DNA from: Devosia sp. 2618
GTDB taxonomy: Bacteria; Pseudomonadota; Alphaproteobacteria; Rhizobiales; Devosiaceae
Assembly: GCF_040546815.1 (NCBI RefSeq)
Contig: NZ_JBEPOO010000001.1
Location: 186,001 to 250,000 of the forward strand
Length of the DNA stretch: 64,000 nucleotides
Direction of reading: 5' to 3'
Positions 1 through 64,000 of this stretch are shown here, piece after piece. Each line of letters begins with the position of its first letter. Positions within the stretch are counted from its first letter, which is position 1. A program made the position numbers and the translations under genes. The notes below the pieces were generated by a model, which was given only the letters and a program-made list of their open reading frames with translations, did not search any database and had not been told where the DNA came from.

Positions 1-10
1 CTGACAAACA

Positions 11-38
11 AAAACGCCGTCCCGAAGGACGGCGTTTT
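11..38 (-). terminator. rpsU terminator
   Basis: A perfect 12-bp stem (11-22 with 27-38) closes on a CGAA tetraloop. On the minus strand the stem ends in a T run. It lies 23 bp beyond the rpsU stop codon, as expected for an intrinsic terminator. Confidence 0.85.
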
Positions 39-61
39 CAAATTCTTGCTCGGCGCGACAC

Positions 62-340
62 TTACGTGCGTGGCGTTGCCGATGCTGCAGCGGCCGGACG
101 GCCGGGCTGGCCTGGACGCGTGGTGGTTGGCGCTGGCAGACCGCCTTCGCGCTGTGCGCGCTTGCGAGCCAGCTTGCGGGCGCGGCGGATAGCCTCGGCC
201 TTCTGGCGAGCCTTCTTCTCAGAGGGCTTCTCATAGTAGTTGCGCAGCTTCATCTCGCGGAAGACGCCTTCGCGCTGCAACTTCTTCTTAAGCGCGCGCA
301 GCGCCTGATCAACGTTATTATCGCGAACGACTACTTGCAA
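62..340 (-). CDS. rpsU: 30S ribosomal protein S21
   Basis: S21 is a small basic protein of the 30S subunit that helps initiation by contacting the platform near the 3' end of 16S rRNA. The 92-residue product starts [20 protein letters not shown] and continues with the conserved [20 protein letters not shown] region (about residues 24-43), which is diagnostic for the family. A lysine/arginine-rich helix follows. The last 25 or so residues are rich in proline, alanine and threonine, an extension common in alphaproteobacterial S21. It is a single-gene unit with its own terminator at 11-38. The divergent neighbour is an alpha/beta hydrolase, and the 235 bp between them hold no other gene. Confidence 0.97.
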
Positions 341-575
341 AGGTCAACCGCCCTTTCGAAGCTTAGACATGTGGGTTTGGATGATAGCGACCGAGCCAAA
401 TAACTCCGTCGCCGACCAGCAGGGCTAGTCACCGTGGGCCGCTCTATAGCCCAGCTATCTGGGCTTGTCCACTGCGACGGTAAGAAAAACCAAGGAATCC
501 GACTCTCTTGGGGTTGCTGCACCGCACGCAAGACTGAACAGTCGAGCCAGACGATTTTGCCGACCGGAGACGAAA

Positions 576-1262
576 ATGACAAGCGCGTTGGTATTATTGC
601 CAGGTTTGATCTGCGACGAGCGCCTGTGGCGGGACGTGATCAGCGGGTTGGACGCCCAATCGAGCGTCGCCGATCTGACGCAGGATGACACGATGGCGGC
701 AATGGCGGCGCGCACGCTAGCGGCTGCTCCGCCCCGATTCGCCCTGGCTGGGCTGTCCATGGGCGGCTATGTGGCGCTCGAGATCATGCGGCAGGCGCCC
801 GAGCGGGTGACCCATCTGGCGCTGCTCGATACCTCGGCCCGACCGGACGACGATGCGCGCCGCGCCACACGGCGGAAGGGCATTGAAATGGTGGGGCAGG
901 GCAAGTTTGTCGGGATGTCTCGTGGCCTGCTGATGAACCTGATCGCGCCCCAACATATGGGGACCGAGATTGGCCGCGAGGTGCAGGCAATGAGCGAGCG
1001 AGTGGGGCAGGTGGCCTATCTCAACCAGCAGGTCGCCATCATGAACCGCGCCGATTCTCGGCCTCTGTTGGCCAGCATCAAGGTGCCGACGCTGGTGGGA
1101 GTCGGTGAGGTGGACAAGATGACGCCGCTGGAGCTGGCGGAGGAGCTTGCAGCGGGGATCGAGGGTGCGGAGCTGGTGCGGTTCGCCGATAGTGCGCATT
1201 TGCCGACCATGGAGAACCCCAAGGCGGTTGTGGCGGCGATGCAGGGGTGGTTGAGGCGGTAA
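576..1262 (+). CDS. alpha/beta-fold hydrolase
   Basis: A 228-residue serine hydrolase of the alpha/beta-hydrolase superfamily; the substrate cannot be told from sequence. The nucleophile elbow GLSMGG puts the catalytic serine at residue 61. The acid is probably Asp180 in VGVGEVDKMTP and the base His208 in DSAHLP, so a full triad is visible. LLPG near the N-terminus (residues 7-10) is the usual oxyanion-hole strand. I chose the ATG at 576 because GGAGA sits just upstream; the frame stays open to 465, but that stretch looks non-coding. It is close to MenH- or 3-oxoadipate-enol-lactonase-like small hydrolases in size. It converges on purK, with a palindrome between the two stop codons. Confidence 0.85.
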   Translation: MTSALVLLPGLICDERLWRDVISGLDAQSSVADLTQDDTMAAMAARTLAAAPPRFALAGLSMGGYVALEIMRQAPERVTHLALLDTSARPDDDARRATRRKGIEMVGQGKFVGMSRGLLMNLIAPQHMGTEIGREVQAMSERVGQVAYLNQQVAIMNRADSRPLLASIKVPTLVGVGEVDKMTPLELAEELAAGIEGAELVRFADSAHLPTMENPKAVVAAMQGWLRR

Positions 1263-1264
1263 CC

Positions 1265-1295
1265 CTTCACCTCTCCCCCAGAGGGAGAGGTGAAG
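1265..1295. terminator. palindrome between convergent genes
   Basis: A perfect 13-bp inverted repeat (1265-1277 with 1283-1295) has a 5-nt loop and lies between the stop codons of the hydrolase and purK. It could act as a two-way terminator, but there is no clear T run. The purine-rich stem (GGGAGAGGTGAAG) resembles other intergenic repeats in the window, so it may instead be a member of a repeat family. Confidence 0.5.
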
Positions 1296-1301
1296 AGGGC
1301 G

Positions 1302-2390
1302 CTACACCCGCCGTGTAATCCTGTTCACATGGCCCATCTTGCGGCCGGGGCGGATCTCGGTTTTGCCGTAGAGGTGGGGCTGGGTGTTGCCGTCGAGTCC
1401 GCCGGGAACGGTCAGCACTTCGTCGCCGACCAGATTTTCCATGACCACGTCGGCCATGCGAGCCGGGTCGCCCAGCGGCCAGCCGACGACGGCGCGGATA
1501 TGTTGTTCGAACTGGTCGGTGAGGCAGACGGCCTCGGTCCAGTGGCCCGAATTGTGCACGCGGGGCGCGATTTCGTTGACCATCAGCGTCGGCTTGTCGC
1601 CGGGGATGACGAAGAACTCGACGCCGAGCACGCCGACATAGTCCAGCGCCACGACGATAACCTTGGCCAGCATGGCTGCGTGCTTTTCAACGCCCGGTGG
1701 AATGTCGGCCGGGACGGTACTGGTGAAAAGGATGTGGTGGCGATGCACATTCTCGGCGGCATCGTAGGCGCGGACTTCGCCACTGGTGTTACGCGCCACG
1801 ACGACCGAGATTTCTTTTCCGAACGGCACGAAGGCTTCGAGCACAAGCGGCTTGGGCTCAAGCGCTGCAAAAGCTGCGGCGGCTTCAGCGCGTTCGCGGA
1901 TAACGCGCTGGCCCTTGCCGTCATAGCCGAGCCGCGTGGTTTTGAGCACTGCAGGCAGGCCGAGAGCGTCGATGGCAGCTTCGAGGTCTGCCAGCGTCTC
2001 GACGGCCCTGTGGGGCGCGACGGGGATGTTCTTGCTGGTGAGGAAGTTCTTTTCGGCCAGCCGGTCCTGTGACACGGCCAATGCATTGGCGCCGGGGCGC
2101 AGTGGCTTGCGGGCGGCGAGAAATTCGGCGGTCGCGGCGGGAACGTTCTCGAACTCGTATGTGATGACATCGACGGCGTCGGCGAAGGCGGCGAGGGCCG
2201 CTTCATCGTCATAGGCGGCGACGGTCTTGAACGGGGTGACGTCGAAGGCCGGGCTGTTCGCATCCGGGCAATAGATGTGGCTGCGGAACCCGAGCTTGCT
2301 GGCAGCAAGCGCCAGCATGCGGCCGAGCTGTCCGCCACCCAAAATGCCAATCGTGCTGCCGGCAGGCAGCGGAGAATTATCGTGCGCCAA
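1302..2390 (-). CDS. purK: N5-carboxyaminoimidazole ribonucleotide synthase
   Basis: PurK uses ATP and bicarbonate to carboxylate aminoimidazole ribonucleotide on N5 in de novo purine synthesis. The 362-residue protein opens with the glycine-rich GILGGGQLGRM motif (residues 15-25) of the N-terminal ATP-grasp fold. Further in it has LKTTRLGYDGKGQ, the ATP-grasp lysine and glycine loop, and the late VNEIAPRVHNSGHWT motif that binds metal-ATP. Length is typical for the family. The start lies 3 bp after the purE stop, so the two genes are almost certainly cotranscribed and translationally coupled. PurE, encoded just upstream, uses the PurK product. Confidence 0.97.
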   Translation of the reverse strand: MAHDNSPLPAGSTIGILGGGQLGRMLALAASKLGFRSHIYCPDANSPAFDVTPFKTVAAYDDEAALAAFADAVDVITYEFENVPAATAEFLAARKPLRPGANALAVSQDRLAEKNFLTSKNIPVAPHRAVETLADLEAAIDALGLPAVLKTTRLGYDGKGQRVIRERAEAAAAFAALEPKPLVLEAFVPFGKEISVVVARNTSGEVRAYDAAENVHRHHILFTSTVPADIPPGVEKHAAMLAKVIVVALDYVGVLGVEFFVIPGDKPTLMVNEIAPRVHNSGHWTEAVCLTDQFEQHIRAVVGWPLGDPARMADVVMENLVGDEVLTVPGGLDGNTQPHLYGKTEIRPGRKMGHVNRITRRV

Positions 2391-2393
2391 GAC

Positions 2394-2888
2394 TTACTCG
2401 GTATCTGTGGGGAAAAGCGGGACGGAGGCCGTCTGGCGGGCCCGATGGGCATCCAGCCGGTCGGCCAGTTCGTCGTCATTGAGGGCCAGCACGGCGGCTG
2501 CGATCAGCGCCGCGTTGATGGCGCCGGGTTCGCCAATGGCCAGGGTGCCGACGGGGATGCCGCCCGGCATCTGGACGATGGAGAGCAGGCTATCCTGCCC
2601 ATTGAGCGCCTTGGAGCGGACCGGCACGCCAAACACCGGCAGCGGCGTCATTGCGGCGATCATGCCCGGCAGGTGAGCTGCGCCGCCGGCACCGGCGATG
2701 ATGACCTTGTAGCCTTCGGTTTTGGCCGTGGTGGCAAACTCGACCATGCGTTGGGGGGTGCGGTGCGCCGAGACGATCATCGCCTCGTATTCGACCTCAA
2801 GAGCCTCGAGCGTTTCGGCGGCGAGGCGCATGGTGGGCCAATCGGACTGGCTGCCCATGACGATGGCGACTGGTGGTTTGGTCAGCAT
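2394..2888 (-). CDS. purE: N5-carboxyaminoimidazole ribonucleotide mutase
   Basis: Class I PurE moves the carboxylate from N5 to C4 of the imidazole ring, giving CAIR. The 164-residue product has the conserved GSQSDWPTM substrate loop (12-20), SAHRTP (40-45) with the catalytic histidine, and [11 protein letters not shown] (66-76). The frame is open for 18 more codons, but the ATG at 2888 gives the usual family length and has AGGGA upstream. It precedes purK by 3 bp. A DUF465 gene lies 75 bp upstream on the same strand and could share the transcript. Confidence 0.96.
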
Positions 2889-2963
2889 AGAGCCGGTTCC
2901 CTCAAGCTCCACAAAGCGCGCATTTAGCCCAGATTTCGCCACAACTCAAGGCTGCGGAGGCCC

Positions 2964-3179
2964 TCAGGCGATGATGTCGGGGAGCAAAATGTTCTCAAGT
3001 TGGACGATGCGATCCTTGAGCGCCAGCTTGCGTTTCTTGAGTCGCTGAATCAGCATGCGATCGGCGACATGAGACGCCGTCAGCGTATCGATGGCCGCGT
3101 TGAGATCGCTGTGTTCTTGGCGTTTGGTGGCCAACTCCAGCCCGAAGCCGGCTTCCTGTTCTTTGGTGAGCGAAAGCAT
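2964..3179 (-). CDS. DUF465/YdcH family small protein
   Basis: A 71-residue predicted coiled-coil protein of the DUF465 (YdcH) family, whose molecular role is unknown. The family signature is clear: an N-terminal EH..LNAAID segment, then LKKRKLALKDRIVQLE and the C-terminal PDIIA typical of alphaproteobacterial members. It lies upstream of purEK on the same strand and diverges from a second, shorter DUF465 gene beginning at 3337. AGGAG and GGAAT lie upstream of the ATG. Confidence 0.88.
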   Translation of the reverse strand: MLSLTKEQEAGFGLELATKRQEHSDLNAAIDTLTASHVADRMLIQRLKKRKLALKDRIVQLENILLPDIIA

Positions 3180-3336
3180 AGATTCCAGCGCACTCCTGAC
3201 GCCTCAACCGTCACCCTTGGTTAACCGATCGCGATAAGTTTTGCACCCGATTTCCAGAGGGCCCGGAAAGGGCGTCGACAAAGCATGAATTATTTGTGAC
3301 GATCGATTCGTCCAAATAGGCTTTCAAGGAGTTGTT

Positions 3337-3510
3337 ATGACGACTGAAGGGCATATCGCGGCGCTCGAACGGCGCCATCAAGAGTTGGATCGGCAGATCC
3401 AGACCGAGATGCAAAGTTCCCGGTTTGACGATTTGACGATCGCCGCGCTCAAGCGCAAGAAGCTCGAAGTGAAGGACGAACTGAGCAAGTTCAGTATGAC
3501 GACTCAATAA
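3337..3510 (+). CDS. short DUF465/YdcH family protein
   Basis: A 57-residue protein of the same DUF465 family as the divergent gene at 2964-3179. It begins MTTEGHIAALERRHQELDRQ and carries the LKRKKLEVKDEL helix that corresponds to LKKRKLALKDRI in its neighbour; it lacks the PDIIA tail. AAGGA lies 7 nt before the ATG, and an intrinsic terminator follows at 3542-3572, so this looks like a complete monocistronic gene. Function is unknown. The head-to-head paralogues suggest an old duplication or a shared regulatory region. Confidence 0.82.
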   Translation: MTTEGHIAALERRHQELDRQIQTEMQSSRFDDLTIAALKRKKLEVKDELSKFSMTTQ

Positions 3511-3541
3511 AGCTCAAGGATTATCCCAGGTGGGGATGCGA

Positions 3542-3572
3542 AGGGTCACAGCGGATGCTGCGGCCCTTTTTT
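3542..3572 (+). terminator. terminator of short DUF465 gene
   Basis: An 11-bp stem (3542-3552 with 3557-3567, one A-C mismatch and one wobble) with loop GGAT runs into six T residues. It lies 31 bp after the stop codon of the 3337-3510 gene. Confidence 0.75.
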
Positions 3573-3605
3573 GTTGGATTCTTCATGGCTTTTGAATGAG
3601 AGCGG

Positions 3606-4373
3606 CTAGAGGCCCCAGAAGACGCCGCGGGCACCGTCCCAGACCAGTTTGAGCGCCAGCAGGAACACCAGCCAATAGGCGATGCGGTAGAACCATTTCA
3701 TGGAGATACGGCGAACCAGCCAGACGCCGATCAGCACGCCGCCAATGCCGACCGGGATCAGCGTGGCCGACAGGGTGAGATTGTGCGTGTTGAGCTGGCC
3801 GAGGAAGAAATAGGGGATCAGCTTGGCGGTGTTGACGATAGCGAAAAAGATCGCCGTCGTGCCGGCATAGATGGCGGGCGACAGGCGCTGGGGCAGCACG
3901 TAGATCTGGAATGGCGGGCCACCGGTGTGGCTGATGAAACTGGTAAAGCCGGCAAAGCCGCCCCAGAACGTGCCCCAGGGTTTTGACGGCGGCAGGCCTT
4001 CGAGCTTTTTGCGCAGCGGCAGAATGGCGTCGAGAATGAACAGCAGCGTCACCACGCCGACAAACAGCAGCACCGCAGAATCGGACACAAAGGCCCACAG
4101 CGCCCAGCCGAGCAACGTGCCGACGGCTGCGCCCGGCAGCATGATCCTGAGAATCCGCCAATCGAACTCCTTGCGGTAGTTCCAGATGGCGATGGCATCC
4201 ATGGCCAGCAGCACCGGCAGCATCACCCCGGCAGCCTCGCGTGCGGGCATGACGAGCGTCAGCAGCGGCACGCCGACCATGCCCAAGCTGCCCAGCAGGC
4301 CGGCCTTGGACAGACCGACGATAAAAACGGCCGCCACGGCGACGGTGACGAAATAGGGATCAAAGATGGGCAT
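3606..4373 (-). CDS. TSUP family sulfite/sulfonate exporter-like permease
   Basis: A 255-residue integral membrane protein of the TSUP (TauE/SafE, DUF81) family, whose members move sulfite, sulfonates or other organic anions. It shows seven to eight hydrophobic spans. The early GLSKAGLLGSLGMVGVPLL loop and the mid-protein GFAGFTSFISHTGGPP loop are the two repeats characteristic of the family. I set the start at the ATG at 4373 (MPIFDPYF), which begins just before the first membrane span; the frame continues to 4421 but adds a polar stretch. The substrate cannot be assigned, as no sulfur-metabolism genes are adjacent. Confidence 0.88.
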   Translation of the reverse strand: MPIFDPYFVTVAVAAVFIVGLSKAGLLGSLGMVGVPLLTLVMPAREAAGVMLPVLLAMDAIAIWNYRKEFDWRILRIMLPGAAVGTLLGWALWAFVSDSAVLLFVGVVTLLFILDAILPLRKKLEGLPPSKPWGTFWGGFAGFTSFISHTGGPPFQIYVLPQRLSPAIYAGTTAIFFAIVNTAKLIPYFFLGQLNTHNLTLSATLIPVGIGGVLIGVWLVRRISMKWFYRIAYWLVFLLALKLVWDGARGVFWGL

Positions 4374-4508
4374 GGAAACGTCCGAGGCAGGGTGCGTACT
4401 AGTGGGTACGCTTCGGGCCACGTTGTCAACGGGGAAGCGTTGGGCGGTCGGTGCGAATCCGCCACCAGATGTTTTCGGCGCTGACTGCTCGAATGCTGGC
4501 TCGCGCCG

Positions 4509-4964
4509 CTAGAAGGGGGAGTTGGGAAATTCGGCGGTGATCGGCCCGAATTTGGCATCTCGGCAAAGGGGGCTGTCGTAGCCGCTTCTGACGGTGGCCC
4601 GCACGCCGTGCTCCGAGAAGACGAGGATCGTGTCGAAAATCCCCTGCGGTGGCGACACAAGATTTGTCACTGCGGCTTCCAGATTGGGCGTGCGCGTTGA
4701 TGGCGGCGGCGCAGGCAGGCCCCTGATGCAGGCGTACCAACGACGTGGACTAAATGCTGAAGCCCCCAAGGTTGGCAGGGGATATGAAACCGTCGAGCTC
4801 TTTAAGTCTCCGCGCTTCTCTTTGACCACGCGGGCCGCTTCATCCTGATAGTTATTGGGAAACGCGATCTGCTCGCCAGAGAACTGCATGCGCTGAAGGT
4901 GGATGTTCGGCCCGGCGCACCCGGCCAATAGTGTCAAAGCAAGTCCGAAAAGCAGCGCCCGCAT
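4509..4964 (-). CDS. predicted lipoprotein of unknown function
   Basis: A 151-residue secreted protein. The N-terminus (MRALLFGLALTLLAGC) is a lipoprotein signal peptide with lipobox LAGC, predicting cleavage before Cys16 and lipid anchoring. The second residue after the cysteine is not Asp, so an outer-membrane destination is likely. The ATG at 4964 has GGAG 7 nt upstream and is preferred over the upstream in-frame ATG at 4976. I recognise no domain in the mature part. It is flanked by the TSUP gene (same strand, 135 bp downstream) and trcR (upstream). Confidence 0.72.
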   Translation of the reverse strand: MRALLFGLALTLLAGCAGPNIHLQRMQFSGEQIAFPNNYQDEAARVVKEKRGDLKSSTVSYPLPTLGASAFSPRRWYACIRGLPAPPPSTRTPNLEAAVTNLVSPPQGIFDTILVFSEHGVRATVRSGYDSPLCRDAKFGPITAEFPNSPF

Positions 4965-5087
4965 TCGTAACTCCACCGAGTATCCTCAATGATGCTAGCA
5001 GACATGGCGTGAGTTCCAACCTCAAAAGACTCTCTTGTTTGTCGACCTGCTCGGGGCGCGCTCCTTGGGTTGTTCATGGGCAAACAA

Positions 5088-5113
5088 AAAGGCCACCCGG
5101 TGGGGTGGCCTTT
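5088..5113 (-). terminator. trcR terminator
   Basis: An 8-bp GC-rich stem (5091-5098 with 5103-5110) is extended by A-T pairs and closed by a 4-nt loop. On the minus strand it ends in TTTTTG. It lies 19 bp beyond the trcR stop. Confidence 0.85.
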
Positions 5114-5131
5114 GTTCGAACTGGCTGATGC

Positions 5132-5860
5132 CTAGTTGTCGGTGTCGCTCTTGAGCGACTTGAGCTTGGAGAACACGGAGTCGGCGTCGAAATCGTCCTG
5201 GGCGTGCTCGGGGCGATGGTCGTTGGCGGCGAATTCATTTTCTTCCCCTTCGACATGGCCGCGGTGGCCGGAACGGGCCAGAGCCTCTTCGGCGGTCATC
5301 AGAGTTGTGCCTTCTTCGGCCTCATCAGGGCCCGTAGAACCCTTGGATGCGCGCTTCACTTCCAGATCGAGGTCGATCTGGCTGCAAAGGCCCAGCGTCA
5401 CCGGGTCCATCGCGGCAAGGTTTGCAGCGTTCCAGTGGGTCGATTCACGCACCGATTCGATGGTCGACTTGGTGGTGCCGACCAGGCGCATGATCTGGGC
5501 GTCCTTGAGCTCGGGATGATTGCGCACCAGCCACTTGATGGCGTTCGGGCGCTCATTGCGGCGCGAGATCGGGGTGTAGCGTGGGCCCTTACGCTTGGCA
5601 GCGGCAACACGAACCTTCGGCTCGCTGAGCTTGAGACGATAATTTGGGTCTTTCTCGGCCTTCTCGATTTCCTCGCGGGTCAGCTGACCGTTCTGGATCG
5701 GGTTGGCGCCCATGATGCCACCAGCGACGTCACCGTCGGCAATGCCCTGGACTTCGAGAGGGTGCAGCGTGCAGAAGGCGGCGATCTGTTCGAACGACAG
5801 CGCAGTGTTGTCGACAAGCCAGACAGCGGTTGCCTTTGGCATCAACAGTGGCTGGGTCAT
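5132..5860 (-). CDS. trcR: cell-cycle transcriptional regulator TrcR (DUF1013)
   Basis: A 242-residue protein of the DUF1013 family, conserved in alphaproteobacteria and named TrcR for a proposed role in cell-cycle transcription. The product starts MTQPLLMPKATAVWLVDNTA. A helix-turn-helix-like region includes SFEQIAAFCTLHPLEVQGIAD and later IMRLVGTTKSTIESVR. The C-terminal third is acidic and low in complexity, as in other members. The ATG at 5860 has AGGAGAG 8 nt upstream and matches family N-termini, so the 39 extra in-frame codons upstream are rejected. It is monocistronic with its own terminator. Confidence 0.88.
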   Translation of the reverse strand: MTQPLLMPKATAVWLVDNTALSFEQIAAFCTLHPLEVQGIADGDVAGGIMGANPIQNGQLTREEIEKAEKDPNYRLKLSEPKVRVAAAKRKGPRYTPISRRNERPNAIKWLVRNHPELKDAQIMRLVGTTKSTIESVRESTHWNAANLAAMDPVTLGLCSQIDLDLEVKRASKGSTGPDEAEEGTTLMTAEEALARSGHRGHVEGEENEFAANDHRPEHAQDDFDADSVFSKLKSLKSDTDN

Positions 5861-5983
5861 GATAAATCTCTCCTGCAGGCGCGGCCGGTTTTCCTCCGGA
5901 CCGCTCCGCCTCTTTGCTTCATGCTGAGGGGGAACAGCCCCCAATATATGGCTTTGCAGGCCGATCCGCAATGGCAATATGGG

Positions 5984-6997
5984 CTATTGCCCACTGCCGA
6001 ACCGAGTGATCAGGACAATTTTACCTATGTGAGCGCGTGTTTCCATCAGTCGATGCGCGTCTTGCGCCTCGGCAATGGGAAAGGTCGTGATGCGCGGTTT
6101 GGTAAAGCCGGGTGCGGCAAGAGCCGGCAGCAGGGCGGTGCGAATGCGGTTGGCGATGGCGGCTTTGGTTGCGGGTGTTTGCGGCCGAAGGGTTGAGCCG
6201 GAAAGGGTCAGTTGCTTGGCCATGATGGTGCGCAGGGCAATATTGGCGCTGCCGCCGTCGAGCGTTGAGACCTGCACGATGTGGCCGCCGCGCGCCGAGG
6301 CCGCGACGTTCTTTTCAGCCATGCTGCCGCCGATGATGTCGAGCACGCGGTCGACGCCCTTGTTGTCGGTTAGCTCCATGACGCGGGCGACAATGTCTTG
6401 GCTGGTATAGTCGATGGTGGCGATTGCGCCGAGCGAGCGGGCATAGTCGGCCTTTGCTGGCGAAGACACGACGGCGATGACGCTTGCGCCCAGGATGGTG
6501 GCGATCTGGATGGCCGCGCCGCCAATGCCGCCGGCTGCGCCGTGGACGAGGACAGTCATGCCGGCCGTTAAGCCAGCGCGCATGACGAGGGTCTGGGTGA
6601 CGGTGAACCAGGTTTCGGGCAGGGCCGCGGCTTCGGCAAAACTCCATCCGGCGGGAATTGGTAGGACCTGACCGGCGGGGACGGCGACGTAGTCGGCATA
6701 GCCACCACCATTGACTAGCGCCATGACGCGGTCGCCGACAGCCCAGCCCGATACACTCGTGCCGATGGCGGCGATTTCGCCGGAAACTTCAAGGCCTGGC
6801 AGGGGCGATGCGCCGGGCGGCGGATCGTAGTGGCCGCGACGCTGGGCCAGATCGGGGCCGTTGACGCCAGCGGCGGCGATCCGGATCAGCACGTCGCCGG
6901 GATTGCAGGTGGGTGTTGGCCATTGGGTGGGCTGGAGGGCTTCCGGGCCACCGGGGGGTGCGATGGCGATGGCGGTCATGTCGGTTGGGATGGTCAT
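5984..6997 (-). CDS. NAD(P)H-quinone oxidoreductase (zinc-free MDR family)
   Basis: A 337-residue medium-chain dehydrogenase/reductase of the QOR/PIG3 type, which reduces quinones with NADPH. The GroES-like domain covers about residues 10-130 (AAAGVNGPDLAQRRG and GLEVSGEIAAIG). The Rossmann domain follows, with HGAAGGIGGAAIQIA near residue 150 as the nucleotide loop. The cysteines and histidines needed for catalytic zinc are absent, which fits QOR rather than alcohol dehydrogenase. The start is uncertain: the ATG at 6997 is chosen, a TTG at 7015 and an ATG at 6979 are alternatives. It diverges from the DUF1192 gene. Confidence 0.88.
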   Translation of the reverse strand: MTIPTDMTAIAIAPPGGPEALQPTQWPTPTCNPGDVLIRIAAAGVNGPDLAQRRGHYDPPPGASPLPGLEVSGEIAAIGTSVSGWAVGDRVMALVNGGGYADYVAVPAGQVLPIPAGWSFAEAAALPETWFTVTQTLVMRAGLTAGMTVLVHGAAGGIGGAAIQIATILGASVIAVVSSPAKADYARSLGAIATIDYTSQDIVARVMELTDNKGVDRVLDIIGGSMAEKNVAASARGGHIVQVSTLDGGSANIALRTIMAKQLTLSGSTLRPQTPATKAAIANRIRTALLPALAAPGFTKPRITTFPIAEAQDAHRLMETRAHIGKIVLITRFGSGQ

Positions 6998-7081
6998 TTC
7001 GCCATGCTGGCGCAACCCGATTTGCGCCGCAAGGCTTTGGAGCTACACTGGGGCTCCTCATCCCGGCACAGGAGGCTGAAA

Positions 7082-7264
7082 ATGTTTGAAGAAGAAATCA
7101 AAAAGCCCAAGGGCCACGAAGTCGGCATGCCGATCGACACCATGTCGGTCGAGGAACTGACTGAGCGGGTCGGGATATTGGAAAGCGAGATTGCCCGCCT
7201 CAAACTGGCTATCGAGGCGCGCGGCGCGACCCGCAAGGCGGCAGAGTCGGCGTTCAAGTTTTAG
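7082..7264 (+). CDS. DUF1192 family small protein
   Basis: A 60-residue acidic, helical protein of the DUF1192 family, conserved in alphaproteobacteria and of unknown function. The core ELTERVGILESEIARLKLAI is a predicted coiled coil and contains the family signature. GGAGG lies 6 nt before the ATG. It diverges from the quinone oxidoreductase gene, the usual arrangement of this pair in related genomes as I recall it. Confidence 0.85.
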   Translation: MFEEEIKKPKGHEVGMPIDTMSVEELTERVGILESEIARLKLAIEARGATRKAAESAFKF

Positions 7265-7348
7265 GTGCAACCAACAGGGGAGCGCCCGGGGCGTATGCAA
7301 AAGCGGTCAACGGAACAACAAAGGGCAAGGTTAAGAAATCGAGTCCTG

Positions 7349-7363
7349 TTAACCCGCAATTAA
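7349..7363 (+). promoter_or_regulatory. candidate CtrA binding site
   Basis: TTAA at 7349-7352 and TTAA at 7360-7363 are separated by exactly seven bases, matching the alphaproteobacterial CtrA box TTAA-N7-TTAA. A possible -10 (CATTAT at 7383-7388) lies about 20 bp downstream, where a CtrA-activated promoter would place it. The site lies between DUF1192 and rcdA, whose product helps destroy CtrA, so feedback control is plausible. Confidence 0.55.
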
Positions 7364-7394
7364 TACCTGCGCGGTAACCTGACATTATTCAGAT

Positions 7395-7478
7395 TCCTCT
7401 GGATTTTACGGAGTGGTTTCTCCCTCTGTTTGACGCCTCCCTGTTAACTTCGAGAGCGGTTCTTACCGCTCTTTTTTC
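7395..7478 (+). ncRNA. candidate small RNA upstream of rcdA
   Basis: The interval begins just after the possible -10 at 7383-7388 and ends in a clear intrinsic terminator (7453-7478), so a transcript of about 80 nt is implied. It has no convincing open reading frame. It contains two pyrimidine-rich anti-Shine-Dalgarno-like stretches, CTCCCTC and CCTCCCTG, of the kind found in exposed loops of alphaproteobacterial trans-acting RNAs. The ends are inferred from promoter and terminator positions only. It could instead be a terminated leader for rcdA. Confidence 0.4.
7453..7478 (+). terminator. intrinsic terminator before rcdA
   Basis: An 8-bp perfect stem (7453-7460 with 7465-7472) with a TCTT loop is followed by a run of six T residues. 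It sits 190 bp after the DUF1192 stop and 120 bp before rcdA, so it ends either the candidate small RNA or the DUF1192 transcript. Confidence 0.8.
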
Positions 7479-7600
7479 TTTTCTGGGGGGCGTTTTGTCA
7501 TCGTATGGCCCTGATCTTAAAGCTCTTTTTAGATTGATCCAGCCTTAGGGATGACGGGTCTCCATAATGCGCCTAGCATCGGCTGCAGAGGAGTTACGGC

Positions 7601-8119
7601 TTGAGCGAAATGAAGGATCCACGCGCTGCAATCGCCATCGGACCACGCATTGTGGCTTCGGGTGGCTTTGACATGCTCTATCGCGAAGGCATGGGGCTGA
7701 TCGAACAGGTCGCCAGCTATCTCGATGGCGACGGTCGTGGCGATGCCCGTATCCTGTCGCGCGAAGCGTCTTTCCTCTATGCCACCGAATCGATGCGCCT
7801 GACGACGCGGCTGATGCAGCTGGCCTCGTGGCTGCTGCTGCAGCGTGCGGTCAATGAAGGCGAAATCACCAAGGAAAATGCCCGCTCCGAAAAGGAGAAG
7901 GTTAAGTTCTCGGCGACCCCGTCCGAACGCGGTGGCCCTGGATATGACCAGCTTCCCGAAGTGCTGCGGGACTATATCGACAAGGGCGACCGGCTGTTTG
8001 ACCGGGTGATGCAGTTCGACACGCTGGAGCGGGGCAAGATGCCCGAGCTTGACCCCGGCACCGCCAATGGCATTGCCGATCAACTGGCGCGCCTGAAGGC
8101 CGCCTTCGGCCGCGCCTAG
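7601..8119 (+). CDS. rcdA: RcdA-like regulator of CtrA degradation (DUF1465)
   Basis: A 172-residue helical protein of the DUF1465 family, to which Caulobacter RcdA belongs. RcdA is an adaptor that, with CpdR and PopA, delivers CtrA to the ClpXP protease at the G1-S transition. Family features visible here are SREASFLYATESMRLTTRLMQLASWLLLQRAV (about residues 53-84) and the flexible polar C-terminus. I chose the TTG at 7601 because GAGGAG lies 7 nt upstream; the ATG at 7610 would be 16 nt from it. A CtrA box and a terminator lie in the 336-bp upstream gap. Confidence 0.85.
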   Translation: MSEMKDPRAAIAIGPRIVASGGFDMLYREGMGLIEQVASYLDGDGRGDARILSREASFLYATESMRLTTRLMQLASWLLLQRAVNEGEITKENARSEKEKVKFSATPSERGGPGYDQLPEVLRDYIDKGDRLFDRVMQFDTLERGKMPELDPGTANGIADQLARLKAAFGRA

Positions 8120-8433
8120 CTGCGCGGGGCGAAGAAGATGACGCCTGCGCCGACGAGGCAGATCGCGACGCCGGCCAGATCCCACATATCGGGGCGAACC
8201 TTTTCGACGGTCGCCATGAACACCACCGACGCGGCGATATAGATGCCGCCATAGACGGCAAAGGCACGTCCAGCGCTTTCGGTGCCGGTAAAGGCCAGCA
8301 GCAATGCGAAGAGAGCAAGGCAGGCGATAGCGGGCAGCCACAGCCAGATCGGACCCTGCCGGATGGCCTGCCAGATGAAATAGCACCCCGCGATCTCAAA
8401 AGCCGCAGCGCCGAAGAACAGTACAAATTGCAG
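8116..8433 (-). CDS. YnfA family (UPF0060) small membrane protein
   Basis: A four-span membrane protein of the YnfA family, related in fold to small multidrug resistance transporters. The family core is clear: AAFEIAGCYFIW, LWLPAIACLALFALLLA, and YGGIYIAASVVFM followed by the last helix. From the CTG at 8433 the product has 105 residues, the normal YnfA length, and GGAG lies 8 nt upstream. No ATG is available near this point. In-frame TTG (8493) and GTG (8505) lie within or before the rpmE terminator, so the true start is open. The stop codon overlaps the end of rcdA by 4 bp on the opposite strand. Confidence 0.75.
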   Translation of the reverse strand: MQFVLFFGAAAFEIAGCYFIWQAIRQGPIWLWLPAIACLALFALLLAFTGTESAGRAFAVYGGIYIAASVVFMATVEKVRPDMWDLAGVAICLVGAGVIFFAPRS

Positions 8434-8491
8434 GGCGGGTACTCCGATGGTGCAGACGCCGCCGCTGGTGAAAACGACTAGCCCGACAAAC

Positions 8492-8520
8492 AAAAAACCC
8501 GACACGAATGCCGGGCTTTT
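8492..8520 (-). terminator. rpmE terminator
   Basis: A stem of seven pairs with one wobble and a TTCG loop, flanked by A and T tracts, reads on the minus strand into six T residues. It lies 21 bp past the rpmE stop and just before the ynfA coding region. Confidence 0.8.
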
Positions 8521-8540
8521 CGAAACCTGAAAGGGTTGGC

Positions 8541-8762
8541 TTAGATGCCGAGGCCCTTGAAGCGCTCCTTGAAGCGCGAAACGCGGCCACCGCGGTCGAG
8601 CAGCTGGCCCGTGCCGCCGGTCCATGCTGGATGGGTCTTTGGATCGATGTCGAGCTGCAGCGAGTCGCCTGCCTTGCCGTAGGTCGAACGCGTCTCGTAC
8701 TTGGTGCCGTCGGTCATTACCACGGTGATGGTGTGGTAGTCCGGATGGATGTCAGCCTTCAT
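8541..8762 (-). CDS. rpmE: 50S ribosomal protein L31
   Basis: L31 is a small protein of the central protuberance that bridges the two ribosomal subunits. The 73-residue product starts [20 protein letters not shown] and has the conserved [11 protein letters not shown] segment. It lacks the CXXC zinc-binding cysteines and is therefore of the zinc-independent (C-minus) form, which needs no metal for stability. Its terminator is at 8492-8520. Confidence 0.96.
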
Positions 8763-8984
8763 CGGTATCGCCTCAAATCAAACGGGCGCCGTGGCGCCCG
8801 GAGAGCATCTAAAACTATGTGTTGGCGGCTTCATACAGAAAGCGTGCGCTCTCCGCAAGGGCAGGGGCGCGGCAATTTCGCACCAGACAAAGCAGTTGCT
8901 GGGACGCCATGCAGTGCCTATATCGGTGCCTCACGCGGCGCGCACCACCCGCTCCCTTCATAAACATACTGGCATAACCGAGCG

Positions 8985-10805
8985 ATGACAGATCAAGCGG
9001 TCCCGGTTGAGGCTGACGCAGAAAAGCTCGCCACGACATCCAGGCTCAATCCGCGCAAGCTGCAACCGCTGCGCAAACTCTTCCCTTTTGTGCTGCGCTA
9101 TCCGCTGCGGCTGGTGCTGACCATCCTGTTTTTGCTGGTGTCGGCGCTGTCGTCGCTGGCCATTCCTTATGTCATGGGCGGCGCGATCGATCAGGGTTTC
9201 CTCGCGGAAAACCTCGATAGTGTGACCCAGTATGGCTGGCTGATCGTTGGCATCGCCGCGATCATGGGTGTCGCCAGCGGCGCGCGATTCTATTTCATCT
9301 CGAGCCTGGGTGAGAAAGTTCTCGCCGACCTGCGCGAGGCCGTGTTCGGCCATCTGCTGCGACTCGATACGCATTATTTCGACACCAACCGCGTCGGTGA
9401 ACTGACCAGCCGCCTCAATGGCGACGTGAACGTCATTCGTTTTGCCATCAGCTCAAGCTTCTCGCTGGCGCTGCGCTCGCTGGTGACCATTGTCGGCGCG
9501 TTGGTGTTGATGGCGCTGACGAGCCCCGTGCTGACCACGGCAGTCGTGGTGCTGGTGCCGTGCATTTTATTCCCGCTGATCGCCTATTCGCGCCGTTTGC
9601 GCGGCATGTCCCGGCGCACGCAGGATGCGCTGGCGGATCTGTCGGCGATGTCGACCGAAATGCTGGGCGCGACCCGCACCGTCAAATCCTTCACGCAGGA
9701 AGAAGCGCAGTCGGGCATCTATAACCGCCATAGCCGCGACAGCTATCAGGCCGAAGTCAATCGGCTTGGCGCGCGCGCCGTGCTGGTGGGCATGGCGATT
9801 TTCCTGGGCACAGCAGCGATCGTCGTGCTGGTGTGGTGGGGTGCTCGCGCTGTGTTTGAGGGTTCGGTCACGGCCGGCCAACTGGCGCAGTTCATTGTCT
9901 ATGCTCTGATGGCCTCCGGCGCTTTGACCAATATCAGCGACGTGCTGGGCACGTTGCAGCAGGTGTCTGGTGCCACCGAACGTCTGACCGAAATCCTTGA
10001 TACCGATGCGACGATCCATGATCCGGCCGAGCCGCGCGATCTGCCGACGCCGCCGCTGGGCACCGTCGCGTTCGAGAATGTCGCGTTTGGCTACGACAAG
10101 GTCGGGTTCGAGCGTGTGCTGAGCGATATCAGCTTTACCGTGTCGCCGGGTGAAACCGTGGCGCTGGTGGGGCCGTCAGGGTCTGGCAAGTCCACGACGC
10201 TCTCCCTGCTGCAGCGCTTCTATGATGTGCTGGGTGGCGCTATCCGCGTCGATGGCGTCGATATCCGTGAAGCGGGTCTGGTGCAGTTGCGGCAGCGCTT
10301 TGCCTATGTCGAGCAAGAGCCAACGATCTTTGCTGGCACGATCGCCGACAATATCCGCTTCGGCAAACCCGATGCGAGCGATGCCGAAGTCGAGGCTGCA
10401 GCGCGTGCGGCGCTGGTGCATGACTTCGTCGTCGAAATGCCGCTCGGCTACGGCACGATGGTCGGCGAGCGCGGTATTACGCTCTCAGGCGGCCAGAAGC
10501 AGCGTCTGGCGATTGCCCGCGCAATCCTCAAGAACGCACCGATCCTGTTGCTCGACGAGGCCACCAGCGCCCTTGACGCACAGAGCGAGCGTCTGGTGCA
10601 GATGGCGCTTGAACATCTTATGAAGGGCCGAACGACACTGGTCATCGCGCACCGGTTGGCGACCATTCGCGACGCTGACAAGATTTTGGTGCTCGAAGGT
10701 GGCCGCATTATCGACCAGGGCACCCACGACCAACTGGTCGCCAAGGGGGGCCGCTATTCGGAACTGGCACGATTGCAGTTCCGCATGGAGGATGCCTCGG
10801 CTTAG
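8985..10805 (+). CDS. ABC exporter, fused permease and ATPase
   Basis: A 606-residue half-transporter of the MsbA/lipid-drug exporter class that would work as a homodimer in the inner membrane. Residues about 35-330 form the six-span type I exporter domain. The ATPase domain follows, with Walker A GPSGSGKST (about 395-403), signature LSGGQKQR (about 500), Walker B ILLLDEATSALD (about 520-531) and a switch histidine in IAHRLAT. The substrate is unknown; lipid, peptide or drug are all possible. The ATG at 8985 is the first in a 222-bp gap after rpmE. The gene ends 24 bp before the left repeat of the GIY-YIG unit. Confidence 0.92.
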   Translation: MTDQAVPVEADAEKLATTSRLNPRKLQPLRKLFPFVLRYPLRLVLTILFLLVSALSSLAIPYVMGGAIDQGFLAENLDSVTQYGWLIVGIAAIMGVASGARFYFISSLGEKVLADLREAVFGHLLRLDTHYFDTNRVGELTSRLNGDVNVIRFAISSSFSLALRSLVTIVGALVLMALTSPVLTTAVVVLVPCILFPLIAYSRRLRGMSRRTQDALADLSAMSTEMLGATRTVKSFTQEEAQSGIYNRHSRDSYQAEVNRLGARAVLVGMAIFLGTAAIVVLVWWGARAVFEGSVTAGQLAQFIVYALMASGALTNISDVLGTLQQVSGATERLTEILDTDATIHDPAEPRDLPTPPLGTVAFENVAFGYDKVGFERVLSDISFTVSPGETVALVGPSGSGKSTTLSLLQRFYDVLGGAIRVDGVDIREAGLVQLRQRFAYVEQEPTIFAGTIADNIRFGKPDASDAEVEAAARAALVHDFVVEMPLGYGTMVGERGITLSGGQKQRLAIARAILKNAPILLLDEATSALDAQSERLVQMALEHLMKGRTTLVIAHRLATIRDADKILVLEGGRIIDQGTHDQLVAKGGRYSELARLQFRMEDASA

Positions 10806-10828
10806 CTGAGGAGAGCGTCCCACCATGC

Positions 10829-10857
10829 CGTCATTCCCGCGCAGGCGGGAATCCATT
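10829..10857 (+). repeat. left inverted repeat, GIY-YIG unit 1
   Basis: A 29-bp repeat containing the palindrome ATTCCC-N8-GGGAAT (10833-10852), bordered by CGTC on the outer side and CCATT on the gene side. The same ATTCCC-N8-GGGAAT form is known from the neisserial dRS3 repeats. An exact inverted copy lies at 11184-11212. Confidence 0.9.
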
Positions 10858-10865
10858 ATTTCGAA

Positions 10866-11168
10866 CTAGCCCCAGTGCCGTGCGAGCTCGTGATAGCGGT
10901 CCAGCCAATGCGGGTTGGCTGTCTCTATAAGGCGGACCTTCCAGGCCCGATTCCATTTCTTGAGTTGCTTTTCACGGGTGATCGCAGATTCAGCACTGTC
11001 GTGGGGTTCGAACCAGACGAGGTCGTGCACTCCATATTGGCGGGTAAAACCGGCGATCAGATCGTTCCGATGCGTATAGGTTCGTCCGATCAGGTCGCTT
11101 GTCACGCCGATATAGATCGTGCCGTTCTTCCCGCTTGCCAGCATGTAGACGCAAAAGAGCTTTTGCAT
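10866..11168 (-). CDS. GIY-YIG domain protein (URI/COG2827 type)
   Basis: A 100-residue single-domain protein of the GIY-YIG nuclease superfamily. CVYMLASGKNGTIYIGVT gives the VYML/IYIG pair that corresponds to GIY and YIG, followed by the catalytic-type arginine region (LIGRTYTHR) and the late glutamate-lysine helix (AITREKQLKKW). Small proteins like this are common in bacteria, but their biological role is unsettled. The ATG at 11168 begins the domain; the frame runs on through the right repeat, adding residues such as SFPRRRES that are translated repeat. It is 42% or so identical by eye to the protein at 20734-21027. Confidence 0.85.
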   Translation of the reverse strand: MQKLFCVYMLASGKNGTIYIGVTSDLIGRTYTHRNDLIAGFTRQYGVHDLVWFEPHDSAESAITREKQLKKWNRAWKVRLIETANPHWLDRYHELARHWG

Positions 11169-11183
11169 GTGCGGCCCTAGAAG

Positions 11184-11212
11184 AATGGATTCCCGCCTGC
11201 GCGGGAATGACG
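11184..11212 (-). repeat. right inverted repeat, GIY-YIG unit 1
   Basis: A perfect inverted copy of 10829-10857. The palindromic core is at 11189-11208. The AATGG end faces the GIY-YIG start codon, mirroring the left copy. Confidence 0.9.
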
Positions 11213-11236
11213 TCGTGTGTCGAACCTTCCCGCCCA

Positions 11237-12262
11237 CTACCCCTCGGTCAACTTGAACTCGATGCGGCGGTTGCGGCGGTAGGCTTCGTCGTTTTGCGCT
11301 GGGTCTAGCGGCGTGAATTCGCCGAAGCCGGCGGCGACCAGTCGGTTGGGCGAGACGCCGCGCGAGACGAGGTAGCGGGCGACCGAGATGGCGCGGGCGG
11401 CCGAGAGTTCCCAGTTGGACGGGAAGCGGGCGTTCGAGATGGGGCGGATATCGGTATGGCCGTCAATGCGGAGGACCCAATTGATATCGGGCGGGATTTC
11501 CTGCTCGAGCTGGAGGATGGCTTCGGCGAGTGCGTCGAGGTCGGGCGTGCCTTGGCTCGAAATATCGGCCTGACCGGGCGCGAACAGCACTTCGGACTGG
11601 AACACGAAACGGTCGCCGACGACGCGGACATCGGCGCGGCCTTCGAGAATTTCGCGGAGGCGGCCGAAGAAATCGGAGCGATAGCGCGAGAGGTCCTGTA
11701 CGCGCTGGGCGAGGGCCAGGTTGAGGCGGCGGCCGAGATCGGCGATCTGGGTCCGGCTTTCGGTATCACGCCCTTCAGAGGCCTCAAGAGCGGCTTCCAA
11801 CGCACCGATCTGGGTGCGGAGGGCTGCCAGTTGCTGATTGAGTAGTGCAACCTGCGCATTGGCTTCGTCCGACAGCTCCTGGGCGCTCAGCAGGTCGTCC
11901 TGCAGGCCTGCAATGGTGCTGTCCTTTTCGCCGAGCCCGACACCGATGCCCGCGAGCTGGCCGGAGAGGCTGGCATTGTCGGCCTGGGCGCTCCCGAGCG
12001 TGGCGGTGAGCGTCGCGATCTGGGTGGTCAGGTCGTCGGAATTGGCACGTTCGAGCTGCAGCAGGTCGGTCAGTTCGGCGATCTGGCTGTTGAGCCGCGC
12101 CAAAGCCGTGTCGCGGCCCTGAATTTCCTGGCCGAGGAAAAACTGGGTCAGCATGAACAGGCTGAGCATGAAAATGATGACGAGCAGCAGGCTCGACAGG
12201 GCGTCAACGAACCCCGGCCAGTAATTGGCCTCCTGCCGCCGACGGGAACGGGCTCCCGGCAT
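11237..12262 (-). CDS. MotB/OmpA-like peptidoglycan-binding membrane protein
   Basis: A 341-residue inner-membrane protein with one N-terminal span (about residues 18-45), a long coiled-coil region (50-190) and a C-terminal OmpA-like domain (about 215-341) that would grip peptidoglycan; IDGHTDIRP and the late NRRIEFKL are OmpA-family motifs. The span begins FVDALSSLLLV, so an aspartate occupies the position of the proton-binding Asp of MotB. It starts 3 bp after the ExbB/MotA-like gene and the two must form a proton-driven channel complex. Similar pairs occur near efp in other rhizobia; the function is not flagellar rotation, as no flagellar genes are near. Confidence 0.87.
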   Translation of the reverse strand: MPGARSRRRQEANYWPGFVDALSSLLLVIIFMLSLFMLTQFFLGQEIQGRDTALARLNSQIAELTDLLQLERANSDDLTTQIATLTATLGSAQADNASLSGQLAGIGVGLGEKDSTIAGLQDDLLSAQELSDEANAQVALLNQQLAALRTQIGALEAALEASEGRDTESRTQIADLGRRLNLALAQRVQDLSRYRSDFFGRLREILEGRADVRVVGDRFVFQSEVLFAPGQADISSQGTPDLDALAEAILQLEQEIPPDINWVLRIDGHTDIRPISNARFPSNWELSAARAISVARYLVSRGVSPNRLVAAGFGEFTPLDPAQNDEAYRRNRRIEFKLTEG

Positions 12263-12265
12263 CGA

Positions 12266-13255
12266 CTAGTCCCGCCGCTCGGTGGTGTCGGCTTGCGACA
12301 GGACGGCCTCGATCAGTTCGCGTAGCTTGGCGTTGGTTTCGCCCTGTTCGGTGATGTGCTTGCGCAGATCGTCCTGCTCGACGCGGATGTGCTTGACCAG
12401 ACCGTCAATGCCGCGGGCCAGTTCGGCCATGGCACGAATGGCGTTTTGCGACGAGTTCTGGTTCTGCATGCTGTCGCCGAGCTTATCGAACATGGCCTGC
12501 ATTTCGGGGCCACCAGCGTTGGCCTGCATGGCGCTGACCGGGTGATCGAGCTCGGTCATGGAGGTCATCCAGTCTTCGAGGTCGGTATAAAAGGCGTTCT
12601 GCGCCTGGCTGGTCTGTAGGTCGAGGAAACCCAGTACCAGCGATCCGGCAAGACCAAATAGTGAGGACGAGAATGCGGTGCCCATGCCCGAAAGCGGCGC
12701 TGCAAGGCCTTCCTTGAGGTTGGCGAACAGGGCTGTGCTGTCGGCCGAGGTGACGTCGAGCGCATTGATGACGCCAGCGACCGAACTCACGGTTTCAAGC
12801 AGACCGTAGAACGTGCCCATGAGGCCAAGGAACACCAGCAGGCCAGTGAGGTAGCGCGAGGTGTCCTTAGCTTCGTCGAGGCGATTGCCGACCGAATCAA
12901 GGATCGAGCGCATCGAGGATGGCGTTATAATCGCCTCGCCGATCCGCTCGCGCAGGATACCGGCGACGGGCGCGAGCAGGATGGGGGGGCGCACATTGGT
13001 GGTGGTGCCGTCCTGCAGGGAATTGACCCACTTCACCTCGGGAAAGAGGCGGATCACCTGCCGGAAGCTCAGAAAAATACCGACGAACAGGGCGAAAAAG
13101 ATCATCGAGTTGATGAACGGATTGGCCCAGAAGAAGGTGATGATCTGGGTGAACAGGATGGCGCCGACGAGCGCAACCAGCACCAGGAAAATCACGATCT
13201 TGATCAGGTAAACGGTCGGACTGGCGAGGTGATAGGGATCGTAGCCTTGCGTCAT
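12266..13255 (-). CDS. MotA/TolQ/ExbB-like proton channel protein
   Basis: A 329-residue polytopic inner-membrane protein. Spans are predicted near residues 16-45, 50-65, 138-163 and 180-215. The segment LVFLGLMGTFYGLLETV and the downstream LSGMGTAFSSSLFGLAGSLVLG form the conserved MotA/TolQ/ExbB channel helices. The C-terminus is polar and helical. I placed the start at the ATG at 13255 (MTQGYDPYH); an earlier in-frame start at 13327 would add a polar leader. It is the first gene of a two-gene unit with the MotB/OmpA-like protein, 3 bp apart. A possible partner in envelope or peptidoglycan energetics is inferred. Confidence 0.87.
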   Translation of the reverse strand: MTQGYDPYHLASPTVYLIKIVIFLVLVALVGAILFTQIITFFWANPFINSMIFFALFVGIFLSFRQVIRLFPEVKWVNSLQDGTTTNVRPPILLAPVAGILRERIGEAIITPSSMRSILDSVGNRLDEAKDTSRYLTGLLVFLGLMGTFYGLLETVSSVAGVINALDVTSADSTALFANLKEGLAAPLSGMGTAFSSSLFGLAGSLVLGFLDLQTSQAQNAFYTDLEDWMTSMTELDHPVSAMQANAGGPEMQAMFDKLGDSMQNQNSSQNAIRAMAELARGIDGLVKHIRVEQDDLRKHITEQGETNAKLRELIEAVLSQADTTERRD

Positions 13256-13403
13256 CTTGCCTGAACCTTGCCCCCGTACAGCCAAATCACTTGTGCGCAG
13301 ACTAGTTAGCGCGCGCGGGCGGGGCAATCACAAAGGTTAATGGTGTTGGAGGTGTGATCGTGGATTGGGCATCGATGGATGTCTGGGGCGCGGGATCTTG
13401 AAC

Positions 13404-13440
13404 AAAAAAGCTCTCCAACGCTGAATGTCGCTGGAGAGCT
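13404..13440 (-). terminator. terminator after inositol monophosphatase gene
   Basis: A 9-bp stem (13409-13417 with 13432-13440) with a 14-nt loop reads on the minus strand into TTTTTTG. It lies 23 bp past the inositol monophosphatase stop and separates the efp unit from the channel genes. Confidence 0.82.
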
Positions 13441-13463
13441 ACATTGTGACCTGGTCAGTCGAG

Positions 13464-14258
13464 TTACTGAATCGGGCGCAGTTCCTTGAGCAGGGCTGGC
13501 TGCAGATATTCGTTGCCGGCAACGATCTGGCCGTTCCAGACCGAACCGGTCGTGCCGGCATAATCGGAAACGAAACCGCCGGCTTCCTTGACGGCGAGCA
13601 GGCCGGGCGCGACGTCCCATGGCGCCAATCCGGCTTCCCAGATCGCATCGTAGCGGCCGGCGGCGAGCCAGGCCATGTCCATCGAGATCGAGCCCGAGCG
13701 GCGGATGCCGGCGACCGCTGGCGTGATATGGGCCAGCTGGCGCAGCTGCAGGCCGTCATTGGACGTGCCCTGAGTCTTGATGCCGGTGCAGATCACGGCA
13801 TCGGACAGCGAGCGACGACCGGCAACGCGCAGGCGCTTGCGGTCATTGAGCCAGGTGCCGCCACCTTTTTCGGCGGTGTAGAGTTCGTCGAGCACTGGAT
13901 TGTAGATCACCGAGGCGACGATCTCGTTGGCGCGTTCAAGGGCGATGGCCACGGCAAAAAGCGGGATCGAGTGCAGGAAATTGGTGGTGCCATCGAGCGG
14001 GTCGATGATCCAGCGGTGCTGGCCGTCGGTGCCTTTTACCTCGCCGCCTTCTTCCATGAGGAAGGCATAGGTCGGACGCGCCTTGAGCAGTTCGTCATAG
14101 ACGATCTGTTCGGCGCGCAGGTCGGCCTTGGAGACGAAATCGGCCGGGCCCTTGCGGGAAACCTGCAGGTTTTCGACTTCGTTGAAGTCCTTGGTCAGGG
14201 ATTTGCCGGCCTTGATGGCGGCGCTGACCATGACATTGAGGATAGCTGAACGTGCCAT
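13464..14258 (-). CDS. suhB: inositol monophosphatase family protein
   Basis: A 264-residue magnesium-dependent phosphatase of the IMPase/SuhB family, which hydrolyses inositol-1-phosphate and related sugar phosphates. It shows the metal-binding motifs EEGG (motif 0 region), DPLDGTTNFLHSIP (motif 1) and WDVAPG (motif 2). Length and N-terminus are typical. It starts 3 bp after the efp stop, so the two genes form an operon ended by the hairpin at 13404-13440. Whether it also has the antitermination role known for E. coli SuhB cannot be told here. Confidence 0.92.
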   Translation of the reverse strand: MARSAILNVMVSAAIKAGKSLTKDFNEVENLQVSRKGPADFVSKADLRAEQIVYDELLKARPTYAFLMEEGGEVKGTDGQHRWIIDPLDGTTNFLHSIPLFAVAIALERANEIVASVIYNPVLDELYTAEKGGGTWLNDRKRLRVAGRRSLSDAVICTGIKTQGTSNDGLQLRQLAHITPAVAGIRRSGSISMDMAWLAAGRYDAIWEAGLAPWDVAPGLLAVKEAGGFVSDYAGTTGSVWNGQIVAGNEYLQPALLKELRPIQ

Positions 14259-14261
14259 GGT

Positions 14262-14828
14262 TTAGTCCGCCCGACGCATGTAAGTGGCTTCTGTGGTGTC
14301 GACGACGATGCGTTCGCCGACGGCGATGAATGGGGGCACCATGACCTTGAGGCCATTGCTGAGAATTGCCGGCTTGAACTGGCTGGAAACGCTCTGGCCC
14401 TTCTGCACCGGATCAACTTCGGTGACTTCGAGCACGACGTTGGCTGGGAACTTGATGCCCAGTGGGGTTTCTTCGTGCATTTCGAGCGTGATCTTCATGC
14501 CGTCCTGCAGGAACGCGGCGCGTTCGCCGACGAAGTCCTTGGGCAGTTCGACCTGCTCGTAGGTGTTCTGGTCCATGAAGACGAGGTTGTCGCCCTGCTC
14601 ATAGAGATAGGTGAAATCGCGGAATTCGAGCTCGACGGTCTCGACGGTCTCAGCGGACCGGAAACGTTCGTTGAGCTTGGTGCCGCCGAGGATGGCCTTG
14701 AGTTCGACCTGGGCATAGGCGCCGCCCTTGCCGGGCTTGACGTGATCGACCTTTACCGCGACCCACAAACGGTCCTGGTGATTGACGACGTTGCCGGGGC
14801 GGATTTCGTTGCCGTTGATCTTGGCCAT
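14262..14828 (-). CDS. efp: elongation factor P
   Basis: EF-P enters the ribosomal E site and relieves stalling at polyproline stretches. The 188-residue protein has the expected three beta-barrel domains. Lys34 in the [10 protein letters not shown] loop is the site modified by beta-lysylation in EpmA-containing bacteria. The ATG at 14828 ([15 protein letters not shown]) gives the normal length; 12 upstream codons in frame are rejected. Products elsewhere in the window that are rich in proline, such as TolA, would depend on it. It leads the efp-suhB unit. Confidence 0.97.
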
Positions 14829-14950
14829 GCGGGTTTTGCTTTCGGGTACCGAATTGTCGGTCAAGGCCTACGCGCCGGATGCGGCGGGCCGATGATGATG
14901 GATTGAGCTGAAGGAGCGTGGCGGCTTATTGCCCCAGAACGCCCGTTGGT

Positions 14951-16042
14951 TCAAGGGTCTTGCGGTTCGGGCGGCGCGGTGGAGGCTGGCGCTTCGCCGC
15001 TATCGGTTGGTGCGGGCAGCACAGGGCCGCCGACCTGAGGGGTGGTCGGGATTTCAAGAACTGTCTCGATGCGGGGCGGTGTCGAGGGCCAGAAGCGGGC
15101 GCGTTCTTCGGCGCGGGCAAGCTGGGCAGGCGGAATAGAAATCAGCAAACGATCCAGCGATGGGTCCGACAGGCCCTGGCGGCGGGCAAGGGCGCGCCAC
15201 ATCGCCGCTTCTTCGAGATCGAGCGACACGCCTTCGCCGACGGCGAGCAGCTTGGCATAGCGGTTCTGGGCCACGGCATTGCCGGATTCGGCGGCGCGCA
15301 AATACCAGAGGGCAGCCGTTGCGACGTCCTGATCGACGCCCTGACCAAGATAGAGCAGGGTGGCATAGTCGATCTGTGCGGCGACAAGGCCCTGCTGCGC
15401 GGCAAGCTTGAGATAGCCAGCACCGGCGGCAACGTCAGGCGCAACGCCGGCGCCTTCGATCAGCATGCTGGCATAGTCGTACTGCGCTTCGGGCAGTTCG
15501 GCGTCGGCGGCTTCCTTCATCAGGCCAGCGGCGGTCACAAGGCTTGGCGTGGCGTAGATGCCCTCAACATGGAGCAGGGCCATGTTGTATTTGGCGGGGA
15601 TATAGCCGGCGGCGGCGGCCTTGTTGAACAGGTCAGCGGCGCGGGCACGGTTTTTCGGCACGCCGATGCCGTCCTGATAATAGAGCGCCAGCTCGAACGT
15701 TGCGAGGCGATCGCCGCCATTGGCAGCAAGCTGATACCAGCCTGCGGCGCGCTGATCGTTCTGTGCAACGCCGAGGCCCTTGGCGTAGATCTCGGCGATC
15801 AGGGTCTGGGCGGCGGCGTCGCCTTTTTCGGCACGTGGCAGGGCAAATTCGAGGGCGGTCAGGAAATAGCCGCGCTGGAAGGCGCCAAAGGCGTAGTCGC
15901 TGGGGACGCGTGGCCCAAAGATCTGGTCGGAAATGGCATCAGCCGGTGCAGCCGCAGGAGGGGTGGCGGGCTCCGCTTCCTGTGCGAAGGCGCAGACGGG
16001 CGTGAAAGCAATGAGTGCGGTCAGCAGGAGACGGCGCATCAT
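14951..16042 (-). CDS. secreted Sel1-repeat protein
   Basis: A 363-residue periplasmic protein. Residues 1-20 form a signal peptide with a cleavage site after AFA. The body holds about six Sel1-type TPR repeats (consensus AAQ.....Y..G.GV..D...A..W...AA), between residues about 70 and 300. The C-terminal 60 residues are proline-rich. Sel1 proteins such as ExoR serve as periplasmic regulators or scaffolds, but this one lacks a clear orthologue assignment. Its ATG overlaps the stop of the upstream thiE-like gene (ATGA-type overlap), so they are translationally coupled. Confidence 0.85.
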   Translation of the reverse strand: MMRRLLLTALIAFTPVCAFAQEAEPATPPAAAPADAISDQIFGPRVPSDYAFGAFQRGYFLTALEFALPRAEKGDAAAQTLIAEIYAKGLGVAQNDQRAAGWYQLAANGGDRLATFELALYYQDGIGVPKNRARAADLFNKAAAAGYIPAKYNMALLHVEGIYATPSLVTAAGLMKEAADAELPEAQYDYASMLIEGAGVAPDVAAGAGYLKLAAQQGLVAAQIDYATLLYLGQGVDQDVATAALWYLRAAESGNAVAQNRYAKLLAVGEGVSLDLEEAAMWRALARRQGLSDPSLDRLLISIPPAQLARAEERARFWPSTPPRIETVLEIPTTPQVGGPVLPAPTDSGEAPASTAPPEPQDP

Positions 16043-16635
16043 GCGTTTTCTCCAAGGCTGGCAACGATCGCTGCGACAGCCTGAGCGGGATTGGCAGCCG
16101 ACCAGACGCTGTCGGAGAGCGCGAAGAATTCAGCACCGCGTGCGTCGACTGTGTCGGCGGCCGGCTGGCTCAGAACGGCTGGAATTTCAAAGGTCTCTGC
16201 CCACCACTGGCCAAGATCGGCGGCTGTTGCATCGTCGACGCCATCGAGGGGACCAAAAAACACGTAGTCGATGTCCATTTCGCCAGCGGTCATCGCATCG
16301 TGGCGCGACGGCACATTGGCAGCGCCGACGATCATGGCGGGCTTAAGCGCGGCGATGGCAGTCTTGATCGCGGCCGGGCCCTTGGTGATGTGGACGCCAT
16401 CGGCGCCGAGGCGCTTGGTCAGCGCGATATCGTCTTCGATCAGCACGGCGCAGCCGGCGCCCTGGCCGACATTGACGATGGCGGCTGCGAGACGGCCATA
16501 GGCGGCGTCATCCATCGCGCCGCGGCTGACCAGCAGCGCGGAGAATTCGGCAGCGTTGAGCACAGCCATCAGGGTGGCGGGAAAGCTCTCCGGCTCGGCA
16601 TTGGCAGGTGTAATCAGATAAAGCTGGGGGGCCAT
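16039..16635 (-). CDS. thiamine-phosphate synthase-like (ThiE/TenI) protein
   Basis: A 198-residue TIM-barrel protein of the ThiE/TenI family, which joins the pyrimidine and thiazole halves of thiamine or isomerises the thiazole. QLYLITP starts the first strand; CAVLIEDDIALTKRLGADGVHI matches the ThiE phosphate-binding region, and VFFGPLDGVDD the later substrate loop. In ThiE the latter loop usually reads GP.F.T.TK, so the sequence is divergent and catalytic activity is uncertain. It lies far from the thiBPQ genes and is coupled to a Sel1 gene. Confidence 0.75.
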   Translation of the reverse strand: MAPQLYLITPANAEPESFPATLMAVLNAAEFSALLVSRGAMDDAAYGRLAAAIVNVGQGAGCAVLIEDDIALTKRLGADGVHITKGPAAIKTAIAALKPAMIVGAANVPSRHDAMTAGEMDIDYVFFGPLDGVDDATAADLGQWWAETFEIPAVLSQPAADTVDARGAEFFALSDSVWSAANPAQAVAAIVASLGENA

Positions 16636-16733
16636 GGCTTCCGGTACTCGACGCGAACTACTCTTCTTGTCTGCCTATTTTGGCGAAAAGAGGAAGGCCA
16701 TCCAATAGGCGATGGCCGGAGCGGGCGCAAAGA

Positions 16734-16765
16734 AAATGCGCGCCACCGGGGGGAGGCGCGCATTT
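16734..16765 (-). terminator. terminator of class I aldolase gene
   Basis: A perfect 11-bp stem (16734-16744 with 16755-16765) with a 10-nt loop reads on the minus strand into TTTTCTTT. It lies 28 bp beyond the aldolase stop codon. Confidence 0.85.
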
Positions 16766-16792
16766 GTCGTCAATTTGAAGCGGTCGACGGCC

Positions 16793-17821
16793 TTAAGCGG
16801 CGCGGTCGAGCGCGTTGTTCCAGGTGCCCAGAGCGGCCAACGAGTTCATATGGGCGCGGTGGGTGAAGGCGGCCTGTGCCTGCGGGAAGTTCTCGCGACG
16901 ACCGGCCCAGGTGCGCAGGGCAACGTTTTGCAGGGCGCGGCCATAGGAGAAGGTCAGTGGCCAAGGCTTGCCGCCGATCTGGTTCATGGCGGAGAGATGG
17001 GCGGTGGCTTCTTCGTCGGTCTGGCCGCCCGACAGGAAGGCAATGCCGGGAACGGCGGCTGGCACATGCTCGCGCAGCACTTCGACAGTGCGGCGGGCGA
17101 CGTCTTCGACCGTCGGCCGATCGCGCGAATTGATGCCGGGCAGGACCATGTTTGGCTTGAGCAGCATGCCCGAGAGGTCAACGCCGGCCAGACGCAGTTC
17201 CTTGAAGACGTTTTCCAGCACTTCGCCGGTCACTTGGGCGCAACGCTCCAGCGAGTGATTGCCGGGTTCGCCATCGCCAACCACTTCGGGCTCGACGACA
17301 GGCACAATGCCAGCTTCCTGGCAGAGAATGGCGTAGCGGGCCAGCGAGTGGGCATTGGCGCGGATATTGTTGCGGGTCGGGGCGACGTCATTGATGGTGA
17401 TCACGGCGCGCCACTTGGCAAAGCCGGCGCCAAGATCGGCGTAGCGCACGAGGCGCTGGCGCAGGCCATCGAGGCCTTCGGTGATCTTTTCACCGCTATC
17501 GCCGGGCATCGGGAACGCGCCGCGGTCGACCTTGATGCCGGGGATAACGTCGGCATCGGCAAGGATCGAACGGAATGCAGTGCCGTCGGCAGCCGATTGT
17601 TCCAGCGTTTCTTCAGTCAGGATGACGCCGGAAATGTAGTTTTTCATTGCATTGGTCGAGCGAAACAGCATTTCGCGGTAATCGCGACGCAGATCGAGCG
17701 AGTTGGGGAGGTTAATCTTGGCGAACCGCTTGGCAATTGTGCCCTCGGATTCGTCAGCAGCCAGAATGCCCTTGCCGGGCTCCATGAGTTTCTGGGCAAC
17801 AGCATTGAGCGACTTCGTCAT
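16793..17821 (-). CDS. class I fructose-bisphosphate aldolase
   Basis: A 342-residue Schiff-base aldolase that cleaves fructose-1,6-bisphosphate in glycolysis and reverses this in gluconeogenesis. It is of the eukaryote-like class I type. Visible motifs are ILAADESEGTIAKRF near the N-terminus, KWRAVI, VEPEVV, and LLKPNMVLPG with the lysine that forms the Schiff base. FLSGGQ follows. The protein ends in alanine rather than tyrosine. It has its own terminator and lies next to pgk, gapA and tkt, making a carbon-metabolism cluster. Confidence 0.95.
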   Translation of the reverse strand: MTKSLNAVAQKLMEPGKGILAADESEGTIAKRFAKINLPNSLDLRRDYREMLFRSTNAMKNYISGVILTEETLEQSAADGTAFRSILADADVIPGIKVDRGAFPMPGDSGEKITEGLDGLRQRLVRYADLGAGFAKWRAVITINDVAPTRNNIRANAHSLARYAILCQEAGIVPVVEPEVVGDGEPGNHSLERCAQVTGEVLENVFKELRLAGVDLSGMLLKPNMVLPGINSRDRPTVEDVARRTVEVLREHVPAAVPGIAFLSGGQTDEEATAHLSAMNQIGGKPWPLTFSYGRALQNVALRTWAGRRENFPQAQAAFTHRAHMNSLAALGTWNNALDRAA

Positions 17822-17918
17822 GAATACCTCAGCAGTTTGGGTTGCTTTAAGTATTATACTTTGGTTAGGCCGATATCGATTAGACCTGTGGTTATGCGAC
17901 TAAAGTTAGAGCCGCATT

Positions 17919-18383
17919 CTAGGCCGCTTCAAGTGCCGCGATATCGAGTTTTTTCATTTCCAGCATGACTTCGAGGACCCGTTTGGCACGGGCTCGATCG
18001 GGGCTGGCGATCAGCTCGATCAGCCGCTTGGGGACGATCTGCCAGGAGACGCCAAAGCGGTCCTTGGCCCAGCCACATTGCTCGGCCTCGGGAACGGCCG
18101 AAAGCGCCTGCCAATAGCGGTCGACCTCTGCCTGATCGTCGCAGAGCAGTTGCAGCGAAATGGCTTCATTGAACTTGAAATAGTCGCCGCCATTGAGGGC
18201 GGTATAGGCTTTGCCGGCGAGCGTAAACTCCACCGTCAGCACCTCGCCCTCTTTGACTGAGGGGTTATCAGCGGGCGAAAGAACGCGCTGGTTGATGCGG
18301 CTATCGGGGATCAGCTCCGTGTAAAAACGGGCCATTTCCTCGGCATTGTTATTGCACCATAGGCACGGCGTTATCTTGTCCAT
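17919..18383 (-). CDS. PhnB-like VOC superfamily protein
   Basis: A 154-residue protein of the vicinal oxygen chelate superfamily, PhnB/3-demethylubiquinone-methyltransferase-like group. It starts MDKITPCLWCNNNAEEMARFY, the typical opening of these proteins, and has the family motifs TALNGG and GWAKDRFGVSWQIVP. The function of this group is not known. The ATG at 18383 has GGAGG 6 nt upstream and is preferred to the GTG one codon earlier. It lies between the aldolase gene and pgk on the same strand. Confidence 0.85.
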   Translation of the reverse strand: MDKITPCLWCNNNAEEMARFYTELIPDSRINQRVLSPADNPSVKEGEVLTVEFTLAGKAYTALNGGDYFKFNEAISLQLLCDDQAEVDRYWQALSAVPEAEQCGWAKDRFGVSWQIVPKRLIELIASPDRARAKRVLEVMLEMKKLDIAALEAA

Positions 18384-18458
18384 CACATACCTCCGCCACT
18401 GTGGGTGGAGGTAAACGCGGCACGACGAAAAGCGTTCGCCGTGCTGCGTGTTCGTTGC

Positions 18459-19661
18459 TTATTTCTTGAGGGCTTCGACGCCGGGCAGGGGCTTGCCTTC
18501 CATCCATTCGAGGAACGCGCCGCCAGCCGTCGAAACATAGGTCAGGGCGTCCTTGACGCCGGCATGGGCCAGCGCGCCAACGGTGTCGCCGCCACCAGCG
18601 ACCGAGACCAGCTTGCCGTCATGGGTGCGCTTGGCGACATGCTTGGCAATGGCGACGGTACCCGCATCGAACGGGTTCATTTCAAAAGCGCCGACCGGGC
18701 CATTCCAGACCACGGTATTGGCATCGTCGATGGCGCCCAGAATGCGCTCGACCGAGGATGGGCCGATGTCGAGGATCATGCCATCGGGGTCGATGGCGTC
18801 GACGCCGTAGAGGCGGGTCGGGGTGTCGGCCTTGAAGTGCCAGGCGACGACCGCGTCGATCGGCAGGATGATGGCGCAGCCGCTATCGACGGCCTTTTCC
18901 ATGATGCGGATGGCGGTTTCGGCGAGGTCTTTTTCGCATAGCGACTTGCCGACGCTGACGCCCTGCGCATGCAGGAAGGTATTGGCCATGCCGCCGCCGA
19001 TGACGAGCGCATCGACCTTGGTGACGAGGTTTTCGAGCAGGTCGATCTTGGACGACACCTTGGCGCCGCCAACGATGGCAACGACCGGCTTCTTGGGCTT
19101 GCCGAGGCCGGATTCGAGCGCTTCGAGTTCGGCCTGCATAGCAAGGCCGGCAGCTGCCGGCAGCAGGTGGGCCAAAGCTTCGGTCGAAGCATGAGCGCGA
19201 TGGGCGGCGGAGAAGGCGTCGTTGACATAAACGTCGCCGAGGCTTGCCATGCGCTTGGCCAGTTCAACATCATTGGCTTCTTCGCCGGGATGGAAACGGG
19301 TGTTTTCCATGATCAGCACCGAGCCAGCCGGCGCATCGTCGATGGCCTGCCTGGCAGCGGTCACATCGGTCCAGTCGGTGGAGACAAAGCCAACCGGATG
19401 GCCGGTTTCATTGGCGACGGCGGCGCAGACCTGTTCCAGCGAGAATTCAGGATCGACCTTGCCCTTTGGACGGCCGAAATGGCTGAGCAGGATCACCTTG
19501 GCATCGTGCTTGACGATGACGCGAATAGTGGGGACCAGCCGCTCGATGCGGGTGGCATCGGTCACCTTGCCGTCAGCGACCGGCACGTTGAGATCGGCCC
19601 GGAGCAGCACACGCTTGTTGTTCAGGTCAAGCTCGTCGAGGGTCTTGAAGGTTGCGGACAT
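18459..19661 (-). CDS. pgk: phosphoglycerate kinase
   Basis: Pgk transfers phosphate between 1,3-bisphosphoglycerate and ADP. The 400-residue product begins MSATFKTLDELDLNNKRVLL and contains RADLNVPV and SHFGRPKG, the substrate-binding motifs of the N-lobe, and later GGGDTVGAL of the nucleotide-binding C-lobe. The frame stays open for 89 codons upstream to 19928, but the ATG at 19661 gives the family length and normal N-terminus. The upstream 411-bp interval is gene-free and structured. The next genes on the same strand upstream are a glycolipid-binding protein and gapA-tkt. Confidence 0.97.
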   Translation of the reverse strand: MSATFKTLDELDLNNKRVLLRADLNVPVADGKVTDATRIERLVPTIRVIVKHDAKVILLSHFGRPKGKVDPEFSLEQVCAAVANETGHPVGFVSTDWTDVTAARQAIDDAPAGSVLIMENTRFHPGEEANDVELAKRMASLGDVYVNDAFSAAHRAHASTEALAHLLPAAAGLAMQAELEALESGLGKPKKPVVAIVGGAKVSSKIDLLENLVTKVDALVIGGGMANTFLHAQGVSVGKSLCEKDLAETAIRIMEKAVDSGCAIILPIDAVVAWHFKADTPTRLYGVDAIDPDGMILDIGPSSVERILGAIDDANTVVWNGPVGAFEMNPFDAGTVAIAKHVAKRTHDGKLVSVAGGGDTVGALAHAGVKDALTYVSTAGGAFLEWMEGKPLPGVEALKK

Positions 19662-20072
19662 GCTGGAGTCTCCCAAGGCTGGATCGTGGCCCTTCGCGTA
19701 GCAGAGCGGCGGCGAGGGGGGAAGCGCAGCGATGAAGAATCGTTGGGCAGTCGTGAGAAAGTGCCGCCCGGCCCTTTGGCGTCGCGGTTTCACTGTAACG
19801 GGCGGCCGTTGGACCTGAAAAGTCAGTAGAGTGGCCCAAGGGCCGCCCGTCACGATCCGCTCTTTGGGCGAGGTCCGGTTCAGGCGGTACCATTCTTGCA
19901 GGTCCGGCTGCCGAGTTTCCAACCCCACTGGACAGGCGCCCCCATCCCACGGTCTCCCCGCCCGGCCCTGCGTCGGGGCCGCGTGATGGCGGGAATGGGC
20001 ACATTGTGCGGCAGGTTTGCGGGGCGGGGATAACTATATCGAAATCTCGCAAAACCATCCGGGAACAGCGGT
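19662..20072 (-). other. GC-rich structured leader upstream of pgk
   Basis: No convincing gene is seen in these 411 bp. A perfect 10-bp inverted repeat (19798-19807 with 19841-19850) encloses a 33-nt loop that contains a further short hairpin (ACCTGAAAAGTCAG region). Two minus-strand frames are open across much of it, but they lack family resemblance. It may be a long 5' leader for pgk or an unassigned RNA. I checked for tmRNA, RNase P and SRP RNA signatures and saw none. Confidence 0.3.
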
Positions 20073-20603
20073 TCAGGAGCGGACGAACACGCCCGGATAG
20101 TCCTCCACCAGCAGATCCGCATCGACTTCGAGCACGCGTTCGAAATCGGCGGACTGGAAGCGGAAGTGGGTTGCGTCGAGCTGGGTGTAGATCTGTTCGC
20201 TGCGGCGGACCGCCATTGCGTCGGCATCGATCCAGGCCATGGCGAAGCGTTGCGGCTGGTTGAGTGCCCAGTCGCAGCGCCACAGCGGCAGCGAATTGGT
20301 CAGGGGCGTTGGCCAGATGTCGATATCGATGCAGCCGCGCAGGTCTGAAAGCGGCTCGGCGCGATCATCGGACCAGTTGCCGGCGCCATCGGAGAACAGT
20401 TCAAGCACCGCGCCATCAGTGCGTTCGAGTTTGACGGTGCGGACGTGCTCGGTGTCATCCAGCTTGATGCGGTAGTAGAGGCCATAGGTGGGCGTGATGA
20501 TCGTGCCGCGAATACGGGTGTCGCGTTCGGTCGAGATGACGTGGCAGTGCTCGATTGTGGCTGGGTCCAGGCCTTGCCAGCGTATGGATCGGTCAAGGCT
20601 CAT
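20073..20603 (-). CDS. putative glycolipid-binding domain protein
   Basis: A 176-residue protein of the putative glycolipid-binding family (PF06475, formerly DUF1089). It begins MSLDRSIRWQGLDPATIEHC and has the conserved AYRI/YYRIKLD strand, WPTPLTNSLPLWR and the late IDADAMAVRRSEQIYT segment. Structures in the family show a lipocalin-like barrel; the ligand is not established. It is monocistronic as far as can be seen. Palindrome copies of the second GIY-YIG unit begin 32 bp upstream. Confidence 0.82.
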   Translation of the reverse strand: MSLDRSIRWQGLDPATIEHCHVISTERDTRIRGTIITPTYGLYYRIKLDDTEHVRTVKLERTDGAVLELFSDGAGNWSDDRAEPLSDLRGCIDIDIWPTPLTNSLPLWRCDWALNQPQRFAMAWIDADAMAVRRSEQIYTQLDATHFRFQSADFERVLEVDADLLVEDYPGVFVRS

Positions 20604-20634
20604 TTTCGGTTTCTCTTGCCGATTTTGTTTGAAG

Positions 20635-20691
20635 ATGGATCACCCGGACAAGCCGGGTGATGACGATGTCCGGAGAATAATGCGACCCAAA
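20635..20691 (+). repeat. direct repeat copy A, GIY-YIG unit 2
   Basis: A 57-bp sequence whose first part is the palindrome ATCACCCGG-ACAAG-CCGGGTGAT between ATGG and GACG. It recurs, with two or three differences, at 21048-21104 in the same orientation. The shared length reaches 26 bp beyond the palindrome, so the two copies result from duplication of a larger segment. Confidence 0.85.
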
Positions 20692-20703
20692 TTGTCCAAC
20701 CAC

Positions 20704-20734
20704 CGTCATTGCCCGGCTCGTCCGGGCAATCCAT
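20704..20734 (-). repeat. inverted palindrome next to second GIY-YIG gene
   Basis: The 31-bp element starts CGTCATT, holds the stem GCCCGG/CCGGGC and ends AATCCAT. It is an inverted relative of 20635-20665 and 21048-21078. Two stem pairs differ between this copy and the others and do so in a compensated way (CA/TG changed to TG/CA). Its end overlaps the last base of the GIY-YIG stop codon. Confidence 0.85.
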
Positions 20735-21027
20735 CACTGGGCATCCAACAACCACGAACCAACATCCTGCCACTCCGGATTGACCGCTTCGATCAGGTTG
20801 ATCTTCCACTGCCGCGGATATTTCTTGATCGCCTTTTCGCGCCGGATCGCATCGATAACCAGATCATGCTCCTCGATCCAGACAAGCGTCTTAACCCCGT
20901 ATCGCGCGGTAAACCCTGGGGTAAGCGCATGCTGGTGCTCAAACCAGCGCCGCGACGGATTGGACGTTACACCAGTATAGAGCGTGCCGTTCTTTTTCGA
21001 CGCAAGGATGTAGACGTAGCCCTTCAT
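20734..21027 (-). CDS. GIY-YIG domain protein, second copy
   Basis: A 97-residue single-domain GIY-YIG protein. GYVYILASKKNGTLYTGVT carries the GIY-like (VYIL) and YIG-like (LYTG) strands; NPSRRWFEHQ supplies the arginine region and AIRREKAIKKYPRQWKINLIE the last helix with the metal-binding-type glutamate. It is a clear paralogue of the protein at 10866-11168. The start may be the ATG at 21027 or that at 21039; the former begins directly before the domain. It is enclosed by inverted palindromes at 20704-20734 and 21048-21078. Confidence 0.85.
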   Translation of the reverse strand: MKGYVYILASKKNGTLYTGVTSNPSRRWFEHQHALTPGFTARYGVKTLVWIEEHDLVIDAIRREKAIKKYPRQWKINLIEAVNPEWQDVGSWLLDAQ

Positions 21028-21047
21028 GTCCCCAAACATGGCGCGAA

Positions 21048-21104
21048 ATGGATCACCCGGACAAGCCGGGTGATGACGATGTCGGGGAAATAATGCGACC
21101 CAAA
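21048..21104 (+). repeat. direct repeat copy B, GIY-YIG unit 2
   Basis: The second copy of the 57-bp repeat at 20635-20691. Its palindrome (21048-21078) lies 20 bp upstream of the GIY-YIG start and forms an inverted pair with 20704-20734. It ends next to the gapA terminator. Confidence 0.85.
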
Positions 21105-21108
21105 CAAA

Positions 21109-21130
21109 AAAGGCGCCCGAAGGCGCCTTT
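21109..21130 (-). terminator. gapA terminator
   Basis: A perfect 9-bp stem (21109-21117 with 21122-21130) with a CGAA loop reads on the minus strand into TTTTTTGTTT. It lies 21 bp past the gapA stop codon. Confidence 0.88.
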
Positions 21131-21151
21131 CGTGTCGAGTGTTTTGCAGGC

Positions 21152-22159
21152 TTAGAGCGTCTTGCCCAGCGCGACGGCTGTGTCGGCCATGCGGTTGGAG
21201 AAGCCCCATTCGTTGTCGTACCAGGACAGGATCGACACGAAATTGCCGCCCATCACCTTGGTCTGATCGAAGGCCATGGTCGAGGAATGGGGGTCGTGGT
21301 TGAAGTCGATCGAGACGTTTGGCTGGGTCGTGTAGTTCAGCACGCCCTTGAGTTCGCCATCGGCGTATTTCTTGATCGCGGCGTTGATCTCGTCTGCGGT
21401 CACATCGCGCTTGGAGATGAACTTGAAGTCGACGCAGGAAACGTTTGGCGTTGGCACGCGGATCGAAACGCCGTCCAGCTTGCCCTTGAGCTCGGGCAGC
21501 ACCAGGCCAATGGCCTTGGCAGCGCCGGTCGAGGTCGGGATCTGGCTCAGGGCTGCAGCGCGGCCGCGATAGAGATCCTTGTGCATGGTGTCGAGCGTTG
21601 GCTGGTCACCGGTATAGGAATGGATGGTCGTCATCATGCCCTTTTCGATGCCGAATTCCTTGTGCAGGACATAGGCAACGGGGGCCAGGCAGTTGGTGGT
21701 GCACGACGCGTTGGAAACAACGACGTGGTCCTTGCTCAGCTGGGCGTGGTTGATGCCGTAAACGACGGTCAGGTCAGCGCCATCGCCGGGAGCCGAAATC
21801 AGCACCTTCTTGGCACCAGCCTTGAGGTGGGCCGAAGCCTTTTCCTTGGAGGTGAAGATGCCGGTGCATTCGAGCGCGATGTCGACATTCATGGCGGCAT
21901 GCGGCAGCTCGGCAGGATCGCGCACAGCGGTCACCTTGATCGGACCACGGCCGACATTGATGGTGTCGCCTTCGACGGTCACGGTGCCGTTGAAACGGCC
22001 GTGCACGCTGTCGAAGCGGAACAGATGGGCATTGGTCTCGACCGGGCCCAGGTCGTTGATCGCCACGACTTCGATGTCGGTGCGGCCGGATTCAATGATG
22101 GCGCGCAGGACGTTACGGCCGATGCGGCCAAAGCCGTTAATGGCGACGCGGATTGCCAT
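21152..22159 (-). CDS. gapA: glyceraldehyde-3-phosphate dehydrogenase
   Basis: GAPDH oxidises glyceraldehyde-3-phosphate with NAD(P) and phosphate. The 335-residue protein begins [20 protein letters not shown], the nucleotide-binding GxGxxG motif. The catalytic cysteine lies in [12 protein letters not shown] (about residues 149-160), and the phosphate-binding PTSTGAAKA and [11 protein letters not shown] motifs are present. AAGGAGG-type sequence lies upstream of the ATG. It lies 48 bp downstream of tkt on the same strand and shares its transcript in all likelihood, ending at the hairpin at 21109-21130. Confidence 0.97.
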
Positions 22160-22207
22160 AGTTAGACGCTCCTAAGGAGGGAGGTGGAAAGGGAGAGCGA
22201 GGCTCTC

Positions 22208-24229
22208 TTACAACTGTGCGGTGACGGCTTCAACAACGGCCTTAGGCGTAATGCCAAAGTGCGCGTAGAGCTCGTCGATCGGGCCCGATGCGCCAAAGCC
22301 GTGCATGCCGACAAAGCGACCCTTGTCACCCAGCAGCTTGTTCCAGCTCATTTCCGTACCGGCCTCGATGGCCACGCGAGCCTTGGCAGTGCCCAGAACT
22401 TCGGCGCGGTAGGCGTCGGACTGCTTGGCAAAGAGCTCCATGGATGGAACCGAGACGACGCGGGCGCTGATGCCCTTTTCGGCCAGCAGCTTCATGCCTT
22501 CGAGCGCGATGGCGACTTCCGAACCGGTGGCGAAGATGATCGCCTGGGCGTCGAGTTCACCGGCAAGGGTATAGGCGCCCTTGGCCGACAGGTTTTCCGT
22601 CGTGTGCTGCGTGCGCACGGTCGGCAGGTTCTGGCGCGAGAGCGCGAGGATGGACGGCGCGCTGTCGCTTTCCATCGCGAGCTGCCAGCATTCCGCGGTT
22701 TCCACTGCGTCAGCAGGACGGAACACCAGCAGGTTTGGAATGGCGCGCAGGGCGGACATGTGTTCGACCGGCTGATGGGTCGGGCCGTCTTCGCCCAGAC
22801 CGATGGAGTCGTGGGTCATCACATAGATGACGCGCTGGTGCATCAGGGCCGAGAGGCGGATGGCGGGGCGGGCATAGTCGGTGAAGCACATGAACGTGCC
22901 GCCGTAGGGGATCAGGCCGCCATGAAGGGCGATGCCGTTCATGGCCGCAGCCATGCCCTGCTCGCGGATGCCGTACATCATGTAGCGGCCGGAATAGTTA
23001 TCCGCCTGGAAGGGCAGGGTTTCCTTGGTGTTGGTCAGGTTCGAGCCGGTGAGATCGGCCGAGCCGCCCTGTGTCTCGGGGACAATGGCGTTGATGACTT
23101 CGAGTGCCATCTGGCTGGCCTTGCGGCTGGCAACATTTGGCTTATCGGCGCTGAGCTTCTGCTTGTAGTCGTTGATGGCATTGGCAAAGCCAGCTGGCAG
23201 CTCGCCTGCCGTGCGGCGCTCAAACTCGGCCTTGTTGGCCGAAGCGGCCAGACGGGACTGCCATTCGCCACGCACGTTCTGCGAGCGGCGGCCAGCAGCG
23301 CGCCAGGCTTCCAGCGTATCGGCTGGGATTTCGAAGGCAGGATAGGTGATGCCGAGAGCGGCCTTGGCACCGGCCAGTTCTTCGGCGCCGAGCGGGGAGC
23401 CATGCACCTTGTTGGTGCCGGCCTTCTTGGGCGCACCAAAGCCGATGGTGGTCTTGGCAGCGATCAGGGTTGGCTTGTCGGACTTCTTGGAGTCGAGCAG
23501 CGCCTTTTCGATGGCGGCCTGGTCATGGCCGTCTATCTCGATGGTGTTCCAGCCCGATGCCTTGAAGCGGGCGATCTGGTCAGTGCTGTCGGAGTTGGAC
23601 ACCGCGCCATCGATGGTGATGTTGTTGTTGTCCCAGATCAGGGTCAGCTTGTGCAGCTTGAGGTGACCGGCAAGCGCGATGGCTTCCTGGGAAATGCCTT
23701 CCATAAGGCAACCGTCACCGGCGAGGCACCAGGTATGGTGATCGACAATGTCGGAACCGAACTCGGCAGCCAGCTTGGCTTCAGCAACAGCCATGCCCAC
23801 AGCATTGCCCACGCCCTGGCCAAGCGGGCCAGTGGTGGTTTCGATGCCCTGTGCATAGCCGTATTCTGGATGGCCGGCGGTCTTGGAGCCGAGCTGGCGG
23901 AAATTTTTGACCTGCTCGATGGTCATGTCCTCGTAGCCCAGCAGATAGAGCGAGGAGTAGAGCAGCATCGAGCCGTGGCCGGCCGAAAGGACGAAGCGAT
24001 CGCGGTCAGCCCACTTGCTGTCTGCGGGGTCGAACTTCATCACCTTGGTGAACAGCACGGTCGCGATATCCGCGCAGCCCATGGGCAGGCCCGGATGACC
24101 CGAATTGGCCTTCTCGACGGCGTCCATGGACAGAGAGCGGATCGCATTGGCCAGTTCGTTCTGCTGGGCGGTATTTGTCATCGGTTTCACGCTTTCATCC
24201 GGCTGAAAATCTGGGGAGAAGAGGGTCAT
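22208..24229 (-). CDS. tkt: transketolase
   Basis: Transketolase moves two-carbon units between sugar phosphates with thiamine diphosphate as cofactor, linking the pentose phosphate pathway to glycolysis. The 673-residue product has SGHPGLPMG (substrate His), GPLGQG, the TPP-binding [13 protein letters not shown]...NNNI region and the later [11 protein letters not shown]. The ATG at 24229 has GGAGG 8 nt upstream and is chosen over the later ATG at 24181. It leads the tkt-gapA unit. It depends on the thiamine diphosphate that the thi genes at the end of the window supply. Confidence 0.96.
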
Positions 24230-24388
24230 GAAGCCTCCTCCCAAAGGCGGGTTCGAGGCATAACAGGTTCGCCTATTGTGTCAATGACAAGGCTGGTGCA
24301 ACGGGTTGGCTAGACCGTTGCATTGGCGGGCAGGGTGATGCAGGCTTACAAGGGCCGGAATCGCCGTGGGCTGAGGACCGTAGTGGCA

Positions 24389-24676
24389 ATGACTGAGACG
24401 GAACTTGAAGACGGATTGAACGCCGCCAATGCGCGCTTTGACCGCGCCATGGCGCGGCTGGATCAAAGTGTCCGCAATCTGGAAACACGACTGCGTCAGC
24501 ATCACCGCATTGAAGTGGACACCCAGCGGCTCGTGCATGAGCGATCGCGGCTGGCCACGGAACTCGACAAGACGGCTGCCCGGGCCAAGCGTCTCGACGA
24601 TGGTGCCCATGAAGTGTCGCGCCGTCTGGTCGATGCCATGGAAACAGTGCGCGCCGTATTGGCGAAGGCGGAGTAG
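24389..24676 (+). CDS. DUF4164 family coiled-coil protein
   Basis: A 95-residue, largely helical protein of the DUF4164 family, found next to zapA in many rhizobia. It starts MTETELEDGLNAANARFDRA and is predicted to be one long coiled coil (residues 10-90). Its function is not known, but the constant linkage to zapA hints at a role in cell division. GAGGA lies upstream; a GTG at 24383 is a possible alternative start. The zapA ATG follows after 4 bp. Confidence 0.8.
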   Translation: MTETELEDGLNAANARFDRAMARLDQSVRNLETRLRQHHRIEVDTQRLVHERSRLATELDKTAARAKRLDDGAHEVSRRLVDAMETVRAVLAKAE

Positions 24677-24680
24677 GCCG

Positions 24681-25058
24681 ATGCCGGAAGTCAATGTCGA
24701 TATCAATGGCCGCAAATATCGCATGGCCTGCGAAGAGGGCCAGCAAAAGCATCTGATCGGGTTGGCTGAGCGGTTCAACAAGCAGGTCGAGGCGCTCAAG
24801 GGCGCGGTGGGCGAAATCGGCGACAACCGGTTGACCGTGATGGCAGGCATTGCCGTGGTCGATGAACTGTCCGAGGCCGAGCGTCGTATCAAGGCGCTTG
24901 AAAAGGAAGTCGTGGTGCTGACGCGCGCCGGGCAGGAAGTTGCCGCCGAGATCGAAATGCTCGAGGAAAAATTCGCCTCCAAGCTCAGCGATGCAGCCAA
25001 GGCGCTGGAAAGCGTTGCGGGGGCGCTCGATGACGCAGCGCCGATGGCCAGCCGGTAG
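24681..25058 (+). CDS. zapA: cell division protein ZapA
   Basis: ZapA binds FtsZ and bundles its filaments in the Z-ring. The 125-residue product starts MPEVNVDINGRKYRMACEEG, with the typical ZapA N-terminal beta-strands, then helix GLAERFNKQVEALK and the long C-terminal coiled coil that dimerises. Length is normal. It lies 4 bp after the DUF4164 gene. In many alphaproteobacteria zapA is followed directly by 6S RNA and the 5-formyltetrahydrofolate cyclo-ligase gene; here about 2.4 kb with three other genes is interposed. Confidence 0.93.
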   Translation: MPEVNVDINGRKYRMACEEGQQKHLIGLAERFNKQVEALKGAVGEIGDNRLTVMAGIAVVDELSEAERRIKALEKEVVVLTRAGQEVAAEIEMLEEKFASKLSDAAKALESVAGALDDAAPMASR

Positions 25059-25078
25059 GCGCTTCTTCGCCCTGACGA

Positions 25079-26782
25079 TCAGACCGTCCTGTCGCGCGTA
25101 TCCATAAAAGCCTGTTCCAGATCCATGTGTTCGAGCACGTCGCGCAGCACGGTTTCGTCCAGTTCACGCGCGTCGCGCGCAGCGATCAACCGTTTGCGCT
25201 TGGCCGCCAGCAGGGTTTTGCTCAGCTCAAATGCCTCGTCCTGATCGAAGTTTCGACCGGTATGTTCGGCTTCGGTGGTCAGCTTGTTGCGACGGGCCAT
25301 GACTTCGGCGACGCGGCGCGCCGTCGGGGTGTCGTTGGCCTCGCGATATTCCGCCAGCGCCTGTGCGGTGGCCTCATTGGCCAGCTTGCGCGCCAGGTCT
25401 TCCTGATCGGCGAGGTATTTTTCGGCGCGTGGATCGTTGAGGTCGAGGTGCTTGATCAGCCAAGGCAGGCTTAGCCCCTGGATCAGCAGCGTCGCGATGG
25501 TGACCAGAAAGGCGATGGCGAGGATCGCCTCGCGCCCCGGAAAGTCGAGGCCAGTGGCGGTAACGGCGGGCACACCGGCTGCGGCGGCAAGGGTCACCAC
25601 GCCCCGCATGCCGGTCCAGGACAGGACGACGTTTTCTTTCCAGCTTAGTGGGCGTTGCGGTGGTTCGAGTTGTGGACGACGACGCGCAGGCGCGTCGGGC
25701 CGGTCGGCGCGGGCCGTTCTGCCTCGGCGCTCGAAAGGGTCGTCGCCCCGTGCAAGGGCGGCCTTGTATTCAACCCAGCGTCTCTGGGTGGCGCGGTATC
25801 GCCAGCGTCCCACCAATGCAGTGCCGAACACCCAGATGAAGCGGACGGCGACCGTCGCGAGAAACACAGCCGTCGCTGCGAATAGGAGGGTTGGCAGGTC
25901 GATGCCGGCTTCTTCGGCGTCGGTGATGACGAAGCGCAGCTGCAGGCCGATATAGGCGAAAACGAAGGTTTCGAGCAGGGTATCGGCCGTGCGCCAGAAC
26001 TCGCGTTCCTGCATGCGCTCTTCGTAGCCAGATTCCACCGCATGATGGCCGATGGCAAAGCCGGCGGTGACCACGGCGAGCACGCCCGAGGCGTGCAGTT
26101 CTTCCGCAACCAGATAGGCAGCGAAGGGCACGATGACCGAGACGACCGTCGAGAGCGACGGATTGCCCAACCGGCGGCGAACAAACTGGGCGAAATTGCC
26201 GATGATCAGCCCGAGCAGCACGCCGACGACGGAGGAATAGAGGAAATAGATCGGCAGGTTGTCGATAAAGGCATGGGTGCCAGCGACAGCGGCAACGGCG
26301 GCGGCAAAGATGGTCAGCGCTGCCGCATCATTGATCAGGCTTTCGCCCTTGAGCACGGTCATCAGGCCGGTCGGCAGGCCCGCCTTGCGGCCAATGGTGA
26401 TAGCGGTGACGGCATCAGGCGGCGCCAGCACTGCGGCCAGCACCAGCGCAGCGGGCAGGGTCAGTTCCGGCACGACCCCGGCAGCGACAACGCCGACCGC
26501 TGCGGTGGCCGCAAAAACCATGAACACGCCCAGATTGACGATCGAACCCAGCCGTCGCGCAAAGCTGGTAAACGAAAAATCGCTCGCCGCCGAAAACAGC
26601 ATAGGTGGCAGCACGATGCCCAGAATGATCTCGGGCTCAAGCTCCAGCCTTGGAACGCCGGGAATGAACGATGCCGCAAGTCCCACCATGGCCACCAGAA
26701 TGGCCGGCTGAATGTTGCGACGCTCGGCAAAAGCGGAAATGGCAATGGCGGCAATAATGACGATGAGGATATGCGCGAACAT
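25079..26782 (-). CDS. Na+/H+ antiporter (CPA1/NhaP type)
   Basis: A 567-residue cation:proton antiporter. The N-terminal 400 or so residues form about 12 membrane spans; the GESLINDAAALTIF motif contains the ND pair of the CPA1 ion-binding site, and VLAPPDAVTAIT is the other conserved unwound-helix motif. A second membrane part follows a polar insert (about residues 325-375) and includes SWTGMRGVVTLAAA. The C-terminus is a charged cytoplasmic helix. The ATG at 26782 begins just before span 1 with AGGAC upstream. It would control pH and sodium in the cytoplasm. It converges on zapA and diverges from the parDE-like pair. Confidence 0.9.
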   Translation of the reverse strand: MFAHILIVIIAAIAISAFAERRNIQPAILVAMVGLAASFIPGVPRLELEPEIILGIVLPPMLFSAASDFSFTSFARRLGSIVNLGVFMVFAATAAVGVVAAGVVPELTLPAALVLAAVLAPPDAVTAITIGRKAGLPTGLMTVLKGESLINDAAALTIFAAAVAAVAGTHAFIDNLPIYFLYSSVVGVLLGLIIGNFAQFVRRRLGNPSLSTVVSVIVPFAAYLVAEELHASGVLAVVTAGFAIGHHAVESGYEERMQEREFWRTADTLLETFVFAYIGLQLRFVITDAEEAGIDLPTLLFAATAVFLATVAVRFIWVFGTALVGRWRYRATQRRWVEYKAALARGDDPFERRGRTARADRPDAPARRRPQLEPPQRPLSWKENVVLSWTGMRGVVTLAAAAGVPAVTATGLDFPGREAILAIAFLVTIATLLIQGLSLPWLIKHLDLNDPRAEKYLADQEDLARKLANEATAQALAEYREANDTPTARRVAEVMARRNKLTTEAEHTGRNFDQDEAFELSKTLLAAKRKRLIAARDARELDETVLRDVLEHMDLEQAFMDTRDRTV

Positions 26783-26913
26783 GGGGCGTCCTGCGAAAGC
26801 GGGATAATAGTGCTTTGCGCCGCGCCGAACGGCAAGATGAGAATATAGATGTGACGTTGGCAAAGATTGCCAAAAGTGGTAAAGGTCAGGGATTGAACAA
26901 GTGGAGACTGGCC

Positions 26914-27177
26914 ATGGCCACGATGAATGTTTCCCTCCCCGACGCCATGAAGCAATGGGTCGAAGATCAGGTCGCAACCGGCCGCTACGGCAATAGCAGC
27001 GACTATGTGCGCGACCTGGTACGCCGCGATCAGGAGCGGGCCGAGGCGCGCGAAAAACTACAGCAGATGGTGGATGAGGCTTTAGCGAGCGGCCGGGTCG
27101 AGATGAACCGCGAGCAATTGCTGGAGCGGATGCGCCTTAAGGCCAGGGAAGCCGTCGAACAAAAGAAAAGCGCATAG
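26914..27177 (+). CDS. parD: ParD-like antitoxin
   Basis: An 87-residue type II antitoxin of the ParD/CopG family. The N-terminal ribbon-helix-helix reads MNVSLPDAMKQWVEDQV followed by GRYGNSSDYVRDLVRRDQ, the family hallmark, and binds operator DNA. The C-terminal 40 residues are charged and helical and should wrap the toxin. The ATG at 26914 has GGAG 7 nt upstream. The toxin gene follows after 3 bp, so the pair forms an operon, which the antitoxin probably represses. Confidence 0.9.
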   Translation: MATMNVSLPDAMKQWVEDQVATGRYGNSSDYVRDLVRRDQERAEAREKLQQMVDEALASGRVEMNREQLLERMRLKAREAVEQKKSA

Positions 27178-27180
27178 GAA

Positions 27181-27468
27181 TTGGCGTGGCTACTGACATC
27201 TACAGCCATTGCCGACCTTGACGGTGTCGCCAGAGACGGCGCCCTGCGATTTGGATTTGTACAGTCTGAAGCCTATGAGCGCGAACTGGTCGGAATGTTC
27301 GATACGCTAGCGGCGATGCCCTATCTGGCCGTCGAACGCCAAGCCTCTCAAAGTGTTGTCCGCCTGATGCCCAGCGGCGCTCACAATATCCTCTATGTCG
27401 TTGAGAACGAGGACGTCGTGATTCTACGGGTCCTGCATGGTCTGCAAAACTGGTTCGATCTCCTCTAA
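27181..27468 (+). CDS. parE: ParE/RelE-like toxin
   Basis: A 95-residue protein of the RelE/ParE toxin fold. Conserved elements are the N-terminal AIADLDGVARDGALRFG helix region, the RQASQSVVRLMPSGAHNILYVVE strands and the C-terminal VVILRVLHGLQNW. ParE toxins poison DNA gyrase. The start is TTG at 27181, with the AGGAA immediately before it too close for a standard ribosome-binding site; expression presumably relies on coupling to the parD stop 3 bp upstream. No ATG or GTG is available in frame near the start. The 6S RNA promoter begins just after its stop. Confidence 0.85.
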   Translation: MAWLLTSTAIADLDGVARDGALRFGFVQSEAYERELVGMFDTLAAMPYLAVERQASQSVVRLMPSGAHNILYVVENEDVVILRVLHGLQNWFDLL

Positions 27469-27476
27469 CTCACCCT

Positions 27477-27504
27477 TTGCATGGCCGATCAAAACGCCTA
27501 TATC
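27477..27504 (+). promoter_or_regulatory. candidate promoter of 6S RNA
   Basis: TTGCAT at 27477-27482 and TATATC at 27499-27504, 16 bp apart, match a housekeeping sigma-70 promoter. The predicted start point is near 27511, which agrees with the 5' end of the 6S RNA structure. Confidence 0.55.
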
Positions 27505-27510
27505 TCCATG

Positions 27511-27664
27511 GCTGCCCGGTGCGTGAGGATAACCATATCCCCGGGGCCTTAATCGATCTCTAGGGAGCTGTCCCTGACCGGGCCCGTGGGCTCGGACATA
27601 CGGCGCCCACCTACGTAAGTAGGTTCCCGGGATCGCATATCCCACGGCCAGGGTGGCACCTTAT
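27511..27664 (+). ncRNA. ssrS: 6S RNA
   Basis: 6S RNA mimics an open promoter and binds the housekeeping RNA polymerase holoenzyme in slow growth. Evidence is the location directly upstream of the 5-formyltetrahydrofolate cyclo-ligase gene, the length near 154 nt, the pairing of the ends (GGTGC at 27519-27523 with GCACC at 27656-27660), a central GC-rich long hairpin region and the 3' segment GATCGCATATCCC-ACGGCCAGGG that resembles rhizobial 6S RNAs I know. The exact ends are estimates. Confidence 0.85.
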
Positions 27665-27687
27665 TTTCGAGCAGGTAACGCGCGCTA

Positions 27688-28275
27688 ATGGTTGATGAGT
27701 CGGTCGAGGAAGCCAAGGCGGCGTTGCGGATCAAGGCCCATGCCGCCCGGGCGAGTCTCGACCATCAGGAGCGGGCCGAGGCTGCTGCTGCCGCCGCCAA
27801 ACACTTCTTTGACGGCATTGCCCTCGATCCATCCCATGTCGTTGCCGCCTATTGGCGCATTCGCGACGAACTCGATTGCCAGCCCATTCTGGTGCGGCTG
27901 ATGGACAGCAACCAGACCGTTGTACTGCCTGTGGTGCTCGGCGACGAAGAACCGCTGGACCTGCGCGTCTGGGAGCAGGGCGCCTCGCTCTACGAAGCCG
28001 GTTTCGGCACGCTGGCCCCGTCCGATCTGGCGCCCCGCGCCGAGCCCGATATCGTCATCATGCCTTTGCTGGGCTTTGACGCGCGCGGGACGCGGTTGGG
28101 CTATGGCGGTGGTTATTACGACCGCACGCTGGCCAAGCTCAAGAAGAAGCCGCTGCTGGTCGGTCTGGCCTATGCTGTGCAGGAGCTGGACGACATTCCG
28201 CGTGAAGCCCATGACGTGCCACTCGATGCCATCGTGACCGAAGCCGGTGTGCGCCACTTTGGCGACAACGCATGA
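27688..28275 (+). CDS. fau: 5-formyltetrahydrofolate cyclo-ligase
   Basis: This enzyme converts 5-formyltetrahydrofolate to 5,10-methenyltetrahydrofolate with ATP, returning a stored folate to one-carbon metabolism. The 195-residue protein has the family signature LGYGGGYYDRTLA near residue 137 and the N-terminal KAALRIKAHAARASL helix with conserved basic residues. It follows 6S RNA by 23 bp, the conserved bacterial arrangement, and may be cotranscribed with it. Its stop overlaps the start of the next gene (ATGA). Confidence 0.94.
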   Translation: MVDESVEEAKAALRIKAHAARASLDHQERAEAAAAAAKHFFDGIALDPSHVVAAYWRIRDELDCQPILVRLMDSNQTVVLPVVLGDEEPLDLRVWEQGASLYEAGFGTLAPSDLAPRAEPDIVIMPLLGFDARGTRLGYGGGYYDRTLAKLKKKPLLVGLAYAVQELDDIPREAHDVPLDAIVTEAGVRHFGDNA

Positions 28276-29090
28276 AACTGCTGTTTTTGGGCGACGTAAT
28301 GGGCCGTTCGGGCCGCGATGCGGTCAATGAACGTCTGCCGAGCATTATCGAGCGCTACAAGTTCGATTTCGTCGTGGTCAATGGCGAGAATGCCAGCCAC
28401 GGCAAGGGCCTGACCGAGCCGCATTTCAATGCCATCCGCAATGCCGGCGCCGATATCGTGACGCTGGGCGATCATGCCTTCGATCAGCGCGAGACGATCT
28501 CCTATATCGAGCGCGAAAACACCCTGATCCGCCCGATCAACATGCCGCCGGGCACGCCGGGGCGTGGGGCCATGTTCATCGAAGGCCGCAATGGTCACCG
28601 TGTGCTGGTGATCAACGCGCAGGGCCGCGTCTTCATGCCGCCGATCGATGATCCATTCCGCGCCGTCGAAGCCGCAGTGGCCGCCTGTCCGCTGGGCGAG
28701 CAGGCCGACGCCATCGTGGTCGATTTCCACACCGAGGCGACGTCCGAAATTCAGGCCATGGGCCAGTTTCTCGATGGCAAGGTGAGCCTTGTTGTCGGTA
28801 CGCACACCCATATCCCCACGGCGGATCATCGCGTTCTGCGCCATGGTACGGCGCTGATGGCCGATGCCGGTATGTGCGGGGATTTCGACTCCATTATCGG
28901 CACCGATACCGATGAACCGCTGAACCGGTTTTTGACCGGCATCCCCAATGGAAGGTTCACGCCATCCGAGGGCGAGGCGACGCTGTGTGGTGTTGCCATC
29001 CAGACCGATCCGCGCACCGGGCTCACCACCAAGGTGCTGCCATTGCGCTTGGGCGGTTCGTTGGCGCAGGTGGAGCCGATTTTCGATTGA
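28272..29090 (+). CDS. YmdB-like metallophosphoesterase (TIGR00282)
   Basis: A 272-residue metal-dependent phosphoesterase of the TIGR00282/YmdB family, whose Bacillus member hydrolyses 2',3'-cyclic nucleotides. Metal-binding motifs are FLGDVMGRSGRDAV (residues 5-18), VNGENASHGKG, LGDHAFDQ, DFHTEATSE and GTHTHIPTAD. It overlaps the fau gene by 4 bp, so the two are coupled. The operon pairing with fau is common in rhizobia. Confidence 0.92.
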   Translation: MKLLFLGDVMGRSGRDAVNERLPSIIERYKFDFVVVNGENASHGKGLTEPHFNAIRNAGADIVTLGDHAFDQRETISYIERENTLIRPINMPPGTPGRGAMFIEGRNGHRVLVINAQGRVFMPPIDDPFRAVEAAVAACPLGEQADAIVVDFHTEATSEIQAMGQFLDGKVSLVVGTHTHIPTADHRVLRHGTALMADAGMCGDFDSIIGTDTDEPLNRFLTGIPNGRFTPSEGEATLCGVAIQTDPRTGLTTKVLPLRLGGSLAQVEPIFD

Positions 29091-29259
29091 GCCCAAGCTC
29101 GGACCGTTTTGGCCCAAGCGGTTGTCGCTCTGGTCGCCCTCCTCCGGCGCGCTCGTTCAGCACATCCCGGGTGGCAGATGCGTCAGCTTCACAAATGCGC
29201 CGCACTTGCCTATAACCCGCCACCATAAACCAGCAGCTTCTTTTCGAGGGGAGTGACCT

Positions 29260-30006
29260 ATGGCAGGCCATTCACACGCTAAAAATATCATGCACCGCAA
29301 AGGCAAGTCCGACGCGGTTCGCTCCAAGGTGTTCTCCAAGCTGGCGCGCGAAATCACCGTCGCCGCCAAGATGGGCATGCCTGACCCAGCCTTCAATTCG
29401 CGTCTGCGCCTGGCCGTTGCCAATGCGCGTTCGCTGTCGATGCCGCGCGACAATATCGAGCGCGCGATCAAGAAGGCCATGGGCAACGATGGCGAGAACT
29501 ATGATGAAATCCGCTACGAGGGCTATGGCCCAGGCGGCGTTGCCATCATCGTTGAAACGCTGACCGACAACCGCAACCGCACCGCCTCCAATGTCCGCTC
29601 CTACTTCTCCAAGAGCGGCGGGGCGATGGGTGAAACCAATTCGGTCGGCTTCATGTTCGACAAGGTTGGCGAGATCACCTATCCGGCCAAGGCCGGCACT
29701 GAAGACAAGGTGATGGAAGCCGCTATCGAAGCGGGCGCCGACGACGTCGAGAGCGACGACGAGGGCCACTACATCACCACCACGTTCGAAGCGATGGTGG
29801 AAGTGGCTGCGGCGCTTGAGGCCGTTCTGGGCGAGGCTGAATCGGTCAAGGCCGTGTGGAAGCCACAGACCAATGCGCCGATCGATGCCGAAAAAGGCGC
29901 GTCGCTGATGAAGCTGATCGCGACGCTCGAAGAAGATGATGACGTGCAGAACGTCTACACCAATTTCGAAATGAGCGACGAAGACGCGGCCAAGCTCGAC
30001 GCTTAA
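29260..30006 (+). CDS. yebC: YebC/PmpR family transcriptional regulator
   Basis: A 248-residue protein of the YebC/TACO1 family, which influences transcription (PmpR) and helps translation of proline-rich motifs in some bacteria. It begins [20 protein letters not shown], slightly different from the usual SKWANIKHRK form, then [17 protein letters not shown] and [14 protein letters not shown], all family signatures. It has GAGGGGAG upstream, a 170-bp leader, and a strong terminator at 30032-30058. It is often linked to ruvCAB, which lies 1.2 kb downstream. Confidence 0.94.
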
Positions 30007-30031
30007 GCCTTACGGTCGGCGACGAAATTCA

Positions 30032-30058
30032 GGGCGGTGCTACGGCGCCGCCCTTTTT
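30032..30058 (+). terminator. yebC terminator
   Basis: A 9-bp stem with one wobble (30032-30040 with 30045-30053) and loop TACG is followed by five T residues. It lies 26 bp past yebC and abuts the stop codon of the convergent GGDEF gene. Confidence 0.88.
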
Positions 30059-30840
30059 CATGCGCTGCGCTTGAGCCCGATACTGGGATAGTCATTGACG
30101 TGGACGACCGTGGCGCAGTTGCGGCCGGTCTTTTTGGCGCCGTAGAGGCGCTGGTCGGCGATGCGGAACAGGTCCGAGAAACTGGCTGGCTGGTCAAACA
30201 CCACCCCGCCAATGCTCACCGATAGCGGGTGCTGGCGGCCATCGGGGGCAAAGGTGGCGCTATTGACCGAGCGCCGGATGCCCTCGGCGATGGCTTCGGC
30301 GCTGTGCCGGCCGGCATTGGGCAGATAGACGCCAAATTCCTCGCCGCCCATACGCCCCACCAGATCGCCCGACATCAGTGTGGTGCGGATGCAGCGCGCG
30401 ATGATGGTCAGCGCTTCGTCGCCCGACTCGTGGCCATAGAGGTCGTTGATGGCCTTGAAGTTATCGGCATCCAGCATCAGCAGGGCGCCGCCCGCCCCTT
30501 CGCTGCGATGGCTAAGCATGGCACTGACCTTGTGGGTGAAGGCTCCACGATTGAGGCATGCCGTCAGGCTATCGGTGCGCGCCACCAGGCCCAGATGCAG
30601 ATTGGTGATCGCCATGCCGCGCAGCCTGAGGCTGAGGTAGAAGAAGAACGGCGCGCCCAGCAAAATCGGCAGCACGATGGCGCTCAGCATCGAGCGGCGC
30701 TGTGCCTCGGCGCTCATATCGCCAAACATGGCGGCGTTGAACAGGATCGACACGAACATGCAGGCCAAGGTGCCAAAGAGCGTCCAGCGGCCAACGCTGG
30801 TCCAGCTTCGCAACGCATTCAAGGTCTTCGAATAGGTCAT
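30058..30840 (-). CDS. membrane GGDEF diguanylate cyclase
   Basis: A 260-residue inner-membrane protein with two spans (about residues 17-40 and 52-72) and a C-terminal GGDEF domain (about 95-250). The active-site loop reads GGEEF in RMGGEEFGVYLP, which normally supports c-di-GMP synthesis. LDADNFKAINDLYGHESGD is the substrate/metal region. No RxxD inhibitory site is evident five residues before the loop. The ATG at 30840 starts before the first span; a long in-frame extension to 31116 is rejected as non-coding. It lies between yebC and ruvC in opposite orientation. Confidence 0.88.
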   Translation of the reverse strand: MTYSKTLNALRSWTSVGRWTLFGTLACMFVSILFNAAMFGDMSAEAQRRSMLSAIVLPILLGAPFFFYLSLRLRGMAITNLHLGLVARTDSLTACLNRGAFTHKVSAMLSHRSEGAGGALLMLDADNFKAINDLYGHESGDEALTIIARCIRTTLMSGDLVGRMGGEEFGVYLPNAGRHSAEAIAEGIRRSVNSATFAPDGRQHPLSVSIGGVVFDQPASFSDLFRIADQRLYGAKKTGRNCATVVHVNDYPSIGLKRSA

Positions 30841-31216
30841 CGCACCGCTCTTGGCTTGAGTGAGTTGGTGCCGCCTGCTGGAACAGGCGGAGCCGGCATT
30901 GTCAGTCTGGGAAACGTGGAGCGCTGACGCGTCAGATCGGGCCGCTTGCATCGCCGAGGGTGCCGCGTCCACGGCCCCCGTCGCGCAAAGCGCCTGTGAT
31001 GCGAAAAGTCCCAAGCGAAGCCTGCTTTGGCCGCACCCTGCAAAATCTCGACATGCCGTACCCCTGATTCCCACGGGCGAAGCTAGGGTTCGATATTGAA
31101 GAAGGTGTTGCCACAATCGTTGCGATTTTATCCATCACAGGTTATCCACCGGCGTTGTTGCCTTTTTGTTCACACTGGACTTGGTAGGGTGTCGTGGTTT
31201 CACTAAGGATGTGGGC
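30841..31216. other. gene-free interval before ruvC
   Basis: The 376 bp between the GGDEF gene and ruvC contain no convincing gene. The part next to ruvC holds two tandem DnaA-box-like sequences, TTATCCATC (31129-31137) and TTATCCACC (31143-31151). No terminator or repeat is seen. Confidence 0.5.
31129..31151 (+). promoter_or_regulatory. paired DnaA-box-like sites
   Basis: TTATCCATC and TTATCCACC match the DnaA consensus TTATCCACA at seven and eight of nine positions. They are in the same direction with starts 14 bp apart, about 70 bp upstream of ruvC. Chance occurrence cannot be ruled out. Confidence 0.35.
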
Positions 31217-31723
31217 ATGAACGTTGCCACCCGAATCATCGGAATAGATCCCGGCCTGCGCCGCTGTGGTTGGGGGGTTATCGAGACCCTCGGCAACCGC
31301 CTGAGCTTTGTTGGCGCGGGGACGGTAACGCCGCCGGTCGATGGCTCGCTGGCCGAACGGTTGGCCGTGCTTTTTGCCGGGCTGGGCGAGGTGCTCGACC
31401 GCTATCTGCCCCATGAAGCCGCTGTCGAAGAGACCTTCGTCAATGCCGGCGTGCGTTCGGCGCTGATCCTCGGACAGGCGCGGGGGGTGGCGCTGTTGAC
31501 GCCTGCAGCGCGCGGTCTGCCGGTAGCGGAATATGCCGCCAATCTGGTCAAAAAATCCGTTGTCGGCACCGGCCATGCGGAAAAATCTCAGGTGGCCCTG
31601 ATGGTCAAAACACTGATGCCGGCTGCCGACTTCAAAGGCGCCGATGCGGCCGACGCCCTGGCCATCGCCATCTGCCACGCGCATCACCGCGTGGCCAACC
31701 AGCGTTTGAAAGCTCTCGCATGA
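31217..31723 (+). CDS. ruvC: Holliday junction resolvase RuvC
   Basis: RuvC is the dimeric endonuclease that cuts Holliday junctions at the end of recombination repair. The 168-residue protein has [15 protein letters not shown] with the first catalytic aspartate, VEETFVNAG with the catalytic glutamate, and the C-terminal [12 protein letters not shown] with the last acidic residues. The ATG at 31217 has AAGGAT upstream. ruvA starts within its stop codon. The ruvCAB order is the usual one for this class. Confidence 0.96.
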
Positions 31724-32337
31724 TCGGCAAACTCAAGGGGCTGGTGGATAGTTTCGGCGACGATCATGTGCTGATCGATTGCGGTGGCGTCTGCTACGAA
31801 GCGTTCTGCTCGACGCGCACATTGCAGAGCCTGCCGCGTGTCGGCGAGGCCGGGGTGGTGTTCATCGAAACCATCGTCCGCGAGGACATGATCCGGCTTT
31901 ATGGTTTTGCCAGCGAGGGCGAAAAGAGCTGGTTCAATCTGCTGATGACCGTGCAAGGCGTCGGCGCCCGCGTCGCGCTGGCCTTGCTGTCGGCGCTGTC
32001 GACGGCAGAGCTATCGAGCGCGATTGCCTTGCAGGACAAGGCAATGATCGGCCGGGCCAATGGCGTCGGACCAAAGCTGGCGGTGCGTCTGGTCACCGAA
32101 CTCAAGGGCAAGGTGCCGGCTGGTGGCGGCATTGATGCGGGCACACTCGGCCTGCAATCAGCACTGGGCGAGGGCGTCGCGCCGGGGGCGATTTCGGACG
32201 CCGTTTCGGCGCTGACCAATCTGGGTTATTCCGGAGCGCAGGCGTCTGCTGCGTTGGCGCGCATCGTCGCGCGGGAAGGCGATGGGATACCGACCGAAAA
32301 ACTGATCCGTCTGGGTCTGCGGGAGCTTAGCAGTTGA
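31720..32337 (+). CDS. ruvA: Holliday junction branch migration protein RuvA
   Basis: RuvA binds the four-way junction as a tetramer and loads RuvB. The 205-residue product begins [20 protein letters not shown] and has the oligosaccharide-binding domain I, helix-hairpin-helix motifs in domain II ([13 protein letters not shown] and [13 protein letters not shown]) and the C-terminal domain III ([19 protein letters not shown]) that contacts RuvB. It overlaps ruvC by 4 bp and ruvB by 4 bp. Confidence 0.97.
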
Positions 32338-33374
32338 CTGATCTGACTTCTCCCGATGCCGGGCGCGACGATCCGCTCGATGTGTCGCTGCGGCCGTCCG
32401 GTTTTTCCGAGTTTGTCGGGCAGGCGGCGGCGCGGGCCAATCTTGAAGTGTTTATCCAGGCCGCCAAGCAACGTGGCTCGGCGCTCGATCACGTGCTGTT
32501 CGTCGGCCCGCCGGGGCTGGGTAAAACCACGCTGGCACAGATCATTTCGCGCGAACTGGGCGTCGGCTTCCGCGCCACGTCCGGTCCGGTCATTTCCAAG
32601 GCTGGTGATCTGGCGGCGCTGCTGACCAATCTTGAAGACCGCGATGTGCTGTTCATCGACGAAATTCATCGTCTCAGCCCCGCCATCGAAGAAATTCTCT
32701 ATCCCGCGATGGAAGATTTCCAGCTCGATCTGATCATCGGCGAAGGCCCAGCCGCGCGGTCGGTGCGCATCGATCTGGCCAAGTTTACCCTGGTCGGCGC
32801 AACCACGCGTATGGGTCTGCTGACCACGCCTTTGCGTGATCGTTTCGGCATTCCTGTGCGGCTGAATTTTTACACACCCGAAGAGCTGGTGCTGATCGTG
32901 CAGCGCGGTGCGCGGCTGCTTGGCATGCCGATGGCGCCCGATGGGGCTATGGAAATCGCCCGCCGTTCGCGCGGCACGCCCCGTATTGCCGGGCGCCTGC
33001 TGCGCCGAGTGACGGACTTTGCGCTGGTCGAAAATGCCGGCGAGATCAACCGCGCCATCGCCGACAGGGCGCTGTTGCGGCTCGATGTCGACGCGCGTGG
33101 ATTGGACCAACTGGATCGACGCTATCTCACGACGATCGCCGATTTCTACAATGGGGGCCCGGTGGGCATCGAGACCATTGCTGCCGCGCTCAGCGAGCCG
33201 CGTGACGCCATCGAGGAAGTCGTCGAGCCCTATCTGATCCAGCAGGGCTTTATCCAGCGCACGCCACGCGGCCGCATGCTGACGGGCGCCGCCTTCCAGC
33301 ATATGGGGCGCGTCGTGCCGCAGGGCTTTGTCGGCATGCAGCAGAGCCTGTTCGAGGAGCCCGAAAATGACTGA
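32334..33374 (+). CDS. ruvB: Holliday junction helicase RuvB
   Basis: RuvB is the hexameric AAA+ motor that drives branch migration with RuvA. The 346-residue product has [12 protein letters not shown], Walker [12 protein letters not shown] (about residues 60-70), Walker [10 protein letters not shown], sensor motifs GATTRMGLL and the arginine finger region PLRDRFG. A winged helix ends the protein (RTPRGRMLT). The start is TTG at 32334, overlapping the ruvA stop, so translation is coupled. Confidence 0.97.
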
Positions 33375-33867
33375 CCGGATTATCCTCAGCTTTCCCGTCG
33401 GCGGCACGTGCTTCAACTATCGCGTGGCGGGCGCTGCGATCCGAGACGGCCATGTTCTGGTCTGCCGCGAAGATGGCGATGACTATTGCATGCTGCCGGG
33501 CGGTCGCGTCGAAATGGGCGAGCCCAGCGACACCGCCTTGGTGCGGGAAATGGCGGAAGAACTGGTCATGGACGTGACCGTCGGGCCGCTGCTGTTCACC
33601 TCCGAGAGCTTTTATGGCCGCGAGGGTGATCGCTATCACGAGCTCGGTTTTATTTATGAGCTGACGCTGCCCGAGGATGTTCGGCCCGGCGGACCACAGC
33701 CTTTCCTCGTCCGCGAAGACGAAGGTCATGTGCTGCAGTTTTCCTGGCTGCCGCTCGATGGCTCGGCGCTGTCCGACGCCAACCTGCTGCCGCCCTGGTT
33801 GCCGGAACGGCTGCAAAAGCTATCCGGCGCACCAGAGCATGTGATCTTTCACGAGAAGCAGCCATGA
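33367..33867 (+). CDS. Nudix hydrolase
   Basis: A 166-residue Nudix-fold pyrophosphohydrolase. The Nudix box reads [22 protein letters not shown], which keeps the GX5EX7REUXEEXGU pattern except that the final part ends LVMDV. The substrate cannot be assigned. The ATG at 33367 lies inside the end of ruvB (8-bp overlap), and the stop overlaps ybgC by 4 bp, so the gene is embedded in a ruvB-ybgC transcription unit. Confidence 0.9.
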
Positions 33868-34283
33868 CGCTGCACACCTTCCCTGTCCGTATCTATTACG
33901 AAGACACCGATTTTTCGGGCAATGTCTATCACGCGGCGTATCTGAAGTTCTTCGAGCGTGGCCGCACCGAGTTTTTGCGCGATGAGGGTGTGCATCATTC
34001 CGAGCTGGCGGGGCAGGGGATTGCCTTTGCGGTGCGCGGTATGGACATCCAGTTCGACGCTGCGGCCCATATCGATGATCTGCTGACGGTCACCACCGAA
34101 ATTGAAGCCATTAGCGGCGCTAAGCTGACGCTGGCCCAGACCATTCTGCGCGACGGCAAAGTGCTGACGCGGGCCAAGGTTGTCGTCGTCGCGATCAAGA
34201 CGGCCGGTGGCGTGGCGCGTCTGCCGCAGCAGATCCGCGATCTGGCGCAGTCCGCTTCGGACAAGAAAAAGGGGGCCGCGTAG
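33864..34283 (+). CDS. ybgC: tol-pal associated acyl-CoA thioesterase YbgC
   Basis: A 139-residue hot-dog-fold thioesterase of the YbgC/4HBT family that hydrolyses short or acyl-carrier-bound thioesters and is normally the first gene of the tol-pal cluster. The motif YYEDTDFSGNVYHAAYLKFFERGRTEFL (residues 11-38) carries the catalytic aspartate. It overlaps the Nudix gene by 4 bp. Unusually, it is separated from tolQ by an opposite-strand CHRD gene, and its TAG stop lies in the loop of that gene's terminator. Confidence 0.93.
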   Translation: MTLHTFPVRIYYEDTDFSGNVYHAAYLKFFERGRTEFLRDEGVHHSELAGQGIAFAVRGMDIQFDAAAHIDDLLTVTTEIEAISGAKLTLAQTILRDGKVLTRAKVVVVAIKTAGGVARLPQQIRDLAQSASDKKKGAA

Positions 34284-34292
34284 GCGGCCCCC
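34266..34292 (-). terminator. terminator of CHRD gene overlapping ybgC stop
   Basis: A perfect 9-bp GC stem (34271-34279 with 34284-34292) with loop GTAG reads on the minus strand into TTTTTCTTG. It is 9 bp past the CHRD stop. The loop contains the last bases of ybgC including its TAG stop. Confidence 0.85.
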
Positions 34293-34300
34293 CATCACGA

Positions 34301-34738
34301 TTATTTGGCAGCCGTTACCTGGCCGCGAATTTCGCCGTCAGGGTGGGCGGCGGTGTGGACGTTAAAGTACCACTGGCCGTCCTTGAGCTGACCGGCCTGC
34401 TCGTCCGTCAGCGTTGCCGTGCCCTTGATCGGGCTGGCTAGCGCGCCGGTGATCGGCACGACAGGCGGGGCATTGGCGTCGGCAGAAGCGGGACCATGGA
34501 AGTGCGCGGCGGTGGCGTCGCCGGTCAGCCCTTCATAGGTCACCGTCCAGGCGAAAGCCTTGCTGTCGGTGTCATAGGTTGCTTCGAGCTTGCCGGTGCC
34601 CGCTGAGTCATTTTTCGGCACTTCCGATGCGCCATTGAGGTCAGCGCCATAGTTGATGACTTCGGCAAAGGCCGGCGCGGATGCCAGCATGAGCCCGGCG
34701 ACGATCACGGCGGAAATAGAGGCTGTACGTTTAAACAT
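34301..34738 (-). CDS. secreted CHRD domain protein
   Basis: A 145-residue exported protein. Residues 1-25 are a signal peptide ending ASAPAFA. The rest is one CHRD domain: NGASEVPKNDSAGTGKLEATYD at the start, HFHGPASADANAPPVV in the middle and WYFNVHTAAHPDGEIRGQV at the end, the classical family pattern. CHRD domains occur in chordin and in many bacterial secreted proteins; the bacterial role is not known. It lies in opposite orientation between ybgC and tolQ, with its own terminator, so it looks inserted into the tol-pal cluster. Confidence 0.9.
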   Translation of the reverse strand: MFKRTASISAVIVAGLMLASAPAFAEVINYGADLNGASEVPKNDSAGTGKLEATYDTDSKAFAWTVTYEGLTGDATAAHFHGPASADANAPPVVPITGALASPIKGTATLTDEQAGQLKDGQWYFNVHTAAHPDGEIRGQVTAAK

Positions 34739-35005
34739 TGTCGTCCTCCTCCTGTGAGGTGCGCAGCGTCTGCGCGCTCACTAACGAAGCAGTGATCGAC
34801 CCGTTCCTTCACAAGTTTAAACAATCACGCCGCTGACTCGGTTTGTTAACCAGTCCTTGACCATAATTGCGGCAAAGGGACCCTGCGTCTGTTTGTCTGC
34901 CGCTAAGGCCCGGCAAACTGGGCATTTCTCTTAATTTTGACAGATTTCGACCCCATCGCCTGATGGTGGGTCGGGTAAGTGGACCGGGCCGAAAAGGATC
35001 ATTAC

Positions 35006-35716
<711 letters not shown>

Positions 35717-35717
35717 T

Positions 35718-36161
35718 ATGGGCATGGGTGTGGCATCTGGCGGCGGAGGCGGCGGTCGTCGTCGTCGCGGCCGCAAGAAAGCGGTCATGAGCGAAATCAA
35801 CATCACGCCCATGGTGGACGTGATGCTTGTGCTGCTGATCATCTTCATGGTGGCTGCGCCGATGATGACGGCCGGTGTGCCGCTTGATCTGCCAAGCTCT
35901 GCTGCTGCCGCTCTGCCGAACCAGGCTGACCCGATCACCGTTGGCGTCACGCCAGATGGCGCTGTCTATATCGACAATGACCCAGTCGCCGAAACCGACC
36001 TGATCGCCCAGCTGACCCAGCGCGGCGTTAATGGCGCCGAGGACCGCATCTTCCTGCGCGGCGATACCAGCGCCAACTATGGCGCCGTCATGCGCGTCAT
36101 GGGCCTGCTGTCGGCCGGAGGCTACACCAAGATTGGCCTCATCACGCAGCCGGAACCATAG
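35718..36161 (+). CDS. tolR: Tol-Pal system protein TolR
   Basis: TolR pairs with TolQ; its single span carries the proton-binding aspartate. The 147-residue protein has a basic, glycine-rich N-terminus, then SEINITPMVDVMLVLLIIFMVAAPMM (about residues 25-50), where the aspartate of MVDVMLVLLIIF is the key residue. A periplasmic domain follows. It lies between tolQ (1-bp gap) and tolA (9-bp gap). Confidence 0.95.
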   Translation: MGMGVASGGGGGGRRRRGRKKAVMSEINITPMVDVMLVLLIIFMVAAPMMTAGVPLDLPSSAAAALPNQADPITVGVTPDGAVYIDNDPVAETDLIAQLTQRGVNGAEDRIFLRGDTSANYGAVMRVMGLLSAGGYTKIGLITQPEP

Positions 36162-36170
36162 ACCAGTCCG

Positions 36171-37334
36171 ATGCGTACCGGCGTAACCGTCTCGATCGTT
36201 GCCCACATCGCAATTCTGACCATCGGCCTCATCAATCTGGGGTTCCGTGAACCGTTGACGCCGGTCGTGGAGTCAATTTCGGTCGACCTCATTCCGATCG
36301 AGGAATATTCCAATATTCGCGCTGGTCAGCTGACCAACGAAATCGTCGAGACCGATACGCCATCGATCGTTGAAAGCGACACGCCGCCTGAAGTGGCGCA
36401 GCCAACCGGCAATACCGAGCAGGATCAGCCGACCCCATCGCCGGCCGATATTCCAACGCCTGCTCCGGTGACCAATTCCGCGCCTGCGCCTGAAACAGCG
36501 CCAGAGCCTGCCCCGGTTCCCGAGCCAGAGCCAACGCCTCCGCCGCCACCCCCTGAGCCGGCCCCAACGCCAGAACCCACACCGGCACCGCCAGCACCCG
36601 CGCCGACCCCTGAGCCTATCGTGGCGCCTGTTCCGGCGACGCGTCCGGCTCCTACGCCCGCGCCAACCCCGACACCCGATCCGGTCCCGGCGCCTGCTCC
36701 AACTCCGACGCCTGCGCCGACGCCAACACCCACTCCAACTCCGGCCCCTACGCCGACGCCAACTCCGGCAACGCCGCAGGCCAATGCACCGGCTCCGGCA
36801 TCGCGTCCGAGCAATCTGGCGCAATTGCGTGAGCAGTTTGCTGCTGCCGAACGTCGTCGCAAAGAGGAAGAAGAACGTCGCCGGACCGCTGCCGCAGCGC
36901 AAACCGCGCCGGTCACACAGCCGCGCCCATCGACCAGCACTTCGGCCGCCGACGATATTTCTGCCATTATCAACACCGATAGGACCACTGGCGGCACCAC
37001 CGGACGGGGTGGCACGCCAACGCTGGGCGATACCGGCGGAACTTCGGCGCGCCTGAGCCAGTCGGCAATCGATGGGCTGGTGGCGCGGATCAAGACCTGC
37101 TGGAACCTGTTGCCAAGCGACATCAACAGCGGTCTCAACGTAACCCTGCGGGTGACCATGAACCAGGACCGGTCCGTGGCCAATACGCAGATCATTTCGG
37201 CTGACTCCTCGCCTGCTGGTGGCGCGGTGGCTCGCGCCGCGCAGCGCGCGGTGACGCAGTGCGGTCCATATGAGATGCTTTCGGCAGATGCCTATAACGA
37301 GTGGCGGCAGATCGAAGTGGAACTGAGGCCGTGA
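36171..37334 (+). CDS. tolA: Tol-Pal system protein TolA
   Basis: TolA spans the periplasm and links TolQR to Pal and TolB at the outer membrane. The 387-residue protein has an N-terminal membrane helix (residues about 5-25, SIVAHIAILTIGLIN), a proline-rich linker of PTP/PAP-type repeats (about 75-210), a short charged helix (LREQFAAAERRRKEEEERRR) and a C-terminal globular domain (about 300-387) with cysteines at 310 and 364 that could form a disulfide. The proline-rich linker replaces the long alanine/lysine helix of enterobacterial TolA. Its stop overlaps the next start (TGATG). Confidence 0.9.
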   Translation: MRTGVTVSIVAHIAILTIGLINLGFREPLTPVVESISVDLIPIEEYSNIRAGQLTNEIVETDTPSIVESDTPPEVAQPTGNTEQDQPTPSPADIPTPAPVTNSAPAPETAPEPAPVPEPEPTPPPPPPEPAPTPEPTPAPPAPAPTPEPIVAPVPATRPAPTPAPTPTPDPVPAPAPTPTPAPTPTPTPTPAPTPTPTPATPQANAPAPASRPSNLAQLREQFAAAERRRKEEEERRRTAAAAQTAPVTQPRPSTSTSAADDISAIINTDRTTGGTTGRGGTPTLGDTGGTSARLSQSAIDGLVARIKTCWNLLPSDINSGLNVTLRVTMNQDRSVANTQIISADSSPAGGAVARAAQRAVTQCGPYEMLSADAYNEWRQIEVELRP

Positions 37335-37684
37335 TGGCACTGAAACGCATTTCGGCCGTCGTGCTGGCGACATCGCTTTTGGGCGGCGTTGCCTTGGCGC
37401 AAGAGGTTAGCCAGGCGGAAGTGTCCGGCATGGTCGATCGGCTCAAGACCTGCTGGGTGATCCCGCCTGAAGCGCTGAATTCGGGTCTCAGTGTTACCCT
37501 GAGCGTTGCGTTCAATCGCGATGGTTCGGTCGCCAGCACTGAAGTTATCAATCCCGGAACCTCTGAACTTGAACGAAACCTCGAAGAGGGGGCAGTGCGC
37601 GCGGTGGAACGATGTGCGCCGTACTCTCTTTCTGCGGATACCTATGAACAGTGGAAACAGGTCGAGATCGATCTGCGGCCGTGA
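37334..37684 (+). CDS. free-standing TolA C-terminal domain protein
   Basis: A 116-residue secreted protein. Residues 1-22 form a signal peptide ending GVALAQ. The mature part matches the C-terminal domain of the adjacent TolA: RLKTCW, NSGLSVTLSV and the terminal SADTYEQWKQVEIDLRP have near copies there. The two cysteines (40 and 94) have the same 54-residue spacing as in TolA. It lacks the TolA membrane anchor and linker, so it would be a soluble periplasmic domain. It sits between tolA and tolB, overlapping the tolA stop by one base. It could compete for Pal, TolB or phage binding; this is inference. Confidence 0.88.
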   Translation: MALKRISAVVLATSLLGGVALAQEVSQAEVSGMVDRLKTCWVIPPEALNSGLSVTLSVAFNRDGSVASTEVINPGTSELERNLEEGAVRAVERCAPYSLSADTYEQWKQVEIDLRP

Positions 37685-37745
37685 TTTTGAATTTGGCTTG
37701 TTTGGACCGCATAAAAGCGACCGGCAGCGAGAATGGAGACGTGAC

Positions 37746-39056
37746 ATGACCCTGTTGACGCGGCGCAATGCGCTCAAGCTCGGCCTGGCTGGCGGTGCCC
37801 TGCTTGCCGGTTCATCGATGGCTATGGCGCAATTGCGCATCGTGGTGGAGGGGGCCAACTTCCAGCCGCTGCCCATCGCCATTCCCGATTTCGCCTCGTC
37901 CGACCCGGCTTTTGGGCGCGAGATTGCCGATATCGTGCGCGCCGACCTGCGCCGCTCGGGCCTGTTCCTGCCGCTCGATCCGGCCTCGCTGCCGATCCGC
38001 GTTGGCGACGTGAACGCGACCCCCGATTTTGCCACCTGGCGCACGGCTAATGTCGATGCGCTGGTGATGGGCGGCGTCGAGCGCGGCGGAACCATTTCCT
38101 CGTCGGTGCGCGTCTGGGATACCCAGCAGGCGGCACAGGTTGTCGGCAAGAGCTTCAGCACCGATGGGAACTCGGCGCGTCGCGTGGCCCATATCATCGC
38201 CGACGGCATTTATGAATCGCTGGCGGGTGGCTCGGGTTATTTCGATACGCGCGTGATCTACACCGCCGAAAGCGGCCCCAAGGCCAATCGCGTGCGTCGT
38301 CTCGCCATTATGGATCAGGACGGCGCGAACGTGCAGTACCTGACCGACGGCAAGACCATGGCGCTGACGCCACGCTTCTCGCCCAACGGCGATATGGTCA
38401 CTTACATGAACTTTGCCGACGGCAATCCGCAGGTTTACCTGCTGCAGCTGTCGACCGGTCGCCAGCAGCGCCTGACCAATATCGGCGCCATGACCTTTGC
38501 CCCACGCTTCTCGCCCAATGGCAGCACCGTGGTGTTCTCGGTTGAGCAGGGCGGCGCGACCAATATTTATTCGGTGGGCACCGGCGGCGGCACGCCGCAG
38601 CAGCTGACGTCCGGCGCGGCCATCGATACCGGCCCATCCTTCTCGCCAGATGGCTCTCGGATCGTCTTTGAAAGCGATCGCGGCGGCTCGCCACAGATCT
38701 ACATGATGGGCGCCGGCGGCGGTAACGCGCAGCGCGTCAGCTTCGGCCAGGGCAGCTATTCGACCCCGGTCTGGTCGCCGGACGGCAAGCTGATCGCCTT
38801 CACCCGCGCCTCGGGTGGCCAGTTCAATATCGGCATCATGAACCCCGACGGTTCGGGCGAGCGCATGCTCTATACGAGCTACCACGCCGAGGGCCCGACC
38901 TGGGCGCCCAATAGCCGCGTCATCATGTTCTTCCAGGATCCGGGCGGCAATGACGGCCCCAAGCTTCAGAGCGTCGATATCTGGGGCCGTAACCTCCAGA
39001 CAATTCCGACCGAAACCTATGCGTCCGATCCAGCCTGGTCTGGGCTGCGGACCTAG
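37746..39056 (+). CDS. tolB: Tol-Pal system protein TolB
   Basis: TolB is the periplasmic beta-propeller that shuttles between Pal and TolA. The 436-residue product begins with a signal sequence that has a double arginine (TRRNALKLGLAGGALLAG...AMA), resembling a Tat signal. The N-terminal domain covers about residues 30-165. The propeller follows, with repeated TPRFSPNG, APRFSPNG, GPSFSPDGSRIVF and TPVWSPDGKLIAF blades. The ATG at 37746 lies 61 bp after the preceding gene. A strong terminator follows at 39081-39111. Confidence 0.95.
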   Translation: MTLLTRRNALKLGLAGGALLAGSSMAMAQLRIVVEGANFQPLPIAIPDFASSDPAFGREIADIVRADLRRSGLFLPLDPASLPIRVGDVNATPDFATWRTANVDALVMGGVERGGTISSSVRVWDTQQAAQVVGKSFSTDGNSARRVAHIIADGIYESLAGGSGYFDTRVIYTAESGPKANRVRRLAIMDQDGANVQYLTDGKTMALTPRFSPNGDMVTYMNFADGNPQVYLLQLSTGRQQRLTNIGAMTFAPRFSPNGSTVVFSVEQGGATNIYSVGTGGGTPQQLTSGAAIDTGPSFSPDGSRIVFESDRGGSPQIYMMGAGGGNAQRVSFGQGSYSTPVWSPDGKLIAFTRASGGQFNIGIMNPDGSGERMLYTSYHAEGPTWAPNSRVIMFFQDPGGNDGPKLQSVDIWGRNLQTIPTETYASDPAWSGLRT

Positions 39057-39080
39057 TCCAAAAACACGCTACAGCCTTAA

Positions 39081-39111
39081 AAACGCCCGCAGAATTGCTC
39101 TGCGGGCGTTT
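39081..39111 (+). terminator. tolB terminator
   Basis: A perfect 13-bp stem (39081-39093 with 39099-39111) has a 5-nt loop. Its downstream T run is short. It lies 24 bp past tolB and suggests that pal has a separate promoter. Confidence 0.8.
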
Positions 39112-39305
39112 GCATTTGCCCCGGCACTTAACCTTAACGTGATCGACCCGAGCGGTGTTGCAATTGCGCACCATCTCGAAAAAGCCCGGTTTCCCGCCAC
39201 ATTGGCGCCTGAATAGGACAAGATTAACCACGCTGACAAACTCGGCCTTAACACTAAGCGCGGTAAATGCCGTGCTTAAGATTGTTGCCTTTCAGGAGCC
39301 TCCCC

Positions 39306-39806
39306 GTGGTCATCACCGCACCTCTCAATACCGTGTTGCGCGCTGCCGCGATGCTGCTTTTCGTCGTGGTCGTCGCGGCCTGTTCGCGCACGCCAAATAG
39401 CAATGTCGGCATGACCGGCGTGGGCAATGTTGGCCCAGGCGGCGGCGCTCCCGGTAGCCAGCAGGAATTCCTGGTGTCGGTCGGCGATCGCGTGTTCTTC
39501 ACCACCGATTCCAGCTCGCTGACCCCAGAAGCCATGGCCACCCTCGACAAGCAGGCGACCTGGCTGAACCAGTACCAGAACTACCGCGTCATGATCGAAG
39601 GCCATGCCGACGAGCGCGGCACCCGCGAATACAACATTGCCCTGGGCGCCCGCCGCGCCTCGGTTGTGGTGAACTATCTCGTGTCGCGTGGCGTTAATAA
39701 CGGCCGCATCACCAGCCAGTCCTTTGGTAAGGAACGTCCGGTTGCGATCTGTAACGATATCTCCTGCTGGAGCCAGAACCGCCGCGGCGTGACTGTCGTC
39801 CAGTAA
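39306..39806 (+). CDS. pal: peptidoglycan-associated lipoprotein Pal
   Basis: Pal is an outer-membrane lipoprotein whose OmpA-like domain grips peptidoglycan and whose interaction with TolB-TolA draws the outer membrane inward at division. The 166-residue product starts with GTG at 39306 (AGGAG 7 nt upstream). A signal peptide ends in the lipobox VAAC. The OmpA domain contains VFFTTDSSSLTPEAMATLDKQA and MIEGHADERGTREYNIALG, with the peptidoglycan-binding aspartate and arginine. A terminator follows at 39869-39908. Confidence 0.95.
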   Translation: MVITAPLNTVLRAAAMLLFVVVVAACSRTPNSNVGMTGVGNVGPGGGAPGSQQEFLVSVGDRVFFTTDSSSLTPEAMATLDKQATWLNQYQNYRVMIEGHADERGTREYNIALGARRASVVVNYLVSRGVNNGRITSQSFGKERPVAICNDISCWSQNRRGVTVVQ

Positions 39807-39868
39807 GAAAAACCAGGCCACGCCAGCGTCTGGCGGGCCTGATCCATCCAGTGCAAACTGGAGGCAAG

Positions 39869-39908
39869 AGCGTCCGGAGCCAGTCAAATGGCCCGGGCGC
39901 TTTCTTTT
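39869..39908 (+). terminator. pal terminator
   Basis: A 12-bp stem with one bulge and one wobble (39869-39881 with 39890-39901) is followed by TTTCTTTT. It lies 62 bp after pal. Confidence 0.75.
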
Positions 39909-39986
39909 GACCAAAATTACCCTTTATCCGCGAACCCAACAGCACCATGTTGGGGTCACTGAGACCATACGCTTTGGAGGCGTCGT

Positions 39987-41033
39987 TTGAAGCTAGCAAA
40001 ACTTTCACGAAGGGGACGGACGGCGCTTTGCGCTCTGGCCGTTGGCCTCGGGTTCAGCGTGCCAGGGATGGCCGCGCAGAATTCCATGCCGCCAGCCGAG
40101 CTTGGCGGATTGACCTTCACCAACAATGTCGCGCCGGCGCGCGTTCAGGTCGCTCAGGCGCAGGATGCTGCCCTGATGGTCCGTATTCAGCAGCTCGAAG
40201 AGCAGCTGCGTTCGGTCAATGGCCAGGTTGAAGGCCTGACGTTCCAGCTCACCCAGATGCAGGAAATCGTCAACCGCTTGCAGGAAGACACAGAGTTCCG
40301 TTTCCAGGCGCTGGAAGGCGGTGCTGGGGGAAAAACTGAGGCGGTAACCCAACCGGGCGGCGTGACGCAGCCCGAGGCGTTGCCGCAGACCCCCAATGTC
40401 GTGCCGCAGGATTCTGGCGCTGTGCCATCGACTGTCATTCCCGAACAGGGCGTTCAGCCACTGCCGGGCGAAATCGAGTTTGACCCGACTTTCGACGATG
40501 GCAGCCTCGAACATGGCGAGGATGAGCTTGGCGAATCGTCCGACCCGCTGGTCGGCACGGGCAACCAGGGTGGCATCGACCTGACCACCGGTCAGCCGCT
40601 GAACCTGAACTACAATCCGTCGGCTAAGCCGAGCGACAATCCCGATGCCGACGCTCAGTTCAAGGCGGGCTATGACGCCCTCCAGAGCGGCGACTATCTG
40701 TTTGCGGAAGACCAGTTCAGCCAGTTTCTGGAGCTCTATCCAACCAACGCCAGGGCGGCGGAAGCAGCCAGTGGTCTGGGTGACGCGCTGATCGAGCGCC
40801 AAGCGTATACCGACGCTGCCGAAGTGCTGTTCAACGCCTTCCAGGCCGATCAGACCGGGCCAATTGCGCCTGAACTGCTGCTCAAGCTGGGTGTGTCGCT
40901 GTCGGGGGCTGGCGAGCGGGAAACCGCATGTCGGACCTTTGCCGATCTGCGACATCGCTTTCCGGGCCTGCCACCTGATTTCACAGGTCGGTTGGCGCAG
41001 GAAAGCTCGCGGGCCGAGTGCCCGCCCGCATGA
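39987..41033 (+). CDS. cpoB: cell division coordinator CpoB (YbgF)
   Basis: CpoB links Tol-Pal activity with peptidoglycan synthesis at the septum. The 348-residue protein has an N-terminal signal sequence, an early coiled coil (MVRIQQLEEQLRSVNGQVEGL...EIVNRLQED, about 63-105), a proline-rich linker and a C-terminal TPR domain from about residue 222 (AQFKAGYDALQSGDYLFAEDQFSQFLELYP). The start is TTG at 39987 with GGAGG 6 nt upstream. Its stop overlaps the tilS start (ATGA). Confidence 0.92.
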   Translation: MKLAKLSRRGRTALCALAVGLGFSVPGMAAQNSMPPAELGGLTFTNNVAPARVQVAQAQDAALMVRIQQLEEQLRSVNGQVEGLTFQLTQMQEIVNRLQEDTEFRFQALEGGAGGKTEAVTQPGGVTQPEALPQTPNVVPQDSGAVPSTVIPEQGVQPLPGEIEFDPTFDDGSLEHGEDELGESSDPLVGTGNQGGIDLTTGQPLNLNYNPSAKPSDNPDADAQFKAGYDALQSGDYLFAEDQFSQFLELYPTNARAAEAASGLGDALIERQAYTDAAEVLFNAFQADQTGPIAPELLLKLGVSLSGAGERETACRTFADLRHRFPGLPPDFTGRLAQESSRAECPPA

Positions 41034-42292
41034 CACCTGATCTCGACGGGGCAGGAGGGCTCCAGGCCCTCTTTGCCGCCGTTGCCGGCGAGGCCGTCAT
41101 TGGCCTGGCTGTCTCAGGTGGAGCCGATAGTCTGGCGCTGATGCTGCTGGCACAGCGCTGGACGTCCGGCCTGACCAACGCCCCCAAACTCGTCGTCTAT
41201 TCCGTCGATCATGGCTTGCGCCCGGAGGCCGCCGATGAGGTCGCCGCGGTGTTGGCCGCTGCCCGCGACCTGGGATTGGCGGCGCGAGGTCTCAAGTGGG
41301 TTGGCGACAAGCCGGTCAGTGGCCTGCAGGAGGCGGCGCGAATCGCGCGCTATGGGCTGATGCACGCGGCGATGGTCGAAGACGGCGCCAATGTGCTGCT
41401 GACCGCCCATCATATTCAGGATCAGGCCGAAACCATTTTGATGCGCATGGCGCATGGGAGCGGCGTAGAGGGCCTTAGGGGCATGTCGGCCTTCAGCGAC
41501 ATTGAAGGCGTGCGCGTGCACCGGCCTTTGCTGGGCGTTGAGCCCGCTGCCTTGCGGGCCGTGGTCGATGCAGCAGGGCTGGTGCCGTCCGAAGATCCAT
41601 CCAACACCGATCCGCACTACGAACGCGTGCGCTGGCGTCAGGCCATGCCGCAACTGGCGGGGCTGGGCCTCGACGCTGCGACCATCAGCCAGTTTGCATC
41701 CCGGATGGCTGATGCCGATGCGGCCATCGCGCAAATGGCCGATGGCTGTTTCAGCGAAATCGTGCGGCTCGACGGGTTCGGCGCGGCACGTATCGAACTC
41801 CCTGCTTTTGTTGGCCTCAGTCCGGCGATTTCAACGCGGCTATTGGGCCGTGTGCTCAATATCGTTGGCGGCCGTCAGAAGCCGCGCGCACTGGGGCAGG
41901 TCGAGCGTTTGCGCCAATCGATTGCCATCGATGGGTTGGCCAAGGCCACAACGGTGCTCGGTTGTGTCGTCCGCATCAAGGATGGGGCGGTCGTTATTGC
42001 TCGCGAGCCGGGCCGGTCGCTGCCCGCCGATGCGCTGCTCACTCCCAATGGCGAACTGGTCTGGGATGAGCGGTTCCGTATTTTCAACGATTCCAGCGAC
42101 GCAAACCTCACCGCCAGCGTGGCTGACTATCTGCCGCGTCATCGGCTGGAGGAATTTTTGGGCTTCAAGGTGACCGCGCCCGCCGAAGCCATTCGTACCG
42201 CCCCCATCGTGCGCGATGCGGAGGGCGGGGTGCTGTCGCTGGGCGGCTGGTCGTTTGATGACCGCATCAAGGTTCAGCTGCTGATCGACTAA
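41030..42292 (+). CDS. tilS: tRNA(Ile)-lysidine synthetase
   Basis: TilS attaches lysine to C34 of the AUA-reading isoleucine tRNA, changing its anticodon and amino-acid identity. The 420-residue protein has the PP-loop motif LAVSGGADSLALM (about residues 26-38), VYSVDHGLRPEA and the GHH-like TAHHIQDQAET motif. The C-terminal half is divergent, as is normal. It overlaps cpoB by 4 bp and is followed after 198 bp by ftsH, the order seen in many alphaproteobacteria. Confidence 0.95.
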   Translation: MTPDLDGAGGLQALFAAVAGEAVIGLAVSGGADSLALMLLAQRWTSGLTNAPKLVVYSVDHGLRPEAADEVAAVLAAARDLGLAARGLKWVGDKPVSGLQEAARIARYGLMHAAMVEDGANVLLTAHHIQDQAETILMRMAHGSGVEGLRGMSAFSDIEGVRVHRPLLGVEPAALRAVVDAAGLVPSEDPSNTDPHYERVRWRQAMPQLAGLGLDAATISQFASRMADADAAIAQMADGCFSEIVRLDGFGAARIELPAFVGLSPAISTRLLGRVLNIVGGRQKPRALGQVERLRQSIAIDGLAKATTVLGCVVRIKDGAVVIAREPGRSLPADALLTPNGELVWDERFRIFNDSSDANLTASVADYLPRHRLEEFLGFKVTAPAEAIRTAPIVRDAEGGVLSLGGWSFDDRIKVQLLID

Positions 42293-42490
42293 ATTGCGAC
42301 AATCGCGATCTGGGGCGTGGAATTGGCGGAACCTTGCTGTATTCCACGGCGTATTAACCCATTCGCGACAATATGACTGGACGGGGCGCTCAAAGGGCCG
42401 CAGGTCTTGCCCTTGTAACGCCCCAATGCCGACCATACATTCGGCACAAGCGCCGCGCCCGCTTTTGCCGGCTTCTCCGGGACAGGATTG

Positions 42491-44422
42491 ATGAACGGAA
42501 ATTTCCGCAACTTTGCCATCTGGCTAGTCATACTTTTCATGCTGATGGGCCTGTTCCAGGTCTTTCAGTCTTCTTCGCGGTCCGTTTCGGTTTCCGATAA
42601 GAGTTATTCGCAGTTTGTCACCGACATCGCTGCGGGGAGCGTGACCAGCGTCACCATCACCGACAATGTCGTTTCCGGCACACTGCGCGACGGTACGCGC
42701 TTTGAAACCGTGCTGCCTGCTGGCGCCGATGTCATCAGCCGTCTCGAAAACAGCGGCGTGTCGATCACGGCCCGTGCGCCGGAATCGAGCCCATTCTGGT
42801 CGATCCTGCTCAGCTCCTGGCTGCCGTTCATCGTCATCATCGGCGTGTGGTTCTTCTTCATCCGGCAGATGCAGGGTGGCGGTCGTGGCGGCGCGATGGG
42901 CTTTGGCAAGTCGCGCGCCAAGCTGCTGACCGAAACTCACGGCAAGGTGACGTTTGAAGACGTCGCCGGCGTGGACGAGGCAAAGCAGGATCTGGAAGAA
43001 ATCGTCGAGTTCCTGCGTGATCCCGGCAAGTTCCAGCGTCTGGGCGGCCGTATTCCGCGCGGCGTGCTGCTTGTCGGCCCTCCCGGTACCGGTAAGACGC
43101 TGCTGGCCCGTTCGGTCGCTGGCGAAGCCAATGTGCCGTTCTTCACCATTTCGGGTTCGGACTTCGTTGAAATGTTCGTCGGTGTCGGCGCGTCCCGCGT
43201 CCGTGACATGTTCGAACAGGCGAAGAAAAATGCGCCCTGCATTATCTTCATCGACGAAATCGACGCCGTCGGTCGCCAGCGTGGCGCCGGCATGGGCGGC
43301 GGTAACGACGAACGCGAACAGACCCTTAACCAGCTCCTCGTCGAGATGGACGGCTTTGAAGCCAATGAAGGCATCATCCTGATCGCTGCGACCAACCGTC
43401 CAGACGTTCTCGATCCAGCCCTGCTGCGTCCAGGCCGCTTCGACCGTCAGGTCGTGGTGCCAAACCCAGACGTGTCGGGTCGCGAAAAGGTGCTCAAGGT
43501 TCACGTGCGCAAGGTGCCACTGGCGCCAGATGTGGATCTCAAGGTTCTGGCTCGTGGTACGCCCGGTTTCTCGGGTGCCGATCTCATGAACCTCGTCAAC
43601 GAAGCAGCCCTGATGGCGGCGCGGCGCAACAAGCGCTTCGTCACTCACCAGGAATTCGAAGACGCCAAGGACAAGATCATGATGGGCGCCGAGCGCCGCA
43701 CCATGGCCATGTCCGAAGACGAAAAGAAGCTCACCGCCTATCACGAAGCTGGCCACGCCATCATCGCGCTCAAGGTTGCGGGCATCGATCCGATCCACAA
43801 GGCCACCATCATTCCGCGCGGTCGTGCGCTGGGCATGGTGATGACCCTGCCGGAAAGCGATAGCTATTCGTTCAGCCGTGAGAAGGCTCTGGCCCGCCTC
43901 ACCATGCTGTTCGGTGGTCGTGAAGCCGAGATCATCAAGTTCGGCCCTGAAAAGGTGACGAGCGGTGCCTCGGGCGACATCCAGATGGCAACGAGCCTTG
44001 CCCGCTCGATGGTGATGGAATGGGGCATGAGCGAAAAGCTCGGCCGCGTCCGTTACAAGTCGAGTGAGCAGGAAGTGTTCATTGGTCACTCGATGACCCA
44101 GTCGACCAACATGTCCGATGACACGGCCAAGCTGATCGATCAGGAAGTGCGCAAGCTCATCGAGGACGGCGAGGCTTCGGCCAAGCACATTCTCGATACC
44201 TACCACGATCAGTGGGAGGCCATTGCCCAGGCGCTGCTCGAGTTCGAAACGCTGACCGGCGACGAGTTGCGGGCCCTGATGGATGGCATTCAGCCGGTTC
44301 GTCCGGACGACAACAGCCCATCTTCGCCCAAGGCGACGGGCGTGCCATCGGCCGGCAAATCGGGCAAGAAGCGCCCCGATGCGCCACCTGAAGGCGGCCT
44401 TGAGCCACAGCCAGGTAGCTGA
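42491..44422 (+). CDS. ftsH: ATP-dependent zinc metalloprotease FtsH
   Basis: FtsH is the hexameric membrane AAA+ protease that degrades unassembled membrane proteins, sigma-32 and lipid synthesis enzymes. The 643-residue protein has two N-terminal spans (about residues 8-24 and 103-120), Walker [12 protein letters not shown], Walker [12 protein letters not shown], the SRH region ([20 protein letters not shown]) and the zinc motif HEAGH. The C-terminus is proline/glycine-rich. The ATG at 42491 follows AGGA; a TTG one codon earlier is an alternative. A terminator lies at 44439-44464. Confidence 0.97.
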
Positions 44423-44438
44423 TCTATCGAACTGCATT

Positions 44439-44464
44439 AAGGGTCGCCGCAAGGCGGCCCTTTT
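44439..44464 (+). terminator. ftsH terminator
   Basis: A 10-bp stem with one wobble (44439-44448 with 44453-44462) and a GCAA loop runs into four T residues, 16 bp past ftsH. Confidence 0.85.
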
Positions 44465-44548
44465 GCTTGCGCGTTATTTCCGCTATTTCGCCCGAAAGTG
44501 ATATTATTCGAAGCGGCTGATTTGCCGGACGGCAGGGGGACAGCACAG

Positions 44549-45892
44549 ATGGTGCGTAAATATTTCGGGACAGATGGTATTCGCGGCCTCGCCAACGGCG
44601 ACAAGCTGACGCCCGACCTGGCGATGCGCGTCGGCATGGCCGCTGGCCACAAATTCGTTCGTGGCGAGCACCGCAATCGCGTTGTGATCGGCAAGGATAC
44701 GCGCCGTTCCGGCTATATGATCGAGAACGCGCTCGGCGCTGGCTTCACTGCCGTGGGCATGGACGTCTATTTCCTCGGGCCAATGCCGACTCCGGCCGTG
44801 GCCATGCTGACCCGTTCGCTGCGCGCCGATCTCGGCGTCATGATTTCTGCCTCGCACAACCCGTTCGACGACAACGGCATCAAGTTGTTCCGCCCCGATG
44901 GCTATAAGCTCAGCGACGATCTCGAACTCGAAATCGAAAGCCTGATCGATAGCGATATGGGCAAGCTTTTGGCGCATGGCCGCGATATCGGTCGCGCCTA
45001 TCGCGACGAGGAAGCCCGCACGCGATACATCGAATATGCAAAGCGCACCCTGCCGCGTGGCGCCGACTTGGGTGGCCTGCGCGTGGTACTCGATTGCGCC
45101 AATGGCGCCGCCTATAAGGTTGCGCCAGTTGCCCTGTGGGAGCTGGGTGCCGAGGTTTTCACCATCGGCGACAAGCCCGATGGCTTTAACATCAACGACA
45201 AGGTTGGCTCGACTGCGCCTGAGGCCGTTTCGGCCAAGGTCAAGGAAGTGCGCGCCGATATCGGAATTGCGCTCGATGGCGACGCCGACCGCGTCATCAT
45301 CATCGACGAAAAGGGTGACGTGATCGACGGCGACCAGTTCATGGCCGTGATCGCCCAGAGCTGGCTGGAACGCGAAATGCTGACCGGTGGCGGCATTGTC
45401 GCAACCGTCATGTCCAATCTGGGTCTGGAGCGCTATCTGGGCTCGCTGGGCCTGACGCTCGAACGCACGCAGGTGGGCGACCGCTATGTGCTCGAAGCGA
45501 TGCGCGCCAAGGGCTTCAATGTGGGCGGCGAACAGTCGGGCCACATTATCCTGTCCGATTTCACAACGACCGGCGATGGCCTCGTGGCGGCACTGCAGCT
45601 GCTCTCCGTGCTTAAGCAACAGGAACGCACGGTGTCGGAAATCTGTGCGCGCTTCGCCAAGGTTCCGCAGCTGCTGCGCAGCGTCAAGTTCAAGTCCGGC
45701 AAGCCGCTTGAACACAAGCAGGTCATTGCGGCGATTGCCGAAGGTGAAGCGCTGCTTGGCACGGGTGGGCGTCTGGTGGTCCGTGCCTCGGGCACCGAGC
45801 CGGTGATCCGCGTTATGGGTGAAGCCGACGATGCCGCACTGGTCAGTTCCGTGGTCGCGCAGATCGAAGCAGCCATCCGCGACGTTGCGTAG
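44549..45892 (+). CDS. glmM: phosphoglucosamine mutase
   Basis: GlmM interconverts glucosamine-6-phosphate and glucosamine-1-phosphate for peptidoglycan and lipopolysaccharide precursors. The 447-residue product begins [20 protein letters not shown]. The phosphoserine loop [14 protein letters not shown] places the active serine at 102; the magnesium loop DGDADR and the sugar-binding GGEQSGH and phosphate-binding [12 protein letters not shown] motifs are all present. GGGGGA lies before the ATG. It follows ftsH, a conserved order, but the terminator in between suggests separate control. Confidence 0.97.
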
Positions 45893-45927
45893 TTCGGACC
45901 AATAGCCTTAACTACAGACCTCACGGG

Positions 45928-45963
45928 AAACCGGCGCTGACTTGTTTGGGCGTCGGTTTTACT
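45928..45963 (+). terminator. glmM terminator
   Basis: A 10-bp stem with one wobble (45928-45937 with 45950-45959) is followed by a T-rich stretch. It lies 35 bp past glmM. Confidence 0.75.
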
Positions 45964-46064
45964 GTTTTTACGGTTAAACGTTTAGGTTAAGTGAGCTTTA
46001 AGGAAATCGGCGGATATTGGGCGTCAATCGACTGGTGTCGTGGCAACCCAAAGGACGTTTTTTC

Positions 46065-46820
46065 ATGCGCAAGCTCATCGCTGCGATCCTGGTGGCAGGA
46101 GCCGCCTTGACTGCGGGCCAGGCACTCGCGGCCGACATGCCCTACTATCCCCCCGTTATCGAAATTCCAGACGTGAACTACGGCGTCCAGGGTTCGTTCT
46201 ACCTGCGCGGCAGCGCTGCAGGGAACACCCTGTGGAGCCGCGAAATTACGTCTCAGGGTTGCCCAACGGCATGTGGTGGTCCAACCACATATCGTTACCC
46301 GACCGACAAGCTTGGCTACGGCTACAGCCTGGGCGCTGGCTTTGGTTACGAGACCGGTACCGGCCTGCGTTTTGACGCGACCCTTGACTATCTGTCCAAC
46401 GACGATGCCTCGATCAAGAAAACCGGCAACCCTGCCGTGAATGGCGTCTATGCCCTGAAGTTGCGTTCGACTGTTGCCCTCGCCAACGTCTATTACGATT
46501 TTGCCTTCGGTAGCGACTATGGATATGGCGCCGCTGGCGGTGCTTTCGGTTATGTCGGCGCTGGCGCCGGCGTGGCCTTCAACAGTATCGACGTAAGCTC
46601 ACCACGCGCTAACCCGATCGCATCTGGTACCAATACCAGCATTGCGGCGGCTGGCATGGTCGGTGTTGGCTATGATTTCGGCGCAGTTGTTGCCGATATC
46701 GGCTATCGCGGTCTCTACATCAACGACATCTCGAACGGCGCTGCGGCACCCCAGGGCTTCAATGCTAAGGACAACTGGGTGCACGAGATCCGCACCACGC
46801 TGCGCTACCGCTTCAACTAA
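46065..46820 (+). CDS. outer membrane beta-barrel protein (Omp25-like)
   Basis: A 251-residue outer-membrane protein. Residues 1-23 are a signal peptide ending ALAAD. The mature part alternates hydrophobic and polar residues in about eight strands and ends in RYRFN; it resembles the Omp25/Omp31 or opacity-like barrels of rhizobia. Two cysteines occur in the first external loop (CPTACGG). The ATG at 46065 has AAGGA upstream. It is monocistronic between terminators at 45928 and 46865, consistent with high expression. Confidence 0.85.
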   Translation: MRKLIAAILVAGAALTAGQALAADMPYYPPVIEIPDVNYGVQGSFYLRGSAAGNTLWSREITSQGCPTACGGPTTYRYPTDKLGYGYSLGAGFGYETGTGLRFDATLDYLSNDDASIKKTGNPAVNGVYALKLRSTVALANVYYDFAFGSDYGYGAAGGAFGYVGAGAGVAFNSIDVSSPRANPIASGTNTSIAAAGMVGVGYDFGAVVADIGYRGLYINDISNGAAAPQGFNAKDNWVHEIRTTLRYRFN

Positions 46821-46864
46821 GTCATCGGTCAGCTCTTATGGGCTGATAAGGACTTGGACCAATC

Positions 46865-46895
46865 AATCGGCGCTCCTCGGGGCGCCGATTTTTTT
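46865..46895 (+). terminator. terminator of outer membrane protein gene
   Basis: A perfect 9-bp stem (46865-46873 with 46882-46890) with an 8-nt loop runs into seven T residues. It lies 45 bp past the stop codon. Confidence 0.9.
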
Positions 46896-46959
46896 GTTTG
46901 CGGCGGGATGGACATGTCCCCGGGATGAATGATCTCCTTCCTTTCAAGTGGAGGAGACT

Positions 46960-47937
46960 ATGAGAGTTCTGATCGTTGGCGCTGCCGGTATGGTTGGCCG
47001 CAAACTGGTGACGGCATTGCTGGATCGCGGCGTCATTTCTGGCCGCAAGATTGAAGCGCTGTCGCTGGTCGACGTCATCACGCCGTCCGTTCCCGATGCC
47101 GATATCGCCATCAAGGCGATCGCGGCCGATATGTCGGAACCGGGTGTCGCCGAAACCTTGCTGGTCGACCGGCCCGACGTGATCTTTCATCTTGCCGCCA
47201 TCGTGTCGGGCGAGGCCGAGGCCGATTTCGAAAAGGGCTACCGGATCAATCTCGATGGCACGCGCTATCTGCTCGAAGCCATCCGCCATGTCGGTTCGCC
47301 GTATCGGCCAAGGCTGGTGTTTACCTCATCTATTGCCGTGTTTGGCGAGCCGTTGCCACCGGTGATCAGCGACACGCATGAGCATACTCCGCTCACCAGC
47401 TACGGCACGCAAAAGGCGATTTGCGAACTGTTGCTGGCCGACTATTCGCGACGCGGCTTTGTCGACGGCGTCGGCATTCGCCTGCCCACAATTGCGGTGC
47501 GTCCCGGCAAGCCCAACAAGGCGGCATCCGGGTTCTTCTCAGGTATCATTCGCGAACCGTTGTCGGGGCAGGAGGCCCTGTTACCGGTGGCCGATAGTGT
47601 CCGGCATTGGTTCGCCAGCCCACGCGCGGCAGTCGGGTTTCTGCTCCATGCCGCAGAACTCGATAGTGCCAAATTGAGTAGTCAGCGCAATCTGACCATG
47701 CCTGGCCTTGCAGCGACCGTTGGCGAACAGATCGCGGCGCTGGAACGTGTGGCAGGTCCCAAGGCTGTGGCGCTGATCCGGCGGCAGCCCGATCAGACTA
47801 TCGCCGACATTGTCGCCGGCTGGCCGCAGGCCTTCGACGCCAGCCGCGCAAAGTCGCTCGGCTTTGTCGGCGAGACCAGTTTTGACGAAATCATCCGCAT
47901 CTATATCGCCGATGAACTTGGTGGACCGCCAGCCTGA
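46960..47937 (+). CDS. denD: D-erythronate dehydrogenase-like NAD-dependent epimerase
   Basis: A 325-residue short-chain epimerase/dehydratase-family oxidoreductase. VLIVGAAGMVGRKL is the nucleotide-binding GxxGxxG motif. FTSSIAVFGEPLPPVI, the catalytic YGTQK (Tyr and Lys) and RLPTIAVRPGKPNKAASGFFSGIIREPL match the DenD family, which oxidises D-erythronate to 2-oxo-tetronate. The usual partner genes (otnK, otnC, otnI) are absent here, so the biological substrate is less sure than the family. GGAGGAG lies just before the ATG. Confidence 0.88.
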   Translation: MRVLIVGAAGMVGRKLVTALLDRGVISGRKIEALSLVDVITPSVPDADIAIKAIAADMSEPGVAETLLVDRPDVIFHLAAIVSGEAEADFEKGYRINLDGTRYLLEAIRHVGSPYRPRLVFTSSIAVFGEPLPPVISDTHEHTPLTSYGTQKAICELLLADYSRRGFVDGVGIRLPTIAVRPGKPNKAASGFFSGIIREPLSGQEALLPVADSVRHWFASPRAAVGFLLHAAELDSAKLSSQRNLTMPGLAATVGEQIAALERVAGPKAVALIRRQPDQTIADIVAGWPQAFDASRAKSLGFVGETSFDEIIRIYIADELGGPPA

Positions 47938-47944
47938 GGCGCCG

Positions 47945-48340
47945 ATGCAGAAGAAGACACTGACTATCGACGGCAGTCATATCACTGACATTGCCTCGTT
48001 CTACGAAGAGATCAATCGCGTGTTCATGAGCGAAGAAGACTGGGCGCTGGGCCAGAGTCTCGACGCGCTCAACGACATGCTGTTTGGCGGTTTCGGCGCC
48101 ATCAAGGGCGGCGAGCCGATTGCGCTGATCTGGACGGATTTCGCCGCAAGTAAAGCCGCGCTTGGCCTTGAGGCGACGCGTCAATTCTACCAGGCCAAGC
48201 TATCGCGGCCTGAAACCTATGATGTGGCGCGCATCACCAAGGATCTGGCGGAACTCGAAGCAGGTCGCGGACCGACATATTTTGACATTGTGCTCGACAT
48301 TGTCGCGGACCATCCAAGCATCGAACTGGTACGGCGCTAA
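47945..48340 (+). CDS. barstar family ribonuclease inhibitor, orphan
   Basis: A 131-residue protein of the barstar family. The core TLTIDGSHITDIASFYEEINRVFM followed by WALGQSLDALNDMLFGGFG is the family signature; barstar blocks barnase-type ribonucleases by covering the active site. No barnase or other toxin gene lies nearby. The ATG at 47945 has GAGG 5 nt upstream, 7 bp after denD; an ATG at 47912 within denD is an alternative. It may protect against toxins of competitors or have a housekeeping role. Confidence 0.85.
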   Translation: MQKKTLTIDGSHITDIASFYEEINRVFMSEEDWALGQSLDALNDMLFGGFGAIKGGEPIALIWTDFAASKAALGLEATRQFYQAKLSRPETYDVARITKDLAELEAGRGPTYFDIVLDIVADHPSIELVRR

Positions 48341-48575
48341 CAGCCATTCTGGTCAGGTATAGGTCTTCCACGACCATGACTGCTTTGCATGGAAGCCGAA
48401 GCACATGCGTTTTTGAAAGGCTGTGCCAATAAGTTTGACGTCGCACTGGTTTTGACTGTGGGTCATGAACGGTAGTCGAATAGGAATATATGACGAGATT
48501 TACTAAAGTATTTCGACAATTTGTTAATTTTCATCCGGTTAACTTGCGCGTGAAAGTGCGGTGTAGGGGCTGACT

Positions 48576-49199
48576 GTGGGGGAGGTTGCGACCGGTTCTG
48601 GTCTACTGGCGTGCGCGGCTATCATAATTGCCCCCAACGCATCATGTAGCAACGAACTGCTGTCGTTGGCGGGGCGTGTCGGATTTGGCGCTGCCGTTGA
48701 TCATGATCGAACGGTCGGACTTGATCCTGATTTGCAGCCATACTTTGTGATGCACTATGCAATCAGCGATACTGCAAAGGCGAGCTTACTCTGTTCAATA
48801 AGACAGTCATCAGTCACGAAGGTGCAGTATGCACCCATCGTTGTCATTATGCCTGATGGCCCATTTGAGCAGACAATTCATTACATAAAAATGGGTTTTG
48901 ACGACGTAATCTCACTGCCGGAGAAGCCCCGAATTCTGTCGACCCGTCTAGCAGGGCAAGTTTGGCAGGATCGCCTGTACATTGAGACAGAAGACTATTT
49001 GGGGCCGGATCGGCGGCGAATGGACCTGATGCCGCACGAGAGTCAGAACCGCCGACAGGGCGGTTCGAAGCACGCACGCATAACGTTTGTTCGTGAGCCA
49101 GGTGCGGGTATTAGGATTCTCAACCGTCAGCTCGTTCTTAGGCCACCAATGGAGGTGGGACCGGTCGAGGTATTGAATAGTCGCGATGGCCTGGTCTAG
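48576..49199 (+). CDS. hypothetical protein with receiver-like fold
   Basis: A 207-residue protein I cannot assign. The middle part, YAPIVVIMPDGPFEQTIHYIKMGFDDVISLPEKPRIL (about residues 85-121), looks like the second half of a response-regulator receiver domain, where the lysine of the K-P motif is placed in LPEKP. The usual phosphoacceptor aspartate is not evident. YLGPDRRR (about 140-147) is a motif seen after receiver-type domains in other alphaproteobacterial proteins. The start is GTG at 48576 with GGGG upstream. The region is AT-richer than its surroundings. Confidence 0.6.
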   Translation: MGEVATGSGLLACAAIIIAPNASCSNELLSLAGRVGFGAAVDHDRTVGLDPDLQPYFVMHYAISDTAKASLLCSIRQSSVTKVQYAPIVVIMPDGPFEQTIHYIKMGFDDVISLPEKPRILSTRLAGQVWQDRLYIETEDYLGPDRRRMDLMPHESQNRRQGGSKHARITFVREPGAGIRILNRQLVLRPPMEVGPVEVLNSRDGLV

Positions 49200-49501
49200 T
49201 GATGGATCGACTTGTGGGCGACGCCTCTCGTTTGAACTGGTAGAACATCAAAGAGTAGGGCGTGAAGATCGTCCGGAACAAATTGTGGTTGTGATCTCAC
49301 AATCTCTCTTGCAGCTACGATGAAAGCTTCGTCGTCAGTCGTATCTTCCAATGTCACCAGCATTTCGTCGACACACTTGCCAGCCTTTATGATCTGAACG
49401 ATCCTTTGCATCTCACCGACCCCCACCGGAGTGGCGAGATTGCCATATATTAATGTTCTGTCAACAAACTCACATTCTGACAATTTGGTGAACTCAAGCA
49501 A
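49196..49501 (-). CDS. hypothetical protein
   Basis: A 101-residue acidic protein with no recognised domain. It begins at a TTG (49501) with GGAAGAGG close upstream and ends 4 bp inside the end of the convergent gene at 48576-49199. Composition is plausible for a folded protein (LIYGNLATPVGVGEMQRIVQ, then ALLFDVLPVQ). It lies in the same AT-richer patch. Given the rare start codon it could be spurious. Confidence 0.45.
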   Translation of the reverse strand: MLEFTKLSECEFVDRTLIYGNLATPVGVGEMQRIVQIIKAGKCVDEMLVTLEDTTDDEAFIVAAREIVRSQPQFVPDDLHALLFDVLPVQTRGVAHKSIHH

Positions 49502-49591
49502 ACCTCTTCCATGACGAGTTTTTGTTTGAAGGTCGTAGTCATTGCTTTAGGTCCTGGGTGCGCTCGAGCTGGCCCTCAGAGGCTAGTGACT

Positions 49592-49954
49592 CTAGTTGCC
49601 CGGATTGCAGGCTGATCGTTTCACCCGGCAGCGGGTGTCGTGGCGTCGGCAGATCGTCAATGCGTCGGCTTCCGCTTCAGCGCGCGTATATCCCCAGTCC
49701 GCACCCCAACCGCCGTTGCGGCCGATGGCCAGCGCGCCGCAGGCATTGTTGAAGTTGACGGCGATTTTGCAATCTCTGGCGTACTGGCCGCAATAATACA
49801 TCGCCCAGTCCTGGGCATTGCCCCGTGACGCCCCTTTGGTGCTGTAGCCGATGGCGCCGGTTTTCGGCGAAAAGGCGATGGCGCCATATTGGGCCGCATT
49901 GGCGGTGACACATAGAAAGAGCGTGGCGCAAAGCGCGATTGTCGTTTTAAGCAA
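49592..49954 (-). CDS. secreted DUF4189 protein
   Basis: A 120-residue exported protein. Residues 1-20 form a signal peptide (TIALCATLFLCVTANA), and the rest is a DUF4189 domain: YGAIAFSPKTGAIGYSTKGAS and the paired-cysteine segments YYCGQYARDCKIAVNFNNACGALA. Six cysteines in the mature part suggest disulfides. The start is TTG at 49954 with GGGGGAA 7 nt upstream; the frame stays open to 50026 but this is the position with a good ribosome-binding site. Function is unknown. Confidence 0.8.
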   Translation of the reverse strand: MLKTTIALCATLFLCVTANAAQYGAIAFSPKTGAIGYSTKGASRGNAQDWAMYYCGQYARDCKIAVNFNNACGALAIGRNGGWGADWGYTRAEAEADALTICRRHDTRCRVKRSACNPGN

Positions 49955-50025
49955 GACCGAATTCCCCCAAGGAATAAGTTCCTTATCGGGGAGAGTGCCG
50001 CCGCGCCAATGGTTTCTATGCGCCA

Positions 50026-50373
50026 CTATTCCGGCTCTTCCCCCTGCATTGCGGCCTTCCTCGCTTGCTCCACCATGTTCGCGATACGCCGCTTCAGCGC
50101 CTTGTTTTCCTCCGTCAGCGCGTTGCAGGTCATTTTGAACTGTCGCATCCGCGCTTCTGCCGCGGCATGCTGATCAACGCCATATTCATGCACGCGGCGG
50201 ATTTCCACGCCTCCGCCCCTGGTCTCCTGGCGATCCAGCAATTCCCACCAAGTTACACCCAGCGTCGCAACAAGCCGATGCGCCGCCAGCGCCGCCGACG
50301 CCCGTTCGCCTGCATGTTCCGACCCCAGCATGCCCAAGACGCGGGTGAGTTTTATCAAATTTGCCCTGTTCAT
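50026..50373 (-). CDS. hypothetical, phage-type DNA-associated small protein
   Basis: A 115-residue protein whose first half, LGMLGSEHAGERASAALAAHRLVATLGVTWWELL, resembles a short segment found in many phage and mobile-element proteins of alphaproteobacteria. The second half is a predicted coiled coil (EARMRQFKMTCNALTEENKALKRRI). GGGAGGG lies 5 nt before the ATG. No other phage genes are near, so it may be a domesticated remnant. Role unknown. Confidence 0.68.
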   Translation of the reverse strand: MNRANLIKLTRVLGMLGSEHAGERASAALAAHRLVATLGVTWWELLDRQETRGGGVEIRRVHEYGVDQHAAAEARMRQFKMTCNALTEENKALKRRIANMVEQARKAAMQGEEPE

Positions 50374-50774
50374 CAGTGCCCTCCCTTTGGTCCCAAAACT
50401 GCGGAGTTAGACTACGGAAAGCCACAGCCAATCGGGCATATCTGATGCAACTCAACCCACCTTGCTCAACGTCGTGGGTTTGATAATGTAAGGTCAACGC
50501 AGCAGACGTTGAGCCAACCAATTTTAGGAACTGGCTCCGTCGAGATCCGCTCAATTGCGCCTGCGAAGCTCAAGTTGAAATGCCGCCCTTGCTTTACGCG
50601 CGTTTAAGGCCGATAAGGTCTGCATACGTTTTCAGCCTACGACGGCTGCCTTTTGCCGGTCATTTCCGGTCCTCGGCTCACTGCTCTGAAATGCGAACGT
50701 TTTTGGCCCCATCAGCATGTGCTGGTGGGTAACCGCTCGCGCGCTAACGCATCGAGCTTAGAAGGACTACTTCC
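50374..50774. other. gene-free interval including cold-shock leader
   Basis: No gene is supported in these 401 bp. The first part holds an inverted repeat around CAACGTCGTGG/CAGACGTTG. The final 130 bp, with hairpin CAGCATGTGCTG (about 50722-50733), probably form the 5' untranslated leader of the cold-shock gene, as long leaders are usual for this family. Confidence 0.4.
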
Positions 50775-50987
50775 ATGGGCGCTATCACTGGCACTGTAAA
50801 ATTCTTTAACACCACCAAGGGCTTTGGCTTCATCTCGCCAGAATCCGGCGGCAAGGACGCATTCGTGCACATTTCTGCCGTTCAGCAGTCGGGCCTGCAG
50901 GGCCTGTATGAGAACGACAAGGTCACCTACGACATCGAGAGCGGCCGTGACGGCAAGGAATCTGCTGTCAACCTGACACTGCTCTAG
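50775..50987 (+). CDS. cspA: cold-shock protein
   Basis: A 70-residue single-domain RNA chaperone of the CspA family. RNP1 KGFGFIS (residues 15-21) and RNP2 DAFVHIS are intact, and the N-terminal GTVKFFN is typical. It binds single-stranded RNA and DNA and melts secondary structure. AGAAGGA lies upstream of the ATG, and a hairpin at 51067-51090 terminates the transcript. The long leader suggests post-transcriptional control. Confidence 0.95.
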   Translation: MGAITGTVKFFNTTKGFGFISPESGGKDAFVHISAVQQSGLQGLYENDKVTYDIESGRDGKESAVNLTLL

Positions 50988-51066
50988 TACCCATCGGCAT
51001 ATTTGGCCTCTCCGTTTGGACTTGCCGAATAGCCTGGGATTGCAAGATTGGCGTTCTACGCCATGT

Positions 51067-51090
51067 AAGGCTCGCTTCGGCGAGCCTTTT
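51067..51090 (+). terminator. cspA terminator
   Basis: A perfect 9-bp stem (51067-51075 with 51080-51088) with a TTCG loop runs into TTTTCTTTTT. It lies 79 bp past the cold-shock gene. Confidence 0.9.
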
Positions 51091-51237
51091 CTTTTTCAGC
51101 GGAATATATTGATATTTGGCTGACCACAGGTGAACTGCGTGCCCATCGCCATGGTGGCAATCAGTTGTCGCAATTTTGGTCGCCGCATCCGTCCATCAAG
51201 TCTCTTGCGGAGTCTTCGGATTCTGGCTACTAGCTCG

Positions 51238-51292
51238 TCTCAGGACACTTCTCCCTAACGAGAAGCGCATAGACCTGGGAGGGTCGCTGAAG
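51238..51292 (+). promoter_or_regulatory. candidate serC leader RNA element
   Basis: An outer 7-bp stem (51238-51244 with 51274-51280, one wobble) takes in the GGGA of the serC ribosome-binding region. A perfect inner stem (51248-51253 with 51260-51265) has a 6-nt loop. A structured serC motif upstream of serC-serA is known from alphaproteobacteria; that this is that motif is an inference from position and shape. The pairing would hide the ribosome-binding site. Confidence 0.5.
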
Positions 51293-52474
51293 ATGGCTGT
51301 TACGCCCCAAACCGCACCGGCGGTAAAACCGGCTAATCCAAATTTTTCGTCGGGCCCATGCTCGAAGCGTCCTGGTTGGACCCTTGATGTGCTTGCTGAC
51401 GCGCTGACCGGTCGTTCGCACCGCGCCAAGCCCGCCAAGGCACGCATCCAGCAGGCTATCGACCTGACCCGCGAGCTGCTCGAAGTTCCGGCTGACTACC
51501 GTATCGGTATCGTCCCCGCGTCCGACACCGGCGCTGTCGAAATGTTCCTGTGGAGCGCTCTTGGCGCGCGCGGCGTCGACATGCTGGCCTGGGAATCGTT
51601 CGGCGCCGGCTGGGTCACCGATGTGCAAAAGCAGCTCAAGCTGGACGACGTCCGCATCCTTGAAGCCCCCTATGGCGAATTGCCCGATCTGACCCAGGTC
51701 GATTTCAACCGCGACGTGGTGTTCACCTGGAACGGCACGACGTCGGGCGTCCGCGTGCCAAATGCTGACTGGATTGCGGCTGACCGTGCAGGTCTCACCA
51801 TCTGCGACGCAACGTCGGCTGCATTTGCCCAAAAGCTCGACTTCGCCAAGCTCGATGTCGTCACCTTCTCCTGGCAGAAGGCTCTGGGCGGCGAGGCTGC
51901 ACATGGCATTCTGATCCTGTCGCCACGCGCTGTCGAACGGCTCGAAAGCTTCAAGCCAGATCGTCCGCTGCCCAAGATTTTCCGCATGACCAAGGGCGGC
52001 AAGCTGATCGAAGGCATCTTCAAGGCCGAGACCATCAACACCGTTTCGATGCTGTGCATCGAAGACGCCGTCGATGCGATGAAGTGGGGCCTCGAGATTG
52101 GCGGCCTCAAGGCCATGCAGGCGCGTGCCGATGCCAACTTTGGCGTGCTGGCGGACTGGGTTGCAAAGACCGACTGGGTCGAGTTCCTGGCCAAGAATGC
52201 CGACCAGCGTTCCAATACCTCGGTATGCCTGTCGATTGTCGATCCGGCGATTGCCGCGCTCGATGCCGATGGTCAGGCAGCGTTCGCCAAGGCCATCGTG
52301 TCGCGTCTCGACAAGCTCGGCGTCGGCTACGATTTCGGCTCCTACAAGGACGCTCCGGCGGGCCTGCGCATCTGGGCTGGCTCGACCATCGAAGCCTCTG
52401 ACCTCGCCGCGCTGACGCCGTGGCTGGACTGGGCCTTTGCCGAAGAAAAGGCCGCGCTCGCAGCGGCTGCCTAA
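51293..52474 (+). CDS. serC: phosphoserine aminotransferase (alpha type)
   Basis: SerC converts 3-phosphohydroxypyruvate and glutamate to phosphoserine. The 393-residue product begins [30 protein letters not shown], the opening of the alphaproteobacterial-type enzymes. [16 protein letters not shown] contains the lysine that holds pyridoxal phosphate. The ATG at 51293 has GGGAGG about 10 nt upstream within a structured leader; the in-frame extension to 51176 is rejected. serA, 166 bp downstream, supplies its substrate. Confidence 0.96.
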
Positions 52475-52488
52475 CTTCTAGATCCGAG

Positions 52489-52602
52489 TACCCCCACCCA
52501 ACCTCCCCCTGATAGGGGGAGGGGCTGATCGAGTAAGTGGCGAGATGTGCTGCCGACTCGGAGCTGTTCCTCCCCCTATCAGGGGGAGGCTAGGTGAGGG
52601 TA
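52489..52602. repeat. inverted repeat between serC and serA
   Basis: Two 34-bp arms (52489-52522 and 52569-52602) are inverted copies with three mismatches. Each arm contains its own palindrome, CCTCCCCCTGATAGGGGGAGG. The 46 bp between them hold no gene. The same layout recurs between thiB and thiP at 61839-61961 with related but different arms. Confidence 0.85.
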
Positions 52603-52640
52603 TCCCCTCAAAAAACCTTTATATTTCAGGGATTACCCCA

Positions 52641-54224
52641 ATGCCCAAGGTTCTCGTTTCCGACAAGCTCAGCCCAACCGCCGTCCAGATCTTCAAGGAC
52701 AATGGCGTCGACGTCGACTATTTGCCAGATCTGGGCAAGGACAAGGAAAAGCTGCTCGAACTTATTGGCCAGTATGATGGTCTGGCGATCCGCTCTGCGT
52801 CCAAGATCACCGAAAAGATCATTGCCGCTGCCACCAATCTCAAGGTGATCGGCCGCGCTGGTATCGGTGTCGACAATGTCGACATTCCGGCTGCGACCAA
52901 GAAGGGCATCATCGTGATGAACACCCCCTTCGGCAATTCGATCACGACGGCTGAGCATGCCATTGCCATGATGATGGCTTTGGCCCGTCAGTTGCCAGAG
53001 GCCGACGCCTCCACGCGCGCTTCGAAGTGGGAAAAGAACCGCTTCATGGGCGTTGAAGTCACCAACAAGACGCTCGGCTTGATTGGCGCTGGCAATATTG
53101 GCTCGATCGTTGCCGATCGCGCCATTGGCCTGCGCATGAAGGTCATCGCGTTTGACCCGTTCCTGTCGCCAGAACGCGCCCAGACCCTGGGTGTCGAAAA
53201 GGTTGAGCTCGACGAGCTGCTGGCCCGCGCCGATTTCATCACGCTGCACACGCCGCTGATCGACGCGACCCGCAATATTCTGAGCGCTGACGCCCTCGCC
53301 AAGACCAAGAAGGGCGTTCGCATCATCAACTGCGCCCGTGGCGGTCTGATCGATGAAGCAGCGCTCTATGACGCGCTCAAGTCCGGCCAGGTTGCCGGCG
53401 CGGCGCTCGACGTGTTCCTCGAAGAGCCAGCCCAGAACAATCCACTGTTCGAACTGCCAAACGTCATCTGCACGCCGCACCTTGGTGCTGCAACGACCGA
53501 AGCGCAGGAAAACGTGGCGCTGCAGGTTGCCGAGCAGATTTCCGCCTATCTGATGAGCGGCGAAATCACCAATGCGCTCAACTTCCCGTCGATCTCGGCT
53601 GAAGAAGCCCCGATCCTGACGCCATGGGTCAAGCTGGCGGAAACGCTGGGTTCGTTTGCCGGTCAGCTGACCGAAACGGCGATCAAGGGCATCAAGATCG
53701 AGTTCGAGGGCAATGTTGCCCAGCTCAACACCAAGCCGATGATCGCGGCAGCCATCAATGGCGTGCTCAAGCCATCGCTGGGTGACATCAACATGGTCTC
53801 CGCGCCCCAGATCGCCAAGGATCGCGGCATCACGGTCGAAACCACCAATCGCGACCGCCAGGGCGCCTATGAGGGCTATATCCGCCTGACGCTGATCACC
53901 GAACGTCAGGAACGCGCCGTGGCCGGTACGCTGTTCGCCAATGGCAAGCCGCGCATCATTCAGGTCAAGGACATCAACATGGAAGCCGAGCTGTCGCCGT
54001 CCATGCTGTATGTCACCAACGAGGACAAGCCGGGCCATATCGGTCGTCTGGGCACACTGTTGGGCACGCTTGGCATCAATATCGCCAACTTCAACCTCGG
54101 CCGTGCCGATGTCGGCGCCGACGCCATTGCGCTCGTGTCCATCGACGGCACCCTGACCGAACCCCAGCTGGCCGAAATTGCCTCGCTGGAAGGCGTCAAG
54201 CAGGCCAAGGCACTGCGGTTCTAA
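52641..54224 (+). CDS. serA: D-3-phosphoglycerate dehydrogenase
   Basis: SerA oxidises 3-phosphoglycerate with NAD in the first step of serine synthesis. The 527-residue length and domain order (substrate/NAD domains to about residue 310, ASB intervening domain, C-terminal ACT domain) define the long type. GRAGIGVDNVD, LGLIGAGNIGSIVADRA (NAD loop), NCARGGLIDE and the PHLGAATTEAQENVA region with the catalytic histidine are visible. The ACT part (YVTNEDKPGHIGRLGTLLG) may mediate feedback by serine. The ATG is at 52641 with AGGGA upstream. Confidence 0.97.
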   Translation: MPKVLVSDKLSPTAVQIFKDNGVDVDYLPDLGKDKEKLLELIGQYDGLAIRSASKITEKIIAAATNLKVIGRAGIGVDNVDIPAATKKGIIVMNTPFGNSITTAEHAIAMMMALARQLPEADASTRASKWEKNRFMGVEVTNKTLGLIGAGNIGSIVADRAIGLRMKVIAFDPFLSPERAQTLGVEKVELDELLARADFITLHTPLIDATRNILSADALAKTKKGVRIINCARGGLIDEAALYDALKSGQVAGAALDVFLEEPAQNNPLFELPNVICTPHLGAATTEAQENVALQVAEQISAYLMSGEITNALNFPSISAEEAPILTPWVKLAETLGSFAGQLTETAIKGIKIEFEGNVAQLNTKPMIAAAINGVLKPSLGDINMVSAPQIAKDRGITVETTNRDRQGAYEGYIRLTLITERQERAVAGTLFANGKPRIIQVKDINMEAELSPSMLYVTNEDKPGHIGRLGTLLGTLGINIANFNLGRADVGADAIALVSIDGTLTEPQLAEIASLEGVKQAKALRF

Positions 54225-54248
54225 GAAATTCGGCAGACTGACAATTAG

Positions 54249-54275
54249 AGCCGGCGCGCAAGCGCCGGCTTTTTT
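54249..54275 (+). terminator. serA terminator
   Basis: A perfect 9-bp stem (54249-54257 with 54262-54270) with a GCAA-type loop runs into six T residues. It lies 25 bp past serA. Confidence 0.9.
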
Positions 54276-54288
54276 CGTTTGCGCTCCC

Positions 54289-54360
54289 GTGAGCCTGTCG
54301 AACCACGAGGTGGGGACGCAGATCCTGTCTTAGTAGACCTCGTCCTTCGACAGGCTCAGG
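54289..54360. repeat. inverted repeat with GAGCCTGTCGAA core
   Basis: Two inverted arms (54289-54311 and 54337-54360) share the core GAGCCTGTCGAA. The same core occurs at 59563-59592. Intergenic elements of this kind are widespread in alphaproteobacterial genomes. It lies between the serA terminator and a convergent Nudix gene. Confidence 0.75.
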
Positions 54361-54367
54361 ATGAGGT

Positions 54368-54943
54368 CTACTGCGACAGACCTATCGTCCGCAGTCGCAC
54401 AGCTGCCTTTGGCGAAATCCCATCCAGCTCGGCAATCGGCGCCCACTTTGCGGCATGGACTTCTTCCACCTGATGCACCAGTGGCGCGGCCGGATCGGCG
54501 ATGAACAGATATTGCAGGTCGTGATGCACATGCGGCGGTTCATTGCGCGCGGGCTTGCCGGGAACGTCGTGGCTGTCGATGACAAAGGGGCGGTCCGTGC
54601 CCCCATGCCATTGGTGCAGCCTTAACCCGGTGATCCCGGTTTCCTCCACGGCCTCGCGCTCGGCAGACTGCCAGAAATGCTCGGATGGCTCATAGTGGCC
54701 GCCGGGCTGCAACCAGCGTCCGATGGTGACGTGATCGATCAACAGAACCTGCTGATGATCGGGCGACAGGACGATGGCGCTGGTCGTCAGGTGGCCGGGC
54801 ATGGTGGTGCGCAGGTCAAGGCGATCGGCTTGGCCGATCTGCCAACGCAGCAGCGAGAGCATTTCGCCCGGCGCGGCCGTCACCCGCAGATAGTGGGCAA
54901 TAGTTGCTTCAAGATGGGCGGCAAACTGTGCGTCGCTAAGCAA
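54368..54943 (-). CDS. Nudix hydrolase
   Basis: A 191-residue Nudix-fold protein. The box reads GGHYEPSEHFWQSAEREAVEETGI, matching the GX5EX7REUXEEXG pattern with one extra residue in the first spacing. A preceding helical part (LSDAQFAAHLEATIAHYLRV) is common in a set of rhizobial members. The substrate is unknown. The start is uncertain: TTG at 54943 overlaps the end of the EamA gene and would give translational coupling; the ORF extends to 55033. Confidence 0.82.
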   Translation of the reverse strand: MLSDAQFAAHLEATIAHYLRVTAAPGEMLSLLRWQIGQADRLDLRTTMPGHLTTSAIVLSPDHQQVLLIDHVTIGRWLQPGGHYEPSEHFWQSAEREAVEETGITGLRLHQWHGGTDRPFVIDSHDVPGKPARNEPPHVHHDLQYLFIADPAAPLVHQVEEVHAAKWAPIAELDGISPKAAVRLRTIGLSQ

Positions 54944-55895
54944 TGTGGTCAGTCCGTTTGCGTCGCGCCGCCCATTCGGCCAGCACGATGCCGCCGATGA
55001 TGATGATCGCTGCGAGATAGTGGTAAAGCTCAAGCCGTTCCCCCAAGATCAGCACTGAACCCAGTGCGCCAAACACCGGGATCAGGTTATGGCTTGGTGC
55101 CGCGCGATTGGGACCAACCAGTTCCACGCCGCGGGCGTAAAACACCTGGCTGAACATGGATGGAAAAATCATCACATAGGCCAGCACGGCCCAGACCGTC
55201 GGCGACATGGATGGGATGGTGGTGAACGAGCCGACGCCCGGCCCGAACAGCTGCAGCATCACCAGCCCGGTGATGGCAGCGCCCAAAAATGCCACGGCCA
55301 TAAAGCTCATCATGTGGATTTGCGGGCGGAAGCGCAGCGCCAGCGTATAGGCGGTGTAGGTCAGGCAGGCGAGCAGCACGAAACCGTCGCCGATATTGAT
55401 GTCGAGCGTCAAAAGCCGGGTCAGGTCACCATGGGTGGCTGTCAGCATGACGCCGGAAATAGCGATCAGCACGCCCAAAATCTGCAGCCAGGTGGCACGC
55501 ACCCGAAACACGATGAAATTTGCCGCGAGAATCATCATCGGCAGCGCGCCGGTTTCGATCGATGAATTGACGGCGGTGGTCGTGGTCAGGCCGATATAGA
55601 GCAGCACATTATAGAGCGCATAGCCCAGCGCCCCGAACCCCATGACCAGCGGCCAGGTGCGCGCAATGACTGGCCAATCCGCCCGCAGATAACGCCAGGA
55701 GAATGGCATGATGAACAGCGTAGCGCCCACACAGCGGGCCGCCAGCAGCAGGAAAGGGTCGATTTCGCCGACCACCAGTTTGGCCGCCACGACATTGCCG
55801 CCCCAGAACAGCGGCGCTAAAATCAGCAACAAATAAGGCTGATCGAGCAGGCGGGCGGAAATGCCGCGATTTTCGGTGTCTAGCGGCTTTGTCAT
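54936..55895 (-). CDS. EamA/DMT family transporter
   Basis: A 319-residue membrane protein with ten predicted spans in two EamA repeats (about residues 20-150 and 165-305). APLFWGGNVVAAKLVVG is the typical opening and YALYNVLLYIGLTTTTAVNSSIE the end-of-repeat motif. Members export amino acids and other metabolites; the substrate here is unknown. The ATG at 55895 has AAGG upstream; an in-frame extension to 55988 is rejected. It overlaps the Nudix gene and diverges from purA. Confidence 0.88.
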   Translation of the reverse strand: MTKPLDTENRGISARLLDQPYLLLILAPLFWGGNVVAAKLVVGEIDPFLLLAARCVGATLFIMPFSWRYLRADWPVIARTWPLVMGFGALGYALYNVLLYIGLTTTTAVNSSIETGALPMMILAANFIVFRVRATWLQILGVLIAISGVMLTATHGDLTRLLTLDINIGDGFVLLACLTYTAYTLALRFRPQIHMMSFMAVAFLGAAITGLVMLQLFGPGVGSFTTIPSMSPTVWAVLAYVMIFPSMFSQVFYARGVELVGPNRAAPSHNLIPVFGALGSVLILGERLELYHYLAAIIIIGGIVLAEWAARRKRTDHIA

Positions 55896-56055
55896 CGGCG
55901 CCTTGGTGATGTAAGGACAATCGGACTTAGCAGTTATTCGGCCGCGTTCAAAATTGAACCAAAGGCGGCCGGGGGAACAGACGTCCAATGTGGATAAGGG
56001 AGCGGCCTGTGCGCCGGGCCCTTTGTGTCGTGCCTATCGTGGAGAAGGTATTTCA

Positions 56056-57345
56056 ATGGCTAATGTGGTTGTCGTCGGCTCGCAATGGGGTGACGAGGGC
56101 AAGGGCAAGATCGTCGACTGGTTGAGTGAACGCGCCGATGTGGTGGTGCGCTATCACGGCGGCCACAATGCCGGTCACACTCTGGTCATTGACGGGGTCA
56201 GCTACAAGCTGGCGCTGCTGCCATCCGGTCTGGTGCAGGGCAAGCTGTCGGTCATCGGCAATGGCGTGGTCGTTGATCCACACCACTTCGTGGCTGAAAT
56301 GGCCAAGCTGCGCGCCCAGGGCGTCGAAATCACCCCTGAAATCCTGCGCATTGCCGATAATGCTCCCCTGATCCTGTCGCTACACCGCGAACTCGACGCG
56401 ATCCGCGAAGATTCCACGTCCGGCCTCAAGATCGGCACCACCAAGCGCGGCATTGGCCCAGCTTACGAAGACAAGGTTGGTCGTCGCGCCATCCGCCTGA
56501 TCGATCTGTCCGAGCCAGAAACGCTGATGGTCAAGATCGAGCGCCTGCTCGGCCACCACAATGCGCTGCGCCGTGGCATGGGCCTGCCTGAAATCGAAGC
56601 GCAGGTTATCTATGACGAGTTGACCTCGGTCGCTGCCGAAATCCTGCCTTTCATGGACCAGGTCTGGAAGGTTCTCGACGACAAGCGCAAGGCTGGCGCC
56701 CGCATCCTGTTCGAGGGTGCGCAGGGCGCGCTGCTCGACAACGATCACGGCACCTATCCGTTCGTTACCTCGTCCAACACCGTCGCTGGCCAGGCTGCTG
56801 CCGGTTCGGGCCTTGGCCCAACGGCCATCGGCTATGTGCTTGGTATCACCAAGGCTTACACGACCCGCGTCGGCGAAGGCCCGTTCCCTTGCGAGCTTGA
56901 TGACGAGATCGGCCAGCACCTGGCAACGGTCGGTCGCGAAGTTGGCGTCAATACTGGTCGTCCACGTCGCTGCGGCTGGTTCGATGCGGTGCTGGTGCGC
57001 CAGACGGTCAAGACTTCGGGCATTTCGGGCATCGCGCTGACCAAGCTCGATGTTCTGGATGGCCTCAAGGAGATCAAAGTGTGCGTCGGCTACGAGCTCG
57101 ACGGATCACGAATTGATTATTTGCCTGCCTCAATGGGGGCGCAAGCGCGCGTTAAGCCGATTTACGAGACGCTTGAGGGCTGGTCCGAAACGACCGCTGG
57201 CGCCCGCAGCTGGGCCGAACTGCCTGCTCAGGCCATCAAATATGTCCGGTTCATCGAAGAACAAATCGGTGCGCCGGTCGCTATGCTGTCTACAAGTCCA
57301 GAACGGTTGGATACGATCCTTGTCGTAGACCCATTCCAAGACTAA
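56056..57345 (+). CDS. purA: adenylosuccinate synthase
   Basis: PurA joins IMP and aspartate with GTP to make adenylosuccinate, committing IMP to AMP. The 429-residue product has [16 protein letters not shown] at residues 8-23 (GTP P-loop and catalytic Asp) and [10 protein letters not shown] with the catalytic histidine, followed by [13 protein letters not shown] and the C-terminal guanine-binding TKLDVLDG. Its length is typical. AAGG lies upstream of the ATG at 56056. It is the third purine gene in the window but is distant from purEK. Confidence 0.97.
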
Positions 57346-57393
57346 GTTTTTTTGTTACAACACGTCGCTGCAATAGTGAGTACCAAGTAACCG

Positions 57394-59376
57394 ATGGCGG
57401 ACTACAAGGAGCTGTTGCGCCGGGCTATCTCGGCGTTGCCGGAGAATAATGGGGCTGCCCGTCGGGCGGTTTATGAGAAGGCGCGTTCGGCTCTTGTGGG
57501 CCAGCTGCGCGCCATCAATCCCCCATTGCCGGCACGCGATATCACCCAGCATCGGCTGCAACTTGAAGATTGCATTCGACAGGTTGAGCAGGAAGCCAGC
57601 GAGGCCGTCATCTCGCTGGGCCGCGAAACTGTAGCTGCCGCACGCCCAATTCCGATGCCGCCCATTGCGGCATCGACTCCTCCGCCAGCACCTGCTCCAG
57701 AGCGGATTTCTCCAGCGCCTGCGCCGGTCTTGGCCGAAACGCCCAAGGCCGCTGAGCCAGTTGCACCCACGCCAAAGCCGGTTGAAGCAGCGGCTGCGCC
57801 CGTGCCGACCACTTCGATCGAAGACATCATCTCGCAGGCTGCTGCCAGCTCCAGCGTGCCCGTCACGCTGACCAGCGAAGAAGAGCCTGAGGACGAGCCA
57901 TCGCCCGAGCCGCAGCCCACAGCCGAGGTGCGTTCGATCCCCTCGATCGTGGCGCGCGCCGAGGCCAGCAAGCAGGGACCATCGTCGACCCTGTCGCCCA
58001 TTTCCAACGTCCGGCCACTCGAAGCGCCGCTCCGTGCGCCAAGCTTTGAGCCGCGCCGTGATTCGCTGCCTCTGGCCGCAAATACGGCGTCGGAGTCTGT
58101 TCGCCTGCCGGGCCGCATCGAGCCGGTGTCGATTTCGGGCAGCCAGGCCGTTGCGCGTCAGTCGGTGCTGATGCCCGTCGAGGTCTCTGAGCCGGTTATC
58201 GATCCCGCGCTGTCCAGCGTTCGCGAAGTGGACGTCGAGCGCGATACCAGCGAGGCGGAAGGCGTTATTGCCAGCGCCATCGAAACGCTCGATCGCGAAG
58301 CGCGCGGCGAAAGCACGCCATTCGTTGAAGACCGTCCGCCGCTATCTGCGCTGAACAGCGAGCGCGATGACGCCGCCTTTGCCGTGGCGCCGACGCCGCC
58401 GCGCAGCGGTTCGGGCCTGACCATTTTCCTCGTCGTGTTCGCCATTCTGCTCGCCGGTGTCGGCGGGGCAGGGTTCTGGGCATGGCGCGAAGGCTATGTC
58501 GATCTCGACCAGATGTTTGGCCGCACCCAGGTTCCGGTGACGGATTCCGCGCAGCCGACCGTCTCGACGCCGACGCTTGATCCTGTCGAGCCCAATGCCG
58601 ACGCTCAGGCTGCGCCCGGCAACACGGTGCCGACCACGACCGATCAGCCCAATGCCGAGATTACCGATCTGCAGGCTGACGATCGCCTTGAGCCAACGCC
58701 GCAGGCCGTTCAGCCGACCGGCAATGAGAGCGTCCTGCCGGACGTGACCAATGGCGAGATCAAGTCGGAAGAGCGTCTGCAGGGTGAAGAAGCGCCGGTG
58801 GCGATGTCGACCGACGATCCGGCCGCACAGGTTGATCCAGCGGTCCTCGCCGGTAGCCAGTCGCTGCTGCTCGAAGCCAGCCAGAACGGAACCACCGGCG
58901 CCGTGCCTTTCTCGGGCACCGTCGAATGGACCGAAGGCGTTGACGAACTGGGCCTGCCGACCCTTAAGGGCGCGGCGAGCATTCCGGCGCGTAACCTTGG
59001 CGTCGACATCACGATCCGCAAGAACTCCGATCCGAGCCTGCCAGCCAGTCATCTGATGGAAGTGAACTTCAACGTCAGCGACACCTTTATCGGTGGCACT
59101 ATTGCCAACCTTCCGGGTGTGCTGCTGAAGGATCAGGAACTGGTGCCGGGTACGGCGCTGGTGGGTGCCTCGGCGCGTGTCGTCGGCAACTCGTTCCTGT
59201 TCGCGCTAAGCGCTACGCCGGGCGATGCGACCAACAACACCAATCTGCTTGAGAACCGCAAGTGGATGGATCTGGCCGTGGTCTATGGGACCGGTCGCAA
59301 CGCCATCATCACCCTCGAAAAAGACGATGAAGCACAGGAACTGTTCAAAAAGGTCTTCACGGCCTGGGCACGCTAA
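57394..59376 (+). CDS. large single-span membrane protein of unknown function
   Basis: A 660-residue protein with no known catalytic domain. The N-terminal 75 residues are helical and charged (YKELLRRAISALPENNGAARRAVYEKARSALVGQ). A long low-complexity part rich in proline, alanine and serine follows (about 75-340). One membrane span lies near 346-367 (LTIFLVVFAILLAGVGGAGFWAW). The C-terminal 200 residues (about 485-660) look like a folded periplasmic domain. It follows purA by 48 bp; similar proteins occur after purA in other rhizobia. The topology implies a cytoplasmic head linked to a periplasmic domain. Confidence 0.8.
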   Translation: MADYKELLRRAISALPENNGAARRAVYEKARSALVGQLRAINPPLPARDITQHRLQLEDCIRQVEQEASEAVISLGRETVAAARPIPMPPIAASTPPPAPAPERISPAPAPVLAETPKAAEPVAPTPKPVEAAAAPVPTTSIEDIISQAAASSSVPVTLTSEEEPEDEPSPEPQPTAEVRSIPSIVARAEASKQGPSSTLSPISNVRPLEAPLRAPSFEPRRDSLPLAANTASESVRLPGRIEPVSISGSQAVARQSVLMPVEVSEPVIDPALSSVREVDVERDTSEAEGVIASAIETLDREARGESTPFVEDRPPLSALNSERDDAAFAVAPTPPRSGSGLTIFLVVFAILLAGVGGAGFWAWREGYVDLDQMFGRTQVPVTDSAQPTVSTPTLDPVEPNADAQAAPGNTVPTTTDQPNAEITDLQADDRLEPTPQAVQPTGNESVLPDVTNGEIKSEERLQGEEAPVAMSTDDPAAQVDPAVLAGSQSLLLEASQNGTTGAVPFSGTVEWTEGVDELGLPTLKGAASIPARNLGVDITIRKNSDPSLPASHLMEVNFNVSDTFIGGTIANLPGVLLKDQELVPGTALVGASARVVGNSFLFALSATPGDATNNTNLLENRKWMDLAVVYGTGRNAIITLEKDDEAQELFKKVFTAWAR

Positions 59377-59424
59377 GGGCGGCTGAAGCACTCCTTTGTG
59401 CCCTCGCTCTCCAAGCCCCACCAC

Positions 59425-59505
59425 GCTGCCCTCGGACTTGATCCGAGGGCAACTCACAATCCGGCACAAGCGGTAAGGGACCCTCGGATCAAGTCCGAGG
59501 GCAGC
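59425..59505. repeat. inverted repeat with CCCTCGGA palindromes
   Basis: Two 25-bp arms (59425-59449 and 59481-59505) are exact inverted copies, and each contains the palindromic CCCTCGGA-CTTGA-TCCGAGGG type core. The 31 bp between hold no gene. It lies between the large membrane protein gene and thiQ, where the two converge. Confidence 0.85.
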
Positions 59506-59562
59506 ACCGTGGATGTCGAGCTATCGTTGCTCATCCCATCACCATTCGCGACCTCCCTGAGA

Positions 59563-59592
59563 CCTCATGGTGAGCCTGTCGAACCACGAGGT
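59563..59592. repeat. CCTCATGG...CCACGAGG palindromic repeat
   Basis: A 30-bp imperfect palindrome with the GAGCCTGTCGAA core, related to the arms at 54289-54360. It ends 16 bp before the thiQ stop codon and may help end transcription. Confidence 0.65.
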
Positions 59593-59608
59593 CGGGCAAC
59601 AGAAGCAA

Positions 59609-60247
59609 CTAAGCCGCCACCAGTTTACCACCACTCAGCGCATAGTGCCTGCTCGCCAGCGCTTCGACATCATCGGAGTGATGGCTGACCAAGATCGTGT
59701 GCCAGCCATGCCGCACCGTCAGCTCCCGCACCAGTTGCCGAATGACACCACGCGTATCGTCATCCAGCGCCGAAAACGGTTCGTCCAGCAGCAGCACCGG
59801 CCGATTGCGCAATAGTGTTCGCGCCAGCGCAACGCGCTGCTTTTGGCCACCCGATAGCGTGCTGGCTGGCTGATCTTCCAGACCGGGCAATCCCACTTCT
59901 CCAAGCGCTTCAGCAATCTGGCGCTGCGTTTCAGCTTTCGCGGTGCCTGCCGGCAGCCCCAGCGCGATGTTTTTTGCGGCGCTCAGATGGTCGAACAGGC
60001 TTTCCGACTGCAGCAGCAGCGACACAGGCCGGGCTTCCGGGGGCAGGGGAACGAGATTGCTGCCATCAAGGTCAATGCGTCCCGCCACCGGCGTCAGGAA
60101 TCCAGCCAGCAAATCAAGCAGCGTGGATTTTCCCGAGCCACTTGCGCCGGAAATGGCGGTGACGGCGCCAGCCTCCGCCTCGAAGCTGAAGTCGTAGGAT
60201 TGGCTTTGGCCGGGATGGGCGAAGGTCAGATGGTCAACGCGCAGCAT
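59609..60247 (-). CDS. thiQ: thiamine ABC transporter ATPase ThiQ
   Basis: ThiQ powers the ThiBPQ importer for thiamine and its phosphates. The 212-residue protein is a minimal ABC ATPase: Walker A GASGSGKST (34-42), Q-loop LLLQSESLF, signature LSGGQKQRVALA, Walker B VLLLDEPFSALD and switch histidine VSHHSDD. It overlaps the end of thiP by 14 bp, so translation is coupled. It is the last gene of the TPP-riboswitch-controlled operon. Confidence 0.95.
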   Translation of the reverse strand: MLRVDHLTFAHPGQSQSYDFSFEAEAGAVTAISGASGSGKSTLLDLLAGFLTPVAGRIDLDGSNLVPLPPEARPVSLLLQSESLFDHLSAAKNIALGLPAGTAKAETQRQIAEALGEVGLPGLEDQPASTLSGGQKQRVALARTLLRNRPVLLLDEPFSALDDDTRGVIRQLVRELTVRHGWHTILVSHHSDDVEALASRHYALSGGKLVAA

Positions 60248-61826
60248 TGGCTATTCTTTCGAAGAGATTGGGCAGGCCGACAAAGGCGACGATGGTGCCG
60301 ATCAACAGGAGTGCGGCAATCGCGGCCGCATCATTGCTGCGATAGGAGCCGAGCGCGCGGAACATCATCAGTGGCAGGGTCTGGAAGTCCTGCGTGCCGA
60401 ACAGGGCGATGACGCCGAGATCGCCCAGCGAGAAGCAGAAGGCCAGCGCCAGCATGACGCCGATATCGCGCCCGAGGAGGGGATATTCGACAAAGATGAA
60501 TTGCCGCCAGCCCGACAACCCCAATGAGCGGATCAGCTTGCCGCGCGTCCGGGCAATCGCCTCCATGGGCGGGCCAAGCGTCGCCATGGCGAATGGCAAA
60601 GCCAGCAGACTATTGGCGACGATGACGACGAATGGCGCGGCGGTGGCAGGCGCCACGCCGAGATTACGCACCAGCAGAAAGAACCCCAGCGAAAGCACGA
60701 CGGCGGGCACGGCAAGATAGGCGAAGGCTGGCATGCCGAGGATTGTTCGCAATACGCCGCTGCCGGTCGCGCCCCGGCCCAGTGCCAGTGTCAGCGCAAG
60801 CGCCAGTGTCAGCAGCGCCGACGCGGTGCCGATGGTGATGCTGCTCAGCGTCGCCCACCAGAAGTTGGGCTGCATCAGCACCCTTATCGTGCCGGGGCCG
60901 AGGCCATCAATCAGCACCGATACCAGCGGCAGCATGAAGCCGATGGTGCAGACGCCCAGCGCCAGCCATTGCAACAGGCGCGCCGCGCCCCGGTCGCGCC
61001 AGCGCGGCGTCGCCGAACTGCCGAGGCTGGTGGGAATGGGTGCGAGGGCCGATGCGGCGAGGATAACGACAGAGCAGATGGCGATCTGCGTTGCCGCCAG
61101 CCGCACCGCGCCAGCCAGATCGAAATCCTGCCGCACGGCGGCATAGATCGCCACTTCCAGCGTCTGGTTGGCCGGGCCGCCGCCCAGCATCAAAACGATG
61201 GGGAAGCTGGTGAAAGCCAGAAGGAAAATGATCGCAGCCAGTCCCGGAATGGTGCCGCGCAGAGCCGGCCAGTCGATGATGGAAAACCGCTGCCAGGCGG
61301 ATAGCTCAAGCGATTGCCCGATCTTGAGACGGTTATCGGGAATGGCATCGAGCCGCGCCAGCATGATACGGGCGGCAAAGGCGCCATCGAGGATGACATG
61401 GGCAAAGAGGATTCCCGACAGGCCAAAAGCGGGGTTGCCGATGGAGGCGCCAAACAGCGCTTCGCTGGCCTTGTTGATCCAGCCATTGCGGCCCCAGATC
61501 GACAGCAGGCCGAAGGCCACCACCATGCCGGGGGTGACGATGGCCGAGGCAAACAGTCCCACTACCAGATCGCGGCCGGGAAATCGCAGCCGGTTGAGCG
61601 CCCAGGCCAGCACGATGCCGACGGCGATGGAGAGCACGGTGGTCAGCCCGGCCTGAATGGAGGTCATCCGTAGCAGATGCGGAATGTCGATGCGCGACGT
61701 GCTGCCGACATCGCCAGTCGCGGCGGCAAGGATGGCCCAGAGCACGAGCGCGATGAGCAGCGCAATGCCGATGGCAAGCGCGACGGCTGCGGCGATACGG
61801 ATTGGGCGGTGGGGAAGGGTCAGCAT
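60234..61826 (-). CDS. thiP: thiamine ABC transporter permease ThiP
   Basis: A 530-residue fused permease with about 12 spans in two binding-protein-dependent-transport halves (about residues 1-260 and 290-530). Each half shows an EAA-type loop (ESLELSAWQRFSIIDWPALRG and RTRGKLIRSLGLSGWRQFIFVEYPLL). The ATG at 61826 (MLTLPHRPIR) begins just before the first span. The frame runs upstream through an intergenic repeat to 61898, which is translated repeat and rejected. It overlaps thiQ by 14 bp. Confidence 0.93.
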   Translation of the reverse strand: MLTLPHRPIRIAAAVALAIGIALLIALVLWAILAAATGDVGSTSRIDIPHLLRMTSIQAGLTTVLSIAVGIVLAWALNRLRFPGRDLVVGLFASAIVTPGMVVAFGLLSIWGRNGWINKASEALFGASIGNPAFGLSGILFAHVILDGAFAARIMLARLDAIPDNRLKIGQSLELSAWQRFSIIDWPALRGTIPGLAAIIFLLAFTSFPIVLMLGGGPANQTLEVAIYAAVRQDFDLAGAVRLAATQIAICSVVILAASALAPIPTSLGSSATPRWRDRGAARLLQWLALGVCTIGFMLPLVSVLIDGLGPGTIRVLMQPNFWWATLSSITIGTASALLTLALALTLALGRGATGSGVLRTILGMPAFAYLAVPAVVLSLGFFLLVRNLGVAPATAAPFVVIVANSLLALPFAMATLGPPMEAIARTRGKLIRSLGLSGWRQFIFVEYPLLGRDIGVMLALAFCFSLGDLGVIALFGTQDFQTLPLMMFRALGSYRSNDAAAIAALLLIGTIVAFVGLPNLFERIANAAR

Positions 61827-61838
61827 GGTGGCTCTCGC

Positions 61839-61961
61839 CCCCCACCCTTGATCCCTCCCCACGAGGGGGAGGGAGCTGACTGAAGACTTGGTTGGCATAA
61901 CGTATCCGCAGGCATGAGGCTGGCGTCCCTCCCCCTTGTGGGGAGGGAATGAGGGTGGGGG
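61839..61961. repeat. inverted repeat between thiB and thiP
   Basis: Two 36-bp arms (61839-61874 and 61926-61961) are inverted copies with four mismatches. Each arm contains the palindrome CCCTCCCC-AC-GAGGGGGAGGG type. The layout matches the serC-serA repeat at 52489-52602. In the transcript the arms could fold into a strong hairpin that affects thiPQ relative to thiB. Confidence 0.85.
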
Positions 61962-62037
61962 TATATTCGACGCGGAGCGAGTTGCAGGGGCGGCGATACT
62001 TGATGCCGCCCGCCTGCGTGCTCAGCCATTTCGGCGC

Positions 62038-63045
62038 CTACTGCACAGCCTTGAGCATTTCGTCGATCCATTCCTGGCCATGCGCTGCGATGTCTTCGTC
62101 GGACAGGGTCAGCGTCTTTTCCGGCTGGGGCAGGCTGGCGAAGGTGGGATCGAGATCGCCGGCGAGGTTGGCCACGGGGAACATCCAGTTGGTGTGCGGG
62201 ATGATCTGCTGGGCGTCGGGCGAAACGAGATAGGCGAGGAACTGCTTGGCGAGGTCCTGGTGCTTGGATGACTTCAGCACGCCTGCCACTTCGATCTGCG
62301 GATAGTGCCCTTCGGTGAACAGCGCCGCCTTGATGGTCTCATCGTGGTCTTCGATGATGTGGTAGGCGGGCGAGGTGGTGTAGCTCAGCGCCATGTCGGC
62401 TTCGCCGGTCAGGAACAGGTTATAGCTCTCGCTCCAGTCGCGGGTGATGGTCAGGATATGCGGCTTGAGGCCGGCCCAGATTTCGGAAGCGCGGTCGCCA
62501 TAGGCGGCCTTGACCCAGAGCACCAGACCAAAGCCGGGCGTCGACGAGCGGGGGTCCTGAATGACGATCTTGACCGAATCCGGCAACGCGATCAGCTCCT
62601 CGAACGAGGTCGGGGGCGTCTGCATCGTGTCGGTGTCATACATGAAGGCGAAGTGCGAATAGTCGAACGGCACGAACTGCGCGTCGGTCCATTGGCCGGG
62701 CAGTGCGAGGTCGGTCAGCGACAGGCCGTGATCGGCAAAAAGGCCGGTGGCGCGGGCTTCACCGGCTACCGCTGTATCGAGCCCGACGATGATATCGGCT
62801 GGGGTCGTGTCGCCTTCAAGCTGCACGCGGCGCAGGGTGCCGATGGAGCTGTCGGCGGCAACCCATTCGACGGTGCAGCCGCCGCAGATGGCCTCAAAGC
62901 CGGTCTTGAGCGCCGGGCCGGGGCCCCATTCGGCGGCGAAACCGTCATAGGTGTAGATGGTGAGCTTGGGCGCATCCTGCGCCATTGCGGGCGCGGCAAT
63001 CAGTCCGGTTAGGACCGCAAGCGCCAGACGAGTGAATTTGACCAT
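62038..63045 (-). CDS. thiB: thiamine-binding periplasmic protein ThiB
   Basis: ThiB captures thiamine, thiamine phosphate and thiamine diphosphate in the periplasm. The 335-residue protein has a signal peptide (residues 1-22, ending APAMA), then APKLTIYTYDGFAAEWGPGPALKTGFEAICGG, the typical start of the mature protein. LVLWVKAAYGD, and SYTTSPAYHI later contribute to the ligand site in family structures. It is the first gene of the operon, 79 bp from the TPP riboswitch. Confidence 0.95.
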   Translation of the reverse strand: MVKFTRLALAVLTGLIAAPAMAQDAPKLTIYTYDGFAAEWGPGPALKTGFEAICGGCTVEWVAADSSIGTLRRVQLEGDTTPADIIVGLDTAVAGEARATGLFADHGLSLTDLALPGQWTDAQFVPFDYSHFAFMYDTDTMQTPPTSFEELIALPDSVKIVIQDPRSSTPGFGLVLWVKAAYGDRASEIWAGLKPHILTITRDWSESYNLFLTGEADMALSYTTSPAYHIIEDHDETIKAALFTEGHYPQIEVAGVLKSSKHQDLAKQFLAYLVSPDAQQIIPHTNWMFPVANLAGDLDPTFASLPQPEKTLTLSDEDIAAHGQEWIDEMLKAVQ

Positions 63046-63123
63046 AGGTCATTCCCTTCATTGGTGTGCGGCCATGAGTAGAAGGGATGTGTCAATGGTA
63101 CGGACGTCGAGACGCCCTTGCCA

Positions 63124-63209
63124 TCTCGATCTTCCTCCGCCAGCATGACCTGGTTCAGGTTCAATGGGTAACTCTCAGCTCCGGAAAACTCCGGAACACC
63201 CCAGCGAGA
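63124..63209 (-). promoter_or_regulatory. TPP riboswitch (THI element)
   Basis: On the minus strand the element runs from TCTCG (63209-63205) to CGAGA (63128-63124), which pair as the closing stem. Between them lie the conserved GGGGTG, CTGAGA followed by TTACCC, TTGAACCTGA and the GCGGAGGAA segment of the TPP aptamer. It precedes thiB, so thiamine diphosphate should switch off thiBPQ. Confidence 0.95.
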
Positions 63210-63233
63210 CACCCCACACTTAATGAGAGCGAT

Positions 63234-63923
63234 GTGACAGTGCAAGACACTTCCGTGCGTGCGGTGGATGCGCCAATGGTCGTATTCGATGGGCCCATGG
63301 CCATTGTCGGCGGCGGCGTGGTCGACCCGGCGCTGCTGGTAGAGCTGGTCGAACGCGGCGTGGCGCTGGTGGCCGCCGATGGCGGCGGCAACACCATTGG
63401 CGATGCCGGGCTGGTGCCCGTCGCCATCATTGGCGATCTTGATTCGCTGACCGATCGGGCCGATTGGGAGCGCCGCACGCGGGTTATCCACATCCCCGAA
63501 CAGATCACCACCGATTTCCAGAAGGCGCTCTATTCGACTTCGGCGCCGGTGACGCTGGCGCTCGGCATGACGGGCAAGCGCCTCGATCACACGCTGGCCG
63601 CGCTTAGCGCCGTGCTGCAGTTTGCGCCCAAGCGGAAGCTGTTGCTGGTCGATGAGGTGGATGTGGCGCTGGCGGTGGTGGGGCCGATTACGTTTACGGC
63701 CGGATTGGGCGAGCGGGTGTCGATCCATCCGCTGTTGCCGGTGGATTTTTTGAGGTCGACGGGGCTGCTTTATCCGATGGATGGGCTGCGACTGGAGCCG
63801 GGTGGTTTGATCGGGACGTCCAATGAGGGGACGGGCGGGGTTGTGCAGGTGGTGCCGGCGGATGAGACGCCGTGGCTGTTGATTTTGGGCAAGGAGCGGT
63901 TGTGGGATCTGGTTGGGCCATAG
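63234..63923 (+). CDS. thiN: thiamine diphosphokinase
   Basis: This enzyme transfers pyrophosphate from ATP to thiamine, making thiamine diphosphate. The 229-residue product has the family motifs LVAADGGGNTI, PVAIIGDLDSLT (metal-binding aspartates) and TTDFQKAL, and later GMTGKRLDHTLAAL. The start is uncertain: GTG at 63234 (GAGAG 4 nt upstream), GTG at 63240 or ATG at 63276. It diverges from the thiBPQ operon, with the riboswitch between; its own transcript does not contain the aptamer. Confidence 0.92.
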   Translation: MTVQDTSVRAVDAPMVVFDGPMAIVGGGVVDPALLVELVERGVALVAADGGGNTIGDAGLVPVAIIGDLDSLTDRADWERRTRVIHIPEQITTDFQKALYSTSAPVTLALGMTGKRLDHTLAALSAVLQFAPKRKLLLVDEVDVALAVVGPITFTAGLGERVSIHPLLPVDFLRSTGLLYPMDGLRLEPGGLIGTSNEGTGGVVQVVPADETPWLLILGKERLWDLVGP

Positions 63924-63932
63924 TGCCAAGCC

Positions 63933-63977
63933 CCTCGTGGTTCGAGGCTCGTTGAGAACTCGCACCTCACCATGAGG
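63933..63977. repeat. CCTCGTGG...CCATGAGG palindromic repeat
   Basis: A 45-bp element with ends CCTCGTGG and CCATGAGG, inverted relative to 59563-59592 and with a longer loop. It lies 9 bp past the thiN stop and may serve as its terminator. Confidence 0.6.
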
Positions 63978-64000
63978 GCTACCGAACCACTGCACCAAGA

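Follow-up and report, generated by a model that had tools for sequence, protein, structure and literature searches.

Two GIY-YIG genes lie between inverted palindromes

The window analysed here, a 64,000-nucleotide stretch of the Devosia sp. 2618 genome (contig NZ_JBEPOO010000001.1), contains two small PF01541 genes, each flanked by inverted palindromes in the order and orientation that the first-pass annotation had claimed (units A and B, Table 1). In both units the gene lies between the palindrome tails and the tags point outward. The annotation had also described the outer and inner sequences as kept; this is so for the outward tags and for the tails, which face the gene, but the inner AATCCAT occurs in only three of the four palindromes, because the two stems of unit B differ. 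Unit B is not flanked by one inverted stem, as had been described, with ATCACCCGG upstream of the gene and ATTGCCCGG downstream. The 37-nt arms of unit A are 92% complementary, and each of its ends carries one palindrome and no dimer. Between the 100-bp flanks of unit A the best inverted 28-mer match is 28/28, where 200 simulations reached 19 at most; for unit B it is 23/28 (simulated maximum 20). Furthermore, unit B is bracketed by a 57-bp direct repeat whose copies are 95% identical, the left copy holding a third type-B palindrome and the right copy the palindrome upstream of the gene.

Table 1. Features of units A and B and of a gene-less palindrome pair, in window positions
Feature	Position	Strand	Details
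Unit A palindrome downstream of gene	10829..10856	+	CGTC tag, stem ATTCCCGC, loop GCAG, tail CCA
Unit A GIY-YIG nuclease gene	10866..11168	-	100 aa, PF01541 E 3.8e-15, Lys at residue 71
Unit A palindrome upstream of gene	11186..11212	-	Inverted copy, stem ATTCCCGC
57-bp direct repeat, left copy, bracketing unit B	20635..20691		Palindrome and non-palindromic flank
Extra type-B palindrome adjoining unit B	20636..20665	-	Stem ATCACCCGG
Unit B palindrome downstream of gene	20704..20733	+	CGTC tag, stem ATTGCCCGG, loop CTCGT, tail CCA
Unit B GIY-YIG nuclease gene	20734..21039	-	101 aa, PF01541 E 3.1e-14, Lys73 equivalent to unit A residue 71
57-bp direct repeat, right copy, bracketing unit B	21048..21104		
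Unit B palindrome upstream of gene	21049..21078	-	Stem ATCACCCGG, loop CTTGT
Gene-less palindrome pair, near the third unit's type	59427..59501		(G)CCCTCGGA stems

A Pfam scan of proteins A and B returned PF01541 and no further domain; a reverse transcriptase domain is absent from both by the same scan. Y10, Y21, G23, R31, H35, E68 and N87 (protein B numbering) are invariant among 29 sequences, and such residues are known as the catalytic set of GIY-YIG enzymes. The profile match and the conserved Tyr, Arg, His and Glu place both proteins in the GIY-YIG superfamily, and the fold model (pLDDT 90.8 for the unit B protein) agrees with this assignment. Each is predicted to be a single-domain GIY-YIG endonuclease with an Slx1-like fold. 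Genes of this family mostly bear the labels 'GIY-YIG nuclease family protein', 'putative endonuclease' or 'excinuclease ABC subunit C'.

A third unit with the same plan lies outside the window (G000:C1:4223558, locus L003, G000 being the Devosia sp. 2618 genome). It has a third stem type (type C), GCCCTCGGG-CTTGA, with a CGCT tag and GC, not AT, at the first stem positions, and more palindromes of its own type adjoin it. The genome holds 51 type-B palindromes, three of them at unit B, and a reversed-pattern control gave none. The other 48 are dispersed over 28 regions outside the window, 21 of which are dimers; the copies are mostly head-to-head. In each of the 21 dimers a ATTGCCCGG-type arm is joined to a different one, like the arms around gene B, and all seven regions picked as pairs in genome G021 share this make-up. 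Types A and C are rarer, with 10 and 8 exact copies, type C being counted for the TGCCCTCGGG subtype only.

Many related genes carry matched palindromes

From 243 units, exclusion of hits below 210 bp and of duplicates left 215, of which 206 had 200 bp on each side. Stem-matched hairpins were found on both sides in 131 of these 206, compared to 8 of 1458 displaced positions at the same loci; this control and the simulated flank matches rule out chance palindromes. The remaining 75 had no matched pair. Among 80 further, lower-scoring loci, 32 had a matched pair and 48 had none, so the matched pair becomes the minority at greater distance. Within the genus of Devosia sp. 2618, 74 of 78 collected units could be typed on the basis of one or more polar-loop hairpins, the four left out being duplicates or having no such hairpin. 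On these counts, the objection that most such genes lack flanking palindromes fails in the genus and in the first set. The gene occurs in many bacterial groups (best 80 of 586 confirmed relatives), showing that the system is wider than the rhizobia in which it had been proposed to collect it. No perfect hairpin of at least 7 bp was found within 250 bp of the Planktothrix and Spirosoma genes. Within the genus of Devosia sp. 2618, four divergent GIY genes (L331–L334) had no matched hairpins. The tag was CGTC in 166 of the 264 hairpins scored, GTC in 67, CTC in 13 and another sequence in 18; among 135 units, only 72 have nearest matched hairpins whose tags face outward. Broken gene copies were also seen, as were several paralogues per genome with different stems.

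Palindrome type changes with the protein

Across 135 units (the 131 with matched pairs and four near contig ends), the Mantel correlation was 0.444, compared to a permutation maximum of 0.103. Stem-class labels change 44 times on the protein tree, against 78.7 times when shuffled (minimum 72). The values for a within-genome shuffle were 2.38 versus 3.23 (p ≤ 0.0005), and of 559 close partners in this test, 485 were nearer, 19 farther and 55 tied; the shuffle rules out shared ancestry of genome and gene as the only cause. We looked for, and did not see, a lack of linkage between palindrome type and protein clade across genomes; the Mantel test, the label changes and the within-genome shuffle all favour the earlier proposal that nucleases and palindromes diverged together. 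These comparisons of sequences suggest that palindrome type tracks protein clade rather than genome.

One residue covaries with one stem position. In the discovery set, Lys at residue 71 (unit A numbering) goes with C at stem base -3 in 45 of 51 cases and Glu or Asp with G in 25 of 25. In units not used for discovery, column 71 again ranked top, with Lys–C in 28 of 32, Glu/Asp–G in 16 of 17 and Ala–A in 5 of 5. Scoring was limited to palindromes with a 4-nt loop, which 67 of the 172 unused units carry. In 19 phylogenetically independent pairs, 16 agree and none opposes (medians of 200 pairings), using a midpoint-rooted FastTree tree from which the columns around 71 had been removed and our own pairing code. 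Trees of about 95 residues are weakly supported, with 1 of 11 pairs on well-supported branches; as these were too few, the contrast was run over all branches. The covariation between residue and base supports the prediction that the enzyme recognises its own palindrome.

Copy number and genomic sites

Copies of a unit's own palindrome type, the unit's own included, are enriched in genomes with the cognate gene (medians 10 versus 0 for type A, 47 versus 0 for type B). For type C, with four gene-bearing genomes, the test is weak (p 0.037; Fisher p 0.19). The tie between a gene and the number of palindrome copies is loose. Genome G013 has 76 type-B copies without any GIY match, and of the 52 genomes that lack a B-like gene 11 still have 10 or more type-B copies. 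Conversely, G022, which has a B-like gene and was predicted to be rich in its CCGGG variant, has only three copies of this palindrome, all near the gene. A strict link between gene and copy number is ruled out by these cases.

The B-like genes of nine genomes, 76–91% identical, lie at six chromosomal sites. In Azospirillum lipoferum 4B a unit lies between sufB and sufC and is absent from sites that are 94.6–95.9% identical in the shared part; a clean target-site duplication was not resolved at this site. Empty sites were also present in the comparison of sites A and B, in which 10 of 30 loci for site A and 1 of 30 for site B lacked one or both neighbours, several site-B loci having only a partial GAPDH. 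The Shinella site is apparently empty in PSBB067 (35-bp gap) and in S. zoogloeoides XJ20 (overlapping genes). By annotation, Shinella H4-D48 has a 638-bp gap at this site.

Relation to known systems

CGTC-tagged REPs have a CGTC tag, a stem of 8 or 9 bp, a loop of 4 or 5 nt and a CCA tail, and are mostly head-to-head (HH) dimers, according to the excerpted text of Di Nocera et al. (2013; PMC3733652). By their sequence, the palindromes of units A and B fit this description in tag, stem, loop and tail, and the dispersed, mostly dimeric type-B copies agree with it. The same excerpts place the superfamily in five phyla and four families, including Neisseria dRS3 and Rickettsia RPE-4/RPE-6, and state that its members 'apparently lack a dedicated transposase', leaving their origin open (PMC3733652); here they come paired with a GIY-YIG gene. 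The first-pass annotation knew of no established description. This stands for the pairing, since among the matches listed in open-licence PMC full text no paper linked CGTC-tagged REPs, dRS3 or extragenic palindromes to GIY-YIG; it does not stand for the palindromes, which fit a published orphan REP superfamily.

A close parallel is RAYT–REP (REPtrons, REPINs), in which inverted palindromes likewise enclose a small nuclease gene, with dispersed gene-less dimers and, in one genome, paralogues with different palindromes; pairing of enzyme and repeat is described for RAYTs in the excerpted text (PMC3733652). The units share the flanking inverted palindromes and the cognate pairing, and differ in the enzyme (GIY-YIG here, an IS200/IS605-like HUH/Y1 transposase there) and in the tag (CGTC here, GTAG there). 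To our knowledge, no DNA-linking catalytic tyrosine is expected in a GIY-YIG enzyme, so the chemistry must differ from that of RAYT–REP. Free-standing GIY-YIG homing endonucleases and I-TevI differ in that here there is one domain and the palindrome itself stands on either side of the gene. For Slx1 and the bacterial UPF0213/YhbQ-like proteins, no palindromic partner was reported among the literature matches listed. Penelope-like elements also carry a GIY-YIG domain in a mobile element, as the excerpted source has it (PMC1564403), but the proteins here are one domain of about 100 residues with no reverse transcriptase domain.

Proposed mechanism and alternatives

The flanking pairs, the co-divergence and the dispersed dimers support the suggestion of a GIY-YIG analogue of RAYT–REP. 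We think it probable that each unit is a REPtron-like pair, selfish or domesticated, whose nuclease recognises its own palindrome and spreads it. An Slx1-like enzyme would sit between the inverted CGTC-tagged palindromes that it recognises, and residue 71, predicted at the end of the helix carrying the conserved Glu, would read the stem and specify its third base pair, counting from the loop. We infer that the enzyme binds the palindrome and nicks or cuts it, most likely when extruded as a hairpin or cruciform. The freed DNA may then be repaired or re-inserted, copying the unit, with gene-less palindrome dimers copied more often; it would thus be the dedicated enzyme missing from the published account of CGTC REPs. 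No covalent DNA intermediate is known for GIY-YIG enzymes, which leaves the re-insertion step without known chemistry.

Alternatively, the gene could be a free-standing homing endonuclease, a possible if unlikely reading in which the gene-less dimer is an empty homing site cut by the enzyme, break repair copies the gene between the arms, and the dimers spread by other means. The gene indeed lies between arms like those of gene-less dimers, in place of the spacer, which is 22 bp in 14 of 19 dimers (L295–L314), and direct repeats, often whole dimers, bracket 97 of 205 units compared to 3 of 137 control positions. GIY-YIG is also a classic homing-enzyme domain in the excerpted source (PMC1564403). 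However, homing leaves the many dimers and the enrichment of own-type copies with the cognate gene unexplained, and the ends of unit A are single palindromes. It is improbable that the nuclease is a domesticated host enzyme for DNA repair or repeat maintenance, with the palindromes as its binding or cutting sites and its mobility in the past: within the genus the gene is patchy, with a match at E ≤ 1e-10 in 43 of 61 genomes, and paralogues with different stems, broken copies, varied sites and joint change of stem and protein are unusual for a housekeeping repair gene. Finally, that a RAYT or other transposase moves the palindromes and the GIY-YIG gene is among them by accident is highly improbable, for although CGTC-type palindromes are abundant in several genomes, can be numerous without a cognate gene and, where dense, would at times adjoin any gene, displaced positions rarely give matched pairs, the match is lost on shuffling palindromes among paralogues of one genome, hitchhiking gives no reason for the residue–base covariation, and no Y1 transposase (Y1_Tnp) came up in 58 of the 61 genus genomes. 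RAYT-driven spread is ruled out on this last count, since the 58 include the Devosia sp. 2618 genome, with no PF01797 match at E ≤ 0.001; only three of the 61 carry Y1_Tnp.

For the REPtron-like pair, a broader proposal seems to us evenly poised: that across bacteria GIY-YIG nucleases are dedicated to mobilising CGTC REPs, a structure-specific, Slx1-like enzyme reading the stem of its own extruded palindrome by a one-residue code (Lys–C, Glu/Asp–G, Ala–A or T at -3) and driving dimers to spread without a covalent intermediate, which would make this a second, independent invention of the REP lifestyle with a new transposition chemistry. If the pairing is true, a role could be assigned to genes annotated as 'GIY-YIG nuclease family protein', and recognition of the palindrome could be put to the test through a single residue and a single base pair. 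The nuclease is likely the missing partner of the CGTC palindrome superfamily, whose spread was formerly unexplained, and if it moves its palindrome, bacteria would own a second, unrelated machine for spreading REPs.

Two GIY-YIG units on one plan

Both GIY-YIG units that the first-pass annotation had placed on one plan were found in the window as described. Their flanks match at 28/28 in unit A, far above chance (simulated maximum 19, 200 simulations), and at 23/28 in unit B, modestly above chance (simulated maximum 20). Genome-wide, Devosia sp. 2618 has two PF01541 matches besides genes A and B: a 689-residue ORF, presumed to encode UvrC, and a third small GIY-YIG gene (C1:4223558), which is flanked by a third palindrome kind, GCCCTCGGG-CTTGA, with more copies of that kind adjoining. 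The genome holds three paralogues, each with a different stem (types A, B and C).

Features of the window
Feature	Position	Description
Unit A gene	10866-11168 (-)	PF01541 protein, 100 residues
Unit A palindromes	10829-10856; 11186-11212	two inverted ATTCCCGC-GCAG hairpins enclosing the gene
Unit B gene	20734-21039 (-)	PF01541 protein, 101 residues
Unit B palindromes	20704-20733; 21049-21078	one ATCACCCGG and one ATTGCCCGG hairpin enclosing the gene
Extra type-B palindrome	20636-20665	
57-bp direct repeat	20635-20691; 21048-21104	brackets unit B; palindrome and its non-palindromic flank
Hairpin pair	52502-52589	9-bp stems, CCTCCCCCT; perhaps another palindrome family
Hairpin pair	61852-61948	9-bp stems, TCCCTCCCC; perhaps another palindrome family

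Flanking palindromes and direct repeats

The genus and order (39 of 61 genomes in one collection, 43 of 61 in a second), named records of several phyla (the best 80 of 586 confirmed relatives) and a phylum set (92 of 299 genomes) supplied the homologues. Among the 206 distinct units with at least 200 bp available on each side, stem-matched hairpins on both sides within 250 bp were found in 131, versus 8 of 1458 displaced positions at the same loci, showing that most such genes in this first set do not lack flanking palindromes. By source, the matched pair occurs in 72/101 (genus and order), 46/77 (named records) and 13/28 units (phylum set); it was also present in 32 of 80 lower-scoring further loci and 8 of 12 loci from a plasmid collection. 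Within the genus, a matched hairpin pair is missing from L331-L334, four divergent GIY genes, and the Planktothrix and Spirosoma GIY genes had no perfect hairpin of at least 7 bp within 250 bp. On a Planktothrix plasmid (L342, 1498-3261), one palindrome-free GIY-YIG gene has an MmeI-type restriction gene on one side and DISARM drmA on the other. At loci of Rhizobium tumorigenes (L336) and Sinorhizobium meliloti (L337), a ATTCCTGTG-type palindrome stands next to a second, GC-rich hairpin (GCGCCGC-type), forming a bipartite repeat that adjoins the GIY gene.

A direct repeat common to both 600-bp flanks was detected in 97 of 205 units (many of them among loci L001-L234) versus 3 of 137 displaced positions. 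It measures at least 60 bp in 61 units and at least 100 bp in 39, with a median of 85 bp, and is often a complete palindrome dimer including the spacer. Such an LTR-like plan may account for the finding that only 72 of 135 units have outward tags on their nearest hairpins. It also suggests that lost units left some of the solo dimers behind as scars.

Insertion sites

B-like genes, with 76-91% identity to gene B, occur in nine genomes at six different sites, as judged by neighbouring ORFs in common within the stretches examined. For the unit A site, both neighbours are present in 20 of 30 loci; the gap between them is occupied by a unit in G067, by a broken gene in G071 and by a single palindrome in G033, and measures 2-13 bp in four further genomes (G029, G074, G024 and G084). 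In Azospirillum lipoferum 4B, a unit sits between sufB and sufC in a gap of 617 bp; the same gap is 91 bp in A. ramasamyi, 87 bp in A. oryzae, 129 bp in strain B510 and 55 bp in A. thermophilum.

Co-divergence of nuclease and palindrome

The proposal that nuclease and palindrome diverged together is supported, and palindrome type and protein clade are not unlinked across genomes. Across 135 units, protein and stem distances are correlated (Mantel r 0.444, versus at most 0.103 in permutations). For 99 of these units, the unit closest in protein has a stem that differs by one base at most; random partners reach this in a fraction of 0.26. Stem class needs 44 changes on the protein tree versus 78.7 when shuffled (minimum 72), and loop length 10 versus 38.1 (minimum 32; 200 shuffles each). 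Since common species history could produce such a pattern, palindromes were shuffled among the paralogues inside each genome as a control: the mean palindrome distance to the closest-protein partner of another genome was 2.38 versus a null of 3.23 (sd 0.116, minimum 2.76 in 2000 shuffles). Among 559 close partners, the palindrome was nearer than those of that genome's other paralogues in 485, farther in 19 and tied in 55.

A scan of alignment columns against stem bases in 89 units with 4-nt-loop palindromes linked the Lys71 column (unit A numbering; motif REKxxK-71-W) to base -3 (third from the loop within the stem), with normalised mutual information of 0.54 against 0.07 for the median column. 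In this discovery set, Lys accompanied C in 45/51 and Glu/Asp accompanied G in 25/25. The prediction was fixed before 80 new loci were collected, whose 4-nt-loop units gave K-C 9/11, E/D-G 4/4 and Ala-A 3/3. In the whole unused set (new loci, plasmid loci and one-sided units), scored on the 67 of 172 units having a 4-nt-loop palindrome, the counts were 28/32, 16/17 and 5/5 (Lys/acid versus C/G, Fisher p = 6.7e-9); column 71 again ranked top, for base -3 only, and column 73 second. In 19 phylogenetically independent pairs unlike in base, the residue shifted the same way in 16 and the opposite way in none (p = 3e-5, on all branches, many of them weak). The association suggests a recognition code that would fit chemically, with Lys opposite the G of the pair and Glu/Asp opposite the C, and in the predicted structure of protein B (pLDDT 90.8) the equivalent Lys73 would lie at the end of helix 61-73, which bears the invariant Glu68. 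Third-type units (TCGGG stems, 5-nt loops) mostly have Arg or His at column 71 (25/25 in the column scan).

Copies across genomes

The Devosia sp. 2618 genome contains 51 type-B palindromes (at most 2 mismatches) and none of the reversed pattern; 3 are at unit B and its neighbour, and 48 lie elsewhere in 28 regions. Dimers occur in 21 of these regions, each combining a ATTGCCCGG-type arm with a second, different arm, the make-up also seen at gene B, and the spacer is 22 bp in 14 of the 19 dimers at loci L295-L314. With the units' own palindromes included, type A has a median of 10 copies in the 11 genomes with the cognate gene versus 0 in the 50 without (p = 1.5e-4), and type B 47 copies in 9 versus 0 in 52 (p = 8e-5); the association is weak for type C. 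Gene and copy number are associated, but loosely: of the 52 genomes that lack a B-like gene, 11 hold at least 10 type-B copies, and only 3 variant copies accompany the gene in G022. G013, G023 and G081 carry 76 type B, 84 type A and 31 CCGGG variant palindromes, respectively, with no GIY match at E ≤ 1e-10. In CGTC-rich genomes of this kind the enzyme may have been lost or be distant, or movement may occur in trans.

Relation to known repeats

The idea of a GIY-YIG analogue of RAYT-REP probably holds, in that the two systems seem to work alike; membership of RAYT-REP does not, because neither the HUH domain nor the GTAG tag was found in the units and their palindromes. The pairing of GIY-YIG enzyme and palindrome is new, while the arrangement itself is of a known kind. 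In tag, stem, loop and tail, the palindromes match the CGTC-tagged REPs as described in the available text of Di Nocera et al. (CGTC tag, 8- or 9-bp stem, 4- or 5-nt loop, CCA tail; PMC3733652). That paper states that these repeats apparently have no dedicated transposase. A Neisseria gonorrhoeae homologue sits amid ATTCCCGC palindromes with an 8-bp stem and 4-nt loop, the same build as the CGTC-1 family, which in Neisseriae is dRS3 according to the same 2013 text (PMC3733652). The word GIY is absent from the accessible part of that paper, a text search of a 2025 REP survey gave no match for GIY, transposase or RAYT, and searches of an open-licence full-text library brought up no paper tying CGTC REPs to GIY-YIG genes. 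In the available passages of earlier work, small GIY-YIG genes were treated as UvrC-like repair genes (PMC1839093), and a 2006 superfamily survey raised the question of whether further members are molecular parasites (PMC1564403). The GIY-YIG gene offers a candidate for the missing enzyme of the CGTC-tagged REPs, a published orphan repeat superfamily.
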